DNA of 64,000 nucleotides from Ohtaekwangia koreensis (GTDB taxonomy: Bacteria > Bacteroidota > Bacteroidia > Cytophagales > Cyclobacteriaceae): NCBI RefSeq assembly GCF_900167975.1, contig NZ_FUZU01000004.1, positions 248,001 through 312,000 on the forward strand, written 5' to 3'. The notes beneath the pieces were generated by a model, which was not told where the DNA came from, searched no databases, and saw nothing but the letters and a program-made list of their open reading frames with translations. A program made the position numbers and the translations under genes. This document shows, one piece after another, positions 1-64,000 of the stretch (position 1 is its first letter; every line of letters starts with the position of its first letter).

Positions 1-392
1 GAAAGTAGTTGCATCTCTTCTTCACGCTGCATGACAGACGAGCGATTCTCATCGCTTCCGAGTTTATCTTCCCATGCCTCCAGTGAATCCTTGGCAGCGA
101 GCTTGTTCTTCCGGTGATGGTCGTGACTCACATTGCGCGCGATGTGAAACATCCAGGTTTTAAAGTCGCCCTCTCCGCGGAAGAGATAGCGATACTTCAG
201 TATCCGGAAGAAAACATTCTGCACCAAATCTTCACTGAGCTCGGAATCTTTATTCATGTGGTAGAAAAAACCGAACAAAGGTTTCTTATACCGCTCGAAG
301 AGCAAGCTCATTTTATCGAGATCGCCATCCCTGACTTTCAGCATCAAGGCATTGTCTGTAAGTGCGTCCAATTCAGAAGATAAAGTTTTCAA
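1..392 (-). CDS. ECF-type RNA polymerase sigma-70 factor (partial, C-terminus off the left edge)
   Basis: Reading the minus strand gives an open frame that runs off the left edge. It contains a clear sigma-70 region 2: a first helix with RDGDLDKMSLLFERY, then the core-binding/-10 recognition stretch around SEDLVQNVFFRILKYR, then FKTWMFHIARN followed by a basic DHHRKN segment. About 125 residues are visible; region 4 lies outside the window. ECF sigma factors direct RNA polymerase to small regulons, usually under control of a membrane anti-sigma factor, but no partner is visible here. The start is uncertain: a stop lies in frame near position 432, and the first usable initiators after it are TTG codons (taken here at 390-392); the first in-frame ATG would cut into conserved sequence. 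Confidence 0.85.
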   Translation of the reverse strand, partial: MKTLSSELDALTDNALMLKVRDGDLDKMSLLFERYKKPLFGFFYHMNKDSELSEDLVQNVFFRILKYRYLFRGEGDFKTWMFHIARNVSHDHHRKNKLAAKDSLEAWEDKLGSDENRSSVMQREEEMQLL

Positions 393-571
393 AAGGGGTA
401 ACTTAAGGATTGCAGTTTGGTTACACGGAGTTCATAAAGTTTAAAAAAAATTAAGCTGCTGCTGAAATTTTTCGATTCCACTTCGCTCATAATTGTATAA
501 CCTACACCATAAACCTGAATATTTTATAGGTCTTCCCGAGTTTTTGTGTTATCTTCCTCTGGCCCATCCAA

Positions 572-2515
572 ATGAAAACCTACAGCATTCTCATATTGCT
601 GGTAAGCTCTATAGTACTTACCGGAATAAGTGCTGCTATAACGCACTTCGCAGTCCGCGACAGCCGGCACCGCGTAGAGTGGGTGTTTCATACTTACCAA
701 GCTATCGGACAATCGTCAGAACTCCTCGCGCTTTTAAAGGACATGGAATCAAGTCAACGCGGTTATATATTAACCGGTAACACCGACTACCTTAAAAATA
801 TGGAGAGCAACAGCCTTGTACTAATGATTACCGAAGATTCGCTTCTTCATCTTGTCTCTGATAATCCGCATCAGACATTCTTACTCACGAGCAAACTTTT
901 TCCGATCATACAACAAAAGCATGACCTTATCCGGGACGCGATCCGGTATTATAGTATATATGGGAAAGACAGTGCATCCAATTTTGTAAAAAAAGGTAAA
1001 GGAAAAACACTGATGGATAGTATACAGGTACTGAAGTCAATCTTCAGTGGACACGAGAAAGTACTTCTGGCGGATCGTCTGCAACAAGTTATGCTTACCA
1101 ATAAACGGCAGACGATTGTACGCTACAGCAGTTTTACACTGATCGCTTTCGTTTCTCTTCTGGCGCTGATCACCATCGTGCAGAAAGATCGCAAGAACAA
1201 AGAACTGATCGGTCAGCTTAACACGGCTAATGAAGTGCTTGAGCAAAAAGTAAAGCAACGTACGCTTGAGCTGCAACAACAATCTGACTTAACGGAACAG
1301 CTAAATGAAGAGCTGCAACAAAATATGGAAGAGCTGGAAACATTTTATGAGACGCTGCAAGTGCGGCATATCAAAACAGAAGATGCTTTGCAGGAAGTAC
1401 AGGACCTCTATAACAACGCTCCCTGCGGCTATCATTCGCTATCTCCGGAAGGCATCATTATCCGGATGAACCAGACCGAATTAAAATGGCTTGGGTATAC
1501 CAAAGAAGAAGTACTGGGTAAAATGCAGATTACAAGTATACTTATACCGGAAGAGCATCAATCGTATTATGATGATTTTGCCAGTTTTAAAAAAACAGGA
1601 GCCATTCATAACAAGGAGCATACTTTTCTGCGAAAAGATGGGAGCACGTTTCCTGTGCTGCTAAATGCTACGGCTATATATAACGAAGACGGTACATACC
1701 TGATGAGCCGCGGAAATGTGACAGACATAACTGAAAGAAAGGAATACGAACGACAATTGATGGACGTCAATAAAAAGCTTGTGTACTTCAATGAAGAGAA
1801 AAACAATTTCCTCAGTATAGCAGCGCATGATTTAAAAAGCCCGATCAATAATATTATAGGTCTGATTAGCCTGATTAAAATGCAAAAAGGAAATGATCTC
1901 TCCAGCGATCAGAGTGAGTATATACACTATATACAACAGGCCTGTAACAACATGCAGAACCTCATTATCAATCTTCTTGACATCAACAAAATTGAACAAG
2001 GTATAAATGATGTTAATCCCGAGAAGGTAAATATGAGCAACCTCGTAAAACATCATCTTTATGTGTTTAAAGAAAGTGCGGCAGCGAAGAATATAAAGCT
2101 GACGTTAAAAGATCACTGCCCGGATATAAATCTGACCATTGATGTTTCTGCAATGCAACGGATACTTGAAAATCTTTTGTCCAACGCGCTAAAATTCTCT
2201 CCTAAGAATAAAGAAGTTATCGTCCGCATTTTGCAACACGAAAACGTTGTGAAAATAGAAGTAGAAGACGGTGGCCCTGGTATACCTCCGGAGGAGATCG
2301 GTATGTTATTCAAAAAATTTAAAAAGCTCAGTGCACGACCTACCGATGGTGAAAGCTCAACCGGCTTAGGACTTTCAATCGTGAAAGAACTTGTGCAGCT
2401 GCTCAAGGGGAAAGTATATGTTGAAAGTGAAGTAAACAAAAGAACCGTGTTCACCATCGAATTACCATTCGAGAATATATCCTATCATAACCCGACTATA
2501 GGGACAGAAGTATAG
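572..2515 (+). CDS. CHASE3-PAS sensor histidine kinase
   Basis: A membrane sensor kinase of 647 residues. Domains in order: transmembrane helix at about 5-27; an extracytoplasmic four-helix CHASE3-type sensor (DMESSQRGYILTGN is the characteristic helix signature); second transmembrane helix at about 185-205; coiled coil at about 210-275; PAS domain at about 280-390 ending in VTDITERKEYER; HisKA with the phospho-acceptor His419 in AAHDLKSPINN; HATPase with N-box NLLSNALKFS, G1 box EDGGPGIP and G2 box GLGLSIVK. No receiver domain is fused and no response regulator lies next to it, so its partner is unknown. ATG at 572 is chosen because it places the first helix at the N-terminus. It is a single gene, convergent with the next one. 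Confidence 0.93.
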   Translation: MKTYSILILLVSSIVLTGISAAITHFAVRDSRHRVEWVFHTYQAIGQSSELLALLKDMESSQRGYILTGNTDYLKNMESNSLVLMITEDSLLHLVSDNPHQTFLLTSKLFPIIQQKHDLIRDAIRYYSIYGKDSASNFVKKGKGKTLMDSIQVLKSIFSGHEKVLLADRLQQVMLTNKRQTIVRYSSFTLIAFVSLLALITIVQKDRKNKELIGQLNTANEVLEQKVKQRTLELQQQSDLTEQLNEELQQNMEELETFYETLQVRHIKTEDALQEVQDLYNNAPCGYHSLSPEGIIIRMNQTELKWLGYTKEEVLGKMQITSILIPEEHQSYYDDFASFKKTGAIHNKEHTFLRKDGSTFPVLLNATAIYNEDGTYLMSRGNVTDITERKEYERQLMDVNKKLVYFNEEKNNFLSIAAHDLKSPINNIIGLISLIKMQKGNDLSSDQSEYIHYIQQACNNMQNLIINLLDINKIEQGINDVNPEKVNMSNLVKHHLYVFKESAAAKNIKLTLKDHCPDINLTIDVSAMQRILENLLSNALKFSPKNKEVIVRILQHENVVKIEVEDGGPGIPPEEIGMLFKKFKKLSARPTDGESSTGLGLSIVKELVQLLKGKVYVESEVNKRTVFTIELPFENISYHNPTIGTEV

Positions 2516-2543
2516 AAGTAAATCCCGATATGATCAAAAAACA

Positions 2544-2561
2544 GATGTTTATACAAACATC
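2544..2561 (-). terminator. Hairpin between convergent genes
   Basis: Seven-base perfect stem (GATGTTT / AAACATC) with a four-base loop, lying between two convergent stop codons. On the minus strand the stem is followed by TG and then six T residues, so it most resembles an intrinsic terminator for the minus-strand gene that ends at 2564. Confidence 0.5.
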
Positions 2562-2563
2562 AA

Positions 2564-3184
2564 TTATGAATTGCGTATAGATGATAGTTTATTGCGTTCG
2601 TCCTGCAGTTCGCGTGAAAGCTTGGTTTGTTTCTCCATCGCTCTACGTTTATACTCTTCGTATTCATTGGTTAGCATATTGATGGTCAGCTTCTTTTCAT
2701 GTAGTGATTTGTTGATCATCTTCATACGGCCCGCCAATGTAACTATAACAAATGCCAGTGCTACCAGCAAAACAGCAAAGAGGGTGAGGAAAGCACTTTT
2801 CTGAATGTCAATTCCCAACACAGAAATATGTGTACTGTCGTGAAGCGTTGCCGCCATCGACTGCTCCTTTTTCTGAAGAGAATCCTTTACCTGTGTTACT
2901 TGCTTTTTTAATTGCTCAATGTTTTTATTGGCGGCAAGAATGGCAACATCTTTTGCTGCCAAAGAATCGCGCGTAATTTTCCAGACTCCATCCATCACGC
3001 TTTCTTTCACAACTTTATATTCCTTAAAGGATTGTGACTTCGCCTTCATGATGCTATAGCGCTCACGCAACGTATAGTTCTCAGGCTGCGTTTGTATTGG
3101 AGTTTCTTCTGCAGGTTGTTGCGCAAATAAAAATTGAAACGTTAACATACATACCCACAGTGCAACAAAGTTTTTCATTTTCAT
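2564..3184 (-). CDS. Secreted/membrane-anchored coiled-coil protein of unknown function
   Basis: A 206-residue protein with an N-terminal signal peptide ending near FAQQ (residue 22), a polar region with the helix YSIMKAKSQSFKEYKVVK, a coiled-coil segment (about 80-110), one transmembrane helix at about 128-150 (FLTLFAVLLVALAFVIVTLA) and a cytoplasmic, strongly charged coiled-coil tail. Proteins of this architecture are common in Cytophagales and, as I recall, are often mislabelled as tRNA (guanine-N1)-methyltransferase; nothing resembling a methyltransferase fold or SAM motif is visible here. The two coiled coils on both sides of the membrane suggest a structural or scaffolding role, which is inference only. 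Confidence 0.8.
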   Translation of the reverse strand: MKMKNFVALWVCMLTFQFLFAQQPAEETPIQTQPENYTLRERYSIMKAKSQSFKEYKVVKESVMDGVWKITRDSLAAKDVAILAANKNIEQLKKQVTQVKDSLQKKEQSMAATLHDSTHISVLGIDIQKSAFLTLFAVLLVALAFVIVTLAGRMKMINKSLHEKKLTINMLTNEYEEYKRRAMEKQTKLSRELQDERNKLSSIRNS

Positions 3185-3327
3185 AAGCGGTCTTTGGTTG
3201 ATAGATTTTGCAAACTACGCTATCCCACAACTTTTTTACTACCTCGTTTATTTCAGCAGTGAATCTATTCGATTAAAGCTTTATGACAAGGGATGAAAGG
3301 TAACCATTCTAATTCAAAAAATTAAAA

Positions 3328-4173
3328 TTATGCAATACGTTTTGCTCTCCCCTCTTCGATGCCCAGGCCGAACAACGCGAAATCATACTTCACGGGATCG
3401 GCTGGATCGAGTACACGCAGCCGTGCAGTAAGTTCAAGTGCCGTCTGCCAATCGGTTTGCTTTCGCTTGATGAGTTTGAGTCTGCGGGCAACGCGATCCA
3501 CATGCACATCACAAGGGCAGATCAATTGTGACGGCTTGATTTTTTTCCAGATGCCGAAGTCCACCCCCTTATCATCATCACGCACCATCCATCGAAGGTA
3601 CATCACCAGTCGCTTGCAGGTAGATTTTCGAGCAGGCGATGGAATGTGTTTTCGTGTACGGTGTGGTGCATCATCAAGACTAAAAAATAATTCCTGAAAT
3701 TGGTTGAGCCCCTGCTCCACCGTATCCACTTTATCTCCTGCATAAAATGCATCTTCCAGTGAACGATGATTTTGATAGTACCACTTCAGCGCTTCAATAA
3801 AGTACAACGTATCGGTAGCATTGAAAGTACGATGCTTGAAAAGAAGCAACGGCTTTAAATCTTTCTCGCGATGATGAAGGATAAATTCATGCGGATCATT
3901 GTCCATCATCGTCATGAGTTGCCTGCATTTATTGATGATCGTTTTGCGCTGACCCCACGCCAACACAGCAGCAAACAATCCGGCAATTTCTATATCCTGC
4001 TTTTTTTTAAAAGCATGCGGAATGGAGACCGGATCATTTTCGATGAAGTCCGGCTGGTTATATAACGCTACCTTCTGATCTAAAAACTCTTTCAGCGCAG
4101 CAGCTGTGAGTTTGTTTCTGTTTACGGCCACAACCAATATTTTCTCAATAATACTAGAATTAATGTAGACCAC
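3328..4173 (-). CDS. TIGR02757 (DUF2400) family protein
   Basis: Resembles the TIGR02757/DUF2400 family found across Bacteroidota: the motifs DPVSIPHAF, AGLFAAVLAWGQRKTII, the RWMVR segment, and CPCDVHVDRVARRLKLIKRKQTDWQ near the C-terminus are all present. The family shows a helix-hairpin-helix-like arrangement near the C-terminus and is thought to be DNA-glycosylase-related, but no activity has been established that I know of. Length (about 265-281 residues) is normal. The start is unresolved because no ATG lies upstream of the conserved part; GTG at 4173 is the longest choice, and GTG at 4131 would begin directly before the conserved region and may be the real one. Confidence 0.82.
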   Translation of the reverse strand: MVYINSSIIEKILVVAVNRNKLTAAALKEFLDQKVALYNQPDFIENDPVSIPHAFKKKQDIEIAGLFAAVLAWGQRKTIINKCRQLMTMMDNDPHEFILHHREKDLKPLLLFKHRTFNATDTLYFIEALKWYYQNHRSLEDAFYAGDKVDTVEQGLNQFQELFFSLDDAPHRTRKHIPSPARKSTCKRLVMYLRWMVRDDDKGVDFGIWKKIKPSQLICPCDVHVDRVARRLKLIKRKQTDWQTALELTARLRVLDPADPVKYDFALFGLGIEEGRAKRIA

Positions 4174-4197
4174 ATGATGCTATTTCAAAACGAATAG

Positions 4198-4205
4198 TAG
4201 CTTTG
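4198..4205 (+). promoter_or_regulatory. Candidate Bacteroidota -7 element TAGCTTTG
   Basis: An exact match to the -7 consensus TAnnTTTG lies 27 bases before the ATG at 4233. I do not see a TTTG -33 element at the usual 19-base spacing, so the support is one box only. Confidence 0.3.
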
Positions 4206-4232
4206 TTAACACACGAAATTGTAACATCCGTC

Positions 4233-5615
4233 ATGAAGAAATTCTTCCGGTATCTTGGCATCAGCCTTCTTGTAATCATTGTTGCTACGCTCACCTATAT
4301 TCTGATCTTCTTTCCTACCATTATGACAGGCATGGCAGCGAAAACCATGTGCTCCTGTGTATATGTTACGAATCGCACGCCAGAAAGTGTGGTACAGGAA
4401 GAGTTCCAGGTTTTTCCCGGAATGCCATCTTTACCGTATGAAGTGAACCGCAAAGATTCTTCTGTATCTGTCTCCATGTTTTGGAAAACAAGTAAAGCTA
4501 TATATAGGGACCGGCTGGGATGTACTTTACTCGCAGAGCAGGAAGAGGACGTTGTAAGAAGTCAATCTATTAAAAGACCGCCGGTTGCTGCAAACCAGGA
4601 TTCACTCGCATGGCCTTCCGGAAATAGTATAGCCGATACCATTCTGCAAGGCGTTGACTATACCAAAATAAAAGAAGCAGTAAATAACGCTTTCGCGGAT
4701 ATAGATCCTGAGAAAACGATCTATACACATGGCGTTGCTGTAGTATATAACGGACAACTCATTGCCGAGAAGTATGCAGACGGCTATGATCACAACAGTC
4801 GCTTGATGGGCTGGTCGATGACCAAGAGTATAACCAACGCATTGATCGGTATACTGGTGAAGGAAGGAAAGTTAAAAACAGAAGAAGCTGCGCCAGTTCC
4901 CGAATGGAAAGACGATGAGCGCCACAACATTACCTTAAACAATTTGCTGCAGGCCAGCAGCGGAATTGAATGGTCTGAATCTTATTTCTCGCCTACTGCC
5001 GATTTCCACCAGATGTTTATCAAGAGCGATGATAAGGCAGCCTATGCAGCGTCACGAAAATTAAAACATGAGCCCGGTACATTCTTTCAATACTCAAGCG
5101 GAACCACAAATATACTCTCACGCATAATCAGGCAGACCGTGGGCGACACAGCATACTATCAGTTTCCCTATAAAAAACTTTTTTACAAGATCGGCATGAA
5201 CCATGCCGTGATTGAGCCGGACGCTTCCGGAACATTTGTGGCATCATCTTACTCCTTTGCTTCGGCCCGTGATTGGGCTCGCCTCGGGTTGCTATACCTG
5301 AACGATGGTGTCTGGAATGGAGAGCGAATCTTGCCGGAAGGATGGGTGAAGTATTCGACAACACCAGCACCTGCAGCAAAGATCCGTCAGTACGGCGCAC
5401 AGATCTGGCTGAACCTGGGCAATTCTGCTAATCCCTCAGAAGTTGAATATCCCGGTTTGCCCAATGAAGCAATTATATTCGATGGCTTCGAAAAAAACTT
5501 TGTAGTCATTATACCTTCTAAAAATTTAGTGGTGGTACGTCTGGGAGTCACACACAACAAAAACTTCAGCATGGCAAACCTGGTGAACGGTGTCATCGAA
5601 GGACTTCCTGACTGA
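4233..5615 (+). CDS. Membrane-anchored serine hydrolase, class C beta-lactamase-like
   Basis: A 460-residue protein of the beta-lactamase/penicillin-binding-protein-like serine hydrolase superfamily. An N-terminal hydrophobic helix (about 8-30) anchors it to the membrane or serves as an uncleaved signal. The catalytic SxxK tetrad is SMTK at Ser195, inside GWSMTKSITNALIG. The second motif, normally YxN, reads YSSGT at the expected place (about 290), as in esterase-like members. The C-terminal part (PGLPNEAIIFDGFEKNFVVIIPSKNLVVVRLG) is the usual final strand region. Members range from peptidases and esterases to true beta-lactamases, so the substrate cannot be given. The ATG at 4233 is preferred over an upstream in-frame TTG at 4203 because it puts the hydrophobic helix first. 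Confidence 0.87.
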   Translation: MKKFFRYLGISLLVIIVATLTYILIFFPTIMTGMAAKTMCSCVYVTNRTPESVVQEEFQVFPGMPSLPYEVNRKDSSVSVSMFWKTSKAIYRDRLGCTLLAEQEEDVVRSQSIKRPPVAANQDSLAWPSGNSIADTILQGVDYTKIKEAVNNAFADIDPEKTIYTHGVAVVYNGQLIAEKYADGYDHNSRLMGWSMTKSITNALIGILVKEGKLKTEEAAPVPEWKDDERHNITLNNLLQASSGIEWSESYFSPTADFHQMFIKSDDKAAYAASRKLKHEPGTFFQYSSGTTNILSRIIRQTVGDTAYYQFPYKKLFYKIGMNHAVIEPDASGTFVASSYSFASARDWARLGLLYLNDGVWNGERILPEGWVKYSTTPAPAAKIRQYGAQIWLNLGNSANPSEVEYPGLPNEAIIFDGFEKNFVVIIPSKNLVVVRLGVTHNKNFSMANLVNGVIEGLPD

Positions 5616-5645
5616 TTACAGTATATGCGGGATACATTGACTAAT

Positions 5646-5679
5646 ATACAGTATACGGTTAATCCACCGTATACTGTAT
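5646..5679. terminator. Perfect 14-bp hairpin between convergent genes, overlapping a stop codon
   Basis: Arms ATACAGTATACGGT (5646-5659) and ACCGTATACTGTAT (5666-5679) are exactly complementary with a six-base loop. The right arm encodes the last codons of the minus-strand oxidoreductase and the loop holds its stop, while the left arm lies downstream of it. There is no T tract, so it may act as a transcript-end stabiliser rather than a classical intrinsic terminator. Confidence 0.5.
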
Positions 5680-6648
5680 GCCTGCAATTTTACGAACACG
5701 ATCCAATGTGTCCATTAGTTGCAACGTATCCTGATGTGTCATTACAGTACTTTCAGTAAGTCCGCTTCGCAGGCACTCGCCTACATGGCGAGCTTCGAAT
5801 TGATAGCCATAGCCGTCTTCACGGTGTACATCTATAGTTTGTGGTATATCTTTTCCCATGGCGACCTCGAGTATACCAATGGCATTGTGAAAACGATTCC
5901 TCAGCATAATCCTCCCCTCTGTTCCCGCAATCACTGCCTCCACCGGTGTATGAGCTGATAAAGTTGATGACAGGTTTGCTATCGCTCCATTAGAAAATTT
6001 CATCAACATCGCGCATTGCTCATCAACCCCGGTTACAGCAGGCGTAATGGTTGCTTGTATCTCTACAGGTTTACCTAACAATGATTGCGCGAGAAAGACC
6101 GGATATATACCTATATCCAGCAGCGAGCCTCCTCCGAGCAACGGATCAACCAACCGTTGGGGTACCGGTTCCCCGGGATTAAAACCGAAGTCTGCCTGGA
6201 TCCACCGGATCTCTCCCAACACGCCTGACTGAATAATTTCAATAACTTTTTTATACTGTGGCAAAAATTTAGTCCAGAAGGCTTCCATGATAAAGACTTT
6301 CTGCTCACGCGCAAAAGCTATCATTTCATTTGCCTGCTTGCTGTTGAGTGCAAATGCTTTTTCACACAACACGGCTTTATGATGTTTAAGGCAAAGCATA
6401 ACATGCTCGTAATGCAGGCCATGCGGCGTGGCTATATAGATCACGTCCACATCCTTATCGTTCACCAATTCTTCATAGGTGGTAAAGAAGCGCGCGGCAT
6501 TGTACTGCGTTGCAAATTCTTGCGCCTTACTTTTATCGCGCGAAGCAACCGCTGCCAGCGTTGCGTGCTCGACAAGCTTCAGATCGTTTGCGAATTTATT
6601 GGCGATCTTTCCGCAACCTAAAATACCCCAGCGAATTGTTGATGACAT
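5659..6648 (-). CDS. Gfo/Idh/MocA family NAD(P)-dependent oxidoreductase
   Basis: A 329-residue dehydrogenase with an N-terminal Rossmann fold (WGILGCGKIANKFA, the GxGxxA dinucleotide site at residues about 9-15; SRDKSKAQEFA after the second strand; VIYIATPHGLHYEH) and a C-terminal alpha/beta Gfo/Idh/MocA substrate domain (GGGSLLDIGIYPV). The family motif EKP reads EKA here (LCEKAFALNSK), which is found in the dihydrodiol-dehydrogenase-like branch. These enzymes oxidise or reduce sugars, inositols or diols; the substrate is not deducible. The start at 6648 puts the Rossmann motif at the N-terminus, whereas a longer open frame would add 33 unrelated residues and overlap the divergent gene. It shares a 48-base region with trmN6. 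Confidence 0.92.
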   Translation of the reverse strand: MSSTIRWGILGCGKIANKFANDLKLVEHATLAAVASRDKSKAQEFATQYNAARFFTTYEELVNDKDVDVIYIATPHGLHYEHVMLCLKHHKAVLCEKAFALNSKQANEMIAFAREQKVFIMEAFWTKFLPQYKKVIEIIQSGVLGEIRWIQADFGFNPGEPVPQRLVDPLLGGGSLLDIGIYPVFLAQSLLGKPVEIQATITPAVTGVDEQCAMLMKFSNGAIANLSSTLSAHTPVEAVIAGTEGRIMLRNRFHNAIGILEVAMGKDIPQTIDVHREDGYGYQFEARHVGECLRSGLTESTVMTHQDTLQLMDTLDRVRKIAGIQYTVD

Positions 6649-6696
6649 ATTTATCTTGAAAATTTGATGTTCGTTGTAAATTAAGAATATTGGCGC

Positions 6697-7413
6697 ATGG
6701 CAAAAAGCGGCACGCATTTTCACTTCAAACAGTTTTCCATTGCCCACGACCGATGTACCATGAAAGTAGGCACCGATGGTGTATTACTGGGTGCATGGGC
6801 GAATGTAGAGAAGAAAGATTCCATCCTCGACATCGGCACGGGCTCCGGAGTGATTGCGTTAATGCTGGCGCAACGCTCTGCTCCCGGTGCGTGTATCCAT
6901 GCCGTTGAACTCGAGCAACAGGATGCGCAACAGGCAACGGAAAATGTAGCGGCTTCACCCTGGCCTCAAAAAGTGAAAGTATATAACACCGCCATTCAGC
7001 AATTTGAGGGTGAAAAACAATATGATCTGATCCTTTCCAATCCTCCATACTTCATCAACAGTCAGGAACCACCAGATCAAAGACGATTGCAAACACGTCA
7101 TACAACGGCGTTGAGTTTTTCAGATCTGCTCCTGGCGGTGACACGCTTACTCAAGCCAGGAGGCAGCTTCCAGGTTATACTTCCCTATACCGAAGGCCTG
7201 CAATTCATTGCATTAGCGATGCAACACGCATTGCATTGTACCCGGCAGTGGAGTTTCAGAACACGACAGGAGAAACCAATCGAACGCTGGCTGCTGGAAT
7301 TTTCGACTATACCGACAACCGTTGATTGTGGAGAAATATTACTATACAAGCACGATACCACCTGGGATGATTCATATATAGCCGTGACGCGTGATTTTTA
7401 TCTCAACATGTAA
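6697..7413 (+). CDS. yfiC: tRNA1(Val) (adenine(37)-N6)-methyltransferase
   Basis: A 238-residue SAM-dependent methyltransferase matching TrmN6/YfiC: HFHFKQFSIAHDRCTMKVGTDGVLLGAWA is the family N-terminal signature (quoted region spans about residues 7-36), followed by motif I LDIGTGSGVIALMLAQR, the acidic motif II VELEQQDAQQA, and the catalytic NPPY at about residue 111 that marks N6-adenine methylation. In other bacteria the enzyme modifies A37 of tRNA1(Val). It acts in the cytoplasm and stands as a single gene, divergent from the oxidoreductase with 48 bases between the starts. Confidence 0.92.
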   Translation: MAKSGTHFHFKQFSIAHDRCTMKVGTDGVLLGAWANVEKKDSILDIGTGSGVIALMLAQRSAPGACIHAVELEQQDAQQATENVAASPWPQKVKVYNTAIQQFEGEKQYDLILSNPPYFINSQEPPDQRRLQTRHTTALSFSDLLLAVTRLLKPGGSFQVILPYTEGLQFIALAMQHALHCTRQWSFRTRQEKPIERWLLEFSTIPTTVDCGEILLYKHDTTWDDSYIAVTRDFYLNM

Positions 7414-7522
7414 ATATGGATTGATCATCTATGAAGAAGAATAAAGATCAAGTAATTTTTGTAACTTGTTTAAATGTATTCGCTATAGTGGCTACGAATT
7501 CACTTTATTTTAAAACCCCTCT

Positions 7523-8095
7523 ATGAAAAAAAACATTCTCTTTATTCTGTTAGCACTGGCGACCAATGCCTTTGCACAGACAACCTGGAATATTGATAAG
7601 CCGCATTCGCGAATTAGTTTTAGTGTTGCTCACATGGTTGTATCGGAAACCGAAGGAAGCTTCAAGGACTTTGATGCAAAGGTGATCAGCAAGACTCCGG
7701 ACTTTAATGGTGCCGATGTTGAATTCACTGCGAAGACTGCTTCTGTCGACACGGATAATGAAAAACGCGATACGCATTTAAAGGGTGATGAGTTTTTCAA
7801 TGCTGAAAAATATCCGGAGATAAAATTCAAGGGCAACCTGGTAAAGGAAAGTGATAAATATGTATTGAAGGGAAATCTAACGCTGCGCGATGTTACGAAG
7901 CCTGTTACGTTCGCAGTAGTATATGGCGGATCGGTAAAAGCATTTGGTGGTGAGAAAGCAGGTTTCAAACTCAACGGAAAAATTAATCGCCAGGACTACG
8001 GATTAAAGTGGAGCAAGACAGTCGAGTCCGGTGGACTTGTTGTAGGTGATGAAGTCGAGATCATCTGCAAAGTTGAGTTAAACAAAGCTCAATAA
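7523..8095 (+). CDS. YceI family periplasmic lipid-binding protein
   Basis: A 190-residue protein with a clear signal peptide (MKKNILFILLALATNAFAQ, cleaved after about residue 19) and the YceI lipocalin-like barrel: WNIDKPHSRISFSVAHMVVSETEGSF, VEFTAKTASVDTDNEKRDTHLKGDEFFNAEKYPEI (spread over residues about 55-95) and LTLRDVTKPVTF. Family members bind polyisoprenoids or other amphipathic ligands in the periplasm. The C-terminal LKWSKTVESGGLVVGDEVEI is the typical ending. The MarR-type regulator 123 bases downstream on the same strand could control it, a combination that is common but not proven here. Confidence 0.93.
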   Translation: MKKNILFILLALATNAFAQTTWNIDKPHSRISFSVAHMVVSETEGSFKDFDAKVISKTPDFNGADVEFTAKTASVDTDNEKRDTHLKGDEFFNAEKYPEIKFKGNLVKESDKYVLKGNLTLRDVTKPVTFAVVYGGSVKAFGGEKAGFKLNGKINRQDYGLKWSKTVESGGLVVGDEVEIICKVELNKAQ

Positions 8096-8218
8096 CATTA
8101 CGTTCGCAGGCGCAGCACAAACAATCACATTTCCATTTGAAGATAAACATTGCGGAAGTGTCGCGCGCATGCGGTCTGATTTTTTATTAACAGTATAGTA
8201 CAGTTATCGTCCACTTTA

Positions 8219-8677
8219 ATGAAAAACCTTATGAAAATTGAGGAAGAGATTAGCCAGCCTAAATTTCGGAATGCGACTCAGAAGGCACTTATCAACGTGA
8301 TTTTTACCTCACACTGGATCCTGGATAAGCAACAGAGTTTTTTCAAGCCCTTTGGAATTACATCGCAGCAATTCAATATTTTGAGAATCCTGAGAGGACA
8401 GTATCCTCAAGGTATATCTGGCGCTACGCTGAAGGCGCGTATGATGGATAAAAATTCGGATGTATCGCGACTCCTCGACCGGCTCGAAGTAAAAGAGCTT
8501 ATCGAGAAGAGACTTTGTCCTTCCGACAAGCGTGCCACAGATATATTCATCACACAGAAAGGATTGGACGTATTAGCCGAACTCGATAAAAATCAAACCG
8601 AGTTCGATGCTATACTTGCCCTTACTGATTCCGAAGCAATGTTGCTCAGTGAATTGTTGGATAAAGCGCGTGGTTGA
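8219..8677 (+). CDS. MarR family transcriptional regulator
   Basis: A 152-residue winged-helix protein. The N-terminal dimerisation helix (about 20-45) is followed by FGITSQQFNILRILRGQYPQG, the recognition helix region ISGATLKARMMDKNSDVSRLLDRLEVKELI (about 73-102), and the wing RCPSDKRATDIFITQKG (Cys at the start of the wing: LCPSDKRAT). A C-terminal helix completes the dimer interface. MarR proteins usually repress neighbouring genes and release DNA upon binding small aromatic or oxidising compounds; the upstream YceI gene is a plausible target. Start at 8219 or the second ATG at 8231. Its stop codon abuts that of the convergent peptidase with no spacer. Confidence 0.92.
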   Translation: MKNLMKIEEEISQPKFRNATQKALINVIFTSHWILDKQQSFFKPFGITSQQFNILRILRGQYPQGISGATLKARMMDKNSDVSRLLDRLEVKELIEKRLCPSDKRATDIFITQKGLDVLAELDKNQTEFDAILALTDSEAMLLSELLDKARG

Positions 8678-10399
8678 TCAGCTCTTGCTCAGCTCCTCTT
8701 TCACGAAGTCCATCAGTTCTTTTATATAGGCTCTACTAAAATCAAATTTGATACCAGCAGCCTTATATATTTCGGGGATGGAGCGAAGGTAGCCTAGCTT
8801 CAACGCATTCTGATATCCTTGCAATCCTTTCGCAGGGTCGTTCCGAAAATTGCGCCATACCGCTATAGCACCAAGCTGTGCCATACCATATTCAATATAG
8901 TAGAAGGGCACTTCGTATAGGTGAAGTTGCTTTTGCCACAAGTAATCTTTTGTTTCTTCGAGACCGCTCCAGTCTGTAACAGTATCTGCAAACTGGTTGA
9001 ATATTTTATTCCACTCGCTCTTTCGATCTTCAGTCGAATGGTTAGCGTGTTCGTAAATCCAGTGTTGATATTTATCGATGGTGGCAACCCACGGCAATGT
9101 CTCAATCAGATCTTCGAGGTGATCACGTTTTGCACGCTTCAATTCTTCAGGATCTGTAAAGAATACATCCCAATGATCCATCGAGATAAGTTCCATCGAC
9201 ATGGAAGCAAGCTCTGCTACTTCAGAGGGTGTCGATTTAAAATCATTCAATTCCAGGTCACGCGTTAAAAAGTTATGTATAGCGTGTCCACCTTCATGCA
9301 TGATCGTCACCATATCACGCAACGTAGAAGTGGCGTTCATAAAAATGAAGGGCACACCAATTTCCGATAACGGATAATTATACCCTCCGGGAGCTTTACC
9401 TTTCCGTGATTCAAGATCGAGATGTCCCATCTCTTTCATGATCGCTAAGCACTGACCCAGAAACGGATCAAGTCTCCTGAAGACTTCAATTGTTTTTTCT
9501 GTTAACTCTTTTCCATTGGCGAAAGGCTTCAACGCTTCACGACCTTCAGGGTCAACCGCTTTATCCCACGGACGAAGTGAATTTACTTTCATCATGTTCT
9601 TGCGCTCCTGTGCAAAATCATTTAGCAGCGGCACCACTTCATTTTGAATAGCATCATGAAATGCAAAGCAATCCTGCGGAGTATAATCAAAACGTCCCAG
9701 TGACTTAAACATATAGTCACGGAAATTTGTGAAGCCTGCATTGACAGAAACCTGGTGACGCAATGCAACCAGTTTACTGAACAGATCATCCAGTGTAACT
9801 TTATCTTTTAACCTGCGCTCGTTTATTTTATAGTATACATCTTCGCGCTTCTTGCGGTCGGTGTCCATTAACACAACAGAGGCTTGTGGCAGCGTAACTT
9901 CTTTTCCCTGCCACTCGATCGTCATAGCACCAGAGATCTGCGCATACTTTTGTGCCTCCGTACTGATTTCGGTATATAGAGGAACATTCTCTTCTCTGAA
10001 GATTTCGATTTCCTTTTTCAACCCGCGGATCATAATATCATATCCTTCATCTTTCGCCAACGTGTCGAGCAATGGAGACGCCGCAGCCTTCTTGTTCAAC
10101 TGATCAGAAACCGGTGCAACCTGTGGTTGAATGTTTTGTATGAAATCCTGGTATGCTTTGTTATAGTCTGCGTTATCGGTATAGCACGTCATGCGGATAT
10201 AGCGCCACGCCAGATCTTCAGAGATCACCGACTCAAGCTCACTTCGATCGCGAAACCACTGTTTCAGATCTTGCAATGAACTCAAATCACGATTCAGTAA
10301 TGTATCAAAGTATGGTTTCAGTTCTTCCCAGGTTGTTACCTTAAATGCATCCGGTAAAAATTTGCGCGGTGGGCGCTGTGGTATTGCTATAGCTGTCAT
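8678..10399 (-). CDS. M3 family oligoendopeptidase (PepF-like)
   Basis: A 573-residue cytoplasmic zinc peptidase. The active site HEGGHAIHNFL begins at His368, with the third ligand Glu in the following PSEVAELASMSMELIS helix. The N-terminal helical lobe and the C-terminal YYIEYGMAQLGAIAVW segment are typical of the oligoendopeptidase F group, and there is no signal peptide. It would hydrolyse short peptides released by other proteases. It is one codon away from the convergent MarR gene and 55 bases upstream of a GH95 gene in the opposite sense of reading order (GH95 is upstream on the same strand), so co-transcription with GH95 is possible. Confidence 0.93.
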   Translation of the reverse strand: MTAIAIPQRPPRKFLPDAFKVTTWEELKPYFDTLLNRDLSSLQDLKQWFRDRSELESVISEDLAWRYIRMTCYTDNADYNKAYQDFIQNIQPQVAPVSDQLNKKAAASPLLDTLAKDEGYDIMIRGLKKEIEIFREENVPLYTEISTEAQKYAQISGAMTIEWQGKEVTLPQASVVLMDTDRKKREDVYYKINERRLKDKVTLDDLFSKLVALRHQVSVNAGFTNFRDYMFKSLGRFDYTPQDCFAFHDAIQNEVVPLLNDFAQERKNMMKVNSLRPWDKAVDPEGREALKPFANGKELTEKTIEVFRRLDPFLGQCLAIMKEMGHLDLESRKGKAPGGYNYPLSEIGVPFIFMNATSTLRDMVTIMHEGGHAIHNFLTRDLELNDFKSTPSEVAELASMSMELISMDHWDVFFTDPEELKRAKRDHLEDLIETLPWVATIDKYQHWIYEHANHSTEDRKSEWNKIFNQFADTVTDWSGLEETKDYLWQKQLHLYEVPFYYIEYGMAQLGAIAVWRNFRNDPAKGLQGYQNALKLGYLRSIPEIYKAAGIKFDFSRAYIKELMDFVKEELSKS

Positions 10400-10454
10400 A
10401 TTCGTTTTTTCTTACGTAAATAGTAAATCAAAAATACACAAAGAAAATTCCCGG

Positions 10455-12920
10455 CTAGGGCACGAATGTATATTCTTTGCCGGCTTCAGTCGATACATCG
10501 TACAACATACTGACAGGCAACGTTGTTTTCCGAAGCTGTGCCTGTGGAGAAATGATTGGAGCACGTAACGCCTCGACCTGGTAAAACGGATTTTTGTTTT
10601 CACCAACGGCATCCTTCATCACAAACTTCCCTCCTGCTTTTAACGGTTGATGAACACGCACACGACATACTCCTCCAAGTTTAGACCTTATCTTTAATGC
10701 AGTAATTTTTTTATCCTTCCAGGCAATGTCCACTTCATAGCCACCGCGTGCTACGAGTCCTTTTACTTCTCCATCTTTCCACTGATCCGGCAATGCAGGA
10801 AGTATATACAAGGCTCCATCATGCGACTGCACAAACATTTCTGCTATACCCGATGTGCAACCAAAATTTCCATCGATCTGAAAAGGAGGATGTGCATCGA
10901 ACAAGTTTGGATATGTACCACCGCCTCCGGCATTGGTTCCAACCGGACGAAGTTGATCGGTGATTAATTTATAGGCATGATTGCCATCGAGCAAACGCGC
11001 CCAGAAATTTACTTTCCAGCCCATAGACCAACCGGTAGAAACATCACCGCGTTGTGTCAGTGTATTACGTGCCGCTTCAAACAACTCCGGATTCCTATAG
11101 GGAGAAATCTGTACACTGGGATATAGTCCATAGAGATGTGAAACGTGACGATGTTTATCATTCGGATTGTCCCAATCGTGAATCCACTCCTGCAGCTGAC
11201 TATTTTTACCAACCTGCATAGGCGCGAGCCGTAACTTCAATTGTCTCAATGAATCGGCAAAAGGTTTATCGAACTTTAGAATTTCAGCTGCTTTTATAGT
11301 GCGCCCAAAAAGATCGAACAGCAATTGGTTATCCATCGTGGTACCCGCAGTGATCGAGGCCCGCTGTGTTTCATTGTAGCTATAGGTATTTTCAGGAGAT
11401 ACCGAAGGACTGACTACGAGCCAATGATGCTCGGGGTCTTCTTGCAAGACATCTACAAAGAACTGACTCGCTCCTTTCAATACATGATAATATTGTTTGA
11501 GAAAATTCACATCACCGGTAAACATATAGTGTTCCCATAAATGTTGTGAAAGCCACGCACCACCCATCGGCCACATTCCCCAAGAATGTGCACCATCAAC
11601 CGGATCGGTTATGCGCCACAAGTCCGTATTGTGATGACATACCCAGCCTCTTGCTCCATACGTTTTGGTAGCGCTCTCTTTTCCGGTATGCGAAAGGTCG
11701 TCCAGCATTTTAAACAATGGATCATGCAACTCACTGAGATTGGTTACTTCAGCTGGCCAGTAATTCATTTCAGTATTAATGTTCACAGTATATTTACTAT
11801 CCCATGGAGGCATCAAATGATGGTTCCATATACCTTGTAATGTACCGGGCTGTCCACCAGATTGTGACGAGCTGATTAACAGATAACGTCCGTACTGGAA
11901 ATATAGGGCTGCCAGGTGAGGATCATTCGCTGTAGCGAATTCTGAAAGACGCACATCTGTTGTTTTTTGTACCGATGCCGTTGTGCCAAGATTAAGTTTC
12001 ACACGATCAAAATACTTCTTATAGTATTTTTTATGCTCCGAAATCGCTACAGTATATTTTTTCTTCAAAGCGGCCTGCAGGTATTGCAAAGCCTTCTGAT
12101 GCTCGTCTGCGCTGATGTCTCGGTAATTTTTAAAGTTGGAGGCGATCGATATATATACTGTAACGGCAGTAGCTTTTGTGATGGAAACTTGTAAACTGTC
12201 AGAACTAACCGCTCCGCCTTCTGTTACAGCATGGAATTGTCCTTCGAATTCAACTGCGCCCTTTACACCTTCGTGATCGCCAGTGATACCCGTGAGAACC
12301 AACGCATTTTTCTCACTGCGAACAGTATGCTTTTGTGGGCTCTTCACCGATAATGTACACGTGATACTTCCAGGTTTATCTGCGGTAAGTCGCACGATAA
12401 CAACCTGGTCAGGGAATGAAACAAAGACTTCGCGTTTATACTTTACTCCGTCAGCTTCATAGGATACAGTGGCAACGGCATCCTCTATGTTAAGGTCACG
12501 ATAATAGTTTGTTACATTTTTATATTGGGGAAAACCGATAAACAAACTTCCTACCGGTTGATAAGGCATTCCATCATTCAGTGAGTGCACATTTTTATCG
12601 GCTATAGCTTGCGCCTCTGCATATTTACCTTCTGCTATAAGTTTTCGTATCTCCGGAATAACCGTTGCTGTTACCGGGTTTATATTATTATTCGGACCAC
12701 CGGCCCATACCGTACCTTCATTCAGTTGCAGTTCTTCCTGCTGAGGATTGCCGTATAGCATCGTACCCAACCGTCCATTACCAAGAGGCAACGCTTCCTC
12801 CCACTTCACCGCGGGCTTATCATACCAAAGCTTAAGGGGTACATTTTGTTGGGCTACACTGTGTATGCAGAATAACCCGCACATCAGCAGCATGCTATAC
12901 TTCATATAAATTTTATTCAT
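10455..12920 (-). CDS. GH95 alpha-L-fucosidase-like glycoside hydrolase
   Basis: An 821-residue secreted glycosidase with signal peptide ending at SVAQQ. The GH95 pattern is complete: N-terminal beta domain ([22 protein letters not shown]), the [12 protein letters not shown] segment that carries the two catalytic-assisting Asn residues, general acid Glu at about residue 510 in [12 protein letters not shown], and [14 protein letters not shown] with the conserved Asp near residue 690. In the family the enzyme releases fucose (or galactose) by inversion from plant or host glycans. Start at 12920 (MNKIYMKYS) or 12905 (MKYS); an 18-residue longer frame is less likely. No SusC/SusD pair lies next to it, so it is not in a typical polysaccharide utilisation locus. 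Confidence 0.93.
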
Positions 12921-13032
12921 ACCAATTCGGTTTGTTGTTAATCTCACAGACGTGAATATAAAACAGACAATCAAACTTTCCCCGATTAAAAGATTTTTTA
13001 TAATATTATTTTAAGCGCCAGTATTGTATCGC

Positions 13033-14070
13033 ATGAGTGACTTGCAAAAAGAAGACAGAAAAAAAGTTTTAACCAATCCCTTTCAATGGCTTCAACACTT
13101 TGGACTTGACGGATTTATACTTGCGCTGACAGGGATGATCATCCTTGCATATTGGTGGCCGGAAGGTGGCACTGCGCAAGGTAGTTTTTCATTGTCTCAA
13201 CTCGCAAACTATGGCATATCGCTGATTTTTTTCTTTTACGGGCTTCGTCTTAGTAAACAAAAACTTCAGCAGGGTCTTGGTAACTGGCGGCTTCATGTAC
13301 TGGTTCAGGCGAGTACTTTTATTCTTTTCCCGTTGCTTATATATCCTTTTAGGATGATCGCTACAGACCATCTCGCACAGCTTCTATGGCTCGGCACTTT
13401 CTTTCTGGCAAGCTTGCCATCTACTGTATCTTCATCTGTCGTAATGGTGTCCATTGCCGAAGGAAATATACCAGCCGCTATATTCAATGCCAGTATATCC
13501 AGTGTCATTGGAGTATTTATCACACCTTTGTGGATGGGAATGGTTCTCTCGAATTCTTCCGAGCACGTGGAGCTTGGCAGCACCATCGGTAAACTAATTC
13601 TGCAAGTATTATTGCCCGTGGTTGCCGGTATACTTCTGAATCCTCACTTAGGGCAATACGCTGAGAAGTACCGCAAGCAGTTGAAGTATTTCGATCAGAC
13701 TATTATTCTGATCATTGTATATACTGCATTCAGCGAATCGTTCGCACGCAAGATGTTTAGCGATTTAACCATTACAGAATTACTTTTGCTTGGCATCGCG
13801 ATGCTTATACTCTTTTTTATAGTATACGGCATCACCACACTTTGTTGCAAGCTTCTCAGGTTTAATCGTGAAGATAGCATTACTGCGGTATTCTGTGGAT
13901 CGAAGAAATCACTTGTACACGGCACCGTTATGTCGCACGTACTATTCGCGAGTAGCACAATGACGGGTATCCTGCTTTTACCCCTCATGCTATATCATGC
14001 TTTACAACTGATCGTGGTAAGCATGATTGCGCGGAAAAAGGCAAAGCAGCAGAAAGAGAATAATATATAG
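13033..14070 (+). CDS. Bile acid:sodium symporter family transporter (YfeH/SLC10A7-like)
   Basis: A 345-residue integral membrane protein with about ten hydrophobic helices. The signature FFFYGLRLSKQKL followed by NWRLHVLVQASTFILFPLL, then LPSTVSSSVVMVSIAEGN with the small/polar core crossover, and SKKSLVHGTVMSHVL in the C-terminal half are typical of the SBF-like YfeH/SLC10A7 group. The transported substrate in bacteria is unknown; the bile acid name is historical. Start ATG at 13033; an upstream TTG adds three residues only. The gene is divergent from the GH95 gene and convergent with a methyltransferase, 14 bases apart. Confidence 0.9.
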   Translation: MSDLQKEDRKKVLTNPFQWLQHFGLDGFILALTGMIILAYWWPEGGTAQGSFSLSQLANYGISLIFFFYGLRLSKQKLQQGLGNWRLHVLVQASTFILFPLLIYPFRMIATDHLAQLLWLGTFFLASLPSTVSSSVVMVSIAEGNIPAAIFNASISSVIGVFITPLWMGMVLSNSSEHVELGSTIGKLILQVLLPVVAGILLNPHLGQYAEKYRKQLKYFDQTIILIIVYTAFSESFARKMFSDLTITELLLLGIAMLILFFIVYGITTLCCKLLRFNREDSITAVFCGSKKSLVHGTVMSHVLFASSTMTGILLLPLMLYHALQLIVVSMIARKKAKQQKENNI

Positions 14071-14084
14071 CTGCTAACGTATAT

Positions 14085-14600
14085 TTATCTGAGTAACACT
14101 GAATATATACTTCCCTGGTATGCGGATGGAACTTCATGTAGCAATTCTACTGAAGCGAAACCAGCCTCTCTTGAAAAGGTCTGTAAGGTGGAATAACTCA
14201 TGGGATAAGGCACCCAACGATTGCCGTGGTCTGTATTATACTCTACCAATATTATCCTTGCCGCAGGCTTCAGATTTTTCCGGATGCGTTGAATGAACGC
14301 CAACTGATTTTCCACAAAGTGAAGTGCATTCGCCATGAGTATTCCGTCCAGCAACGGCAGATCGAGTGCATCCTTTACAAAATCTCTTTGAAGGGTGTGG
14401 AGTGTTATCGTTGGTTCAACAGTGATTGAACCAAGTGCAGCGCCATCTTTATCAACCGCATAGATCGTGCTGCCGGTAGATAAACATGTACTGAGCGCTT
14501 TGGTAAACATGCCCTGACCTGCGCCAAGATCAGCCCATGTCTGTTGTGACGAAGACGTCACGCCCTCTTTAATAAGATCAACAGCTGTTTCTATTTTCAT
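14085..14600 (-). CDS. Class I SAM-dependent methyltransferase
   Basis: A short (171-residue) Rossmann methyltransferase: motif I is TWADLGAGQGMFTKALS, the acidic end of strand 2 is IYAVDKDG, motif IV is LDGILMANALHFVENQ, and RKNLKPAARIILVEYN follows. The length implies a bare catalytic fold with no substrate-capping domain, so the substrate cannot be named. It lies 47 bases downstream of the sigma/anti-sigma-protease pair on the same strand and may be part of their transcript. Confidence 0.85.
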   Translation of the reverse strand: MKIETAVDLIKEGVTSSSQQTWADLGAGQGMFTKALSTCLSTGSTIYAVDKDGAALGSITVEPTITLHTLQRDFVKDALDLPLLDGILMANALHFVENQLAFIQRIRKNLKPAARIILVEYNTDHGNRWVPYPMSYSTLQTFSREAGFASVELLHEVPSAYQGSIYSVLLR

Positions 14601-14647
14601 AACGGATGGCGCATGGATTACAAGTATATATCCATCAGCAATCGCTG

Positions 14648-15739
14648 TTAGTTCTTATATACTTGTACAATGAATACGTAATCTTTCCAACGTTTAATTT
14701 GCTGTACACGATTTGAATTCTTTATCGTATTATACTTTGGAAGTACAAGCGGTCTTTCGAGTGTATCCAGTGAAGCGCGCGTGATCGCATCCATCACTAC
14801 GGATGACTTGATCGCAAAGGCAGCTCCCAATGTCTCTGTCTGAACTCCACTGATAATGCCCACCAGGTCACCGCTTTCATTGAAGAGCGGCCCACCGCTG
14901 TTGCCCGGGTTCACCGGCACAGAGATCTGGTAAGCATTTGGATTCTGACTATATCCCGTAGAAGCGCTGATGGAGCCTTCACCAAAAACTATATCTTCCC
15001 GTGGAAACCCAAGGGTAAATACATGTTCGCCAAGGTTTGCCTCATCTTTCACAATGGAAAATGGAAGTATACGATTGATACCCGTGACAGAATCATTTTG
15101 CAGTTTTAGCACCGCTATATCATTTGCAGGATCGCTCAATACAACTGAAACTTTCTGCCTGCCAAATTTTTCATTCTCGATATAAACTGAATCAGCCTCC
15201 TTTACAACGTGATAGCTGGTGGCCACATAACCGTTGGACGAAATCAGAAAACCTGTACCCGCATATTTACTGGGCACGGGCTTGCCTTTATCTATAGACT
15301 GCGCAATATCTTTCATCAGCATTTTTTGTGAATGCTTGATTTGATCTACATTTCTGCGCAACTCTTTATATATAGCAGTTTGTTTTGTTTCGAGCGCGCG
15401 CGTCATCATCAACGTCCCAACAATACTGATCAGGGCGACAGAAGCGGCAACCGCTGTCATTGGCCAATAGCGTTTCCATCCGCTTACCGGATTTGCCACC
15501 GGCAATGTAACCGGTGCAGTCTCTTCTATATCCAGGTGTGCACTGTCCAATACTGCTTTCAGTTCCATACGATTACCGTAATGCTTCATTGCATCACGCA
15601 TCGTTTTGTGCTGCTCCGCTTTCGCGCGGAAATCCGGTTCATTTTTCAATTTATACTCTACGGCATCGGCTTCATCGACAGATAACTTCCCGGAGAAGTA
15701 ATTGTCCAATAAGTCGTAGAGTGATTGTTCGGCATTCAT
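14648..15739 (-). CDS. Membrane protein: anti-sigma-like N-terminus fused to a trypsin-like (HtrA-type) protease
   Basis: A 363-residue protein encoded with a 4-base overlap after an ECF sigma gene. Residues 1-70 (SLYDLLDNYFSGKLSVDEADAVEYKL and on) look like the short cytoplasmic helical segment of Bacteroidota anti-sigma factors. A single transmembrane helix at about 91-111 follows, then a coiled coil (KQTAIYKELRRNVDQIKHSQ), then an S1C protease fold: His177 (SYHVV), Asp207 (NDIAVLKL) and Ser281 (NPGNSGGPL) form a complete triad, with GTGFLISSNGYVATS at the first strand. No PDZ domain follows; the C-terminus has about 40 unassigned residues. Topology puts the protease outside the cytoplasm. 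The likely role is membrane control of the sigma factor by envelope stress, which is inference. Confidence 0.88.
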   Translation of the reverse strand: MNAEQSLYDLLDNYFSGKLSVDEADAVEYKLKNEPDFRAKAEQHKTMRDAMKHYGNRMELKAVLDSAHLDIEETAPVTLPVANPVSGWKRYWPMTAVAASVALISIVGTLMMTRALETKQTAIYKELRRNVDQIKHSQKMLMKDIAQSIDKGKPVPSKYAGTGFLISSNGYVATSYHVVKEADSVYIENEKFGRQKVSVVLSDPANDIAVLKLQNDSVTGINRILPFSIVKDEANLGEHVFTLGFPREDIVFGEGSISASTGYSQNPNAYQISVPVNPGNSGGPLFNESGDLVGIISGVQTETLGAAFAIKSSVVMDAITRASLDTLERPLVLPKYNTIKNSNRVQQIKRWKDYVFIVQVYKN

Positions 15740-16311
15740 GAGAGGTCTTCGTTTTTATACTTTGCAAAAAATAATTTCTTCAGTCGTTGCAGACATTTAT
15801 ACTTCTGGTTCTTGGCATTATCAGCATTCGTGTATCCGAATTTTTCGCTGATCGCTTCCATCGACAGATCATGTATATAAAAGTCCTCAATAATGCCGCG
15901 GCAAGGTTCTCCAAGGCCGCTCATGGATTCACGCATACTGGCAAACTTATTTTCATTCTCTGCGATGGTGGACATTTCTTCTTCAATACCCAGAAATGTC
16001 TCCGTCTCCTCTATATTACCGTGGTAACGCTTTTTCTCTGCGAGCCGCTTCAGCCACAGCCTGCGGCATACGGCATAGAGATACGTTTTTATTTTACAGG
16101 TAAGGACAAATCCTTGTTGCTGTACTTTCTCGTAAAACGCGATCACAGCTTCCTGATAAACATCCTTCGCTTCCTCCTCCGTACCATTGTTGGAGCGCAC
16201 CAGATTTACAATCATCGGATAATGTGTTTTGTAGAGCTCCCGGAGCGCTACCTCATTTTTCTTTTTGATCTCTGAAACGATCAACTCGTCAAAGTAATAC
16301 ACCACGTTCAA
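15736..16311 (-). CDS. ECF RNA polymerase sigma factor
   Basis: A 191-residue sigma factor. Region 2 is visible as ALRELYKTHYPMIVNLVRSNNGTEEEAKDVYQEAVIAFYEKV (about 20-62) with the following KIKTYLYAVCRRLWLKRL, and region 4 as LGEPCRGIIEDFYIHDLSMEAISEKFGY with a helix-turn-helix, ending in NQKYKCLQRLKKL. It overlaps the protease/anti-sigma gene by 4 bases, so the two are translationally coupled. No ATG is available near the conserved start: the frame opens with TTG at 16311 and GTG codons a few bases on, so initiation is non-ATG or the start is shorter. It is the likely regulator of its own operon, as ECF factors usually are. Confidence 0.92.
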   Translation of the reverse strand: MNVVYYFDELIVSEIKKKNEVALRELYKTHYPMIVNLVRSNNGTEEEAKDVYQEAVIAFYEKVQQQGFVLTCKIKTYLYAVCRRLWLKRLAEKKRYHGNIEETETFLGIEEEMSTIAENENKFASMRESMSGLGEPCRGIIEDFYIHDLSMEAISEKFGYTNADNAKNQKYKCLQRLKKLFFAKYKNEDLS

Positions 16312-16425
16312 TAAGGTCGATTTTATACAAAAGTGCTGCGAAGGTAACCCAAAGAAAAATATCTTTTATGATGGGTGACCTTTTGAATGTTTTTGTATGA
16401 AGGGAAATTTTTAAACCAATAAGTC

Positions 16426-16608
16426 ATGAAAAACACAATCAAATTAGCTTTCGGAGTACTTTGCGTAATCGCTTTGGCATCTTGCGAACCAAAAAAGACT
16501 ACTAACGAAGCTCAGGAAACTGCACCTGCTGCAGATACAACTGAAGTTGCTCAACCTGACACTACTCAAGTAGAAACTCCTGCAGATACTGCAGCTGCTG
16601 CTCACTAA
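16426..16608 (+). CDS. Small Ala/Thr/Asp/Glu-rich lipoprotein
   Basis: A 60-residue lipoprotein: signal peptide with lipobox LASC (Cys at about residue 20), then a low-complexity, acidic and disordered tail of Ala, Thr, Pro, Asp and Glu. No fold is recognisable. It is followed at once by a strong intrinsic terminator, so it is transcribed alone, which supports it as a real and possibly abundant small protein. It is divergent from the ECF sigma gene with about 115 bases between them and could belong to its regulon (inference). Confidence 0.8.
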   Translation: MKNTIKLAFGVLCVIALASCEPKKTTNEAQETAPAADTTEVAQPDTTQVETPADTAAAAH

Positions 16609-16615
16609 AAAATAT

Positions 16616-16649
16616 GCTGATCGGGCTCGATACCCGATCAGCTTTTTTT
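16616..16649 (+). terminator. Strong rho-independent terminator
   Basis: Perfect 10-bp stem GCTGATCGGG / CCCGATCAGC with a seven-base loop (ctcgata) and a run of seven T residues directly after it, eight bases past the stop codon of the small lipoprotein. Confidence 0.93.
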
Positions 16650-16834
16650 CTCTCCTTCCGGTGCTGTTCCGGAATATTCTTCTCTGAATAATACTTGAAA
16701 AAGGTAGTTCTGCTTTTTTCAATACACACCAACGTATTTTAATGCCGTTTATTTTCTGACACAACCTGTGCCGTTGATAGTCTATTGCCCACACGCGTCT
16801 TCTTCATCTCTACCATTTTAAATCCTTAATCATT

Positions 16835-17698
16835 ATGAAAAATACAGTGTATATTTTCCTGGTATCGTTATGTCTTTTTTCTGCTTGTGGCGCGAAGCAA
16901 ACTTCTATGGAAGCTGCTGACACCATGGACGTTTCTGATGAAAGCCTTCGTAAGGCTGAAACATCGCTCACACAAAATCAACTGGCCGCAACACCGCACG
17001 AAGATCTTTACTCAAATGGAAAAGTAAAGCTCATCAAAACCGTAAACTATAGATTCGAAGTAGAAAATGTAAAGAAGGCTTCTGAAAATATAGAGGCTGC
17101 CATAAAAAAATACCCGGCATATATAGCTTCGTCTAATTTGCGTTTAGAAAATCCAATCCTTGAAAACAAATTATCAATTCGCGTGCAGAGCGAATACTTT
17201 TACGAACTTCTGAAAGAGATTGACAAGCAGCCGCGCTTTGTAAACTTTCGTGATGTTAGTACCAACGATGTATCAAAAGAATTTGTTGATCTGGAATCGC
17301 GCCTGAAAACAAAGCGTGAAGTAGAAGAGCGCTATATGGACATTCTGCGAAAGAAAGCAGGAACAATTGAGGAACTGCTGCACGCAGAACAACAGATCGG
17401 TGAATTGCACGAAGAGATCGAAGCCACCATTAGCCGCATGAATTATCTGAAAGAGCAAGTTAGCTATAGCACTATAAATCTGGAGTTCTATCAAACTGTA
17501 TCAGAGGAAATATCCGCTGCTGATACTATAGGAATGAAAGACAATTTTTTGGATGCATTAAAAACCGGATGGCAAGGTTTGCTCACCGTTATACTTGGCA
17601 TTACCTATATATGGCCTATACTCCTGATTGCAGGATTAACCATTATATACCTGAAGTTCATTCGAAAAAAACAACCGGTGCCCTATAAAGAAATATAA
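16835..17698 (+). CDS. DUF4349 domain lipoprotein
   Basis: A 287-residue lipoprotein with lipobox FSAC (Cys19). The DUF4349 fold is seen in VKLIKTVNYRFEVENVKKASENIEAAI, KLSIRVQSEYFYELLKEI and the long hairpin of helices with EFVDLESRLKTKREVEERYMDIL through GELHEEIEATISRMNYLKEQ. It ends with STINLEFYQ, a transmembrane helix (about 248-272) and a basic tail. The lipid anchor at one end and the membrane helix at the other suggest it spans or bridges a membrane compartment; the family has no established function. It ends in a bidirectional terminator shared with the convergent gene. Confidence 0.88.
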   Translation: MKNTVYIFLVSLCLFSACGAKQTSMEAADTMDVSDESLRKAETSLTQNQLAATPHEDLYSNGKVKLIKTVNYRFEVENVKKASENIEAAIKKYPAYIASSNLRLENPILENKLSIRVQSEYFYELLKEIDKQPRFVNFRDVSTNDVSKEFVDLESRLKTKREVEERYMDILRKKAGTIEELLHAEQQIGELHEEIEATISRMNYLKEQVSYSTINLEFYQTVSEEISAADTIGMKDNFLDALKTGWQGLLTVILGITYIWPILLIAGLTIIYLKFIRKKQPVPYKEI

Positions 17699-17702
17699 AA
17701 AC

Positions 17703-17729
17703 AAAAAAAACCGGCAGTAGCCGGTTTTT
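17703..17729. terminator. Bidirectional intrinsic terminator
   Basis: Eight A, then a CCGGC / GCCGG stem, then five T. Because it has an A tract on one side and a T tract on the other it can stop transcription from both convergent neighbours (ending at 17698 and 17752). Confidence 0.85.
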
Positions 17730-17751
17730 CTTTTGAAAACTTCAGAGAACC

Positions 17752-18132
17752 TTATGGTCTGCTTGAACCAGGATCCTGAATGCGTTTTCCGCCCTTATCA
17801 AAGTAGTAATTTTTAGTTTGGTCGCCTGAACCTACACGAACCATATAACCATTATTAGATTTGTTACGGTATACTGAACCACTTTCCCATCCTGTATATT
17901 CAGAACCTTTCAATGTTGTTCTTAAAGAAGATGGAACATCAGTAGATTTTACCATCTCGTAATCCTTCTGGATGTACTGATCTGATTGTGTAGCGGATGG
18001 TTGTGTTGCAGATGGTTGTTGTGTTGCGGAAGGAGTCTGAGTTTTTGTACCAGTCGTATCCACTTGTTGAGCGTTCACTGCCGCAATGCCTAACATAAAC
18101 ACTCCGGCAAAAAATAACATTAGCTTTTTCAT
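17752..18132 (-). CDS. Secreted protein with PSATQ repeats
   Basis: A 126-residue secreted protein. The signal peptide ends at AVNAQQ (about residue 22). Residues 33-50 hold a low-complexity stretch with three copies of PSATQ. The folded C-terminal part begins at YEMVKSTDVPSSLRTTL and contains GSEYTGWESGSVYRNKSNNGY, which resembles small PepSY-like or BLIP-like secreted domains in Bacteroidota, though I cannot assign a family. Function unknown. Confidence 0.75.
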   Translation of the reverse strand: MKKLMLFFAGVFMLGIAAVNAQQVDTTGTKTQTPSATQQPSATQPSATQSDQYIQKDYEMVKSTDVPSSLRTTLKGSEYTGWESGSVYRNKSNNGYMVRVGSGDQTKNYYFDKGGKRIQDPGSSRP

Positions 18133-18218
18133 AGCACTGTAATAGTTTAAATAGTTTATTGTAGTTTATTGTTTGAATAATTGTGATTTTGTTACACGCT
18201 ATCAATACAAACAAAACT

Positions 18219-18383
18219 ATGCCTGACATTTGCGCATTGCAAAGTATGCCAAATCATTTCGCTATTGAGGAATGGTGTGGACATGTGCAAAGGGTGACTG
18301 TGGTAAAAACGGGCAGTTCATTTTATTTTCGATATACTCCTGTAAAACCAGATGAGATTAGGAACCTGTTTGCATGTAAATAA
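18219..18383 (+). CDS. Possible small cysteine-containing protein
   Basis: An ATG-initiated frame of 54 codons in the gap before the metalloprotease, reading MPDICALQSMPNHFAIEEWC and on to YFRYTPVKPDEIRNLFACK. It has three Cys and a non-repetitive composition, but I recognise no family, and an in-frame codon extends it further upstream. It could be a chance frame. Confidence 0.25.
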   Translation: MPDICALQSMPNHFAIEEWCGHVQRVTVVKTGSSFYFRYTPVKPDEIRNLFACK

Positions 18384-18399
18384 GTTATCTTCACTTTTT
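18369..18399 (+). promoter_or_regulatory. Candidate promoter for the metalloprotease gene
   Basis: TTTG at 18369-18372, then exactly 19 bases, then CACTTTTT at 18392-18399, against the Bacteroidota consensus TTTG-N19-TAnnTTTG; two positions of the -7 box mismatch. The start codon at 18413 follows 13 bases later. Confidence 0.35.
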
Positions 18400-18412
18400 C
18401 AAATGTATACGT

Positions 18413-20896
18413 ATGCGAAGTATTGTTATTCTTATACTGACAGTTACTATATCCTTAAAATCTTTTGGACAAAATCCGATTGTAACCGCACCTCCGGATA
18501 CAACGGCTATTTTATTCGGTCAGATTCTTCAGGACACGATCAAGCGTGATACAACAGAAACACCGTCATCGGTGCCTGCAGGAAACATGCAACTCACTGC
18601 TCCGAGTAAATACTATAGTCTGATAAAACCAAATGCGATCACACGCAAAGGTTTATTCACAGTGCACAAAGTCGATGATCAGTATTACTTTGAAATTCCC
18701 GACAGTCTTTTAGGTCGCGATCTCTTAGTAGTGAGTCGTATTGCTCAGGGTGCAGCAGGTGTACGTCAGGAGTATGTTGGATATGCAGGAGATCAGATCG
18801 GCAATACCATTATACGTTTTGAAAAAGGTCCGGCTCATAAAATATTTCTGCGAAGAATTTCTTATCAGGACAATGCCGGTGATAGTACGAACTCCATGTT
18901 CAGCGCCGTGATCCGTTCTAACCTTCAACCTTTGTCAGCAGCATTTGGTATTGGTGCATATTCGCCACGAGGTAAAGGAAGCGTTATTGATGTTACCGAC
19001 TATATAAACGGCAGCAATGATATATTCTTCTTCAGTGCCGCATCACGCAAAACCATGCACATCGGAAGTATACTTTCCAACATGAGCTATATCAAGGATA
19101 TAAAATCGTATCCGCTTAACCTGGAGATCAGAACGATCAAAACATACAACGAATCTACCAGTGATAATACCTTTACGCTGGAGCTTAACACATCTCTTGT
19201 ATTATTGCCCAAGAAGCCGATGCGAAAAAGATTCGCTGACCGAAGGGTTGGTTATTTTACGGAACGCTATACCGACTATGATGTAAATCCTCAAGGGGTT
19301 AAAGTCATCAACTATATAAAGCGCTGGCGTTTGGAACCGAAGCCTGAAGATATGGCTGCCTATAAACGTGGAGAACTTGTAGAGCCTCAGAAACCAATTA
19401 TATACTATATAGATCCGGCTACTCCCAAAAAATGGGTTCCTTATCTAGAGCAAGGCATCGAAGACTGGCAGGTCGCATTTGAAAAAGCAGGATTTAAAAA
19501 TGCGATACAAGCTCGTGAAGCACCGAGCCCGGAGGTAAATCCGGATTGGAGCCTGGAAGATTCACGTCACTCTGCTATAGTGTATAAACCTTCCGCCATC
19601 GCAAATGCTGCAGGTCCTATTATTACAGATCCACGCAGTGGTGAAATCCTGGAGAGCCATATTAACTGGTATCACAACCTCATGTCTATACTACACGACT
19701 GGTATATGGTGCAATGTGGTGCCAGTGATGTGCGTGCGCAAAGAATGAAATTTGATGATGAGTTGATGGGTGAGCTGATTCGCTCCGTTGCAGCGCATGA
19801 AGTAGGACACTCGCTGGGGCTCACGCATAACTTTGGAGCAAGCTCTACAGTACCGGTGGAAAAGTTGCGTGATCGTGCGTGGCTGGAAGAAAATGGACAC
19901 ACCCCTTCAATCATGGACTATGCGCGCTTCAATTATGTAGCGCAACCACAAGATAGTGTTACGGAGCGTGGACTTATTGCACGGATCGGTAAATATGATC
20001 TGTGGGCAATTGAATATGGCTATCGCTACTATCCCGATATACCAACTTCGGAAAATGAAATTCCTTTTTTGAATGGTGCTATTGTAGAAAAAATGAAAGA
20101 CCAGCAGCTCTGGTTTGCCTCCGAGTTTTCAACGGACGATCCACGCGTACAAACAGAAGATATAGGGGATAACGCCATGAAGGCAAGCGAATACGGAATT
20201 AAAAATCTTCAGCGCATTGTGCCCCGTCTCAATGCGTGGACGTATGTGCCGAACGAAGGCTATAAAAATCTCAATCAGCTTTATAACGGTGTCACCAATC
20301 AATATAATTATTATTTGGGACACGTCATGTCCTATATTGGTGGAACGTATGAGACCATAAAGTCATCGGAACAAATCGGGCCGGTATATCGCGTAGTACC
20401 AGCAACACTACAACGTGAAGCTCTGAACTTTTTAAATAAGAATATATTTCAGCCTCCGATGTGGTTGCTCGATACCGTTATTCTCGCGCGAACCGGTCAG
20501 AATGCCTCGCAGATTATAGCGCAGTCTCAGGAGCTGGTTTTAAATTCACTTCTAAGTTACAACACACTCACTAAACTCGCAGAGGCAGAAGCGCTATACG
20601 ATACGCGTGCTTATCGAATCATTAACTATATGGATGATCTTGACCAGATGATGTGGGCAGAGCTTAACACGCTTTCCACCATCACTGTTTACAGGCGATA
20701 TCTGCAACGATATTATGTTGATAAACTCATAGAACTTTCAAAAAATACAACGGCACTTTCAGATGCAGACGCAGTGATTAAAAATAAGTTAGGAGAAATA
20801 AAAGTGCGATTGAAGAAAGCGATACCCAAAATGAAAGATTCCATGACGGTGTTTCATCTAAAATACCTGGATGACAAACTTAGTAAGCTTCCATAA
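18413..20896 (+). CDS. Secreted zinc-dependent metalloprotease (DUF5117/DUF5118 type)
   Basis: An 827-residue secreted protease of the Bacteroidota metzincin-like group with DUF5118 and DUF5117 domains. Signal peptide ends at KSFGQNP. The N-terminal domains run to about residue 430 (KYYSLIKPNAITRKGLFTVH, FEIPDSLLGRDLLVVSRIAQG, SRKTMHIGSI). The zinc site HEVGHSLGLTHNF starts at His462 and matches HExxHxxGxxH exactly; SIMDYARFNYVAQP is the Met-turn. The C-terminal part (about 600-827) is helical. It probably works in the periplasm or on the surface; the substrate is unknown. It is a single gene with its own probable promoter. Confidence 0.93.
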   Translation: MRSIVILILTVTISLKSFGQNPIVTAPPDTTAILFGQILQDTIKRDTTETPSSVPAGNMQLTAPSKYYSLIKPNAITRKGLFTVHKVDDQYYFEIPDSLLGRDLLVVSRIAQGAAGVRQEYVGYAGDQIGNTIIRFEKGPAHKIFLRRISYQDNAGDSTNSMFSAVIRSNLQPLSAAFGIGAYSPRGKGSVIDVTDYINGSNDIFFFSAASRKTMHIGSILSNMSYIKDIKSYPLNLEIRTIKTYNESTSDNTFTLELNTSLVLLPKKPMRKRFADRRVGYFTERYTDYDVNPQGVKVINYIKRWRLEPKPEDMAAYKRGELVEPQKPIIYYIDPATPKKWVPYLEQGIEDWQVAFEKAGFKNAIQAREAPSPEVNPDWSLEDSRHSAIVYKPSAIANAAGPIITDPRSGEILESHINWYHNLMSILHDWYMVQCGASDVRAQRMKFDDELMGELIRSVAAHEVGHSLGLTHNFGASSTVPVEKLRDRAWLEENGHTPSIMDYARFNYVAQPQDSVTERGLIARIGKYDLWAIEYGYRYYPDIPTSENEIPFLNGAIVEKMKDQQLWFASEFSTDDPRVQTEDIGDNAMKASEYGIKNLQRIVPRLNAWTYVPNEGYKNLNQLYNGVTNQYNYYLGHVMSYIGGTYETIKSSEQIGPVYRVVPATLQREALNFLNKNIFQPPMWLLDTVILARTGQNASQIIAQSQELVLNSLLSYNTLTKLAEAEALYDTRAYRIINYMDDLDQMMWAELNTLSTITVYRRYLQRYYVDKLIELSKNTTALSDADAVIKNKLGEIKVRLKKAIPKMKDSMTVFHLKYLDDKLSKLP

Positions 20897-20954
20897 TTTT
20901 TTCACTCTAATTTTTAGCTGACAAAATTCTTCACTTATCCAAAAGTGTAGAAAA

Positions 20955-20974
20955 CAAACCATCATTGTGGTTTG
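20955..20974 (+). other. Hairpin upstream of the baeRF gene
   Basis: A seven-base perfect stem (CAAACCA / TGGTTTG) with six-base loop in the 151-base gap before the next gene. No T tract follows, so it is either the end of the metalloprotease transcript or an operator-like element. Confidence 0.35.
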
Positions 20975-21047
20975 AAGCGCTATGTATATATTCTTTAATA
21001 AGAAGCCGGTATAATAATTTACCCATCTCTTCCTAAACACTTTTATT

Positions 21048-22538
21048 ATGGGAAAAGACAGAGAAGGGAAATTCCATCCGGCAAAAGGGAAGCCTACGGG
21101 TTATGGCAAAGAGAATAGTGTTGAATTGCATTTCAAAGAAGATGGTGCATTAGACCAGTATCTTGAAACTGCTGAGAAATATACTGATGGGCAGGAAGAA
21201 ATGCCTGCCAACGTGAGAGTACGACACCCGAATCGCAATGTCGACAAGCATGTGGAATATGCTGAAGACGGCAAACCGAATAAACGCTTTGGAAAAAGTT
21301 CTTCCGCAAAAACTTCAAATACATCTTCTGATCGCAATACACTCAACGGTTCTGAAAGTGTACCAACGGAGGGGCTGGAGCTTTCCGGGATTTTGACGAA
21401 GCCTTTATTTGAAGAGCTTGCAAACCATAAGGCCGATATATATATAACGGCCTATCTGCAGACACACGCTGCTGGTGTTGAAGTGAATGGAAAACAGGAC
21501 ATTATTGCATTCAAAAATGTTCTTCAACAGATTTCATCACAGTTGAAGCAAAATGGTGTGAATGAAAATACCATTACCAGTATGCTAACTCCTGGATATG
21601 ATCTTGTAAAGGATGATACATTCTGGAATAATCAGCAAGCAGGCCTGGCGTTGTTTATATCGGATAATTTGTTCCGCTATGTGAAGCTGCCCATCGCCCC
21701 TTCCGAAGGTCTATTGATGGGGCCATCGTTTTTCCTGAATCCGCTGATTCCGCTGATGACCACACGCGAGTATTTTTACTTGCTGGTAATCAGTAAAAAA
21801 CAATCGAAACTGTTTAAAGTAGATGCGTTTGGCATTCAATACATAGATATACCTGAGATACCAAATGGTATAGATGATGTAGTTCATTTCGAGGAGAAAG
21901 ACGATCAGCAATTATGGAGAACCGGAAGCAGCGGTGGTGGTGGCGGAGCAAACTACCATGGTATAGGAGCCGGTAAACCTGATGAAAAAGAAAATATAGC
22001 GCTATACCTGGAAGAAGTGGACGAGACGATTTGGAAAGAAATACTCCATGACGAAAATGTTCCCTTGTTGCTTGCCGGAGTAGATTATTTGCTACCGATC
22101 TATAAATCTGTAACCGACTATAATCATGTATGTGAGCAGACACTGATTGGAAGTTATGAACATGAAGATGTTCGCACACTGCATCAAAAAGCATTGGAAC
22201 TTATGACGCCATACTTCCAGGGACGTCATCAAAAAGCGCTTGCGAATTATGCAAACCAGTCTGCTACGGAACTGACATCTTCAATTCCTGCAGATGTTAT
22301 TCCTGCGGCACATTATGGTCGCATTGCACATCTCTTCATTCAGAAAGATGAACATATCTGGGGAACATTCGATGAGATGGCCAATACGCTAAACATCCAT
22401 GAGACGCAGGAAAAAAACGATGAATGTTTACTTAATAAATCCGTTATTAAAACTATACTGACGGGTGGTGAAGTACATATTCTGGAAAAAGAAAAAATGC
22501 CTGCCAACAGTAAGATTGCAGCGCTATTACGCTACTAA
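21048..22538 (+). CDS. Bacterial archaeo-eukaryotic release factor (baeRF) family protein with basic N-terminal module
   Basis: A 496-residue protein. Residues 1-110 form a polar, basic, probably unstructured module (GKDREGKFHPAKGKPTGYGKE, RHPNRNVDKH). From about 118 the sequence fits baeRF proteins, distant relatives of eRF1/Pelota found in bacteria: LSGILTKPLFEEL, GLALFISDNLFRYVKLP, YFYLLVISKKQSKLFKVDAFG, HGIGAGKPDEKENIALYLEEVD and PLLLAGVDYLLPIYKSVTDYNHV. A Gly-rich turn SGGGGG sits around residue 297-305. Known eRF1 relatives act on ribosomes, and baeRF proteins are proposed to rescue ribosomes or silence them under stress; that is not proven. It is 12 bases upstream of an SDR gene and should share its transcript. 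Confidence 0.82.
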   Translation: MGKDREGKFHPAKGKPTGYGKENSVELHFKEDGALDQYLETAEKYTDGQEEMPANVRVRHPNRNVDKHVEYAEDGKPNKRFGKSSSAKTSNTSSDRNTLNGSESVPTEGLELSGILTKPLFEELANHKADIYITAYLQTHAAGVEVNGKQDIIAFKNVLQQISSQLKQNGVNENTITSMLTPGYDLVKDDTFWNNQQAGLALFISDNLFRYVKLPIAPSEGLLMGPSFFLNPLIPLMTTREYFYLLVISKKQSKLFKVDAFGIQYIDIPEIPNGIDDVVHFEEKDDQQLWRTGSSGGGGGANYHGIGAGKPDEKENIALYLEEVDETIWKEILHDENVPLLLAGVDYLLPIYKSVTDYNHVCEQTLIGSYEHEDVRTLHQKALELMTPYFQGRHQKALANYANQSATELTSSIPADVIPAAHYGRIAHLFIQKDEHIWGTFDEMANTLNIHETQEKNDECLLNKSVIKTILTGGEVHILEKEKMPANSKIAALLRY

Positions 22539-22550
22539 AAAAATTATATT

Positions 22551-23420
22551 ATGGAAACAACACTGATCAAAGATCCCGCTGACATCAAACCTCAGCATCA
22601 GGACCGGCAACCCGGAATTGAAAGTGAAATGTCGCCACGTCCTATATATGATACGGATGATGAAGGCTATGGACGTTTGCGTGGAAAAGTGGCCATCATC
22701 ACTGGTGGAGACTCCGGTATAGGTCGTGCTGTTGCTATACAATTTGCCAAAGAGGGTGCAGATGTTGCAATAGCATACCTTGACGAACACGAGGATGCAC
22801 AGGAAACTGCAGATGCGATTCGGAAATATGGCAAAGAAGCTTTGCTCATTTCAACAGATGTCTCACAGGAAGTAAACTGCAAAAACATAGTTGACCAGAC
22901 GCTGGAAAAATTCAAGCATATAGATATACTCGTAAACAATGCAGCCGTTCAGTATGAACAAAAGGATGTGCAATCTATTACGGCTGAGCAATGGGAATAT
23001 ACTTTCAGGGTGAATATTTTTGCTTACTTCTATATGGTGAAATATACTGTACCATATCTTCGCGATGGCTGCAGCATTGTCAACACCGCTTCTGTTACTG
23101 CCTATAAAGGGAATCAGACACTGATGGATTACTCTTCCACGAAAGGAGCGATCATTGCTTTCACCAGGAGTTTATCGCAATCCCTGGCGGAAAAAGGAAT
23201 CCGTGTAAATGCGGTGGCACCGGGTCCGGTTTGGACACCGTTGATCCCTGCGTCATTTGATGATGAAAAGGTAGAGAAGTTTGGGAAAGACGTTCCGCTG
23301 GGAAGACCTGCACAGCCAGTAGAAATTGCTACCTCCTATGTATTCCTTGCATCGAAGGAAGGATCATTCTTCACAGGGCAAGTTTTACATCCAAACGGAG
23401 GATCGATCATTAACACATAA
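22551..23420 (+). CDS. SDR family oxidoreductase (general-stress YhdF/YdaD-like)
   Basis: A 289-residue short-chain dehydrogenase with an extended N-terminus (PQHQDRQPGIESEM) typical of the YhdF/YdaD general-stress branch. The cofactor site is TGGDSGIGRAVAIQFA, the NNAA motif is ILVNNAAVQYEQ, and the catalytic residues are Ser in NTASVTAYKG and Tyr-x-x-x-Lys in YSSTKGAI. The PGPVWTPLIPAS segment follows. These enzymes are NAD(P)H-dependent with unknown natural substrate, and in other bacteria this branch is induced by osmotic, heat or oxidative stress. It is coupled to the upstream baeRF gene (12 bases), hinting at a common stress response. Confidence 0.92.
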   Translation: METTLIKDPADIKPQHQDRQPGIESEMSPRPIYDTDDEGYGRLRGKVAIITGGDSGIGRAVAIQFAKEGADVAIAYLDEHEDAQETADAIRKYGKEALLISTDVSQEVNCKNIVDQTLEKFKHIDILVNNAAVQYEQKDVQSITAEQWEYTFRVNIFAYFYMVKYTVPYLRDGCSIVNTASVTAYKGNQTLMDYSSTKGAIIAFTRSLSQSLAEKGIRVNAVAPGPVWTPLIPASFDDEKVEKFGKDVPLGRPAQPVEIATSYVFLASKEGSFFTGQVLHPNGGSIINT

Positions 23421-23443
23421 TCTATTTCAAGATAACTCAGAAC

Positions 23444-23478
23444 AAATCACGAAGGTATATACTGCCTTCGTGATTTTC
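23444..23478. terminator. Bidirectional hairpin terminator
   Basis: A 12-base perfect stem AAATCACGAAGG / CCTTCGTGATTT with a nine-base loop lies exactly between the convergent stops at 23420 and 23481. The stem ends in AAA and TTT, giving a short T tract on each strand. Confidence 0.8.
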
Positions 23479-23480
23479 AT

Positions 23481-24185
23481 TTATAGCGCTACCTCCAGTA
23501 AGAAAATGATGGCGTCATTGGACAACGCTTCGAATTCAACTTGCTCTACATTCCATAACGCTAATCCGTCATGGCCATGAAGCAGCCTGTTCGCTACCTC
23601 GAAGGCGCCTTCTACTATAAAAACGAAAACACCATTCGCAGAATTCTTTGGAGTATATATGCCTTCTTCTCTCCCTTTGTATTTACCGATATAAGGTGTA
23701 ACGCGTTGCTGCCCTCCTTCCGATGCAGCCAATGGAATCAAGCTATTTTTACTATGCTCCAGATCAAGTTCAATTTTTAAGGGTTCGACACGATCGCCAG
23801 CAGGATGCATATACCACACTTCTAAAAAGTTGATCAATTCGTCTTCGTAAGGATTCATCATCTCAATAACCGAATCTTTTACAACGGAAAGTATAGCCAC
23901 CTCGCCTGCGTCCACTATTCCTTCTTTGTAACCGGGTATGGTATATTTCAAGGCACCAACAATCGGCAGTATTAAAACCGTGGCATCGTCCTTGGCCAAG
24001 CGGCTTATTGTCCTCCCTCCTTTCAATGTATTTTCATTCAATGTATTTAAACTTCCGAAAGGAGTTCTGTTCTCGTTGAAATACTTTCCATAATTAAATA
24101 CGTGAAAACTTCGGAACCAATCCTCTTGTGTGCAACCCCGTTGATTGGAGAGATATATAGTTGCTTTGGTCTTCGATATCATCAC
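23481..24185 (-). CDS. Pirin-like bicupin lacking the usual metal-binding residues
   Basis: A 234-residue bicupin. The N-terminal pirin signature is recognisable (GCTQEDWFRSFHVFNYGKYFN, residues about 18-38, then FGSLNTLNENTLKGG), and so is the cupin strand order (GALKYTIPG, VDAGEVAILSV, NFLEVWYMHPAGDRVEP). The metal-binding segment of pirins, HPHxxxE, is replaced by GRTISRLAKDD, and the later HSE motif by IEMMNPYEDE. All His ligands are thus absent from the first cupin, so quercetinase-type iron catalysis is improbable. It may be a binding or regulatory relative. Last gene of a three-gene operon, 5 bases after the preceding stop. Confidence 0.8.
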   Translation of the reverse strand: MMISKTKATIYLSNQRGCTQEDWFRSFHVFNYGKYFNENRTPFGSLNTLNENTLKGGRTISRLAKDDATVLILPIVGALKYTIPGYKEGIVDAGEVAILSVVKDSVIEMMNPYEDELINFLEVWYMHPAGDRVEPLKIELDLEHSKNSLIPLAASEGGQQRVTPYIGKYKGREEGIYTPKNSANGVFVFIVEGAFEVANRLLHGHDGLALWNVEQVEFEALSNDAIIFLLEVAL

Positions 24186-24190
24186 ACAAA

Positions 24191-24799
24191 TTAAGCGTTG
24201 ATAGATTGCACAGGAACGTCTACCGGCTGAACATTTTTCAACTGAAACGAACTGACACTGAGGTACGGACGTAAAGCGAGCATGTCTGTATCGATAAACT
24301 GTCCTGTATGCATTGCTTCCAGTTGATCTCCGGTTGCCAGCAACAACTGGTTACCGATAGTATCAATCCACGTCATCACTTCGCTATAAAAATGTATCGC
24401 CACCCTATGCTGGCTTTGGTCTTTTACATGTGATTGTAGAATTTCAAATCTGAAATTCTTGAAAGGAAGAAACAATTTACCAGATCCGTTTACAACATCG
24501 GGTATACGTTCATTGAGTTGCCGTAAATAACCAATAGCTGCAGTGCTTACCAGGTAATGAAGTTTGTCTGCTTTCGGATCGTTCTCAAGGATCTCGCGAA
24601 ATGTTAAAAACTTCTGTTGTTGATTGAAGTACTGCGACTGCATGAAAAATTCTTTATAAGTATCCTCAAACACATACTTGTCCCACACACCTGCCGATGA
24701 TACATCTATTATCTTCGAATAGCACAATCGTATCAAACCTTTTACCATAGATATAGTATATATACCAGTCTTTTTCAAATATTGAAGACCAGTGATCAA
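24191..24799 (-). CDS. Conserved-looking protein of unknown function in the dioxygenase operon
   Basis: A 202-residue soluble protein I do not recognise. It is predicted mostly helical (EILENDPKADKLHYLVSTAAIGYLRQL) with a central strand-rich part (KLFLPFKNFRFEILQSHVK) and a second helical part (VAIHFYSEVMTWIDTIGNQLLLATGDQL). There is no signal peptide, no Cys pattern and no obvious catalytic motif. The start at 24799 fits the 7-base gap to the previous gene; an ATG at 24748 is the alternative. Its place between an intradiol dioxygenase and a pirin-like protein, with gaps of 7 and 5 bases, says it works with them, but the role is open. Confidence 0.72.
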   Translation of the reverse strand: MITGLQYLKKTGIYTISMVKGLIRLCYSKIIDVSSAGVWDKYVFEDTYKEFFMQSQYFNQQQKFLTFREILENDPKADKLHYLVSTAAIGYLRQLNERIPDVVNGSGKLFLPFKNFRFEILQSHVKDQSQHRVAIHFYSEVMTWIDTIGNQLLLATGDQLEAMHTGQFIDTDMLALRPYLSVSSFQLKNVQPVDVPVQSINA

Positions 24800-24806
24800 A
24801 AGAAAA

Positions 24807-25493
24807 TTAAGCGTTCACCACGATGGTGTGCGTAAGTACATACCCATCCGTAACATTGCCGGTTACAGTGGCCAGTTCGTTTGCTATTGAATCTGAAAAA
24901 ATAGAATCAGCGGCGTTGGATGTATCTTGTTTTCCCTTGGTATAGTACTGTGTCGCGGTAGTATATACGGTGTCCGTTACATCAGCAGGAAATGCAATCT
25001 GTGTAACCAGCAGTGAAGTTCCGCTGGCATTATAAATATGAACGTGAATGTGTGGTGCCCGCGATGGGTACCATCCCGGAAATATAGAGGTAAACCCTAC
25101 GAGGCCATTACTATCCGTTGTTTGTCTGCCACGAAGAAAATGCACTGCTGTGAAATTCACGGTCTGCATGGTAGTACCTCCGTATTCGGAATAATAACCA
25201 TCTTTATCACAATGCCAGATGTCTACAATAGCATCTGCCAAAGGAGCACAATCATTGTTTTTATTTTGGATGATAATTTTTATTGTGAATGGCACACCCG
25301 TTCTGTCGGAACGAATGTCAACGAGCTCTAATGACGATGGATCTTTCGTAGGAAACGGACCCGCTGTCTCGGATGATGTGGACGTGCAGTCTCCTACATT
25401 TGTTGCTTCATCATCGTCACTGCTGCAAGCGTGGAGCAAAGGAACAATCAGACTGCTCATTCCAAGACGCTTCAAAAATTCTTTTCGTTCCAT
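24807..25493 (-). CDS. Exported lipoprotein intradiol ring-cleavage dioxygenase
   Basis: A 228-residue intradiol (protocatechuate/catechol-type) dioxygenase. The N-terminus MERKEFLKRLGMSSLIVPLL plus HACSSDDDE is a lipobox-type signal (Cys at about 23), so the enzyme is exported. Fe(III) ligands are present: a Tyr in DKDGYYSEYGG and Tyr, His, His in PGWYPSRAPHIHVHIY. The beta-sandwich core starts at ADAIVDIWHCDKDG. Soluble catechol dioxygenases are cytoplasmic; exported ones of this sort occur in Bacteroidota, fungi and arthropods and act on aromatic diols outside the cell. It is first in an operon with an unknown protein and a pirin-like protein. Confidence 0.9.
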   Translation of the reverse strand: MERKEFLKRLGMSSLIVPLLHACSSDDDEATNVGDCTSTSSETAGPFPTKDPSSLELVDIRSDRTGVPFTIKIIIQNKNNDCAPLADAIVDIWHCDKDGYYSEYGGTTMQTVNFTAVHFLRGRQTTDSNGLVGFTSIFPGWYPSRAPHIHVHIYNASGTSLLVTQIAFPADVTDTVYTTATQYYTKGKQDTSNAADSIFSDSIANELATVTGNVTDGYVLTHTIVVNA

Positions 25494-25544
25494 AGGGTAA
25501 TATAGTTTAGAAGTTTATTCGTGGTTCAGTTCACGTCATACAAC

Positions 25545-25697
25545 TCAATTGGGCCTTATGCCCAAAAGCATCAATATCTTCCTTTCATTTTGTGTATAAC
25601 GATTTGGTAAGCCGATTTCTTTCCAATCAGCACTAAAATGAGGTGAATACTTCTTTTTCTTCGGTGACTTCGCAACCGCAACCTCAGTTGAATTCAA
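25545..25697 (-). CDS. Possible small basic protein or gene remnant
   Basis: A 50-codon frame (TTG start at 25697, TGA at 25545) encodes a Lys-rich, Trp- and Tyr-containing peptide: VAVAKSPKKKKYSPHFSADW, then KEIGLPNRYTQNERKILMLL, then GIRPN. The composition looks protein-like rather than random, but there is no ATG, no ribosome binding site and no family I recognise; an in-frame TAA lies 18 bases before the TTG. It may be the C-terminal relic of a decayed gene. Confidence 0.22.
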   Translation of the reverse strand: MNSTEVAVAKSPKKKKYSPHFSADWKEIGLPNRYTQNERKILMLLGIRPN

Positions 25698-25965
25698 ACC
25701 AGGTGTCGCAGATTACTTTTTAACAAACAATTGAGAACCATAGAGCATGCGAATTACAGCCCCTGTATCCTGGAGAGGAAGCAGGAAGTATATATTCACA
25801 GTATAGGAGAATCACACTGTAACCATGCCTCCGCTTGCACGCACTCTCAATAGTAATTTTCAAAACAAACTCATCACTACAATTTAGATTTATTTTTAAC
25901 AGTCTCTGTCATGATTGGATGATTGAGACACATGTACAATTTAAGACATTCACATTCATTATTTT

Positions 25966-25996
25966 TTTGAAGATTAGGTGCTTTCATCTATATTTA
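25966..25996 (+). promoter_or_regulatory. Candidate promoter of the hybrid-kinase operon
   Basis: TTTG at 25966-25969, exactly 19 bases, then TATATTTA at 25989-25996. It matches the Bacteroidota TTTG-N19-TAnnTTTG promoter at all but the last position. It implies a leader of about 115 bases before the ATG at 26118. Confidence 0.55.
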
Positions 25997-26117
25997 TAAT
26001 TGACCGTTCAATGGTCTATCTGGTATTTGAGAATCTTTACGGTGAATAGCGAATCACCTGTGCTTTAGCCGGTGGGTTGTGCCCTGATTTATTATTAATT
26101 TATTGATTCAACATGCT

Positions 26118-29100
26118 ATGAAGTTAACGTTGGATAAAAAAATACTTTTAGGTTTCTCTATTTGTTCACTTGTCTTGCTTTTGGTTGCGGTTATTTCATT
26201 TAATAATAGTGAAAAACTGATCACGACAAACCGTTGGGTGAATCATACCCATGAAGTACTATATGAGTTTGAACAAATCCTCATGTATTCAGTTGATGCC
26301 GAAAGCAGTATGCGTGGATTTGTTATTTCCGGCAATGAAGATTTCCTGGCTCCTTTCTACAGCGCCAAACTAAATTTATCAGATCACATCAACAAGATAC
26401 TTGAGCTAACACGCGATCATGCCACACAACAAAGAAATTCCAAGGCATTGGACAGTCTAACGCTTCTGCATATTCAAACACTGGAAGACCTTATCGGATT
26501 ACGCAAGAGTAATTATGAAGCTGCCAGGGTACTTGTAATGGATGGAAAAAGCAGGAGCAAGTTAATGTCCATCCGGACGTTGATTCAAAAAGCAAAAGAA
26601 ATTGAACAACGATTGCTTACAGAACGAAAAGAAGCGAGTGAAGCTGATACAAAAGATTTTAATATCATTTTTATTGTATTGGTGCTTGTTATAGCAGCTG
26701 TTTTACTGGTGATCTATATGATGATCACAACCAATCTGAGTGCATTGAGACGTGCACAAATGGAAGCGGCTAACAAGAACTGGAACCTGGAGGGAAGCCG
26801 TGATCTCGCACGAAGTATACAGGGCAATAAATCATTGCAGGAACTTGCTGATGTTGTGATCAATCATCTAACTATATATTTAGGGGCACAGGTCGGAGTC
26901 ATTTATTTGGCAGGCAGCAAGGAGGCAATGCTGTTACCCGCAGCAGCATACGCAGCCGATCAAGATAAAAAGAAATTACGTGAACTAAAGTTCGGTGAAG
27001 GATTGGTTGGTCAAGCGGCAGTTGATAAGAAATCTGTTCTATTGCGTGCTATCCCAGAAAATTACTTTCAGGTTACCACGGGCTTCGGACAGATAAGTCC
27101 TAAAAATATTCTGGCCACTCCCTTTCTCTCCGATGGAGTTATCGCAGGTGTGGTGGAGCTTGGAAGTATATATGATTTTACAGAAGCCCAACAGCAATAT
27201 GTAGAACTCGTAGCCAATAGTATAGCGATCGCGATCATTTCGGCGCAGGCACGTGAAAGAACGAAACAACTCCTGGAAGAAACGCAATTGCAAGCAGAAG
27301 AACTCGAAGCGCAACAGGAAGAATTGCGTCAGGCAAATGAAGAGCTTCATGCGAAAACAGACCTGCTTACTAAATCGGAATCAGAATTAAAAGCGCAGCA
27401 ATTATCACTTCAACAAATAAATGTAGAGCTGGAAGAAAAATCCAATCAGCTGGAAGAACAAAATGAATTACTCAGCGATGCACGTGCAAATCTCGAAATC
27501 AAAGCGAAAGAAATAGAAATCACGAGCAAATATAAATCGGAGTTTCTGGCAAACATGTCACATGAGTTGCGCACACCCCTTAACAGCATTCTCATCCTTG
27601 CGCAATTGCTTTCTGAAAATAAAGCGAATCGCCTGGGTGAAAAAGAAATTGAGTACTCAAAAAATATACACAACTCAGGAACGGACCTTCTTAATCTGAT
27701 TAATGAAATACTGGATCTTTCAAAAATAGAATCCGGTAAGATGCAATTGGAAATTGAAGATGTTCCTTTCCGGGAAATGATAAGCAGCATCAACGCTACG
27801 TTTGCTGAAGTAGCCCGAAAAAACAATGTTACGTTTGAAATACATTTCGATTCAAATGCACTGCCGGAAACGCTTACAACGGACAGGCAACGCGTTGAGC
27901 AGATCATCCGAAATCTTTTATCGAATGCATTCAAATTTACCGGTCAGGCAGGTAAAGTAGAACTGTCCATCTATAGACCCTCTGCTGTTGACTATAGGAA
28001 TAAAGATCTCAACTCCATTTCGAATATGGTAGCGTTCTCTGTATCCGATACAGGTATAGGTATACCAAGAGAAAAACGCGCTATTATATTCGAAGCCTTC
28101 CAACAAGCGGACGGTTCTACCAAGCGAAAATATGGTGGCACAGGACTTGGTCTTTCTATCAGTCGTGAACTTTCACATGCATTGGGAGGAGAAATCCAGC
28201 TTCATAGTGAGGCGGGTGTGGGTAGTACTTTTACACTATACCTGCCTTTACACTTCGATCGTTCCTTCAGCTCTTCAACCGACAAGCAAGTTGAGATTAA
28301 AGAAAAAGAACCGGTTAAAAATGACGTTGTATATATTCCCACTGAAATGCATACTACAGAAAATGCAATACAAGACGACCGTAATGCTATAGGGGAAAAT
28401 GATCGCGTGATTCTGATCATCGAGGATGATGAAAAGTTCGCGAAAGTATTATTGGATTTTATCCATGAGCGGAATTATAAAGGTATTGTTACCAGCCAGG
28501 GCAATGCCGGTATCAGTTACGCGCGTCACTATAAACCCGATGCTATACTTCTCGATATGAAGTTGCCGACCATCAGTGGTTCTGAAATATTAAAGCAGCT
28601 CAAGAATAATCCTGAACTGCGCCACATCCCCGTACAAATTATTTCGGCTTACGATCAACGGAAAGAAGGTTTGAAGCTGGGAGCATTTGACTATATACAG
28701 AAACCAGTAACGGTGCAGGATCTTGAACGCGCTTTTGAAAAAATTGAAGTATTCTCCAATAAGAAACTCAAGAAGCTTCTGATTGTGGAAGACAATGAAC
28801 AACACAACAAAGCAATACGTGAGCTGATTGGTGATAATGACGTAACCTGTTCTTCGGCCTATAGCGGTGAAGAAGCTTTTACCATGCTGAACAGTGAATC
28901 GTTTGATTGCGTTATTGTTGACCTGGGGTTACCGGATATGACCGGGTTTGAGCTGCTTGAAAAAATAAGAGCGCATGAGAAATTGAACCTGATTCCCATT
29001 GTTGTATATACCGGGAAAGATCTGAAAAAAGAAGATAGTATAGCCTTGAGTAAGCTGGCCAATACCGTAGTGCTCAAAACTGCCGACTCACACGAACGTC

Positions 29101-29573
29101 TGCTGGACGAAACAACACTATTCCTTCACCGTATAGAATCAAAGTTACCAAAGGAAAAACAACGCATCATCCGCAGGCTTCATAAGTCGGATGAAGTGCT
29201 GGAGAATAAAAAAATACTGCTGGTAGACGATGACATGCGAAATATATACTCGTTGACCAACGCATTGGAACAAGAAGGGCTTCAATGTGTAACTGCCGAA
29301 AACGGAAAGATAGCACTCGATATACTCAAGCAGGATCCTGCCATTGACCTCGTGTTAATGGATGTGATGATGCCTGAGATGGATGGCTATGAAGCCACCA
29401 CAGAGATCAGGAAAATAAACTCGCTCAAGTCGCTGCCCATTATTGCGCTTACTGCCAAAGCGATGAAGGAAGACAAAGAAAAATGTTTTGCAGTCGGTAT
29501 GTCCGACTACATTTCAAAGCCGGTTAATGTTGAGCAACTTCTCTCGCTAATGCGGGTATGGTTATATCGCTGA
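26118..29573 (+). CDS. Hybrid histidine kinase: CHASE3-GAF-HisKA-HATPase with three receiver domains
   Basis: A protein of 1151 residues. In order: transmembrane helix (about 10-30), periplasmic CHASE3 sensor (AESSMRGFVISGNEDFL), second helix at about 188-210, GAF domain at about 230-375 (NHLTIYLGAQVGVIYLAG), a long coiled coil (about 375-470), HisKA with phospho-His482 (ANMSHELRTPLNS), HATPase (NLLSNAFKFTG, DTGIGIPREK, GGTGLGLSIS), and three receiver domains with phospho-Asp in AILLDMKLP, CVIVDLGLP and LVLMDVMMPEMDG. The last receiver has the strongest consensus. This layout fits multi-step phosphorelays. ATG 26118 is chosen over the upstream TTG 26103. It is 7 bases ahead of cheR, so it heads an operon. 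Confidence 0.95.
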   Translation: MKLTLDKKILLGFSICSLVLLLVAVISFNNSEKLITTNRWVNHTHEVLYEFEQILMYSVDAESSMRGFVISGNEDFLAPFYSAKLNLSDHINKILELTRDHATQQRNSKALDSLTLLHIQTLEDLIGLRKSNYEAARVLVMDGKSRSKLMSIRTLIQKAKEIEQRLLTERKEASEADTKDFNIIFIVLVLVIAAVLLVIYMMITTNLSALRRAQMEAANKNWNLEGSRDLARSIQGNKSLQELADVVINHLTIYLGAQVGVIYLAGSKEAMLLPAAAYAADQDKKKLRELKFGEGLVGQAAVDKKSVLLRAIPENYFQVTTGFGQISPKNILATPFLSDGVIAGVVELGSIYDFTEAQQQYVELVANSIAIAIISAQARERTKQLLEETQLQAEELEAQQEELRQANEELHAKTDLLTKSESELKAQQLSLQQINVELEEKSNQLEEQNELLSDARANLEIKAKEIEITSKYKSEFLANMSHELRTPLNSILILAQLLSENKANRLGEKEIEYSKNIHNSGTDLLNLINEILDLSKIESGKMQLEIEDVPFREMISSINATFAEVARKNNVTFEIHFDSNALPETLTTDRQRVEQIIRNLLSNAFKFTGQAGKVELSIYRPSAVDYRNKDLNSISNMVAFSVSDTGIGIPREKRAIIFEAFQQADGSTKRKYGGTGLGLSISRELSHALGGEIQLHSEAGVGSTFTLYLPLHFDRSFSSSTDKQVEIKEKEPVKNDVVYIPTEMHTTENAIQDDRNAIGENDRVILIIEDDEKFAKVLLDFIHERNYKGIVTSQGNAGISYARHYKPDAILLDMKLPTISGSEILKQLKNNPELRHIPVQIISAYDQRKEGLKLGAFDYIQKPVTVQDLERAFEKIEVFSNKKLKKLLIVEDNEQHNKAIRELIGDNDVTCSSAYSGEEAFTMLNSESFDCVIVDLGLPDMTGFELLEKIRAHEKLNLIPIVVYTGKDLKKEDSIALSKLANTVVLKTADSHERLLDETTLFLHRIESKLPKEKQRIIRRLHKSDEVLENKKILLVDDDMRNIYSLTNALEQEGLQCVTAENGKIALDILKQDPAIDLVLMDVMMPEMDGYEATTEIRKINSLKSLPIIALTAKAMKEDKEKCFAVGMSDYISKPVNVEQLLSLMRVWLYR

Positions 29574-29580
29574 AATAAAG

Positions 29581-30402
29581 ATGTCCATTACGATCGACCA
29601 TAATGAATATAAAGAACTGCTGGAATCGATCCGCTTTATATACGGTTATGACTTTACCGAGTATGCCGAATTATCGGTGAAGCGAAGGATCATTCACTTT
29701 ATGAAGAATAAAGAAATTTATGCTCTCGATAAATTAGGGAAGCTGCTTTTAAAAGATGAGCGCATCTTCGAAGAATTTGTGCAGGAGTTGTCGGTAACCG
29801 TTACTGAAATGTTTCGCGACCCGACTTTCTATAAAAGTATCCGCGATAATCTTGTAAAACGGCTGGCTACTTATCCTATACTTCGCATCTGGATTGCGGG
29901 CTGCGCTACCGGGCAGGAGGTATATTCGATGGCTATACTTTTAAAAGAAGAAAACCTTCTCGAACGATCAATCATTTATGCCACGGATATAAATCAAAAG
30001 TCGCTTCAAACCGCCCGTGAAGGCGTATACTCCCTTACAAATATGAAACTATATACCAGTAACTACCTGGATGCGGGAGGGAAAAAGTCATTTTCAGAAT
30101 ATTATATGGCCAAATATAGTTCAGTGATGTTTGATAAATCCTTGCGTGAAAATGTAGTCTTCTCTCCACATAACCTGGTCGCAGATCAGTCATTTAATGA
30201 GTTCCAACTGATCATTTGTCGCAATGTAATTATGTATTTCAATCAAAACCTTCAAAACCGAGTAGTAGACCTGTTTTATGAAAGCCTTTGCCCATTCGGG
30301 TTCCTCGGACTGGGAGACAAGGAATCACTTTTGTTTGCTGATAAAAAAGATTACTTCGAAGAGACTGATAAGAAGGAAAAAATATTCATGAAGATAAAGT
30401 AA
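29581..30402 (+). CDS. cheR: CheR family protein-glutamate O-methyltransferase
   Basis: A 273-residue CheR: helical N-terminal domain (YKELLESIRFIYGYDFTEYA with the SVKRRI segment), the VTEMFRDPTFYKSI motif, then the SAM-binding fold with IWIAGCATGQEVYSMAILL, IYATDINQKSLQTAREGVY, and the IICRNVIMYFNQNLQNRVV motif. CheR methylates glutamates in chemoreceptor-type proteins, but no chemoreceptor or CheB is present in the window. In this operon it lies between two kinases (7 bases after the first, 1 base before the next), as in some sensor-kinase clusters of Bacteroidota and Myxococcota, where the methyl target may be a kinase or unlinked receptor. Confidence 0.93.
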   Translation: MSITIDHNEYKELLESIRFIYGYDFTEYAELSVKRRIIHFMKNKEIYALDKLGKLLLKDERIFEEFVQELSVTVTEMFRDPTFYKSIRDNLVKRLATYPILRIWIAGCATGQEVYSMAILLKEENLLERSIIYATDINQKSLQTAREGVYSLTNMKLYTSNYLDAGGKKSFSEYYMAKYSSVMFDKSLRENVVFSPHNLVADQSFNEFQLIICRNVIMYFNQNLQNRVVDLFYESLCPFGFLGLGDKESLLFADKKDYFEETDKKEKIFMKIK

Positions 30403-30403
30403 C

Positions 30404-31558
30404 ATGCAAGAGCAGGTAACTATATTAATGGTTGATGACAAACCCTCAAATCTCTATGCATTGGAAACTTTGCTGGATAAACCCGGACGTACATTTCTAA
30501 GTGCTACCAATGGAAATGATGCGCTAAAGTTCGCTCTTAACAACGACATCGATTTGATAATACTCGATGTACAGATGCCGGAAATGGATGGCTTTGAAGT
30601 AGCACAAATTTTAAAACTCAACAAAAAAACAAAAGATATACCCATCATTTTTGCATCCGCTGAGAAGAAAGAAAGGCAGTCTATTATGAAAGGATTTGAA
30701 GAAGGTGGTGTAGACTATCTTTCAAAACCACTGGACCCTGAACTTACAACGGCCAAAGTATCTGTGCTTCTTAAAATACAGTTACAGAAAAAAGAGCTTT
30801 TGGAAAAAAATCAGTCGCTTGAAAAAGCAGATGCGCAAATAAAAAAACTGAATGCAGATCTGAACAAAAATCTCCTTCAGTTAGAAGAAGTAAATAAAGA
30901 ACTGGAGTCCTTTTCATATTCGGTGTCGCATGATCTTCGCGCACCGGTGCGAGCACTGGCAGGCTTTTCTAAAATGCTGGAAGAAGATTATCAGGATTCG
31001 CTTGACGATGAGGGAAAGCGGTTGCTTGGTATCATTCGCAAGAATGCGCTCAAGATGGGAACCCTCATTGACGACTTGCTGGAATTTTCGAAGATGGGAA
31101 GAAAGGAAATTAAAAAAACAATGGTAGAGGTACAGCCCATGGTCAAGAGTATATCGGATGAGATTGTGGATGTAAACAAATACAACGCAGAAGTAATTAT
31201 AAATCCGCTAACACCGGTGCAGGCTGACCAGGCGTTACTCACACAGGTATGGATAAACCTTATCTCCAATGCATTAAAATACTCTGCTAAGAAAGAGCAG
31301 CCTAAAGTTGAGGTCGGTTCGTATACAGATAAAAACGAAATTATATACTATGTAAAAGATAATGGTGCTGGTTTCGACATGGAATATGCTGACAAGCTGT
31401 TCGGCGTATTTCAGCGGTTGCACAAGCCAAATGATTTTGAAGGCACAGGCGTTGGTCTTGCTATCGTACATCGGATCGTTACCAAACATGGCGGTCGCGT
31501 ATGGGCCGAAGCAAAGCCCAATGAAGGCGCTATATTTTCATTCGCTCTGCCAGAGTAA
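30404..31558 (+). CDS. Receiver-histidine kinase fusion (REC-HisKA-HATPase)
   Basis: A 384-residue soluble kinase with an N-terminal receiver domain (ILMVDDKPSNLYALETLL, phospho-Asp in LIILDVQMPEMDG, Lys in DYLSKPLDPEL), a coiled coil (about 125-165), HisKA with the phospho-His in SYSVSHDLRAPVRALAGFS (about residue 177) and HATPase (NLISNALKYSAK, DNGAGFDMEY, GTGVGLAIVHRIV). Such proteins relay phosphate from an upstream kinase. It starts one base after cheR ends, and closes the operon. Confidence 0.94.
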   Translation: MQEQVTILMVDDKPSNLYALETLLDKPGRTFLSATNGNDALKFALNNDIDLIILDVQMPEMDGFEVAQILKLNKKTKDIPIIFASAEKKERQSIMKGFEEGGVDYLSKPLDPELTTAKVSVLLKIQLQKKELLEKNQSLEKADAQIKKLNADLNKNLLQLEEVNKELESFSYSVSHDLRAPVRALAGFSKMLEEDYQDSLDDEGKRLLGIIRKNALKMGTLIDDLLEFSKMGRKEIKKTMVEVQPMVKSISDEIVDVNKYNAEVIINPLTPVQADQALLTQVWINLISNALKYSAKKEQPKVEVGSYTDKNEIIYYVKDNGAGFDMEYADKLFGVFQRLHKPNDFEGTGVGLAIVHRIVTKHGGRVWAEAKPNEGAIFSFALPE

Positions 31559-31604
31559 GGGTCGTGATATATAGTATATACAGGACTGCTAAATTAATGC
31601 CGGT

Positions 31605-32689
31605 TTAAGCAGGTACTTTTTCTTCTTTCTCATACGCATCAACACTTTTCAAAAGTTGTTCGGTGTGATTAAAAATATCATCGAGCTTTTGAAGCTCATG
31701 ACGAGTTTCATTTTTAGCATCATCAAATAACCCCAGGTATTTCTTTGTACCATTAAGCCATAAGCGACATAAGGGTTTACGATTGTTATCGTCCAGCAAA
31801 ATGCCATAGTATGTTTTCGTGTCTCGTCCTACGATTCGCTGTGCATCAATTCTTTTCCGGATAATCGATTTCACAATCATGAAGCCTTCAAGTTCCTGAG
31901 CTGTTGTTTCTATACTCTTGTCTTCTTCAGGCTTCACAGCAGTCTCACTTACCTCTCGCTGTTTTTCAGTTTCAGCATCTTTTGCCAAAGCCGCCTTGAG
32001 GCGATCACTGATCATATCGCTGATCAACTGTCCAATGGATTTTTTAACAATGCCCGTAAATTGAGACACTACTTTTGCCATTGCTTTTCCATCATATACC
32101 TTCGAGATGAAAAATCAAACAAACTCTTCGGATGGTTCTTTGAATTCTGATGACAATACAGCCTTGATCTCGTTCGAATACTTTAACTCGCTTGCCGTTG
32201 TAAAAATACTTTCAAGATTGAAATATGATTTATGGAATTTCTTAAGCTCATCTACTTCGGCTTCCTTGATCTCGGTGAGCAGAAATTCAAAAAAAGGTTT
32301 CTCGTCCATTTTGTTGGGTTCCACCAGGTCGGTATAGAATCTATAGTGCAATCCGTTTGTGAGCAAACCAAATTTAGCCTTGGTAGTATGAAAGTAACGA
32401 AACAGCTGCGAGTTGTGCGGATCGAGTTTTTCCTGATAGTGTGCTTGCACTCAATAAGCAAAATCGGTTCTCCGTCTTTCATGATGGCGTAGTCCACCTT
32501 CTCACCTTTCTTTATTCCAAGATCGGCCACGAACTCCGGGTTCACTTCTGATGGATTAAAGATGTCATACCCAAGAATCTGGATAAAAGGTAATGTAAGA
32601 GAAGTCTTGGTAGCTTCTTCCGTTTGTATCTGTGGCAACATCTTCGCTACGCGATCACCCAGTTGTTTAATCTGATCCTTGAAATCCAT
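31605..32689 (-). pseudogene. Broken HsdR_N-type PD-(D/E)xK nuclease-like gene (frameshift plus nonsense)
   Basis: Three minus-strand fragments form one gene. Fragment 1 (from 32689) has the type I restriction R-subunit N-terminal fold: PFIQILGYDIFNP, EKVDYAIMKDGEP and ILLIECKH, i.e. a D-ExK nuclease core. Around 32437-32441 the frame shifts; deleting two bases of the CACAC run restores ECKH-YQEKLDPHNSQLFRYF, which matches my recollection of intact relatives. Fragment 2 then runs to a TGA at 32115-32117 in EEFV-stop-FFISKVYDG, and the same frame continues through MAKVVSQFTGIVKKS to the true end at 31605. Corrected length would be 1083 bases, 361 codons. Intact relatives are stand-alone restriction-like nucleases of about 350 residues. 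Inactivation by two lesions looks real unless one is a sequencing error. Confidence 0.88.
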
Positions 32690-32759
32690 GAGACAGTTAA
32701 TTTAGACAGTCGTTACATTGACAGAACCAAACTAACCACGCGGTATATCATGATTTAAT

Positions 32760-32999
32760 TTACTTTCCGAACACCGGGAATTTGTTTCCGGATGGACCAA
32801 TTTCTTTTCCGAACATTTTCCACCACACCTTATGTACCGTGCGCAATCCTTCCGGAGCATTAATTACCCATAACGCAAAACCCATCGCAGCCATAACCAA
32901 GGGAATAATTTTTTCGAACCCCGCTATATCACCGTTCTCCTCCTCGCCCCTATATATACATTTTAAAACGATTTTTATATGAAAGAAAAATTGACCCAT
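32760..32999 (-). CDS. Small membrane protein, start unresolved
   Basis: The C-terminal 50 residues look like a genuine small protein: GFEKIIPLVMAAMGFALWVI is a membrane helix followed by NAPEGLRTVHKVWWKMFGKE and a short tail. No family is recognised. The full frame begins with ATG at 32999, which would overlap the divergent sugar dehydrogenase by 21 bases and is unlikely; an ATG at 32894 gives a 44-residue product. The frame 32894-32760 is the part I would defend. Confidence 0.4.
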   Translation of the reverse strand: MGQFFFHIKIVLKCIYRGEEENGDIAGFEKIIPLVMAAMGFALWVINAPEGLRTVHKVWWKMFGKEIGPSGNKFPVFGK

Positions 33000-34148
33000 T
33001 TTTATCGCCTACTTTCCTGCACTTTACTCCTCTCCTGTTTAATGTTGACAGCCTGTGATGATTGGTTCGATGATGATGGTGATGATGATGACGTTCCGGC
33101 ATATCACGATGAAACCTATGCAGATCACCTGGACACTCCCTGGGAAATGGTGTTTGCACCGGATGGCAGATTATTTTTTACACAACGGCCCGGCAGTGTA
33201 GCCGTAGTTGACAATGGAAAAGTATCCGTATGGCTTGGGCTTGATTCCGTTGTACTGGAAGTTGGTGAGTCAGGGTTGTTGGGATTTACACTTGATCCGC
33301 AGTTCAGTCAAAACGGATATGTATATATAGGGTATACTTACGCGGCTTCCAAAGCTCCGCTGAAGCTTGTGAACAAATTGGTTCGGTATAAAGAGAACAC
33401 TTCCAAAAAACCTGTATTTGATAAAGTATTAATGGATGGCATAGAAGGAAACTATGTCCATAACAGCGGACCACTGGAATTTGGTCCTGATGGTATGCTA
33501 TATTGGGCCGTGGGCGAACGCTATATGCCAGATCTTGCACAAGATCCAAATGTTCTCAATGGAAAAATATTACGGCTCACGTCCTCAGGGGAAATACCAT
33601 CGGATAATCCGAACCCGCAGTCCTATATATACTCCCTGGGACACCGCAATCCGCAAGGGTTGGCGTTTCATCCGCAGACGCATGAACTTTGGTCTACAGA
33701 ACACGGACCATCCGAGGAACAAGGTTGCTGCCGTGATGAGATTAACAGAATTTTACCAGGCCACAATTATGGCTGGCCGATCATTCGTGGCAGCGAAACA
33801 AAACCGGGATTGGAAACACCGGTATATCACAGTGGAGATACAACGACGTGGGCTCCGACAGGAGGAATTTTCATAACACAAGGTAATTGGCAAGGGTCGC
33901 TGGTATTCACCGGCTTGCGTGGTCAGGCCCTATATCGTGCCGTGTTTGATCCTTCTGATGCCACCAAGATCCAGCGTGTAGACCGCTATTTATACCAGAA
34001 GTTAGGACGCCTCAGAAATGTAATCCAAGGTCCGGACGGCAAGCTATATATAGCGGTGAGCAATCAAGACGGACGTGGTGATCCACTGAGTGTTGATGAC
34101 CGTATCATTGCACTGACTACAGATCAGCTCGAAGATTCCAACCCGTGA
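32979..34148 (+). CDS. PQQ-dependent sugar dehydrogenase-like lipoprotein
   Basis: A 389-residue exported lipoprotein of the soluble aldose sugar dehydrogenase (YliI/GDH-like) beta-propeller family. Signal peptide with lipobox LTAC (Cys at about 26) is followed by an Asp-rich run (DDWFDDDGDDDD). The propeller motifs are typical: LDTPWEMVFAPDGRLFFTQRPG, ESGLLGFTLDPQFSQNGYVYIGY (two strands), HNSGPLEFGPDGMLYWAVGE, SYIYSLGHRNPQGLAFHP and EHGPSEEQGCCRDEINRILPGHNYGWP (the last over residues about 240-267). The fold binds PQQ and calcium in characterised relatives. The acidic stretch after the Cys resembles a Bacteroidota lipoprotein surface-export signal (inference). Single gene. Confidence 0.9.
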   Translation: MKEKLTHFYRLLSCTLLLSCLMLTACDDWFDDDGDDDDVPAYHDETYADHLDTPWEMVFAPDGRLFFTQRPGSVAVVDNGKVSVWLGLDSVVLEVGESGLLGFTLDPQFSQNGYVYIGYTYAASKAPLKLVNKLVRYKENTSKKPVFDKVLMDGIEGNYVHNSGPLEFGPDGMLYWAVGERYMPDLAQDPNVLNGKILRLTSSGEIPSDNPNPQSYIYSLGHRNPQGLAFHPQTHELWSTEHGPSEEQGCCRDEINRILPGHNYGWPIIRGSETKPGLETPVYHSGDTTTWAPTGGIFITQGNWQGSLVFTGLRGQALYRAVFDPSDATKIQRVDRYLYQKLGRLRNVIQGPDGKLYIAVSNQDGRGDPLSVDDRIIALTTDQLEDSNP

Positions 34149-34244
34149 TTTTCGAATATAGCAACGATCTATATAGCGTCCGAATGACTTCGCCCTCGGG
34201 GTTGGCACAATATTTTACAGTTTCCATAATTATCCTCGACCCAA

Positions 34245-34730
34245 ATGAAAGATGTCGTTAAAAATGTAGATGATCTGGTCAGGCTTATCATGGCCAATCA
34301 CGAGCGCGAAGAGTTCTATAAACATGCCGCTTTGATCACTAAAAATGCTGCATTGTATAGCCTTTTTCATGAATTTGCATATCAGTCACAGGTCTTAAAA
34401 GACCACCTTTCCCGTTGGCTGATCGCATATGGTTCAGCCCAGGCATTGGATCTCACGAAAGATACGATGTATCGGAAGGCTTTGCGTTGGATGAAATTTG
34501 AGGTCGCCTATAAGCGCAGAACGCTGCAGGATTGTTGTTCAACTGTGGAGGCCATGACACAAAAGGAATACCAATCTGTGGTGAACGACACCAAGCTTTC
34601 ACAGGCAACTTTGCGGGAGCTCTCACAACATCTTTCAGGACTTGAAAGTAGTGCCAAACAACTTACAGAAGTGCTGATACGTTCTGTGGAGAACGAGGCT
34701 AACCAAAACAGTTCTGTTACAGTGGCGTAA
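34245..34730 (+). CDS. DUF2383/PA2169-like four-helix protein
   Basis: A 161-residue all-helical soluble protein. The opening VKNVDDLVRLIMANHEREEFYKHAALI and LFHEFAYQSQVLKDHLSRWLI fit the DUF2383 (PA2169-type) ferritin-like helical pair, whose members are widespread in proteobacteria and Bacteroidota. Residues MYRKALRWMKFEVAYKRRTL and VEAMTQKEYQSVVNDTKLSQ supply the remaining helices. No iron-binding ExxH pair typical of ferritins is complete, so a metal role is doubtful. Function is unknown; some relatives are stress-induced. Confidence 0.65.
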   Translation: MKDVVKNVDDLVRLIMANHEREEFYKHAALITKNAALYSLFHEFAYQSQVLKDHLSRWLIAYGSAQALDLTKDTMYRKALRWMKFEVAYKRRTLQDCCSTVEAMTQKEYQSVVNDTKLSQATLRELSQHLSGLESSAKQLTEVLIRSVENEANQNSSVTVA

Positions 34731-34739
34731 CGCAGTATA

Positions 34740-34943
34740 TCAACTATAGGTATAGCATTCCATACAGCAATAACGGCATCCGCGGATTAGTTTATAAAAC
34801 TTTCGCGCTGCCCGCACGGCTTCATAACAAGATGGGTACGGCCCGAGGTCTATCTTGTCTTCAGGTATATAGGTACATCGCACCTGATGTACTTCGTGAA
34901 ACCCTCCTTCCCGGACATCTGTATCTACACAATAGAAGTTCAT
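34740..34943 (-). CDS. Small cysteine-rich protein of a widespread uncharacterised family
   Basis: A 67-residue protein with the pattern I know from many bacterial genomes: a short Asp/Glu-rich start, HEVHQVRCTYIPEDK, LGPYPSCYEAVRAARKFY, and a Cys-rich ending GCRYCCMECYTYS. Six Cys in the arrangement C...C...C-x2-CC-x2-C suggest zinc or disulfide binding. Homologues usually end CxYCCxxCHTS. Function unknown. It lies between the four-helix protein and another Cys-containing secreted protein. Confidence 0.7.
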   Translation of the reverse strand: MNFYCVDTDVREGGFHEVHQVRCTYIPEDKIDLGPYPSCYEAVRAARKFYKLIRGCRYCCMECYTYS

Positions 34944-34969
34944 ATATATTCAATGCTCAATGCTATATC

Positions 34970-35395
34970 TTACTGATGCTGCCAGCATTTACCATTCGTT
35001 TTGGCGTTTCGTTTACAGCGCGTACCTGCCTTTGTTCGCGCTGTACATCGCGTTGACAAAATGGGCTTTTTCTCATTGACTTGTACAGTTTTTTTAGCCT
35101 GCTGAGCTTGTTGCAGCGCTGGTTCCGGCTGACGCGATGTGACCGGTGGAGTTGGGTCTTTTATACGGGATGGATTACAAACACTACACGCGGTATAGCC
35201 TCTTTCATTTGCCTGCGGAAGAGCTATCGCTACATGACTATACTTCAGGTATCTACACTTGCTGGTGTGATACCTCTTACCGGTGGCAGTGATATATACT
35301 GTTTGAACATCCGTTTGACTAAACGCGCAGCTTTGAAGTAATACAAGAAAGAGAAGAACGACTTCAATTTTCAATATGTTGCTTCGTGGCCGCAT
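34970..35395 (-). CDS. Secreted protein with Cys-x-Cys modules and a C-terminal DUF5763-like zinc motif
   Basis: A 141-residue protein. A hydrophobic N-terminus ends LLQSCAFSQ, either lipobox or cleavage after AFS. Residues about 33-72 hold VYITATGKRYHTSKCRYLKYS and GYTACSVCNPSR, a module often seen after signal peptides in Bacteroidota and thought to bind a metal or be disulfide bonded. A Pro/Gln/Lys-rich linker (about 75-115) follows. The last 25 residues, CTARTKAGTRCKRNAKTNGK and CWQHQ, match the DUF5763-like small zinc-finger pattern (C-x7-C ... C-x2-H). No reaction is known. Confidence 0.75.
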   Translation of the reverse strand: MRPRSNILKIEVVLLFLVLLQSCAFSQTDVQTVYITATGKRYHTSKCRYLKYSHVAIALPQANERGYTACSVCNPSRIKDPTPPVTSRQPEPALQQAQQAKKTVQVNEKKPILSTRCTARTKAGTRCKRNAKTNGKCWQHQ

Positions 35396-35467
35396 GACGC
35401 TGTTTCAAATTGACAGATAAGTAAGGTGGCTTTGGCTCTTCTGAAAATTATTTTTTCCCGGTGGTAT

Positions 35468-35482
35468 GAAATACTTTCCGAA
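35468..35482 (+). repeat. Left copy of a short repeat flanking the TIR gene
   Basis: GAAATACTTTCCGAA, 39 bases downstream of the TIR stop codon (on the minus strand). The near-identical GAAATACTTTCCCGAA occurs upstream of the gene at 36741-36756, in the same orientation. Confidence 0.5.
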
Positions 35483-35520
35483 CCGACTATTTTTCTTTCC
35501 AGGAACAATTACTGTATAGC

Positions 35521-36675
35521 TCACTCAGAATATATGGCATAACTCCATCGATCACCGGATTTAGTAAATATATAGCGCTCCATAGGCCGGAATCCCGTAA
35601 TATCCATCTCATGACGCTTCATACCTTTTGCATTTTCTTCCGGAGAAGAAAAAATTAACGTAGTACGAATCAGTCGTATATAATTGGTATAGCTCACTTC
35701 TGCGGTATACTCATAATCTGAAAGTGGCTTTACTTTCTCTACCGTGGTAACAACCGGATCTTTGTTCACAACGAAATATACCATTGTCTGCTCCGCATCA
35801 TTCCTGGTGAGGTACAATGCAGGATCAGTAAAGCCATAGGCATTGTATGGATTTAGTAGTTCTATATCTATACCCAGGGCAGTTGACACATTTTTCTTCG
35901 AGCGAATCGTCTCCAGCCCGGTATGAAGCATATAATCGTTACGATAATAGGATTCGAGGTTTTTAAAATCAGTATATATACCAATGATCGCTTCCTCGGT
36001 GGTAGGCCTTGCTCGGTGGGATGCACGCTCCTCTTCTACCATAAGATCGGCCTTCTGCTGAAGCGTTGCAAGACGATTTTGAACACAACGCTCTATAAAT
36101 GCTGCATTCGGTCCATCAAAAAATATTCTATTCGTTATATAGAACCCCGCGAGTATACACAAGCCGAGTAAAACTGCTACTGAGATTCTCTTGACTTTCC
36201 TTTTAATCTCAAGGCTCCGTTCGTACTCTGATTTCCGGATTTCAACCTGCCGCTGTTTGTCAATTTCTTCGAGCAACAGCTGCGTTACGGTTTCAATACC
36301 CCGGCTTGCACGAATAGCAAATATATCTGCTATAGGAAGATGTTTTACGGCAAGCTCTTCGGGAGTAATCTCAAAGAGCACAGGAAGTATAACTTTTCGA
36401 TTCTCCCTTTCCCTGGCTAGCAGCGCATGGAATTCATGAAGCGTCCACATTTTAGATATATAGTTCGGACTGAAGATAACCACGCCAAACCTGCACTGCT
36501 CAATTCCCTCCACGATGGTTTTGGTCAGATGATCTCCGACACTCAACTCATAACCAGAGTACCATACTTTCAAGCCCGCGCTTTCCAGCCGGGCAGAAAG
36601 CTCGTTCGCGATGGGAATTTTATCTTCCACTGCGTGCGAAATAAAAACGTCATACCGATAGCCTGAAGCATCCAT
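35521..36675 (-). CDS. Membrane-anchored TIR-domain protein
   Basis: A 384-residue protein with an N-terminal TIR domain (RYDVFISHAVEDKIPIANEL, SGYELSVGDHLTKTIVEGIE, FGVVIFSPNYISKMWTLHEF), where Glu81 in the W-x3-E motif is the position used for NAD+ cleavage in enzymatic TIRs. A transmembrane helix follows at about 165-185 (ISVAVLLGLCILAGFYI) and a roughly 200-residue C-terminal part of unknown fold lies on the other side of the membrane. It is downstream of a two-component pair on the same strand, with an 83-base gap that contains a hairpin. The longer ORF start is less likely because ATG 36675 sits just before the TIR fold. NADase activity is inferred only from the conserved Glu. Confidence 0.88.
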   Translation of the reverse strand: MDASGYRYDVFISHAVEDKIPIANELSARLESAGLKVWYSGYELSVGDHLTKTIVEGIEQCRFGVVIFSPNYISKMWTLHEFHALLARERENRKVILPVLFEITPEELAVKHLPIADIFAIRASRGIETVTQLLLEEIDKQRQVEIRKSEYERSLEIKRKVKRISVAVLLGLCILAGFYITNRIFFDGPNAAFIERCVQNRLATLQQKADLMVEEERASHRARPTTEEAIIGIYTDFKNLESYYRNDYMLHTGLETIRSKKNVSTALGIDIELLNPYNAYGFTDPALYLTRNDAEQTMVYFVVNKDPVVTTVEKVKPLSDYEYTAEVSYTNYIRLIRTTLIFSSPEENAKGMKRHEMDITGFRPMERYIFTKSGDRWSYAIYSE

Positions 36676-36718
36676 GAAATACGAAAAGCGAATTATAAGA
36701 TCTACGCGGTCTTTATTC

Positions 36719-36750
36719 AAAGTATTTTTCCGAAAGCACAGAAATACTTT
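36719..36750 (-). other. Nine-base hairpin between the LytTR regulator and the TIR gene
   Basis: AAAGTATTT and AAATACTTT form a perfect stem across a 14-base loop, in the 83-base gap that separates the regulator stop from the TIR start. There is no T tract after it on the minus strand, so partial termination or mRNA processing are both possible. Confidence 0.45.
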
Positions 36751-36756
36751 CCCGAA
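36741..36756 (+). repeat. Right copy of a short repeat flanking the TIR gene
   Basis: GAAATACTTTCCCGAA, one base longer than the copy at 35468-35482. It overlaps the hairpin arm at 36742-36750. A further related string, AAGTATTTTTCCGAAAG, lies next to it at 36720-36736. Confidence 0.5.
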
Positions 36757-36758
36757 GG

Positions 36759-37481
36759 CTACTTAATGAACTTCAGGCGGCTCATGAGTTCATTTTTAAA
36801 CTCTTTACTCATTTGTACTTCGAGCGTACCCAACTTTATAAGATTACCGTCAAATGCGGTAATCTTATTTATATTCACGGTAAACGATCGGTGTACTTTC
36901 ATAAAATCACGGCTGTTCAGTTGATTGAGTACATGACTCATACTGCTTGCCAAAGTATATTTCACGCCTTTCACGCAAACCAGGCTGCAATATGCCCGGT
37001 CCGCCTCAAGGTATAGAATATCTTCCATCGCCAGTTTCAAGTACGATTGATTATCTGTGCGCAGGAATACAAAGTTGTTCAGCGCTGATGGTATAGCTTG
37101 TTTTCGGGCACGTGCGTTGTGAAATGCCAGATCGATAGCACGAATGAGATCGGCTTCATGAAATGGCTTCGACAAGTAAGCTGCCGGCAAAGTCTTCTTG
37201 GCACGATCAACCGTTTTGCTATCTACGAGCTCACTGAGGTAAATAATCGGTATATCGTGCTTATCCTGAATTGCTTTCGCCGTAGCAATACCATCCAGTG
37301 TACCCGATAAATTAATATCCATCAGGATAAGGTCCGGAAATATATACTCGATGGAAGCAATCGCTTCCTCTCCCGAGGAACACGTTCCGGCAATCTCAAG
37401 ATCGTGCTTCTCAAGCCGCGAGGCGATGTCTTCGGCTATCAGCAACTGATCTTCTACAATTAATACTTTGATTTTTTCCAT
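36759..37481 (-). CDS. LytTR family response regulator
   Basis: A 240-residue response regulator: receiver domain (VLIVEDQLLIAEDIASRLE, phospho-Asp in LILMDINLSG, Lys in AAYLSKPF) and a C-terminal LytTR DNA-binding domain (DILYLEADRAYCSLVCVKG, NSRDFMKVHRSFTVNINKI). The ATG overlaps the stop codon of the preceding kinase in TAATG, which indicates translational coupling. LytTR regulators bind direct repeats upstream of their targets; the TIR gene downstream is a natural candidate target or operon member. Confidence 0.94.
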   Translation of the reverse strand: MEKIKVLIVEDQLLIAEDIASRLEKHDLEIAGTCSSGEEAIASIEYIFPDLILMDINLSGTLDGIATAKAIQDKHDIPIIYLSELVDSKTVDRAKKTLPAAYLSKPFHEADLIRAIDLAFHNARARKQAIPSALNNFVFLRTDNQSYLKLAMEDILYLEADRAYCSLVCVKGVKYTLASSMSHVLNQLNSRDFMKVHRSFTVNINKITAFDGNLIKLGTLEVQMSKEFKNELMSRLKFIK

Positions 37482-39382
37482 TAATGCGAAATAGGAATGT
37501 TCAAACAAAACGAAGTGCCATTTTCTGTACGGATGTCGAGCGTACCCTTTAGTTCCCTAGTCAAGGTCTTTACCATTTTCAAACCAAATGCTCCGGATGC
37601 CGTATCTACCGCAGCGGGTATAAAGCCTATACCATTGTCACGTATAGATATAGTGATCGTTCGATCTTTATTGACCTGCAGGTATATAGTAAGGGTTGGA
37701 TTTTCGTGATCTATATAGGCATACTTAAAAGCATTGCTAACCACTTCATTTATAATCAAACCAAGTGGTATAGCTTTATCTATATCGATCCGGATCTCCT
37801 CCAAATGCAGCTCCAGATTGAAATCTTTCTGCGAAAAACCATACGTATGAATAAGATACTGTACAAGCTCTGTGATATACTCTTTAATATTGATCTCGCG
37901 ATTTTGATCACCGGTATATAATTTCTTATGAATGAGTGCCATGGCATTTACACGGCCTTCACTGCTTTTAACTGCCTGAATGGCGCTCACGTCCTTTAGT
38001 TGCTGTGACTGAAGACTTAATACGCTCGACAAAATCTGCAAATTATTTTTAACCCGGTGGTGCAATTCCTTCAGCAGCATTTCAACATGCTCTTTGTTTC
38101 TTCGTACCACACGAGAATTATAGTATACCAATGCAACGATTATGGCAAAAAGACAAAGCCCTATAATCAATGCATCGATAAAAGTCTGTTTGGTCTTTAT
38201 CTCGGCCTGGTTAATTTTCTGTCGCTGCTCCAGTAAAACAATTTGCTGTTCTTTCTTTTCGGTGTCATAGCGAAGCTGCATCTGCATTAGGCTTTCGGCA
38301 CGTTCTTTGGTCATGAGACTATCTTTTATAGCCAGTAACTGTTGTGCATACTGAAAGGCTTGCCTGAAATCATTTTTCAGATTAAACAAACGAACCTTCA
38401 ACTCCAGGTTTTTACGAAACTCATTGAGCGCACCAGACTGCCGTGCTAATGTTTCTGCTTCTTCCAGATATTCATTCGCGCGGTCCGTATCGTTTGCCTC
38501 TAGTGCAAGCTTTGCCAGGTTGTTGAGAGAGATTGTCTGGCTGATTATATTCTTGTGTTCGCGGCTAATGGTAAGCGATTCGCTATAATATTGCTTTGCG
38601 TCTTCGTATTTCTTTTGTTCCAGCAATACATCGCCTATATTATTGAGTGTGCTGGTGAGTGCTTTGCGATCGCCCGTAGAGCGCTTGATAGTAAGCGAGC
38701 GTTCGAGGTTTACCAAAGCACTATCGTATTGCTTCATGCTGATAAAAAGCTCGCCGAGATTATTATAGGATAATCCAACTCCTTTTATATAGCCGATAGC
38801 CTTTCGCGTTGACAATGCTTTATAGGTATAGTATAGCGCGTTATCATACTCGCCAATCTTCAGGTAGACCAGCCCGATAGTGCTATAGCAAGACGCTAAC
38901 GCGATGCTGGGCTCTTGTGTCTCCAGCCGTTTGGCGCCATTAAAGGCGTATTCGAGCGCTTTCTCATATATACCTTTGTCCTTATATATAATAGAGAGGT
39001 TCGCTTCCAGCACCGTAGTATGTACAGTGTCGTTTAACTGCTGATACAATGTCAGGGCCTTTGTATAATAATGTATGCTGCTATCGGGTACGCCCCTGGT
39101 GCTATAAATAACTCCTATATCATTGAAATTGGAGGCTATAAGGATGGTGTTACGGATAGCATCACGCTGCCGGATGGCCTTATAATAATATTCCAGGGCA
39201 CTGTCATACTGCTTGTTACTGTAGTATTGAAAGGCTATATGTGTAAGGTAGAGCGCAGCGTCAGCGGAATTATTATCTTTTATAGCGGTGCGAAGTAAAG
39301 TGCGTAAACTATCTTTTCCGGATTGGCCAAAGCATAGTATGGGCAAAAAAATAAAAATTAGTAGCCAACGAGTAAGCTTCAT
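37481..39382 (-). CDS. TPR-containing sensor histidine kinase (HisKA_2 type)
   Basis: A 633-residue kinase. A signal-like N-terminus (LLIFIFLPILCFGQ) is followed by about seven tetratricopeptide repeats (roughly residues 40-340, e.g. EYYYKAIRQRDAIRNTILIA, KALTLYQQLNDT), a transmembrane helix (about 398-420), and an HisKA_2/HWE-like core: ELHHRVKNNLQILSSVLSLQ with His441/His442, then HATPase (NEVVSNAFKYAY, DNGIGFIP, GAFGLKMVKTL). It is the cognate sensor of the overlapping LytTR regulator. The TPR domain suggests that it senses through a protein or peptide, not a small molecule (inference). Confidence 0.94.
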   Translation of the reverse strand: MKLTRWLLIFIFLPILCFGQSGKDSLRTLLRTAIKDNNSADAALYLTHIAFQYYSNKQYDSALEYYYKAIRQRDAIRNTILIASNFNDIGVIYSTRGVPDSSIHYYTKALTLYQQLNDTVHTTVLEANLSIIYKDKGIYEKALEYAFNGAKRLETQEPSIALASCYSTIGLVYLKIGEYDNALYYTYKALSTRKAIGYIKGVGLSYNNLGELFISMKQYDSALVNLERSLTIKRSTGDRKALTSTLNNIGDVLLEQKKYEDAKQYYSESLTISREHKNIISQTISLNNLAKLALEANDTDRANEYLEEAETLARQSGALNEFRKNLELKVRLFNLKNDFRQAFQYAQQLLAIKDSLMTKERAESLMQMQLRYDTEKKEQQIVLLEQRQKINQAEIKTKQTFIDALIIGLCLFAIIVALVYYNSRVVRRNKEHVEMLLKELHHRVKNNLQILSSVLSLQSQQLKDVSAIQAVKSSEGRVNAMALIHKKLYTGDQNREINIKEYITELVQYLIHTYGFSQKDFNLELHLEEIRIDIDKAIPLGLIINEVVSNAFKYAYIDHENPTLTIYLQVNKDRTITISIRDNGIGFIPAAVDTASGAFGLKMVKTLTRELKGTLDIRTENGTSFCLNIPISH

Positions 39383-39420
39383 GTCAGGTAGGTAGTAGCT
39401 CTTAACTTGGAAGGTACTAA

Positions 39421-39457
39421 AAAAAATGAAAACGGTGAAGTTTGTTAGACCTCACCG
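39421..39457 (-). terminator. Terminator-like hairpin after a small lipoprotein
   Basis: CGGTGA / TCACCG stem around a 13-base loop. On the minus strand it is followed by a T-rich run (TTTTCATTTTTT), at the end of the small lipoprotein gene. Confidence 0.6.
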
Positions 39458-39465
39458 CTAAATAT

Positions 39466-39639
39466 TTACTGTGGAAGATTCGAAAGTGTATCCAACGCCA
39501 CTGTACTTTTTGTCTTGGGTGGTCCGATAATGATCGGGTCATCATCATCGTCCCCATCATTGTTGACTATAGCTTCATCATCGCAGCTGAAGGCAGAGAT
39601 TGCTATAAACATTACAAACAAGTATTTTAAAAATTTCAT
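39466..39639 (-). CDS. Small Asp-rich lipoprotein
   Basis: A 57-residue lipoprotein: signal peptide (MKFLKYLFVMFIAISAFS), Cys at about 19, directly followed by DDEAIVNNDGDDDDDPIIIG and a short tail. The acidic stretch after the lipidated Cys resembles the surface-export signal of Bacteroidota lipoproteins. No fold is predicted. It is followed by its own terminator and lies upstream of the TPR-kinase gene on the same strand, 84 bases before it. Confidence 0.65.
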   Translation of the reverse strand: MKFLKYLFVMFIAISAFSCDDEAIVNNDGDDDDDPIIIGPPKTKSTVALDTLSNLPQ

Positions 39640-39996
39640 AGTTTTAAGAGTTTGAGTTTTGACAAAAGCGGGCACGCACGGAAAGGCATAGAGCTCCTGT
39701 GAAGTGATGTTTACCAATTCAGCAAATGGATTCGTAAGTCCGGATGTGTGCGGTTACCCGCGACTACTGTGATGGAGTGTTGTAGTCTTCAGAAGGAGAT
39801 GTATACTTCCGGCCACCCCTCACTTGCCTTCGGTATAGATCTTTCTCTGAGAGACCGTTGATTGATCGATCGGTGTTCTAGAAAACCTAAGTAAAGGTGC
39901 TCAATCACAAAGAGTAGCTAAATCAAAACTGTTCGTCTTATTACAGAATGTTTTCGGATCTTTTCAAAAATTATTCAGACCTAAATTTTCATAGTC
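39640..39996. other. 357-base divergent intergenic region
   Basis: Between the minus-strand small lipoprotein and the plus-strand gene at 39997. It is less AT-rich than other gaps and contains an imperfect hairpin, GACTAC / GTAGTC across 14 bases (39762-39787). I find no convincing promoter or RNA gene in it. Confidence 0.5.
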
Positions 39997-40791
39997 ATGG
40001 AAGTAAAAGTTGAGCACATTGAAAAATTACTTCATGCACTATCTGTGCGCACGAGGCAACCGTTGGATTTTCACGGCTTCGATAAAATGAGTGAACTGGT
40101 AGAGGGAAAAACAAATGCTAACGTGAGCAAGCGTTATTTGTACGAAACGCTTTTCAGAAAAATCTCACAGGGCAAAAACCGAAAGGGTGAAAAAATAAAA
40201 GTGCAACCCTATAAACTCGATAAGATTTCCGAATACCTGGGTCACGAGAACTTCCAGGCTTTTATACATGCCGTGGATAACCCTATACATCCTGTACTGA
40301 AAGGAAGTATAGGTACATATCATTCATACTTGCGTAGAAACAGTGCAGATGGTGTGATCTTTTGTTCACCCGTAAAAATTATTGAAGCTGATCAGAAAAT
40401 ACAATTTCAGTTAAAAGGACCTCTTCAAGTATATACAGGAGGTGTTGAATTCAGAAATGGCTGCTTATTTATACTGATGCAGACAGACAATGGCAAGCAG
40501 TTTCATCATGTATATCAGGTTGGGCAACGCGAAAAGCCAGATGTACTGCAGGGGATTTTCTCAGGCGTATCAACAGCGTTTGAACCGATTGGCGGGCGTG
40601 TTATTTTAGTTCGTACAACAGAGAAATTTGAGTCTCTTAAAAATCACCAGGTTGAAATCAGTCAGTTGAAAAAATCAAAAAACCTGCAGGAAAGAAGGAT
40701 CGCTGAATACTTTCAAGACTATCTCAAAAACAATGTAAGCATCCGGAAAGCCGGCACCTTCGGTATAGCAGACCTGGGTGAATGTAAATGA
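39997..40791 (+). CDS. Uncharacterised protein, possible DNA-binding N-terminus
   Basis: A 264-residue soluble protein not assigned to any family by me. Residues 1-95 are helical and basic (HIEKLLHALSVRTRQPLDFH, RYLYETLFRKISQGKNRKGE, KLDKISEYLGHENFQAFIHA) and could form a helix-turn-helix-like domain. Residues about 100-215 are strand-rich (GTYHSYLRRNSADGVIFCSP, QIQFQLKGPLQVYTGGVEF-like), then a helical basic tail. The architecture resembles a regulator with a beta-barrel sensor, but that is inference. Confidence 0.7.
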   Translation: MEVKVEHIEKLLHALSVRTRQPLDFHGFDKMSELVEGKTNANVSKRYLYETLFRKISQGKNRKGEKIKVQPYKLDKISEYLGHENFQAFIHAVDNPIHPVLKGSIGTYHSYLRRNSADGVIFCSPVKIIEADQKIQFQLKGPLQVYTGGVEFRNGCLFILMQTDNGKQFHHVYQVGQREKPDVLQGIFSGVSTAFEPIGGRVILVRTTEKFESLKNHQVEISQLKKSKNLQERRIAEYFQDYLKNNVSIRKAGTFGIADLGECK

Positions 40792-40885
40792 AAGTAATGC
40801 AGTGGTCGTAAAATATAGTGCCCCTCCTGAATTCTAGTCCGCTTTGCTGGCACTGTTTTTAAACCTCTATAGGAAAGAAATTATT

Positions 40886-41272
40886 ATGAAAGCTATAGGA
40901 CAAAAAATATGGGCGATTGCGGAGGGATATATACCTTCATATAGTACAGGTCCGGAACCAGCCATGACCAGCCACGAAACAGCCTGTATCCTGAATACAA
41001 GTGACGAAATAGCGCATGTTACGTTCACACTATATTTTAGTGATCAGGATCCGATTGGTCCTTATCTCATTGATGTTCCCGCAAGGCGTACCAAACATGT
41101 TCGGTTCAATGACCTTAAAGATCCTCAACCCGTTCCGCTTGCCACAGACTACGCGTGCCTGATTGAGTCTGATGTACCCATCGTTGTGCAACATACACGA
41201 CTCGACAGTCGCCAGGCAGAAAATGCTTTGCTTAGCACCATGGCATTTCCTGCATCAGGATCTATACTATAG
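40886..41272 (+). CDS. Sensory rhodopsin transducer (ASRT) family protein
   Basis: A 128-residue soluble beta-sandwich protein of the Anabaena sensory rhodopsin transducer family (PF07100): GQKIWAIAEGYIPSYSTGPE, SHETACILNTSDEIAHVTFT, FSDQDPIGPYLIDVPARRTK, HVRFNDLKDPQPVPLATDYA and IVVQHTRLDSRQ are the family core. In Anabaena this protein couples the sensory rhodopsin to gene expression as a tetramer. No rhodopsin gene lies in the window, and many family members are unlinked to rhodopsins and may bind carbohydrates or other ligands. Start ATG 40886; a longer frame from 40844 is unlikely. Its 3-prime end overlaps the convergent LLM gene by 11 bases. Confidence 0.87.
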   Translation: MKAIGQKIWAIAEGYIPSYSTGPEPAMTSHETACILNTSDEIAHVTFTLYFSDQDPIGPYLIDVPARRTKHVRFNDLKDPQPVPLATDYACLIESDVPIVVQHTRLDSRQAENALLSTMAFPASGSIL

Positions 41273-42230
41273 ATTTCAACGCAGGTAAAACTTTTTCACC
41301 AAAATCTTTTATGAATACCTCCTGGCTGCGATTCACATTGTGTAATAACAGATTTGTGAATCCAGCCTCTATATATTCAGCCAGCCAGTCCACATGCTGC
41401 TGAAGGGAAGAACTTACCAGCACTTTGCCTTCGAGTTCGTGCAGATCAACACATTTACCAGCTGCATCAAATTGTGCAGGCGTTCGAAGTTCTGTCATCA
41501 AATCATTTTCAAAAATATTATTGCGCCACTGCAGCAACGCTTCACCACGCGCTTCTTCTTCAGTACGATCATACGAAAGCTGCACCTTTATATAGATCGG
41601 TTTGCACTCACCCCCACCTTGTATAAATTTATCGCGCATGCGCTTTAAATCATCTACCGGTCGGGATGTTGTGATTAGTCCGTCAGCCCAGTTTGCTATC
41701 CACTCGGCTGTTTGCTCAGTAACTGCTGCTCCGAGGAGCATTGGTTTCTTTGCGGGCAACGTATATAGACGTGCATCTTCCGTGACCACCAGCCCTTGCG
41801 TTGTAACAGTCTCACCAGCCCAAAGTCTTTCCAGAATGGTAGCACATTCAAGAAGTCGCATATTGCGCTCAGCTTTAGAAGGCCACCGCGTTCCGGTAAT
41901 ATGTTCATTCAGATTTTGTCCACTGCCGATAGCGATCCAGAAACGCTCCGGGTACATTTCAGCAAGTGTTGCACACGCTTGTGCTATAATGGCGGGATGA
42001 TACCGCTGACCAGGAGCATTCACAATTCCGAAATCAATGTTGCGGGTGGCCTGCAAAGCTGCGCCTAACCAAGACCATGCAAAGCCGCTTTGTCCCTGCT
42101 GATCACTCCAGGGAAAAAAATGATCGGACGAGAGCACGGATTGAAACCCTGCGTCCTCTGCCTGAATTACCCACCGCAGCAACTCGCTGGGAAGAAATTG
42201 TTCGTGAGAAGCATGATATCCGATTCGCAT
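41262..42230 (-). CDS. LLM class flavin-dependent oxidoreductase (TIGR03885-like)
   Basis: A 322-residue TIM-barrel flavoenzyme of the luciferase-like family: GYHASHEQFLPSELLRWVIQ at the N-terminus, SSDHFFPW, GSGQNLNEHITGTRWP, LLGAAVTEQTAEWIANWADG and NVNRSQEVFIKDFGEKVLPAL at the end. Similarity is best to the revised FMN-dependent subgroup sometimes found beside GH13 enzymes in Bacteroidota. The substrate is unknown. It is 15 bases after the GH13 gene on the same strand, so the two form an operon. Confidence 0.88.
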   Translation of the reverse strand: MRIGYHASHEQFLPSELLRWVIQAEDAGFQSVLSSDHFFPWSDQQGQSGFAWSWLGAALQATRNIDFGIVNAPGQRYHPAIIAQACATLAEMYPERFWIAIGSGQNLNEHITGTRWPSKAERNMRLLECATILERLWAGETVTTQGLVVTEDARLYTLPAKKPMLLGAAVTEQTAEWIANWADGLITTSRPVDDLKRMRDKFIQGGGECKPIYIKVQLSYDRTEEEARGEALLQWRNNIFENDLMTELRTPAQFDAAGKCVDLHELEGKVLVSSSLQQHVDWLAEYIEAGFTNLLLHNVNRSQEVFIKDFGEKVLPALKSIV

Positions 42231-42245
42231 ACATTTATACTATAT

Positions 42246-43847
42246 CTATACTGTCTTTAACCAAGCATATCCATACCGGCCAAGCAAAAGTTTGCTGCCG
42301 TTTATAACTCCATTGCCGAAGCAAGAAGTTAACCCGCCCAATCCATCGGGTAACTCGCATGTAACAGGAGTTTCGCTCACATTGTGAAACGTAAGAAACC
42401 TGGTGTTATACTCTTCATACATAAAAGCAATCACTGCATCATGTTCAGAGTCAAGCATCACAAATTTACTCATGCTAGTAACGTTCAGTTCCTTCCTGCA
42501 CTGTATCATCTGCCTCATCCAGTTCAGCATGGAGTTGTTCTCTTCAAGTTGGCGGGCTACATTTACGTTTTCAAATCCAAAATCACCTCCGCTGATTACG
42601 GGAGTAACCAATGCATGCGTCTTTGCCGTTGAAAATCCACCATTCTCCTCGGACGACCATTGCATCACTGTTCGGACACTTTCTCTTCCCTTCAAATGTA
42701 AATTTTCTCCCATCCCGATTTCATCGCCATAGCGGATGAGTGATGTACCCGGCAAACTAAACATCAGACTATACATGATCTCAATCTTCTGACGGTCGTT
42801 ATTCAACATTGGTGCCAATCGCCTACGTATACCACGTCCGTAGATTCGCATTCTTTCTTCTGGTGCGAATACATTGAAAACTTCCTCGCGCTCTTGTGGT
42901 TTTAATTTACCAAGATTCAATTCATCGTGCTTGCGTAAAAAATTCACATAGTTACATGACGATGGTATAGGTATAGCAGCAAGTTGCTGAATTGCTTTTT
43001 TAAATGGTATAACTGTGTGCGTTGCCAGTGCATGGAATACATATTGGTTGGATATAAAATCAAAAAGTAAATGCATCCGGTCGCCTTTGCCGAAATACCG
43101 GGAAAGCTTTTCTATATCATCATTCGCTTCTGCCAGCAACACTGCAGAGGGGTTCGATTCTTCAACCCATCGCCTCATGTCATTCATAATCGCTTCGTTG
43201 TCGGTTGGCTGTGCTTGATGCGGAAGATCTACCTGGATGAGTATATGTACTGCATCAACGCGAAAACCTGCTATACCTTGTTCAAGCCAGAATTTCATGA
43301 TGCGCCTGATCTCTTCCTTTACTTTCGCATTGTGAACATTCAAGTCTGGCTGCTCTTTATAGAAGCGATGTAAATAATATTGCCCTGCCTGTTCATTCCA
43401 TGACCACGTTTGGTCTTCTTCTCCAGGAAAGATTGTTTCATGTTTTCCTTCGGGAATATGATCGGACCATATATAGTATTCGCGGTAGGGTGACTGACGA
43501 TCGCGGCATGCTTCCTGGAACCACGGATGTTGCTCTGATGTATGATTTACCACAAGGTCTATCAAGACATATATACCATTTTGCTTCGCTTCCTTCACGA
43601 ACTCCTGAAAGTCATGAAATGTACCTAACCTGCTATCCACGGAAGTAAAATCTGAAACATCATAACCATTGTCACGATTGGGAGATGGGTAAAACGGAAG
43701 CAGCCAGAGACAATCTATACCCAGTTGTTTCAAGTATGGTAATTTCTGTGTGAGGCCTCGGAAGTCACCTATACCATCACCATCAGAATCAAAAAAAGTT
43801 TCAACATCAAGCGAATATATTGTAACGGATTTATACCATAAGTCCAC
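42246..43847 (-). CDS. GH13 alpha-amylase family enzyme (trehalose synthase/maltose glucosyltransferase-like)
   Basis: A 533-residue cytoplasmic alpha-amylase-family enzyme. N-terminal barrel begins YSLDVETFFDSDGDGIGDF, with the four GH13 regions: DLVVNHTS, GFRVDAVHIL (nucleophile Asp at about 197), VLLAEAND (acid/base Glu) and FLRKHDELNL (HD). No signal peptide is seen. Length and the SDGDGIGDF opening match trehalose synthase-type and maltosyl-transfer enzymes that rearrange alpha-glucans or sucrose-like sugars; the exact reaction is not deducible. First gene of a two-gene operon with the LLM oxidoreductase. Confidence 0.9.
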   Translation of the reverse strand: MDLWYKSVTIYSLDVETFFDSDGDGIGDFRGLTQKLPYLKQLGIDCLWLLPFYPSPNRDNGYDVSDFTSVDSRLGTFHDFQEFVKEAKQNGIYVLIDLVVNHTSEQHPWFQEACRDRQSPYREYYIWSDHIPEGKHETIFPGEEDQTWSWNEQAGQYYLHRFYKEQPDLNVHNAKVKEEIRRIMKFWLEQGIAGFRVDAVHILIQVDLPHQAQPTDNEAIMNDMRRWVEESNPSAVLLAEANDDIEKLSRYFGKGDRMHLLFDFISNQYVFHALATHTVIPFKKAIQQLAAIPIPSSCNYVNFLRKHDELNLGKLKPQEREEVFNVFAPEERMRIYGRGIRRRLAPMLNNDRQKIEIMYSLMFSLPGTSLIRYGDEIGMGENLHLKGRESVRTVMQWSSEENGGFSTAKTHALVTPVISGGDFGFENVNVARQLEENNSMLNWMRQMIQCRKELNVTSMSKFVMLDSEHDAVIAFMYEEYNTRFLTFHNVSETPVTCELPDGLGGLTSCFGNGVINGSKLLLGRYGYAWLKTV

Positions 43848-43940
43848 GGTTGTACATAAAAATTAAAATGAATCGATAATATATAGTAAGATTGAGTATA
43901 GTACCCTATACTTGTAGTATTGCTCTATGCTTTATGATCT

Positions 43941-44186
43941 TTATGCCTCTTCTACAATGAGCGATAACACAATGTGACTATCGTCTATCTTCTCATCAAT
44001 TACGATTGGCTCGGAGACAATTTTTGCGATCGCAGTTTTATCCGCGAACGTGATTTTTACAGAGCTTCCTTTTTCAATGCGCTTTTGCTCATCGTTGGAT
44101 ACAGTAACACGCACTTGTATAGAATTCCCTTCTTTCAAATCACGGAAGGATATTTCATCGGTAATCGGAACATCAATGGTCTGCAT
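43941..44186 (-). CDS. Small beta-rich protein of unknown function
   Basis: An 81-residue soluble protein: IDVPITDEISFRDLKEGNSI, QVRVTVSNDEQKRIEKGSSV, KITFADKTAIAKIVSEPIVI and DSHIVLSLIVEEA. The alternating pattern suggests a small barrel with one helix, like PUA/ASCH-type folds, but no family is assigned. It is isolated between the GH13 gene and the efflux operon terminator. Confidence 0.65.
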   Translation of the reverse strand: MQTIDVPITDEISFRDLKEGNSIQVRVTVSNDEQKRIEKGSSVKITFADKTAIAKIVSEPIVIDEKIDDSHIVLSLIVEEA

Positions 44187-44297
44187 AACTAAAAATCGTT
44201 ACGTTAAAAAAAGCATTTTTTACATTTTTACCCGGTACTGCACCGTGTTCATTACTAAGTAAAAAATCATACCGTTGATATTCTGCGGCATGTATAT

Positions 44298-44337
44298 AAA
44301 AAAAGCACCTGTGGTCTGCAGACCACAGGTGCTTTTA
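44298..44337 (-). terminator. Long perfect bidirectional terminator of the efflux operon
   Basis: A 16-base perfect inverted repeat AAAAGCACCTGTGGTC / GACCACAGGTGCTTTT with a TGCA centre, A-rich before and T-rich after on both strands. It ends the minus-strand efflux operon whose last gene stops at 44369. Confidence 0.93.
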
Positions 44338-44368
44338 TGAATTGATTTATACGTATTTCTTTTACCTG

Positions 44369-45499
44369 CTACACTTTACTTTTTGTACTAACGGTTGTGC
44401 CATCTTTAATTTCCTCAGAACCTGTAGCAACAATTTTATCGCCTGGAGTTAAATCACCAAAGATTTCCGTTTTCCCATCGGAAGTGCGTCCAATTTTTAC
44501 AGCGATACGCTCTGTCTTTGCATCTTTCACGCGGATCACAAAAATACCTTCAGCTGAATTAAGCACCGCAGCTTTGGGAACAATGAATGTGCTATCGCGT
44601 GCCGGCAATGGTATCGTTACATCAGCTACCATGCCTGGCAATAATTTCTTGTCATCATTCTGAACGTCCATCTCTACGCGCTCTGCACGCAGCCTTGTAT
44701 CAAGTGCCCGGGCTTGTCTTTTTACCGTTGCCTTGAAAGTACTTTGGGGCAATGCCTTTACCTGGAAACTTACTTCATCATTCTGTTGCAGATAGGATAT
44801 ATAGGCTTCAGGCACAGATACTACCAGTCGCAAATGTTTTTGTTCCTGCAGTGTAAATAGCGGACGCTCGGATCCCCTTCCGGAAGGACCTACATATGCA
44901 CCGGGATTCACATTGCGTGCTGTGATCACACCATTGAACGGTGCGCGAATTTCCAGGTAATCGAGGTTGTTTGAAATTTCACGATAGCCGGCTTTCGCTG
45001 CCTGTAACTGATCATAGTCGGAATTCATACGTGCTTGTGCCTGATCGAGATCGTTCGGGGATATAGTCCCCGGAGTCTTACTCGTTTCAAGTAAACGCTC
45101 ATAGCTTGCTTTGCTTGCTTTATATACTGACTCTTGTGATTTCCAACGCGACTCCGCTCCTGCTAACCGCGATGTAATTTCGGGTGCATCCAGTGATACA
45201 AGCAGCTGGCCTTCTTTTACTTCAGAGCCTACATCTACGTGTAACTTTTTGACGAAGCTCGTTTCGTGCGCATATAAGTCTACTTGCTGAAACGAGAACA
45301 ACTCTCCTGGTATTTCTATTTCGGTGGATAGCATGCCTTTCTCCAATAAGAATGTCTCCACAACAGGAATAACAGGTGCTGCCGTTTTTTTTGTGGAAGC
45401 ATTCCCTTCCGAATGGCTGCATCGACTGAATATACTCATCAGTATGGCAACGCTCAGTGCAGTTTGTAAAAGTTTTATAGGGTGGTTATTTCGTTTCAT
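44369..45499 (-). CDS. RND efflux pump periplasmic adaptor (MFP) lipoprotein
   Basis: A 376-residue periplasmic adaptor. Signal peptide and lipobox FSRC place a lipid-anchored protein in the periplasm. Domains: beta-barrel/lipoyl parts (QQVDLYAHETSFVKKLHVDV, GSEVKEGQLLVSLDAPE), alpha hairpin (SRWKSQESVYKASKASYERL), lipoyl return EIRAPFNGVITARNVNPGAY, beta-barrel (VSFQVKALPQSTFKATVKRQ) and membrane-proximal part (ERIAVKIGRTSDGKTEIFGD). It bridges the inner-membrane pump and the outer-membrane channel. Start ATG 45499, overlapping the pump stop by 14 bases. Confidence 0.92.
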   Translation of the reverse strand: MKRNNHPIKLLQTALSVAILMSIFSRCSHSEGNASTKKTAAPVIPVVETFLLEKGMLSTEIEIPGELFSFQQVDLYAHETSFVKKLHVDVGSEVKEGQLLVSLDAPEITSRLAGAESRWKSQESVYKASKASYERLLETSKTPGTISPNDLDQAQARMNSDYDQLQAAKAGYREISNNLDYLEIRAPFNGVITARNVNPGAYVGPSGRGSERPLFTLQEQKHLRLVVSVPEAYISYLQQNDEVSFQVKALPQSTFKATVKRQARALDTRLRAERVEMDVQNDDKKLLPGMVADVTIPLPARDSTFIVPKAAVLNSAEGIFVIRVKDAKTERIAVKIGRTSDGKTEIFGDLTPGDKIVATGSEEIKDGTTVSTKSKV

Positions 45500-48400
45500 A
45501 CGCTGACGGTATATAGTGTTTACTTTCTTTATCTTCCGGATCAAGTGATACTGATTGTATAGAGGTCTTTTCCTGTAACCATGCAAATACAAGAGGTAAT
45601 ATAAGCAATGCTGCAAAGGTAGAGGCGATCAATCCACCAATCACGGCACGTGCCAGCGGCGCAACCTGGTCTCCGCCCTCACCATGGCCGATGGCCATCG
45701 GAAGCATCCCCACAATCATCGCTATACTGGTCATGACTATAGGACGCAATCTCAGGGCTGCTGCTTCTTTTGCAGAATCCCAGGCTATACCATTTATTTT
45801 ACGAAGCTGCTCGGCATTGGTAATGAGCAACACTGCGTTGGCGATGGATACACCTACTGACATAATTATACCCATATAGGATTGCAGGTTAAGTGTGGAG
45901 CCTGTCATCAGCAACACGAGCAATGCTCCTAAAATTACTGCGGGTACTGTTGTGAGTACTACGAGTGAAACTTTAAACGACTGGAAGTTTGCGGCCAGCA
46001 TCAGGAAGATCACAATGATGGCGACCAGCAAACCAGATTGAAGGCTGTCCAATGTTTCGGTTAACACCTGACTGAGGCCAATCGTCTCAATGCTGAGTCC
46101 GCGTGGTAATTCACCTATAGATGCAATTGCTTCTTGCACATCGGTCGTAGCAGTACCAAGATCTTTATCGTTAATGTTTGCAGTGACGGACAAGATAGGC
46201 ATAGCTCCCAAATTGTCGTTCTCACCATATATAGTATCGGTTTCCACAGTAGCGACATCGGCAAGTATAGGCCTCGTTGTATTTCGCAATACCGGAATCT
46301 GGCCAATGTCATCGATGGAATTCATTTTATTTTCCGGCACCTGTACTTGCACGCTATAGCTCAAGCCGGCTTTCTCATCCAGCCATACGTTCTTCTCGGT
46401 ATAGCGTGACGATGAAGTGGAGGCAATCAATGAGCGGGATATATCTGTCATATCAACACCCAGCTGTGCAGCACGGATCCGGTCGATCGTTATATTCAGA
46501 GCGGGATAACTTATAGACTGCGCAATCTGTACATCGCGCAAGTATGGAATCGCTTTCAGTTTCTCTACAATCTTCCGCGCATATAGTTCGTTTTGAGCTT
46601 TGTTACGACTCCCTACACGTACTTCTATCGGTGTGGGCGATCCCTGACTTAGGATCTTATCAGTAAGTTCAATCGGTTCGAACGACAAACGTATCTCGGG
46701 CATTTGTTTTTTCATCTCCTCACGGAATCTTTCCTTCAATTCGTCCATAGTACCTTCAAAGTCATCTGTCAAGCTTACCTGCCATACGGTTTCATGCGGA
46801 CCGTTGGTAAACAGATATATAGGGCTGATCGAAAATAATGCAGGGTGCTGTCCTACATATGCAGAGCTTACAGCGATCTTCTCCTTCCCTACTAATGATT
46901 CCAGTATACGGGTTGCCTTGTTCAGTTTTTCTTCTGTACGTTCAATACGTGTTCCGTCCGGAGCGCGAAGGCGCACCTGGAACTGACCTGAATTAACTTT
47001 TGGCAATACATCGCGTCCTATATTCATCAGCAACAATACGGCTGCTCCTATTACTGTAACAGCGTATATAATGACAATGAGTTTACGATATGGAAATACG
47101 CGCTCCAAAAATGATATGAAGCGATTTCTAAACCGGTCGAAACGCGATACTTTGCCACCGCTATCATGCGCGGCATGTTCGAGTAAATGTATCTTCTGTT
47201 GTCCTGCATCGAGCGAAGGATCGAACTTTACACCAGGATGATCTTTCGTATGATCCTTCATCAGCCAGTTCGCCATCACCGGTACAAATGTCTGCGAGAG
47301 TAAATATGAAGTAATCATGGAGAACCCGATTGCCAGGGCGAGTGGAAGGAATAAAGATCCTGGTATACCCTTCATCGAGAGCGCAGGGGCAAACACTGCG
47401 AGTATACAAAACAGGATGAGCAATTTCGGGAAAGCAATTTCTTTACAGGCGTCCCATATAGCAAGTGCTTTCGGTTTACCCATTGCCATGTGCTGGTGAA
47501 TATTCTCGATCGTTACTGTAGACTCATCTACCAATATACCAATCGCCAGCGATAGCCCGCTCAACGTCATGATGTTGATGGTTTGTCCGAAGAGTTCCAG
47601 GAAGAGTACACCGGATATAATAGAAGTAGGAATGGTGAGTATAACGATTAATGCACCACGCAAGTCACCCAGGAACAATACAACCATTAATCCCGTAAGA
47701 ATTGCTCCGATGATCCCTTCGCTCATCAAACTTTTAACAGCATTGATTACATACGTTGATTGATCGAACTCATAGGAGAGTGTTACATCTTCCGGAAGCT
47801 GCGCCTGGAATTTGGGAATATTCTTTTTGAGATTCTGTACTACTTCCCATGTAGAGGCATCCGCAGACTTTGCTATATTTAAATATACCGATCGCTTGCC
47901 ATTCACCTGCGCATAGCCCACCGTGATATCGGCACCGTCTTCTACGGTGGCAACATCGCCCAGGTATAAATTCTCCACGCCTCCTTTGAATAAAGGTATC
48001 TTTTCAAAATCCTTTATAGTCTTGATGATGGTGTTGGAAGGTGTCAGGTAATTATAGTCTCCTATACGTACGTTACCGGAAGGTGTAGTTTGGTTATTCA
48101 ACCGAAGTGCTTCTACCAACTGATCGGGCGTAAGGTTGTGTGAACGCATTAATTCCGGATCAGCTTTGATAACGATGGTACGAATGTTACCTCCAAAGGG
48201 TGGTGGTGCTACCAATCCTGGAATAGAAGTAAACGATGCGCGCACATATACATTGGCGAGATCGAGCAATTCATTGTTGGATCGTATGGGGCTGCTTAAC
48301 ACCAACTGTCCCACAGGAAGTGTTGACGCATCAAACCGAATGATGAACGGAGGCTGCGATCCCGGTGGAAATATAGCTTGAATCCGGTTGGCAAAAGCAC

Positions 48401-48725
48401 TCAGCTCGGCAGCTGCCTGCGCCATGTTTGTGCCCGGATAAAATGTAATCTTCATCAGGGTTAAGCCCTGTATATTTCGGGTCTCTATAGTCTTTACACC
48501 ATTTACAAAGAGCATGATGTTGATATACTGCTTGCCGAAAAATGCTTCCATCTGTGAAGGAGTATATCCTCCGAACGGATGCGACAGGTATATTACCGGC
48601 AGGTTCATAGCAGGAAATATATCTACCTTGATGGTACGCACAGCATTTATTCCGAAGAATAACATACCGGCTACCAATACTAAAATGGTAATGGGTTTAC
48701 GAAGGGCGGATCGTATTAAATTCAT
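45486..48725 (-). CDS. RND family efflux transporter inner-membrane subunit
   Basis: A 1079-residue proton-driven pump of the AcrB/MdtB type with twelve transmembrane helices in two repeats and two large periplasmic domains. TM1 starts ALRKPITILVLVAGMLFFGI. TM4 carries LSLAIGILVDESTVTIENI, with Asp-Glu where AcrB has the proton-relay Asp-Asp. In the second half VGVSIANAVLLITNAEQ and the end SAYETK follow. The substrate class (drug or metal) cannot be told from sequence. It is coupled to the TolC gene (4-base overlap) and adaptor (14-base overlap). Confidence 0.94.
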   Translation of the reverse strand: MNLIRSALRKPITILVLVAGMLFFGINAVRTIKVDIFPAMNLPVIYLSHPFGGYTPSQMEAFFGKQYINIMLFVNGVKTIETRNIQGLTLMKITFYPGTNMAQAAAELSAFANRIQAIFPPGSQPPFIIRFDASTLPVGQLVLSSPIRSNNELLDLANVYVRASFTSIPGLVAPPPFGGNIRTIVIKADPELMRSHNLTPDQLVEALRLNNQTTPSGNVRIGDYNYLTPSNTIIKTIKDFEKIPLFKGGVENLYLGDVATVEDGADITVGYAQVNGKRSVYLNIAKSADASTWEVVQNLKKNIPKFQAQLPEDVTLSYEFDQSTYVINAVKSLMSEGIIGAILTGLMVVLFLGDLRGALIVILTIPTSIISGVLFLELFGQTINIMTLSGLSLAIGILVDESTVTIENIHQHMAMGKPKALAIWDACKEIAFPKLLILFCILAVFAPALSMKGIPGSLFLPLALAIGFSMITSYLLSQTFVPVMANWLMKDHTKDHPGVKFDPSLDAGQQKIHLLEHAAHDSGGKVSRFDRFRNRFISFLERVFPYRKLIVIIYAVTVIGAAVLLLMNIGRDVLPKVNSGQFQVRLRAPDGTRIERTEEKLNKATRILESLVGKEKIAVSSAYVGQHPALFSISPIYLFTNGPHETVWQVSLTDDFEGTMDELKERFREEMKKQMPEIRLSFEPIELTDKILSQGSPTPIEVRVGSRNKAQNELYARKIVEKLKAIPYLRDVQIAQSISYPALNITIDRIRAAQLGVDMTDISRSLIASTSSSRYTEKNVWLDEKAGLSYSVQVQVPENKMNSIDDIGQIPVLRNTTRPILADVATVETDTIYGENDNLGAMPILSVTANINDKDLGTATTDVQEAIASIGELPRGLSIETIGLSQVLTETLDSLQSGLLVAIIVIFLMLAANFQSFKVSLVVLTTVPAVILGALLVLLMTGSTLNLQSYMGIIMSVGVSIANAVLLITNAEQLRKINGIAWDSAKEAAALRLRPIVMTSIAMIVGMLPMAIGHGEGGDQVAPLARAVIGGLIASTFAALLILPLVFAWLQEKTSIQSVSLDPEDKESKHYIPSAYETK

Positions 48726-50176
48726 TGCGCTTGAGCCTGGTTACTGAATAAATTAAAATCTCCGGAAGCAGCAGCTTTAAGTAAAAGTGCTTGCCATACG
48801 TTGAGAAATGCAACGCTCCTGTCAATCTCTGCACGATTCAACGCGTAGATCGCTTGCTGTAAATCAACAAGCGTAGTAAGGCCGTTCTTATATAATACAC
48901 TCTTTTGTATATAGGCATCGGAAGCAGCCTGATATTGGAGTGGAACTTCGCGTATACTGAGTAAGCTATTTTCGATACGCTGATCTGCGAGGATTAATTC
49001 GCTTTGCAATTGTACCGATACCTGGTCATATTCATTTCTATAGGCTTCGCTGATAAATTGCTGCGACCTGGCCTGCTGTCTTACTTTTAACGGACTTACT
49101 AAATTCCACGACAAGCTTACACCGGCTACGTAATTATAACGCGATGGATTTATACCATCGGAATAACTTTTAGAAAAGCGATCGGGGAATTCAGGTGTAT
49201 AGTTATAGTCAAAACCTGAAGCGCGCGCCTGGTATACACCGAAGAGTGTTAAGCCTGGCATAATGCTTCGTTTCACAAGCCTGGTATTTTTCTCAGCCTG
49301 GTTGATGCGCGCCTGGTAAAATTTTACCTGCGGATTTTGCGCCATTGTAACATCTGTAGTAAATATAGTCGGTGTTCGTGTAAAGAATGTAGTATCAAGT
49401 ATAGACTCCACCTGATTCATCGCGAGAAGTTGTGCGAACTGACTACGCACTTGTTGTTCGTTGTTGCGCAAGTCGATTAACGAAAGCTTCGCGCGCGATA
49501 CTTCTGCATTTGCCAGTGCCGAGTCTACACCGGGATTCAACCCCGAGAGTGCGCGGGCGCGTACTGTCCTCTGTACAATTTCAGCTCGCGTAAGATTAGA
49601 CTGTGCTGTGCGAATCAACTGCTGTGCTACCAACAAGTTGAGATAGGCTCCTGATATTTTTATACGATGTATAAATTCTTCCTGTGCAAGATCTGCAGAG
49701 TCGCGTGATACTTGTGCTTTCGCTGCGTCTATGCGCGACCTTACACGACCGAATGTAAATACCTCCCAGTTGGTGCTCACTATATAGAGTGCACCGAACG
49801 CCGCGTTCCAACTTTCTTTCTCATATACAGGACCAGCCGATGCAACACCCAATACACCTACTGCACCCAGCGGACCAAATTGTCCGTTTATAGTTCCATA
49901 GTTTTGTTGAACAGCCGCGATAACGTTCGGCAGGTATTCATTGCGCGCATTCCTGGTGAGTGCTTCCGATGATTGAAGATAATTTTGCTTCGCCTGAATT
50001 CGTTGGAAATTTTTGACCCCGATCTGAAGAGCTTCATCCAGCGATAAAGATGGCCGGGTTTCCTGGGCACGAATGTCCGTCAGTAAAAAACAGGTTAGTA
50101 TAAAAATCCATGTCGAACGGCAAAACGTACGAAAGGTTGGTGGTGCAGCCATCGCTGCTTGCATTTCAGTTTGCAT
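48722..50176 (-). CDS. TolC family outer-membrane efflux protein
   Basis: A 484-residue outer-membrane channel protein. The signal peptide ends LLTDIRAQETRP; the mature protein has the TolC fold: SLSLDEALQIGVKNFQRIQA, SSEALTRNARNEYLPNVIAA, and the second repeat NNEQQVRSQFAQLLAMNQVE then EKNTRLVKRSIMPGLTLFGV and the coiled-coil return QFISEAYRNEYDQVSVQLQS. It forms a trimeric channel with the RND pump. Start ATG 50176 (MQTEMQAAM); a longer frame exists but lacks sense. First gene of the efflux operon, outer membrane before pump before adaptor. Confidence 0.92.
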   Translation of the reverse strand: MQTEMQAAMAAPPTFRTFCRSTWIFILTCFLLTDIRAQETRPSLSLDEALQIGVKNFQRIQAKQNYLQSSEALTRNARNEYLPNVIAAVQQNYGTINGQFGPLGAVGVLGVASAGPVYEKESWNAAFGALYIVSTNWEVFTFGRVRSRIDAAKAQVSRDSADLAQEEFIHRIKISGAYLNLLVAQQLIRTAQSNLTRAEIVQRTVRARALSGLNPGVDSALANAEVSRAKLSLIDLRNNEQQVRSQFAQLLAMNQVESILDTTFFTRTPTIFTTDVTMAQNPQVKFYQARINQAEKNTRLVKRSIMPGLTLFGVYQARASGFDYNYTPEFPDRFSKSYSDGINPSRYNYVAGVSLSWNLVSPLKVRQQARSQQFISEAYRNEYDQVSVQLQSELILADQRIENSLLSIREVPLQYQAASDAYIQKSVLYKNGLTTLVDLQQAIYALNRAEIDRSVAFLNVWQALLLKAAASGDFNLFSNQAQAQ

Positions 50177-50388
50177 TTTCTTACGTAAATCAGAAAGTAT
50201 ATTTAAAAATGGCGTATACCCATACTGTTGTAGCAATCGATTTCTATAGGTATAGCTTGTGTGATGGGAAGTGCTAAAGCGTTTATCCTTATGATTTGTC
50301 TTCACCATTCGTTGTTCTTCCTAAAGAAAGTCAGATTGAAATCCGATGCGTGAAAGCGGATTGCTGTAACCGAAATTATATACGGTAT

Positions 50389-50409
50389 GCAAGGCCGCCT
50401 TGCTTTTTT
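50389..50409 (+). terminator. Rho-independent terminator on the plus strand without a plus-strand gene
   Basis: GCAAGG / CCTTGC stem, loop CCG, six T. Its T tract faces the plus direction, but both flanking genes (TolC and AraC) are on the minus strand. It would end a transcript coming from the left, where no gene is seen. Confidence 0.55.
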
Positions 50410-50550
50410 ACAGCATCGGTTATTCGTAGTTAATTCAAGGAGGATTTAGGTGACAGGTCTTTGTGGAGTCCTGCTATAGGGAACAAAGGTATAAGTATGT
50501 CGTTTTCTCAAGCTTATACATTTCAAACTAAAAATTATAAAATTCAAACA

Positions 50551-51444
50551 TTACTTCCGGAGCGATCGTGGTGTAAAGCTCGTCTGTTTTTTAAAGAAAT
50601 TATTAAAGTAAGCGGGATATTCAAACCCCAGACAGTAAGCAATCTCGGAAACACTCCAATCCGTATGCACCAATAACGCTCTCGCTTCTTTAACAATTCG
50701 GCTAGTGATATGTTCGGTGGTAGTCTTACCGGTTACTTCGCGCACTGCGCGGTTCAAGTGATTGGGATGTATTGATAAATGTGTCGCATAATCATTGGCT
50801 GTGCGCAGCTTCAACGAATGTTCGAGCGAATCTACCGGGAACTGTCGTTCGAGTAACTCTATAAAAAGTGATGTGATCCGCGAAGACGCACTGGCATGGT
50901 GATGTATATCTGACGGACGGAATTTTAACGCTTCATGAATGATGAGGTTAACATAATTCCGCAGCAGATCATATTTGTAAATATACTCTGAATCACGCTC
51001 AGAAAGCATTTTTTCAAAGATCATGCTGAGATGATTCTCCTGCTTCTTATTAATAAAGAATACAGGATTGCCTCCAATTTGAAACAACGGAGACTCGAGG
51101 ATACTTGCGTTACCGTGTGCATGAATAAAATCCGCAGTGAACAAACAAAAGTATCCTGACTGATCATCCGAGGTTGCTTCCCACGCATACGGAACCTGCG
51201 GGTTAAAAAATACCAACGCATTCTTGTTGATCTCTATAGTCTTATCGGCATAGTATAAATTGCCACGACCAATAATCAGCGATATTTTATAATAGTCTCT
51301 TCTATTATACGGTGCATACTTCGCGCACGACTCACGCAGATTTACATTAAAATTACCCAATGCCTGACGTGGAATTGTTGGCTGCACGGGATACGTGCCG
51401 GGGTATCGCTTGTAAAAATCCTCTAAAGTTTCGCTCTTCAGCAT
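50551..51444 (-). CDS. AraC family transcriptional regulator
   Basis: A 297-residue regulator. Residues 1-180 are a cupin-like sensing domain (YYKISLIIGRGNLYYADKTI, NALVFFNPQVPYAWEATSDD); the C-terminal AraC pair of helix-turn-helices runs from LKLRTANDYATHLSIHPNHL, via NRAVREVTGKTTTEHITSRI, to SVSEIAYCLGFEYPAYFNNF and the FFKKQTSFTPRSLRK ending. It is the only regulator next to the efflux operon and on the same strand, 374 bases upstream of the TolC start, so it may control it. Confidence 0.92.
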   Translation of the reverse strand: MLKSETLEDFYKRYPGTYPVQPTIPRQALGNFNVNLRESCAKYAPYNRRDYYKISLIIGRGNLYYADKTIEINKNALVFFNPQVPYAWEATSDDQSGYFCLFTADFIHAHGNASILESPLFQIGGNPVFFINKKQENHLSMIFEKMLSERDSEYIYKYDLLRNYVNLIIHEALKFRPSDIHHHASASSRITSLFIELLERQFPVDSLEHSLKLRTANDYATHLSIHPNHLNRAVREVTGKTTTEHITSRIVKEARALLVHTDWSVSEIAYCLGFEYPAYFNNFFKKQTSFTPRSLRK

Positions 51445-51606
51445 TTTGCAAAACTATAAAATTCAAATAGATAATTTCAAGTTTTTGGGAGGGAGAAAAA
51501 AGCCGGACAGGGGGTGATACCTGCTGAAGTCTAAAAATTAACACTCGTCAGTTGGTGAAGAATGGAAATAAAAGATAGAAGTAAGGATATTAAACCGGTT
51601 GAAAGG

Positions 51607-52806
51607 CTATGTGAGTTGGTTAGACCGAGCGCGTACGCGTGGCCGCGGTTGTAAAGATTTTTGTTTTTTAACCGGCATGGCATTCTTCTTTTTACGGCCC
51701 AACCATAAAATGACACCGGTAACTGGCAATGAAGCGCATACCAGGCTCACAACGACCGCGAGCAGCTGCGTTGGCCAACCGTATAGTTTCCCGGTATGTA
51801 TACCATAATTTGTGTTTCGCCACTTCATGCCCACTGATTTACTTTCGTGTGGGACAATCTGTGTGACTTTTCCATCGGCACCATTATAGTATATATAGTC
51901 AGTGTCAGTCCAGGCCGAAGGACCTTCGTACTGTACAAAGGCTCCTGCCCTGCTGTTTTTACTGGTCGGAAAATTAAACGACATCCGCTCGAACTCCTGA
52001 TAGCGGTTTAAGGCATCTCTCCAGGCTAGTGTAACGCCACGTTCGGAAGCTGTATAGGTTGTATCACGTTGCGTTAAAAATTTCGCGTCCTTCTTGGAAG
52101 ATCCTAACATACTATATATACCATTCTCCCACCAGTCAAACGACCAGACCAATCCGGTAGAAGCAATGATCATAGCGATCAGAAAAATATAGAAACCGAA
52201 GACGCTGTGCAGATCATAATTTACTCTTCTCCAGCGTGCTCTCAATTTTACCGTGAGGCGTTGTTTCAAACCAGCCATGCGTTGTGGCCACCAAAGCACA
52301 ATACCACTGATCAGGATCACCAGAAATATCAACGTTGATGATCCTACAATCATGTTCCCTATATCTCTGCGTAGCAACAGGTTTTGATGAATTCGTCTTA
52401 CTACATAAAAGAACTCGGTCTCTTTGTCAACAACACCCAATACCGCCCCGGTATAGGGGTTGACGAAAACCTGGTAAAAATACTTGATCTCATCTTTATC
52501 CCACATGCTCGTGCTCTTGGCATTTCTTTCAAACGCAGAGAAACAATATGCGCGATCAGCGGCATCATCAATAAAGACAACGCTTATATTCTTGTCGCTT
52601 CCTATACTTGCCTGTGCTGCCTTTTTAAGTTCGTTAATATCCACCAGCTGTTCGCCAGGTTTGACATATACTATATTTTGGTGAAAGACTCTGAACAGTT
52701 CTTCTTCAAAAACAAAGATGCAGCCCGTAATGCTCACGATGAATACAACGAGCCCACTGATTATACCAAGCCATCGATGAAGAAAAAGAAGAACTGCTTT
52801 AACCAT
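51607..52806 (-). CDS. PepSY-associated transmembrane protein
   Basis: A 399-residue membrane protein of the PepSY_TM type, mostly found next to siderophore receptors: LLFLHRWLGIISGLVVFIVS as the first helix, the PepSY segment, MIVGSSTLIFLVILISGIVL, FGFYIFLIAMIIASTGLVWS with a conserved WSFDWW, then a C-terminal helix (LLAVVVSLVCASLPVTGVIL) and a basic tail. Four membrane helices with His residues suggest heme or ferric-reductase-like function in iron uptake, which is inferred. It starts 10 bases after the TonB receptor stop. Confidence 0.9.
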   Translation of the reverse strand: MVKAVLLFLHRWLGIISGLVVFIVSITGCIFVFEEELFRVFHQNIVYVKPGEQLVDINELKKAAQASIGSDKNISVVFIDDAADRAYCFSAFERNAKSTSMWDKDEIKYFYQVFVNPYTGAVLGVVDKETEFFYVVRRIHQNLLLRRDIGNMIVGSSTLIFLVILISGIVLWWPQRMAGLKQRLTVKLRARWRRVNYDLHSVFGFYIFLIAMIIASTGLVWSFDWWENGIYSMLGSSKKDAKFLTQRDTTYTASERGVTLAWRDALNRYQEFERMSFNFPTSKNSRAGAFVQYEGPSAWTDTDYIYYNGADGKVTQIVPHESKSVGMKWRNTNYGIHTGKLYGWPTQLLAVVVSLVCASLPVTGVILWLGRKKKNAMPVKKQKSLQPRPRVRARSNQLT

Positions 52807-52816
52807 AAAATTGAGA

Positions 52817-55267
52817 TTAAAAGGTATAGCCTAATGTCACGAGAAAATTTCTGGGTTTACCGGGGAATATGCGCAGGTAATCATACCCTCCTACCCAATG
52901 CGTTTTATCGAAGATGTTATTGAAGTTGAACTGAACACGCACTTTGTTAACCGTATAGTAAAGCGCAGCATCAACCAGTACATAACTCGGAGCCGTTTGA
53001 TTTGCATTGATACTCAGAATACGCTTGTCTACAAAGTTTGACCCCAAACCAAATCCAAGGCCCGCCAACTGACCATGCGGAATTGAATAGCGCGTCCATA
53101 TACTGGCGGTGTTAGCCGGTGCATTAGGCTTCTGACGATCGATCTCTTCAGCAACAGGACTTTCTGTAATAACAGCTTTGTTATGAGAGTATGTGGTAAG
53201 TATACTCCAATGCGGTAGTATATGGCCGACTATATCAAATTCAATTCCCTGTGATTTTTCTTCACCTACCTGGCGCAACAGGTCAGGATTATTTGCGTCG
53301 CTCGCATTATATAATGTATTCTTCTGGATAATTCTATATACTCCTACCGTTACAGCAAGTTGTTTATTGAACCATTCACTTTTCGCTCCCGCTTCAATCA
53401 TGTTACTCATCAGCGGATCGAAAGGCCCTCCTGCGTTTGGGTTGGAGATAGAAGATGCTGTTTGTGGATTGTAGCCTTCTACATACGTGCCGTATAAATT
53501 GATTTGCGGAAGTAATTCATATACCAGTCCTACACGCGGAAGGAACGCTTCCTGTCTTACTTTCTTCTCTGTAGGCTTCAGGTAATTTTCCTTGTCCACG
53601 TATTTTTCATACCGGAATCCTAACAGCGCCTGGAATTTCCCAAGCTTGATGAGATCCTGTGCATATATACCATGAAGTTCATAGAACGTAGGATCAAAAG
53701 AACGTGGTGTAAAGAAATATTTACTTACATCTTTCAATAACTGCGAACCAATAGGATCTGCCAGGTTAAAATGTGCAGCATTGGGAACCGGATTACCATT
53801 GGCGTCCAGCAAGTAATTCGATTTCTTCTTCGGGTTATAGGTTGCTATAAATCCGGTATTGGCGGCATTCCTATATCCACTTGCAGTAAGCTGTGAACCT
53901 CCTGCCGGAACTTGGTCCTGGGAATAATCATATCCTACTAACAGCTTGTGCTCCAGTGCACCCGTTGTAGCAGCATAGTTAAAGAACATGGAGACATTAT
54001 CAATATACCTTCTACGCTTGCGCTGGAAAACCTGCATCGCTACTTTGTCTTCGATCAAAGCACTATCGCCATCTACAGCATAACCATTCGCACTTCTGTG
54101 CTCCAGCAAGTCTTCATTATACCCGGTCTTTAAATAGGCCAGTGTAACCGAAAGCTTCTCGGTGAAGTAGTGATTCAAAGAAGCTGAAATGTTATAGGTA
54201 TTCTCATTGAGATAATCGTTCGCAGAACTGAGTGAACGCGTTATCGGAGTAGAGTATAAATCATTGTTATTCGCTGCCTGTCCGCGATCAAGTCTGCTAT
54301 TGGACTGGTTGTATATGATATCAAAGTTCAGACGTGTCTTGTCGGTAGGGAGAAATGATACAGAAGGAGCTATCACGAGATTCTTGTCGAACTGAAGGTC
54401 GCGGAATGAGTTTGCATCCTCATAGCCAATGTTCAATCGGTATAGCAACGTTCGGTCTGCATTCATCGGCCCTGTAAAATCTGCCAACGCTCTGAATGTA
54501 TTAAAACTTCCGAATGAAAAATCAAGCGACTTACGATTAAAGTCCAATGGCTTTTTCGTAACACGATTCAACACGCCTCCCGGTGAAGCATTCCCAAACA
54601 ATGCTGATGAAGGTCCCTTCATCACTTCAACACGCTCGAGGTAATTCGCCAATGGCTGCTTCCAAAAACCTGTAGACGTACGAAGGCCATTGATAAGTTG
54701 TGTGTTGCTTTGGCCGTTGATTCTGAATCCACGAATTGTGATGTCGTCATAAAATGTAAATTGATTTACACCACTCATATTTTTAACAACTTCACCAACG
54801 CGCATCTGCCCCTGGTCGCTGATCAACTCCTTCGTTACGAATGATACAGATTGCGGAAGGTCCTTGGAATTCAATTCCGTTTTTGAACCAATGAAGGAAG
54901 ATGTATTCTTATACGACCGTTCTTTACGGCCAATGATTTCGACTTGCTGCAAAACATTTTTACTTTCTGTTAAAGGGAATTCAACAGTCGTTACCTGCCC
55001 TTCGGTTACAGTTGCATTTACGTTTATAGATTCAAAGCCAACCATCGTACAAGTCAACTGATATTGACCGGGCTTTAAGGTGATCTCAAAATTTCCGGAA
55101 GCATCAGACGATGTTCCCATTCCACTGTCTTCAACAAGTATAGTTGCACCCGGCAGCACCTCGCCGTTTGCGTCTTTTACTGTGCCTTGTACCTTTCCGG
55201 ACTGTGCGTATACTGTGTGTGCAAGAAATAATGTTGGTATAATTAAAATAGAGTATAAATACTTCAT
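52817..55267 (-). CDS. TonB-dependent siderophore receptor
   Basis: An 816-residue outer-membrane receptor. Signal peptide ends VYAQSG. An N-terminal carboxypeptidase-regulatory-like domain (VQGTVKDANGEVLPGATILV) leads into the plug (DLPQSVSFVTKELISDQGQM, DDITIRGFRINGQSNTQLIN, EVMKGPSSALFGNASPGGVL). The 22-strand barrel ends in FLVTLGYTF with C-terminal Phe. The plug signature fits ferric-siderophore receptors (TIGR01783 type). TonB energises uptake. Upstream at 55305-55320 lies a palindromic GCAAAT-N4-ATTTGC sequence that may be an operator, in the position expected for iron control. Confidence 0.94.
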   Translation of the reverse strand: MKYLYSILIIPTLFLAHTVYAQSGKVQGTVKDANGEVLPGATILVEDSGMGTSSDASGNFEITLKPGQYQLTCTMVGFESINVNATVTEGQVTTVEFPLTESKNVLQQVEIIGRKERSYKNTSSFIGSKTELNSKDLPQSVSFVTKELISDQGQMRVGEVVKNMSGVNQFTFYDDITIRGFRINGQSNTQLINGLRTSTGFWKQPLANYLERVEVMKGPSSALFGNASPGGVLNRVTKKPLDFNRKSLDFSFGSFNTFRALADFTGPMNADRTLLYRLNIGYEDANSFRDLQFDKNLVIAPSVSFLPTDKTRLNFDIIYNQSNSRLDRGQAANNNDLYSTPITRSLSSANDYLNENTYNISASLNHYFTEKLSVTLAYLKTGYNEDLLEHRSANGYAVDGDSALIEDKVAMQVFQRKRRRYIDNVSMFFNYAATTGALEHKLLVGYDYSQDQVPAGGSQLTASGYRNAANTGFIATYNPKKKSNYLLDANGNPVPNAAHFNLADPIGSQLLKDVSKYFFTPRSFDPTFYELHGIYAQDLIKLGKFQALLGFRYEKYVDKENYLKPTEKKVRQEAFLPRVGLVYELLPQINLYGTYVEGYNPQTASSISNPNAGGPFDPLMSNMIEAGAKSEWFNKQLAVTVGVYRIIQKNTLYNASDANNPDLLRQVGEEKSQGIEFDIVGHILPHWSILTTYSHNKAVITESPVAEEIDRQKPNAPANTASIWTRYSIPHGQLAGLGFGLGSNFVDKRILSINANQTAPSYVLVDAALYYTVNKVRVQFNFNNIFDKTHWVGGYDYLRIFPGKPRNFLVTLGYTF

Positions 55268-55304
55268 AAGCGACTGCCTTTATGTATAGAATTGCTAAAC
55301 AGCC

Positions 55305-55320
55305 GCAAATATTAATTTGC
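55305..55320. promoter_or_regulatory. Palindrome upstream of the siderophore receptor
   Basis: GCAAAT-ATTA-ATTTGC, a perfect six-base palindrome around a four-base core, 38 bases before the receptor start. It is suited to a dimeric repressor. It does not match the classical Fur box, so the regulator is unknown. Confidence 0.35.
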
Positions 55321-55521
55321 TATAGAATGAAAACAAGGTTTATTCGCTACGCACGTGAAGAATACCTTCACGAAGTGATAGCCCTATACCCTCTACAGGT
55401 TAGATGACCATTCATATTGTGTAGTATATGTAAGTGAAAGAGGGACGTGCAGTAAAGATTTATGAATACAGAAGCCTTACACGATGATCATCATTATGAC
55501 ACGGTGCACGAAGACTTGCCG

Positions 55522-57711
55522 TTACTGTCCGCTAAACTCCTGTCGCAAGCGCTTGTTCATGCGCTGAAGATTATAGTCAGAAATAACCCAATTCATTGGA
55601 TAATGTACACTATCACGCAGGGTACCGTTGTTCGCATATTTCTTATATAGATTAATATCCGGATCGATCACCATGTTTTCCTTTTCACGAAAGTAATTTA
55701 TCAATCGCTGATCATTCACAGTGGTCTGAGAGCTATAGGTATTCAACACCGTTAACAACGGAGCTGCCAGGTCATTCACCAACGGGTGAATTGTTTTGAA
55801 AGGAATAGTATCCAACGGTGTATTTGTAACGTGCACGAGGTGAAATTTCAGTTTGTTATAGAGTGCTTTATTCACAGTATCCTGTTCCATGATTCGCTGC
55901 AACTCTTGCAGCATTTCATGTACTACACCGGAACCTGAATTATCAAAATAACCACCGTCTACAAAATAATATTTATGAATACTACCGGCGGGAGAAATAT
56001 AGGGGAAGCGAGCACTAAGTATAGTAGCAGTACTCAACCGGATATCTCCATCACCATCTTTACCGGTGGAATCAATTTCCGTTAACACATCCATGCGCTT
56101 GCTAAAGTTCTGCAATTGTATGGAGCTTACAACAGCGGGAGTACCGCCCTGTACCTCCGTGGTGTTCAGGAATAAGATCGGAAGCTTACCGGATGTATCG
56201 ATCACTTCACTAACCGGTTTACGAAACGCACTGTCCAATGGTTCATCGGATGCCTGCTCGAATACTTTCTCTAAAGCTGCAGCGCGGTCTGTAAATGGAA
56301 TCGGAATAGCGTGTCGCAGCAAGTCCGATCCAAAATAATGCGCGATGCAATACGTTAAGAAATCGGTGCGCAAAAATTGTTGTGCCCGACCAGTAAGTTT
56401 TAAAGTATTATCCTGTTGCTTGCTTCTCAACAACGCATAAAACGTAACATTACCTACACTCCCACCGGACGTACCGGATAAACACAAAAGATGATTCGAA
56501 AATACCTGAACAGAATCCCTGCCGGGAAGGTCTTCCCAGGCCGATAGTACAGACGCTACCCAGTAACCCGACCGTGATGCGCCTCCATCCGACAGGATAA
56601 TATATACCGGAAACTCGGATGACTGTGCTATATCTTCCTGCCGGTGCGTTACCCAGCGATTAAAATATGTTTTCAGATCAGGTCGGTTGCTATATATATT
56701 TTTGGATTCAGTTTTTATCAAGCGTACCCTATACAGATCGGCAAAGTCAAACCAGCCAATAACAATTACCCAAAGGACAATCAGAAAATGAAAATTAAAA
56801 TTTCTGCGCACCGATTGATATCCCACCATGTTTGCCAATCCTACTAATATTCCAAACGCCAGCAACGCAAACGCGAGTGGCCCTACTGTATCGGCAACAC
56901 CTATGAAAAGAATTCCGCTTACGAATACCAGGCCACCAATCAAGGATATAGTATTGAATACGTTAAAGTATAGCTGTTCAACAGGCCACGAAGATTTAGG
57001 CACTTTCAACACTTCGCGGCCGAAGAGCCGTATATAGTCACATTCCTGGTCTCCGATGCGATCGTTACTTTCCTTTTCGTTGATATAGCGTCTGCGCAAA
57101 ATAAAGAACCATACCATCAGGATCTGGAGTATAAATAATCCAAGCGCTATAATGGGAAGATAAAATTGATGACGGAGATAGGAGTCTACATATCGATGTG
57201 ACCAGCACAGCCAAAACATCAATGCTACGTTGCCTGCGAGGATCAATATGAGTATCCATTTGGTAACAGGATATGTATAGCCTTCCGTCCACAGGTGACT
57301 TAACAGGAAATATAGTGTGGTATGTAACACTATAAATATAAGTATATACTCCGCAGACAAGTTTAACATGGTGGGCAGCGTAAGGATTCCCAACTGCACG
57401 GTTACCAAGGCATTATATCCCAATAAGCGAGGTACATGCCTGTAAAATGCGGCTGGTATAGTAGCACCGTTATTAACCTTCATGTAGCTGACCAACTTGG
57501 AGCTATACCAAATAAAAAATGACCACACGAGTACACTGACAGTTGAAAATACAAAAGCGCCAGGGCTCTCCCCGATCCGAATAATCAAGTCTTGACCTTG
57601 CGGAAGCTTCATTAACAAAAAATAGCCCGCTATAACAGAAATTAATCCCGGGGCATAGAGCCATATAGCTTTGGGAAGGTATGTTAAAAAGACACGCAAC
57701 TGTGAGTACAT
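55522..57711 (-). CDS. Multi-pass membrane patatin-like phospholipase
   Basis: A 729-residue protein with about eight membrane helices in the first half (LYAPGLISVIAGYFLLMKL and on; YILIFIVLHTTLYFLLSHLW) and a patatin-like hydrolase domain in the second half. The patatin landmarks are there: glycine-rich oxyanion hole ILSDGGASRSGYWVASVLSA, nucleophile elbow CLSGTSGGSVGNVTFYALLR (GxSxG), and catalytic Asp in FVDGGYFDNSGSG. It would cleave acyl chains of lipids at the membrane. ATG 57711 is chosen; an upstream TTG adds 12 residues. Not linked to the iron genes. Confidence 0.88.
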   Translation of the reverse strand: MYSQLRVFLTYLPKAIWLYAPGLISVIAGYFLLMKLPQGQDLIIRIGESPGAFVFSTVSVLVWSFFIWYSSKLVSYMKVNNGATIPAAFYRHVPRLLGYNALVTVQLGILTLPTMLNLSAEYILIFIVLHTTLYFLLSHLWTEGYTYPVTKWILILILAGNVALMFWLCWSHRYVDSYLRHQFYLPIIALGLFILQILMVWFFILRRRYINEKESNDRIGDQECDYIRLFGREVLKVPKSSWPVEQLYFNVFNTISLIGGLVFVSGILFIGVADTVGPLAFALLAFGILVGLANMVGYQSVRRNFNFHFLIVLWVIVIGWFDFADLYRVRLIKTESKNIYSNRPDLKTYFNRWVTHRQEDIAQSSEFPVYIILSDGGASRSGYWVASVLSAWEDLPGRDSVQVFSNHLLCLSGTSGGSVGNVTFYALLRSKQQDNTLKLTGRAQQFLRTDFLTYCIAHYFGSDLLRHAIPIPFTDRAAALEKVFEQASDEPLDSAFRKPVSEVIDTSGKLPILFLNTTEVQGGTPAVVSSIQLQNFSKRMDVLTEIDSTGKDGDGDIRLSTATILSARFPYISPAGSIHKYYFVDGGYFDNSGSGVVHEMLQELQRIMEQDTVNKALYNKLKFHLVHVTNTPLDTIPFKTIHPLVNDLAAPLLTVLNTYSSQTTVNDQRLINYFREKENMVIDPDINLYKKYANNGTLRDSVHYPMNWVISDYNLQRMNKRLRQEFSGQ

Positions 57712-57865
57712 GAGGGCTTCAGTAAGGGTTAACTTTGAGTTATGCAACTCCGCTTCGCATAGCAGGATCGTACGCGAAAGTAATCGTTTAAAGAAAAAAT
57801 AAAATCACATAAACAGATGGTGCGTGCATAAAAAAGAAAATCAAATGATGTAACGCACAATAAGC

Positions 57866-58372
57866 TTACTCATTCGATTTTCCAAAATAATATTGATGTG
57901 TCATGAATGCGAGTGGTAAGCCAATGGCCACGACCAAAATGCCAATATTTATAGCAGCGTGAAAAGGTTTGAATGGCATGAGCGGAATTTTTGAAAAGGG
58001 AACAACGATCAGGTTCATGATGATCCAAACAAAAATGCCGTATAGCATTCCGGCTGCAACTTTGCTCTTCTGCAAAAAAGGAAGTCGAGGATAGAGTATA
58101 AAGAAAAGTATAGTCCAGCCAAAAGCAATGACATAGTGAAACGCTAATCCGATCAGCGACATCACCAATCCTCCGGCATAAGCAGTCTCCTTACCAAAGG
58201 CAGCACTAGCTATATATTTCAAGATCAGGTCGGGGCTCTTGCCACCGGAAACAATTGAGAAATATATGATGGCAGAGACGATGTCGAGTGTTCCAACCAG
58301 TAGCCATAGCGTTATAACGGTGCGCAATGCACTTTTTCCAGTCGCGTTTTCTGAAGATAAATTTTGTATCAT
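57866..58372 (-). CDS. Four-helix membrane protein (DUF1440-like)
   Basis: A 168-residue protein with four membrane helices: VITLWLLVGTLDIVSAIIYF, AGGLVMSLIGLAFHYVIAFG, WTILFFILYPRLPF with GMLYGIFVWIIMNLIVVPFS, and AAINIGILVVAIGLPLAFMT. Spacing and the H in LAFHYVIAFGW are reminiscent of DUF1440/YagU-like proteins. Function unknown. Single gene with AT-rich flanks. Confidence 0.7.
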   Translation of the reverse strand: MIQNLSSENATGKSALRTVITLWLLVGTLDIVSAIIYFSIVSGGKSPDLILKYIASAAFGKETAYAGGLVMSLIGLAFHYVIAFGWTILFFILYPRLPFLQKSKVAAGMLYGIFVWIIMNLIVVPFSKIPLMPFKPFHAAINIGILVVAIGLPLAFMTHQYYFGKSNE

Positions 58373-59104
58373 GTTATTGAAGTTGATCGAGGAGAACGTG
58401 TTGTTAAAAACTCATGAATGACAAACGCGAGTGCCTTCTTCCTTACCGGATTTCTCCCACAACACTTTAACCGGAAGCACTTATCTGGTAAAACCCACCA
58501 GCGTTTACTACACAACTAATTTAAGTGGATTTATTCTTTTCCGAATACATGTAGATGAAAAATTTATAATGATAACAGATTTTTGCGGATGCAAGGTTCT
58601 TTTACCGGATAACGAGGTGGTGTTCCGAGGTTCAAAATGCTATAGGAGATACCGTGTTTAAACTCATACTACATTGCAGATAAAGTGCTGTATAATCAAA
58701 GTATATTCCACGATCTGCATAATACGACAAGTACTTTGCTGGAATCTTGTCTCCTATTAACAACAGTGATTCTGCGTTCTTGAAATTAGAACAGTCGTAA
58801 AAATTTATAATCTACGGTGCACATTTTTTTCTGGTATATATATATCCTTGCGCTATACTTACGCATTCCAAGAAGCTGCTGATTCTTTACAAAGTGCCCG
58901 AACCGAGTCGTCCATACCACTTTAAGAATCTGTTAAATATTACCTTATCAGCATTAAAAAGGTGGTTTTTGATAACCCGCGTCAGGGGAGGAAAACTTTA
59001 TTTTTGAGCGAATTTTAACTCAAGCCAATACTATTTTACCCTTTCTATTGCTATTTGTTAAATAATTGTGAATATTTTGTACTGATTGAATTTTACCCAC
59101 CCCT
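58373..59104. other. 732-base AT-rich intergenic region
   Basis: Between the divergent four-helix protein and AraC regulator. It contains a (TA)n run at about 58836-58846 and one perfect -7-like box at 58999. An open frame at 58431-58661 looks random in composition. No RNA gene is recognised. Confidence 0.6.
58999..59006 (+). promoter_or_regulatory. Candidate -7 element TATTTTTG
   Basis: Exact TAnnTTTG match 98 bases before the AraC start. The nearest TTTG upstream is 27 bases away rather than 19, so support is weak. Confidence 0.28.
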
Positions 59105-59971
59105 ATGAAAATTCTACCGTTCAAAATTCCGAAGACTTCACAAGAGTCATTCCGGTTGCAGGAAGATCGTGAGCATCATTTTTACGATTACCTTCATCAG
59201 CATCCGGAAGTACAGCTTACCTTGATCCTCAGCAGTGAAGGGAAAGTTATAGCCGGTGATTACATCGGTACCTTCAAGCCGGGTGATATATTTCTGATCG
59301 GAGCTAATCTCCCACATGTATTTCGTAACGATTCGCGATACTATGAACAAGGCGATGATTCAACCGCTCACTCCTATACGGTGTTTTTTGAATGGCAATC
59401 ATTTGGAGAAAAATTTTTATCGTTACCCGAATTAAAAAAGCTGCAGGAGTTCACAAAAGTTTCAGATCGTGGACTATATATTAAAGACCCGGTTCGTAAT
59501 CGCATCTCGCAATTAATGAAGCAGATGTTTCGTACTAGTGAAATGGATCGCCTGATCGTATTATTAAAAATCCTTAACATTCTTTCGCACGCAGAAAGTA
59601 TAGATCCTCTTGCTTCATCGGGTATATATAATGACTTTGATGAGATCGATGGCAAAAAGCTAGCGGATGTCTATCGCTTTACCATGAATGAATATCATCG
59701 TAAAATTCATCTTGATGAAGTAGCCGATGTGGCGAACATGACTACGAATTCATTTTGCAGGTATTTCAAGAAACGTACGCGTAAGTCCTATATAGATTTC
59801 CTTACAGAGATCAGGATCGGGCAAGCCCGTAAACTTCTCCAACTCAACGACCTTAGCATTTCACAAATCTGTTTTGAAGTAGGCTTCAACAACCTCTCTA
59901 ATTTCAATCGCAAATTCCGTGAGCTATGCGAAATCACACCTACGGAATTTAGAAGATCACAAATGCAGTGA
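59105..59971 (+). CDS. AraC family transcriptional regulator with cupin sensor
   Basis: A 288-residue regulator. The N-terminal cupin (HHFYDYLHQHPEVQLTLILS, GDIFLIGANLPHVFRNDSRY) has the typical H-x-H-P-E pattern of sugar-responsive AraC proteins. The C-terminal helix-turn-helix pair is IHLDEVADVANMTTNSFCRY, FKKRTRKSYIDFLTEIRIGQ, LSISQICFEVGFNNLSNFNR and KFRELCEITPTEFRR. It is a single gene. A glycan-degradation target is reasonable given GH127 nearby, but unproven. Confidence 0.93.
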   Translation: MKILPFKIPKTSQESFRLQEDREHHFYDYLHQHPEVQLTLILSSEGKVIAGDYIGTFKPGDIFLIGANLPHVFRNDSRYYEQGDDSTAHSYTVFFEWQSFGEKFLSLPELKKLQEFTKVSDRGLYIKDPVRNRISQLMKQMFRTSEMDRLIVLLKILNILSHAESIDPLASSGIYNDFDEIDGKKLADVYRFTMNEYHRKIHLDEVADVANMTTNSFCRYFKKRTRKSYIDFLTEIRIGQARKLLQLNDLSISQICFEVGFNNLSNFNRKFRELCEITPTEFRRSQMQ

Positions 59972-59972
59972 A

Positions 59973-59996
59973 AGCCGAAAGCTTAAAGCTTTGGCT
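59973..59996. terminator. Hairpin between convergent genes
   Basis: AGCC-G-AAAGC and GCTTT-GGCT pair around a five-base loop just after the AraC stop codon. No T tract, so efficiency as terminator is doubtful. Confidence 0.4.
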
Positions 59997-60101
59997 GAAC
60001 ACGCATGTGGTTAATTATAGTTTGATATATATAGTATACTTTTAATCACTGCGTAATATTTTTCACTTTTTAAAGTTGGTCTTTTAAGCTTTCAACTTGA
60101 G

Positions 60102-61802
60102 TTATTGAGCAAACTTCCAGGTGGCTTTGTGATCTTCTTTCAATGGCTGGTTCGTTAATATAGCACGTACCAAGTCTACAGGTATATTTCCTTCATGCAG
60201 AATGCGGTCGTGAAAATCCTTCTCTGTCATTTTGCCGGAGTCGACCAATTCTTTTCTCAGTCCGTAAAATTGAAGCCCGCCTACCATATAGGCAATTTGA
60301 TATAGCGGTCCATATCCACCCGTAAATGATCGCCTTACTTCCGCGGCTGCATTTGCATATTCATGTCCAACACGTTCTACCAGAAAATCTATACACTGTT
60401 GTGGCGTCATTTTACCAAGATGATAGTTCAGCGAAAAGATGATTCGAGCACACCGGTGCATACGCCAGAACAACATGCCAATACGGTCTTCCGGAGTTTT
60501 AGGAAAATCTTTATCCCATAAATTAAACTCCCAGTATAGTGCCCAGCCTTCGATCCAGAACGGTGTATCAAAAACGTTTCGGTAAGGTTTATACCTTTCG
60601 TTCATAAACTGCTGCAAGTGATGGCCGGGGATTAACTCATGTTGCACGGTTGCGCGTGAGAAGTGCGGATTGTTACCGCGCATGCTCATCATTTTTTCCC
60701 GATGCTCCATCGTATTCGTAGGATAGGAAATAATAATCTCTTCGCCTCCCAAAAAAAATGGATTTATCTTTTGTGCCTGAGGAGACATCATGCGCATACG
60801 CCATGTCTCTTTTGCCAGCGCGGGTACTGTTATTAAATTATGCTGCTCTACAAAACGAATCGCTTCTTCTGCCAATGAATCAATTAAGGCCGGTTGTTGC
60901 CCTGCGGGAACATACATGTTCTTTACTTTCTCCATGGCGGCTTTCCAGTTATTGCCAAAGCCCATCGCTTGAGACGCTTTCAACATTTCGGCATCACACC
61001 ATGCAAACTGCTTCTGTGCTATAGCAATTATTTCTTCCGGACTATACGAGATGAATTCAGTCTGCAAACTCTTGATCAGTGCTTCACGACCTATAGGGCG
61101 CCCGATTATACCGCTGCCATCATCTTTTACAGATGTATTTACATAATGTTTTCTCAAAAAATCTTCATATAGCTTCAGCGACACAGAGAGTGTATCGTAC
61201 GGTTTTTCTACCCACCAGGTAAAGAGCGGTTCATATCCTTTATAGAACTCGCAGGATTCCTTTAAGTTCTCCCGCAGAGAACGTACAATGTCCGAAGCCT
61301 TGTCTGCCTTTTGCCAGCTGGAAAATGGTATAGCCTTGCTGATCTTTTCCCGCGATCCTTTTATCGCTCCAAGCATTTCATCAAAAGTTTTTGCCAGTGC
61401 TATTGCATTGACGGGAGCACCTCTTCGTCTCTCTCGTATAAAGGTATATATCGGAGCTGCAAACTCAGTTACATAAGCAACTTCTTCAAAATCCTTTTGC
61501 TTGATCTTTAAAAAGTATAATTCCTTGTCTAGCTGATTTTTCAACAGTATATAATCTACCTTGCCTTGTTGTGAAAGCTTGTCGAAGGCGACTTGCTTTA
61601 ACGCACCTGACCAGTCCGCATAAAATTTCGAAAACCGTTCATAGTATTCTGCCGACTCCTGAATGGTATACTTCCGCATCAGCGCGTACTTATCAGCTTC
61701 GAACTGGCTGATCATTTCATACAATTCATTCGCATGTGCGGTTTGAAACGTCAAAGACGAAACGAAGACTACGAAGAAAAAAACTCTTTTAAGGATAGGC
61801 AT
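60102..61802 (-). CDS. DUF885 family secreted (metallo)peptidase-like protein
   Basis: A 566-residue protein with signal peptide (LKRVFFFVVFVSSLTFQTAHA) and the DUF885 fold, related to carboxypeptidase-like gluzincins. The zinc motif HELIPGHHLQQF begins near His388 (HExxGHH type), and the supporting Glu lies in the WIEGWALYWE helix. Mature N-terminus starts NELYEMISQFEADKYALMRK. It may degrade peptides in the periplasm. Start 61802 preferred because it begins the signal peptide; a longer frame adds 14 residues. Confidence 0.9.
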   Translation of the reverse strand: MPILKRVFFFVVFVSSLTFQTAHANELYEMISQFEADKYALMRKYTIQESAEYYERFSKFYADWSGALKQVAFDKLSQQGKVDYILLKNQLDKELYFLKIKQKDFEEVAYVTEFAAPIYTFIRERRRGAPVNAIALAKTFDEMLGAIKGSREKISKAIPFSSWQKADKASDIVRSLRENLKESCEFYKGYEPLFTWWVEKPYDTLSVSLKLYEDFLRKHYVNTSVKDDGSGIIGRPIGREALIKSLQTEFISYSPEEIIAIAQKQFAWCDAEMLKASQAMGFGNNWKAAMEKVKNMYVPAGQQPALIDSLAEEAIRFVEQHNLITVPALAKETWRMRMMSPQAQKINPFFLGGEEIIISYPTNTMEHREKMMSMRGNNPHFSRATVQHELIPGHHLQQFMNERYKPYRNVFDTPFWIEGWALYWEFNLWDKDFPKTPEDRIGMLFWRMHRCARIIFSLNYHLGKMTPQQCIDFLVERVGHEYANAAAEVRRSFTGGYGPLYQIAYMVGGLQFYGLRKELVDSGKMTEKDFHDRILHEGNIPVDLVRAILTNQPLKEDHKATWKFAQ

Positions 61803-61831
61803 GTATAGTTCAATAATACGTTTAAAAGTAA

Positions 61832-61862
61832 GAAAGCTTAACATACAAGAAGTTAAGCTTTC
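61832..61862 (-). terminator. Hairpin after GH127 gene
   Basis: An 11-base perfect stem GAAAGCTTAAC / GTTAAGCTTTC with a nine-base loop, T-rich (TTACTTTTA) after it on the minus strand. It lies between GH127 (ends 61880) and DUF885 (starts 61802) and therefore separates the two transcripts. Confidence 0.7.
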
Positions 61863-61879
61863 CCTATATATATAAATCT

Positions 61880-64000
61880 TTATTCTTTTACAAGCCGTAC
61901 TCCATATACGGGGCCTGCTTCATTATTGGGTTTTGCCTGAAACGTAACCGTTACTGTATTTTTACCCTTTGTAAGTTTGGATGGAATGGGATAACTGATG
62001 TCGTAAAATTTACTGTCTTTATATTTATTCAGATCATCACTTCCAACCTTCTCACCCTCTACCAGGATATCAAAATTTCTGCCCCGGTTGTCCATTCCCC
62101 AATAGGTAGCAATTATACTGTGCGAAGCTTCCGGATTTACTTTCATGGTAAAGACAAGTTTACCGCCATCGCGTGCTACGCGGAATTTACGTGTGTGCGA
62201 TTCACCTGCTTCCGTTTTCTCTCCCGAAAAATTGTGATCACGCTCAGGTTGCATCTCTCCTAACCGTATATAGTCTGTTGTACGCTGCTCGAGTGCATAT
62301 TCTTCTTTCTTCTTTTCTTCATATACCTTCTGTTGCTCTTTCCAGGTTTGTGGAGTGAATACATCCCAATATACATTGTAGTGCTCATCATCCAGCGCAT
62401 AGAATGGTTGAAGCGTTACGTCCGTTGGGAAGCCTGCCTGGTATGTTTTGAAAGTTAGCGGATCTCGCTCATCCTGTTTGAGCCACTGCTTTATATCGCT
62501 CCCAGCCGTTACCAGCACAGGTATACCTTTCATGGGATCAGGTTCTGTTGTTCCTAAATTTCCTGCGAGCAATATGGGTCCATAAAAGAACGCCTTACGC
62601 GAGACATTATCAGGCATCGCCATCGCATGTAATGTAGCAGGAAGCATAACTTCAATCACATCACCCTTCTTCCATTTTCTACTCACTACCCAGTATCCTT
62701 CTTTGTCAGGTGCTATATTTTTAACAAACTCTCCGTTTACTTTTATCACAGCATCGGACTGCAACCAATACGGTTTACGAATGTGAATCGGGATAACCTG
62801 AGGCTTCGCTGTGTTTATCGTAAATTTTACTGCGGGATCTACCGGAAGGTTCGCATTCAACGTAAGTTGAAATTCCTTATCGCGCCAATTCAACTGCGAA
62901 GGTATAAATAGATTTATATAGAGACTTCCATCCTTCCCTTTGAAATAGATACTCTCACCATACTTTACATGATTCTCTATACCAGAACCAACGCAGCATG
63001 TAAACGTATTGAATTGATCACTGAACTCTTTCCGCGTACCCATACGCAACGGTACAAAGTAACACATCATTCCATCGTTATGGTTTTGAGATGCCAGGAT
63101 ATGATTATAGAGTGCCCGCTCATAGAAATCCATATAGTGTGCTGATGGCTGCAACGCAAACAAGTGCCGGGTAAGTTTCAGCATGTTATAGGTATTGCAC
63201 GTCTCCATGGTATTATCGGTGAGCTTGTCATTCAAGACATCGCGCTTGCTCAGGTATTCGTAATTACTGTTGCCTCCGGGTGCGAACGTATGGTGCTGAA
63301 CAACGGTGTTCCAGAAAAAATCACCAATAGCAAAATCATGCTTGTCACCGGTAACTTCGTACCGTCTCACCGTACCAATCGCCTTTGGTATCTGCGTGTT
63401 TGAATGTTTACCGGGTAGTACATCTATACCTACAGCAAGTGAATCGAGTATACGTTTGTCGTGAAATTTATACGAGAGGTCGAGGTATTTTTTGTTTTGT
63501 GTGAATGTATAGGTGTTTACCAAGACTTCATTCATGCCACCGTATTCGCACAATAACATTTTTTGAAGTTGTTCGTCATTCAGATTCTTGAGAATCGTTT
63601 CCGTCCAGTCTGCTATACCTTGTTCAACCTTTAAAGCCTTATCGTTGTTACAGTATAAATATGCATCAAGCAATCCGGCCATAACTTTGTGCACGGTATA
63701 CCATGGCGACCAGGCACCATTTAAATCGAATCCACGTGACCGTATATTTCCCTGTGACACTTCCAGAAATACAGTGTCCTCCTTGGGTATAGCACCCACG
63801 TATCCAGTCTTGCGCGCTTGCTGGCATTCGGCCAGTTCATCTACAATATAGTTTACACGCTTCAGATACTCCGGATCTCTCGACACCGCGTACTGCATGG
63901 CACATGCCGATAAGTAATGACCGAGTGTATGTCCTGCCAAACCCGAATCTTCCCAACCAGCGTACTTCGCTCCTTTTGGTTTCAAGCCGGAGTGCGTTCT
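61880..64000 (-). CDS. GH127 beta-L-arabinofuranosidase-like enzyme (partial, N-terminus off the right edge)
   Basis: At least 706 residues of a GH127-type enzyme; the frame is still open at the right edge, so the N-terminus is missing. Active-site landmarks: the Glu and Cys in NTMETCNTYNMLKLTRHLFA and the double Cys in FNTFTCCVGSGIENHVKYGE, which correspond to the zinc-cysteine site of GH127 (Cys nucleophile). N-terminal (alpha/alpha)6 helices start GLAGHTLGHYLSACAMQYAV; the C-terminal part includes a beta domain (ESHTRKFRVARDGGKLVFTM), in the DUF4986/Ig-like style. Removes beta-L-arabinofuranose from plant glycans in characterised relatives. Followed by a terminator. Confidence 0.9.
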   Translation of the reverse strand, partial: RTHSGLKPKGAKYAGWEDSGLAGHTLGHYLSACAMQYAVSRDPEYLKRVNYIVDELAECQQARKTGYVGAIPKEDTVFLEVSQGNIRSRGFDLNGAWSPWYTVHKVMAGLLDAYLYCNNDKALKVEQGIADWTETILKNLNDEQLQKMLLCEYGGMNEVLVNTYTFTQNKKYLDLSYKFHDKRILDSLAVGIDVLPGKHSNTQIPKAIGTVRRYEVTGDKHDFAIGDFFWNTVVQHHTFAPGGNSNYEYLSKRDVLNDKLTDNTMETCNTYNMLKLTRHLFALQPSAHYMDFYERALYNHILASQNHNDGMMCYFVPLRMGTRKEFSDQFNTFTCCVGSGIENHVKYGESIYFKGKDGSLYINLFIPSQLNWRDKEFQLTLNANLPVDPAVKFTINTAKPQVIPIHIRKPYWLQSDAVIKVNGEFVKNIAPDKEGYWVVSRKWKKGDVIEVMLPATLHAMAMPDNVSRKAFFYGPILLAGNLGTTEPDPMKGIPVLVTAGSDIKQWLKQDERDPLTFKTYQAGFPTDVTLQPFYALDDEHYNVYWDVFTPQTWKEQQKVYEEKKKEEYALEQRTTDYIRLGEMQPERDHNFSGEKTEAGESHTRKFRVARDGGKLVFTMKVNPEASHSIIATYWGMDNRGRNFDILVEGEKVGSDDLNKYKDSKFYDISYPIPSKLTKGKNTVTVTFQAKPNNEAGPVYGVRLVKE

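Follow-up and report, generated by a model that had tools for sequence, protein, structure and literature searches.

In the window analysed here, the whole of a 64,000-nucleotide stretch of the Ohtaekwangia koreensis genome (contig NZ_FUZU01000004.1, positions 248,001 to 312,000 of the forward strand), an ECF sigma factor gene is followed by a gene for a membrane protein with a trypsin-like domain. The locus raises the question of how this sigma factor is held and released, and whether a single protein could be both its anti-sigma factor and the protease that frees it. Only 6% of the ECF sigma factors of Bacteroidetes adjoin a class I anti-sigma domain (PMC7406223), which leaves their control an open question.

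Both genes lie on the minus strand and share four bases (ATGA, 15736 to 15739); the coordinates, strand, reading frames and overlap that had been predicted for them were all right. The upstream gene (15736 to 16311) has a TTG start and encodes 191 amino acids that match Sigma70_r2 of Pfam (8.5e-9) and the sigma70-ECF model TIGR02937 of NCBIfam (6e-20), both above cut-off, so that sigma-70 region 2 and the sigma70-ECF profile place it among the ECF sigma factors; a separate match to region 4 was not found in Pfam. The downstream gene (14648 to 15739) encodes a protein of 363 amino acids, described here from family profiles, an AlphaFold2 model and Foldseek as an anti-sigma factor with a fused HtrA-type protease. 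By sequence, the gene pair forms a single operon.

The AlphaFold2 model of the 363-residue protein, built from 75 sequences (mean pLDDT 86.6, pTM 0.60), has helices at residues 3-15, 21-33 and 35-73, an unbroken helix at 92-148, a trypsin fold from residue 160, a helix at 344-352 and a last strand at 355-361. The first three helices make up the putative cytoplasmic anti-sigma domain (residues 1-73; 15521 to 15739, minus strand, as are all parts of this gene). The membrane helix follows at about residues 92-113 (15401 to 15466), with A98 and A99 conserved in at least 90% of homologues, and is continued outside the membrane by a coiled-coil-like stretch (residues 114-148; 15296 to 15400) and a poorly conserved linker; the one membrane helix and the coiled coil of the original prediction are two parts of the same continuous helix in the model. 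Lys and Arg residues are more numerous before the membrane helix than after it in 84 of the 104 distinct homologues described below, equal in 11 and fewer in nine, and because of this bias an N-in topology is favoured.

The outer part is a trypsin-like (DegS/MucD-like) protease domain (residues 160-320; 14780 to 15262), which matches Trypsin_2 of Pfam (2.9e-23) and, over about residues 150-320, HtrA and DegS profiles. The predicted triad of H177, D207 and S281 is exact when numbered from the ATG at 15739, and trypsin fold, His-Asp-Ser triad and GNSGG motif are all present, as in HtrA-type proteases. Among PDB structures found with the model by Foldseek, MucD and many DegS-deltaPDZ structures ranked first. 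The C-terminal PDZ domain of HtrA proteases is missing, as had been predicted: there is none in the Pfam scan, and none appears in the family lists of 75 homologues at an E value of 0.01. Its place is occupied by a conserved C-terminal tail (residues 321-363; 14651 to 14779) that includes R344, Q347 and V358 and ends in a strand of the form ...F.V.VY. The protein is therefore DegS-like in its protease domain, yet not an HtrA protease in the strict sense. The C-terminal ...VKVY was considered as an OMP-like PDZ ligand and set aside, many homologues having extra residues beyond it and stand-alone proteases without a sigma factor having the tail region in common.

The fusion is not peculiar to this genome. 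A protein search of 59 related genomes gave full-length matches in 14 (its own included) at 39-100% identity, each with a sigma factor gene upstream. In a profile search with a threshold of 1e-40, 109 of 291 genomes from the order had a match, four of them (G238, G227, G168, G064) to the protease part only. Of 395 genomes from the phylum, 37 had one: 29 of these matches were nearly full length and belonged without exception to the same class, and eight covered the protease part only. Named members include Hymenobacter, Mucilaginibacter, Pedobacter, Sphingobacterium and Chitinophaga (at least 13 full-length loci among the 80 matches listed). After 10 duplicates were taken from 114 loci, 104 distinct homologues remained, all from the class Bacteroidia; these counts do not include L095 and L109-L112, which have neither a sigma factor nor an anti-sigma part, or L186-L195, which are partial or stand-alone proteases, L189 among them being a 133-residue fragment with a 99-residue sigma factor piece 861 bases upstream. 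The system is widespread in environmental Bacteroidota, usually in one copy per genome.

Linkage to the sigma factor gene is almost without exception. It stands directly upstream in 103 of the 104 distinct homologues, counting one locus with a broken sigma reading frame (L053); the exception (L206) begins 166 bases from the end of its contig. By comparison, none of 21 other HtrA-type loci evaluated in this and related genomes had a sigma factor gene within about 1.5 kb on either side (a 22nd, L007, fell below threshold and was left out). Linkage in 103 of 104 together with the uniform architecture rules out a chance association or a mis-called fusion. Moreover, the 14 of the 59 relatives whose best sigma factor scores 268-314 bits are exactly the 14 that encode a protein of this type, so that the sigma clade and the protease-fused protein co-occur strictly, both being present in 14 genomes (this one included) and neither in 45; the next sigma factor in any of those 14 genomes scores about 190 bits. 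Pairwise distances over 102 loci correlate equally between the sigma factor and the N-terminal part (r 0.82) and between the sigma factor and the protease part (r 0.82), as would be expected for joint inheritance, which is no proof of contact.

The catalytic His, Asp and Ser are intact in all 104 distinct homologues, which rules out, for the homologues studied, a degenerate protease that serves only as a binding domain. Given an intact triad in 104 of 104 and a sigma factor gene upstream in 103 of them, selection seems to be maintaining the catalytic activity. That the triad never varies is an argument for the importance of this activity; the substrate could be the anti-sigma factor itself, a client or the lipoprotein described below.

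Other Bacteroidota encode stand-alone proteases with the conserved C-terminal region but with neither an anti-sigma part nor an adjacent sigma factor gene (L095, L109-L112 and several of L186-L194). Several have an apparent signal peptide; in L186, L187 and L109-L112 the C-terminal region stands in the place of a PDZ domain, and some are joined to other N-terminal parts, reaching 912 amino acids. Proteases of this kind may be the source of the fused domain.

Whether the N-terminal segment is an anti-sigma domain was approached from several sides. Residues 9-122 match the NCBIfam 'anti-sigma factor' model NF052375 (E 1.8e-5, under the model's own cut-off), and NCBIfam anti-sigma matches were obtained for nine of 20 N-termini, below cut-off where shown. 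A PDB sequence search with the N-terminal profile gave no anti-sigma factor among the best 60 of 125 matches, which look spurious. Membership of the RseA family is not indicated, there being no RseA family among the listed matches and the protease being fused.

A further comparison is with 16 sister gene pairs of Bacteroidota (L313-L328), which have the next-closest sigma factors (168-183 bits to the sigma profile), the same gene order, a membrane helix recognized by eye and, in 14 of 16, the same kind of promoter. In an hhalign comparison, the N-termini of this family (20 sequences) aligned with those of the sister proteins (15 of the 16 were used) with a probability of 99% and an E value of 2e-18, so that the N-terminal helical domain is homologous to anti-sigma domains by way of these sister proteins, which themselves count as anti-sigma factors only by position and resemblance. 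The sister proteins differ in having another outer domain (FHYQF..KLYLYGDF..YEI) in which no protease was seen, and no Pfam or NCBIfam family scored above cut-off in the three of 16 that were scanned. With homologous N-termini and different outer parts, the two families share a Bacteroidota chassis on which the protease has replaced an outer domain of another kind.

Structure prediction is in keeping with these comparisons. In one locus (L055), adjacent in-frame genes were read through the stop codon and modelled as a single chain of the sigma factor and the first 119 residues of its partner, with pLDDT 89.3 and pTM 0.81. Since the sigma factor accounts for only 193 of the 329 residues, a pTM of 0.81 suggests that the anti-sigma domain is confidently placed against it, a judgement made from pTM. 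The PDB chains that rank highest with this joint model are mostly sigma factors from anti-sigma complexes (AlgU-MucA, RpoE-NepR, sigmaE-RseA and BldN-RsbN), the matches being weak (best E 2e-3) and the overall superposition poor.

In three genera of family f11 (g70, g77 and g102; L080, L081 and L176-L182), the sigma factor and protease are kept and the first 40 or so residues of the anti-sigma domain, its first two helices, are gone; another genus of that family, g107 (L212), retains them. By eye, the truncated proteins still have the helix that bears the conserved residues R57 and L64.

The original prediction is supported in part. Its central claim, that the second protein is an anti-sigma factor with an HtrA-type protease for its outer part, is well supported by sigma linkage, N-terminal homology to the sister anti-sigma factors and strict co-occurrence. 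The search for the same fusion in other genomes yielded the 104 Bacteroidia homologues, and among these the refuting case, an N-terminal segment without relation to anti-sigma domains and without linkage to sigma factor genes, did not arise. Contact with the sigma factor, approached indirectly through the joint model, is suggested by its pTM of 0.81. The further proposal of self-cleavage or direct proteolytic stress sensing may be right: the catalytic residues are invariant and the genome encodes an RseP-type site-2 protease, but the linker showed no conserved cleavage site and the genome has separate HtrA proteases as well.

A divergent promoter pair and a small lipoprotein gene, of which the original prediction made no mention, adjoin the operon. 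A promoter-like site (GGGTTAC...GTATAA; 16323 to 16350, minus strand) precedes the sigma factor gene, and a mirror-image site (GGGTGAC...GTATGA; 16373 to 16400, plus strand) precedes a gene for a PG1828-like lipoprotein of 60 amino acids (16426 to 16608, plus strand), with a lipobox recognized by eye and a tail rich in Thr, Ala, Glu and Asp; a terminator-like hairpin follows (16616 to 16649, plus strand). The consensus of such sites is GGTTAC-N15/16-GTATnA. In a search region of up to 360 bases upstream of the sigma factor gene and 40 bases within it (less in three loci), the pattern GGTTAC-N13/20-GTAT[TAG][AG]A was found in 86 of 103 loci; the mirror-image site, for which a slightly looser pattern was used, was present in 56 of the 103. 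Across 30 dinucleotide shuffles, each pattern was matched in at most one locus of 103. The distance from the end of the -10 element to the first possible sigma start codon has a median of 12 bases (quartiles 3 and 14; n 86), so the sigma factor transcript may be nearly leaderless.

Each of the 56 mirror-image sites is followed by an open frame that encodes what is by eye a small lipoprotein of roughly 56-92 amino acids, with a lipobox and a low-complexity tail rich in Thr, Ser, Asp, Ala, Val and Glu. Nine of ten that were scanned match the PG1828-family model NF050142 (E 9e-4 to 6e-13), their maximum of 49.2 bits falling short of its cut-off of 50 bits, and they are accordingly called PG1828-like. 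The sigma operon and the divergent lipoprotein gene have one promoter type in common. Small lipoproteins of some lineages (L258, L280, L287, L293 and others) have VDSAAAK-type repeats ending in Lys, and one scored weakly on an Lpp/OprI model. As many as three copies can stand in tandem, and each then has a motif to itself.

Genome-wide scans with a strict motif (GGGTTACCN{13,14}GTATNA, with the reversed pattern as control) were made in 30 genomes that have the system and lack a mirror-image site by the looser pattern used above. There were 32 matches against eight for the reversed pattern. Of the 32, 21 precede a small lipoprotein gene (13 no more than about 3 kb from the sigma locus, eight elsewhere in the genome), two a DUF4349 lipoprotein gene (PF14257), two a sigma factor gene and seven nothing of these types. 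Fourteen of these genomes have a match before a small lipoprotein gene and 13 have no strict match; a scrambled decoy pattern gave seven matches, none of them before such a gene. In 30 genomes without the system, the strict motif was matched three times against 14 for the reversed pattern, never before a lipoprotein gene, 28 of these genomes belonging to other genera of the window's own family; the two genome groups differ in kinship. A looser pattern, applied to the 59 relatives, gave 39 matches against 22 for the controls in the 14 that encode the protein and no excess over the control columns in the 45 that do not. Fifteen regions from the looser scan, picked by eye, comprised small lipoproteins in five (L252, L253, L260 and L261 at unlinked sites, and L258, a second tandem copy), a DUF4349 lipoprotein in one (L259) and other genes or nothing in nine.

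Downstream of the small lipoprotein gene of the window, beyond the hairpin that stands between them, is a DUF4349 lipoprotein gene (16835 to 17698, plus strand; 2.9e-45), in front of which the strict motif has no match. In three other genomes (L259, L282 and L283), DUF4349 lipoprotein genes away from the sigma locus also have the motif, a hint that in some Bacteroidota DUF4349 serves as an envelope-stress effector. For the window's own genome, a large regulon is not supported: there are seven motif matches, the divergent pair included, against six for the control. Because the promoter of the sister sigma factors is nearly the same, motif sites could be readable by either sigma factor, and cross-talk is possible.

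From these features we infer a self-contained ECF sigma/anti-sigma switch in which the anti-sigma factor would supply its own site-1 protease by self-cleavage, a reading to which we give a probability of roughly 0.5. At rest, the N-terminal domain would keep the sigma factor at the membrane while the outer protease is latent, the conserved C-terminal tail serving as regulator in the place of the absent PDZ domain. An envelope signal sensed by the protease domain or the tail would switch on the active site, and the protease might then cut the juxtamembrane linker of its own chain or of a neighbour within an HtrA-like oligomer. An RseP-type site-2 protease, such as the one encoded in this genome (PF02163, 5.9e-67), would next cut the membrane helix and free the sigma factor, which would raise expression of its own operon, of the PG1828-like lipoproteins and, in some genomes, of a DUF4349 lipoprotein; the small lipoprotein may in turn influence the protease. 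Across homologues, the linker (residues 141-160) showed no conserved cleavage site. It is a tentative extension, with the odds well against it, that this is a widespread envelope-stress system of Bacteroidota in which sensor, site-1 protease and anti-sigma factor are one self-cleaving protein for which the lipoprotein, of PG1828 or Lpp size and with its V/A/T/S/D-rich tail, is substrate or decoy, reporting on lipoprotein transport or the state of the outer membrane.

Release without self-cleavage is conceivable, and we regard it as possible, if rather doubtful: the protein would be a membrane quality-control protease that also holds the sigma factor, a misfolded or mislocalised client would loosen the anti-sigma domain by way of the coiled coil and membrane helix, and the active site would degrade the client. 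An active site invariant in 104 of 104 homologues is expected of a working quality-control protease, the autoregulated operon would increase the supply of protease, and the single continuous helix of residues 92-148 connects the inside with the outside. There is less precedent, however, for a signal that crosses the membrane through a single helix with no cleavage. Among membrane anti-sigma factors of ECF sigma factors, the best known is RseA, and its release is by proteolysis only (PMC8103513).

Alternatively, the cut could be made by a separate DegQ/HtrA-like enzyme, the fused protease being an effector or processing the divergent small lipoprotein. The genome encodes six other HtrA-type proteins (PF13365), which could carry out site-1 cleavage, and the co-regulated lipoproteins have V/A/T-rich tails of a kind often cut by HtrA enzymes; yet a fusion and a triad kept in 104 homologues would be an odd way to tie an unrelated effector to a sigma factor, and we consider this arrangement unlikely. 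That the N-terminal segment is no anti-sigma domain at all, the genes being linked for some other reason, is very improbable: family scores under curated cut-offs, the f11 members of three genera without the first helices and the PDB search that gave no anti-sigma factor among its best 60 of 125 matches would speak for it, but the likeness to sister N-termini (anti-sigma factors only by position and resemblance), the NCBIfam matches in nine of 20, the sigma adjacency and the joint model speak against it.

The self-cleaving switch proposed here is made of known parts. In the RseA/DegS/RseP-sigmaE system of Escherichia coli and the MucA/AlgW-AlgU system of Pseudomonas aeruginosa, as here, a membrane anti-sigma factor holds an ECF sigma factor, and the components include a serine protease with the DegS/MucD fold and a site-2 protease of the RseP type. 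In those systems the anti-sigma factor is a protein distinct from the DegS or AlgW protease, which senses through a PDZ domain (PMC8103513, PMC8545111). Here, in contrast, both are one polypeptide, and no PDZ domain is listed for 75 homologues, so that the arrangement is like RseA fused to a DegS without PDZ. Self-cutting has parallels as well: RsgI of Clostridium is a self-cleaving anti-sigma factor, in which the cleavage is a step towards release, and the cell-surface-signalling anti-sigma factors of Pseudomonas reportedly cleave themselves (Bastiaansen 2015). In neither is a trypsin-like protease domain known to make the cut. The protease of BlaR1 is a metalloprotease. In the BlaR1/BlaI system, the membrane sensor's own protease domain is freed by autocleavage and controls transcription, acting in the cytosol on a repressor (PMC7593790); no anti-sigma factor is involved, unlike here. 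Dma1 and Dma2 of Bacteroides are Bacteroidota-specific anti-sigma factors with a large extracytoplasmic part that span both membranes, and, unlike the protein studied here, they have no protease domain that is mentioned in the accessible portion of that account (PMC13088901). A search of the open full-text literature turned up no account of an ECF anti-sigma factor with a fused trypsin-like domain; the main ECF reclassification, which lies outside that scope, may list the fusion.

For the Bacteroidota, the finding offers a widespread and testable system in which an anti-sigma factor has an intact DegS-like protease and a defined promoter, and the small predicted regulon would be a ready readout. 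If the protein does cut itself, a single molecule would combine two steps of the textbook RseA-DegS cascade, that of the anti-sigma factor and that of the site-1 protease.
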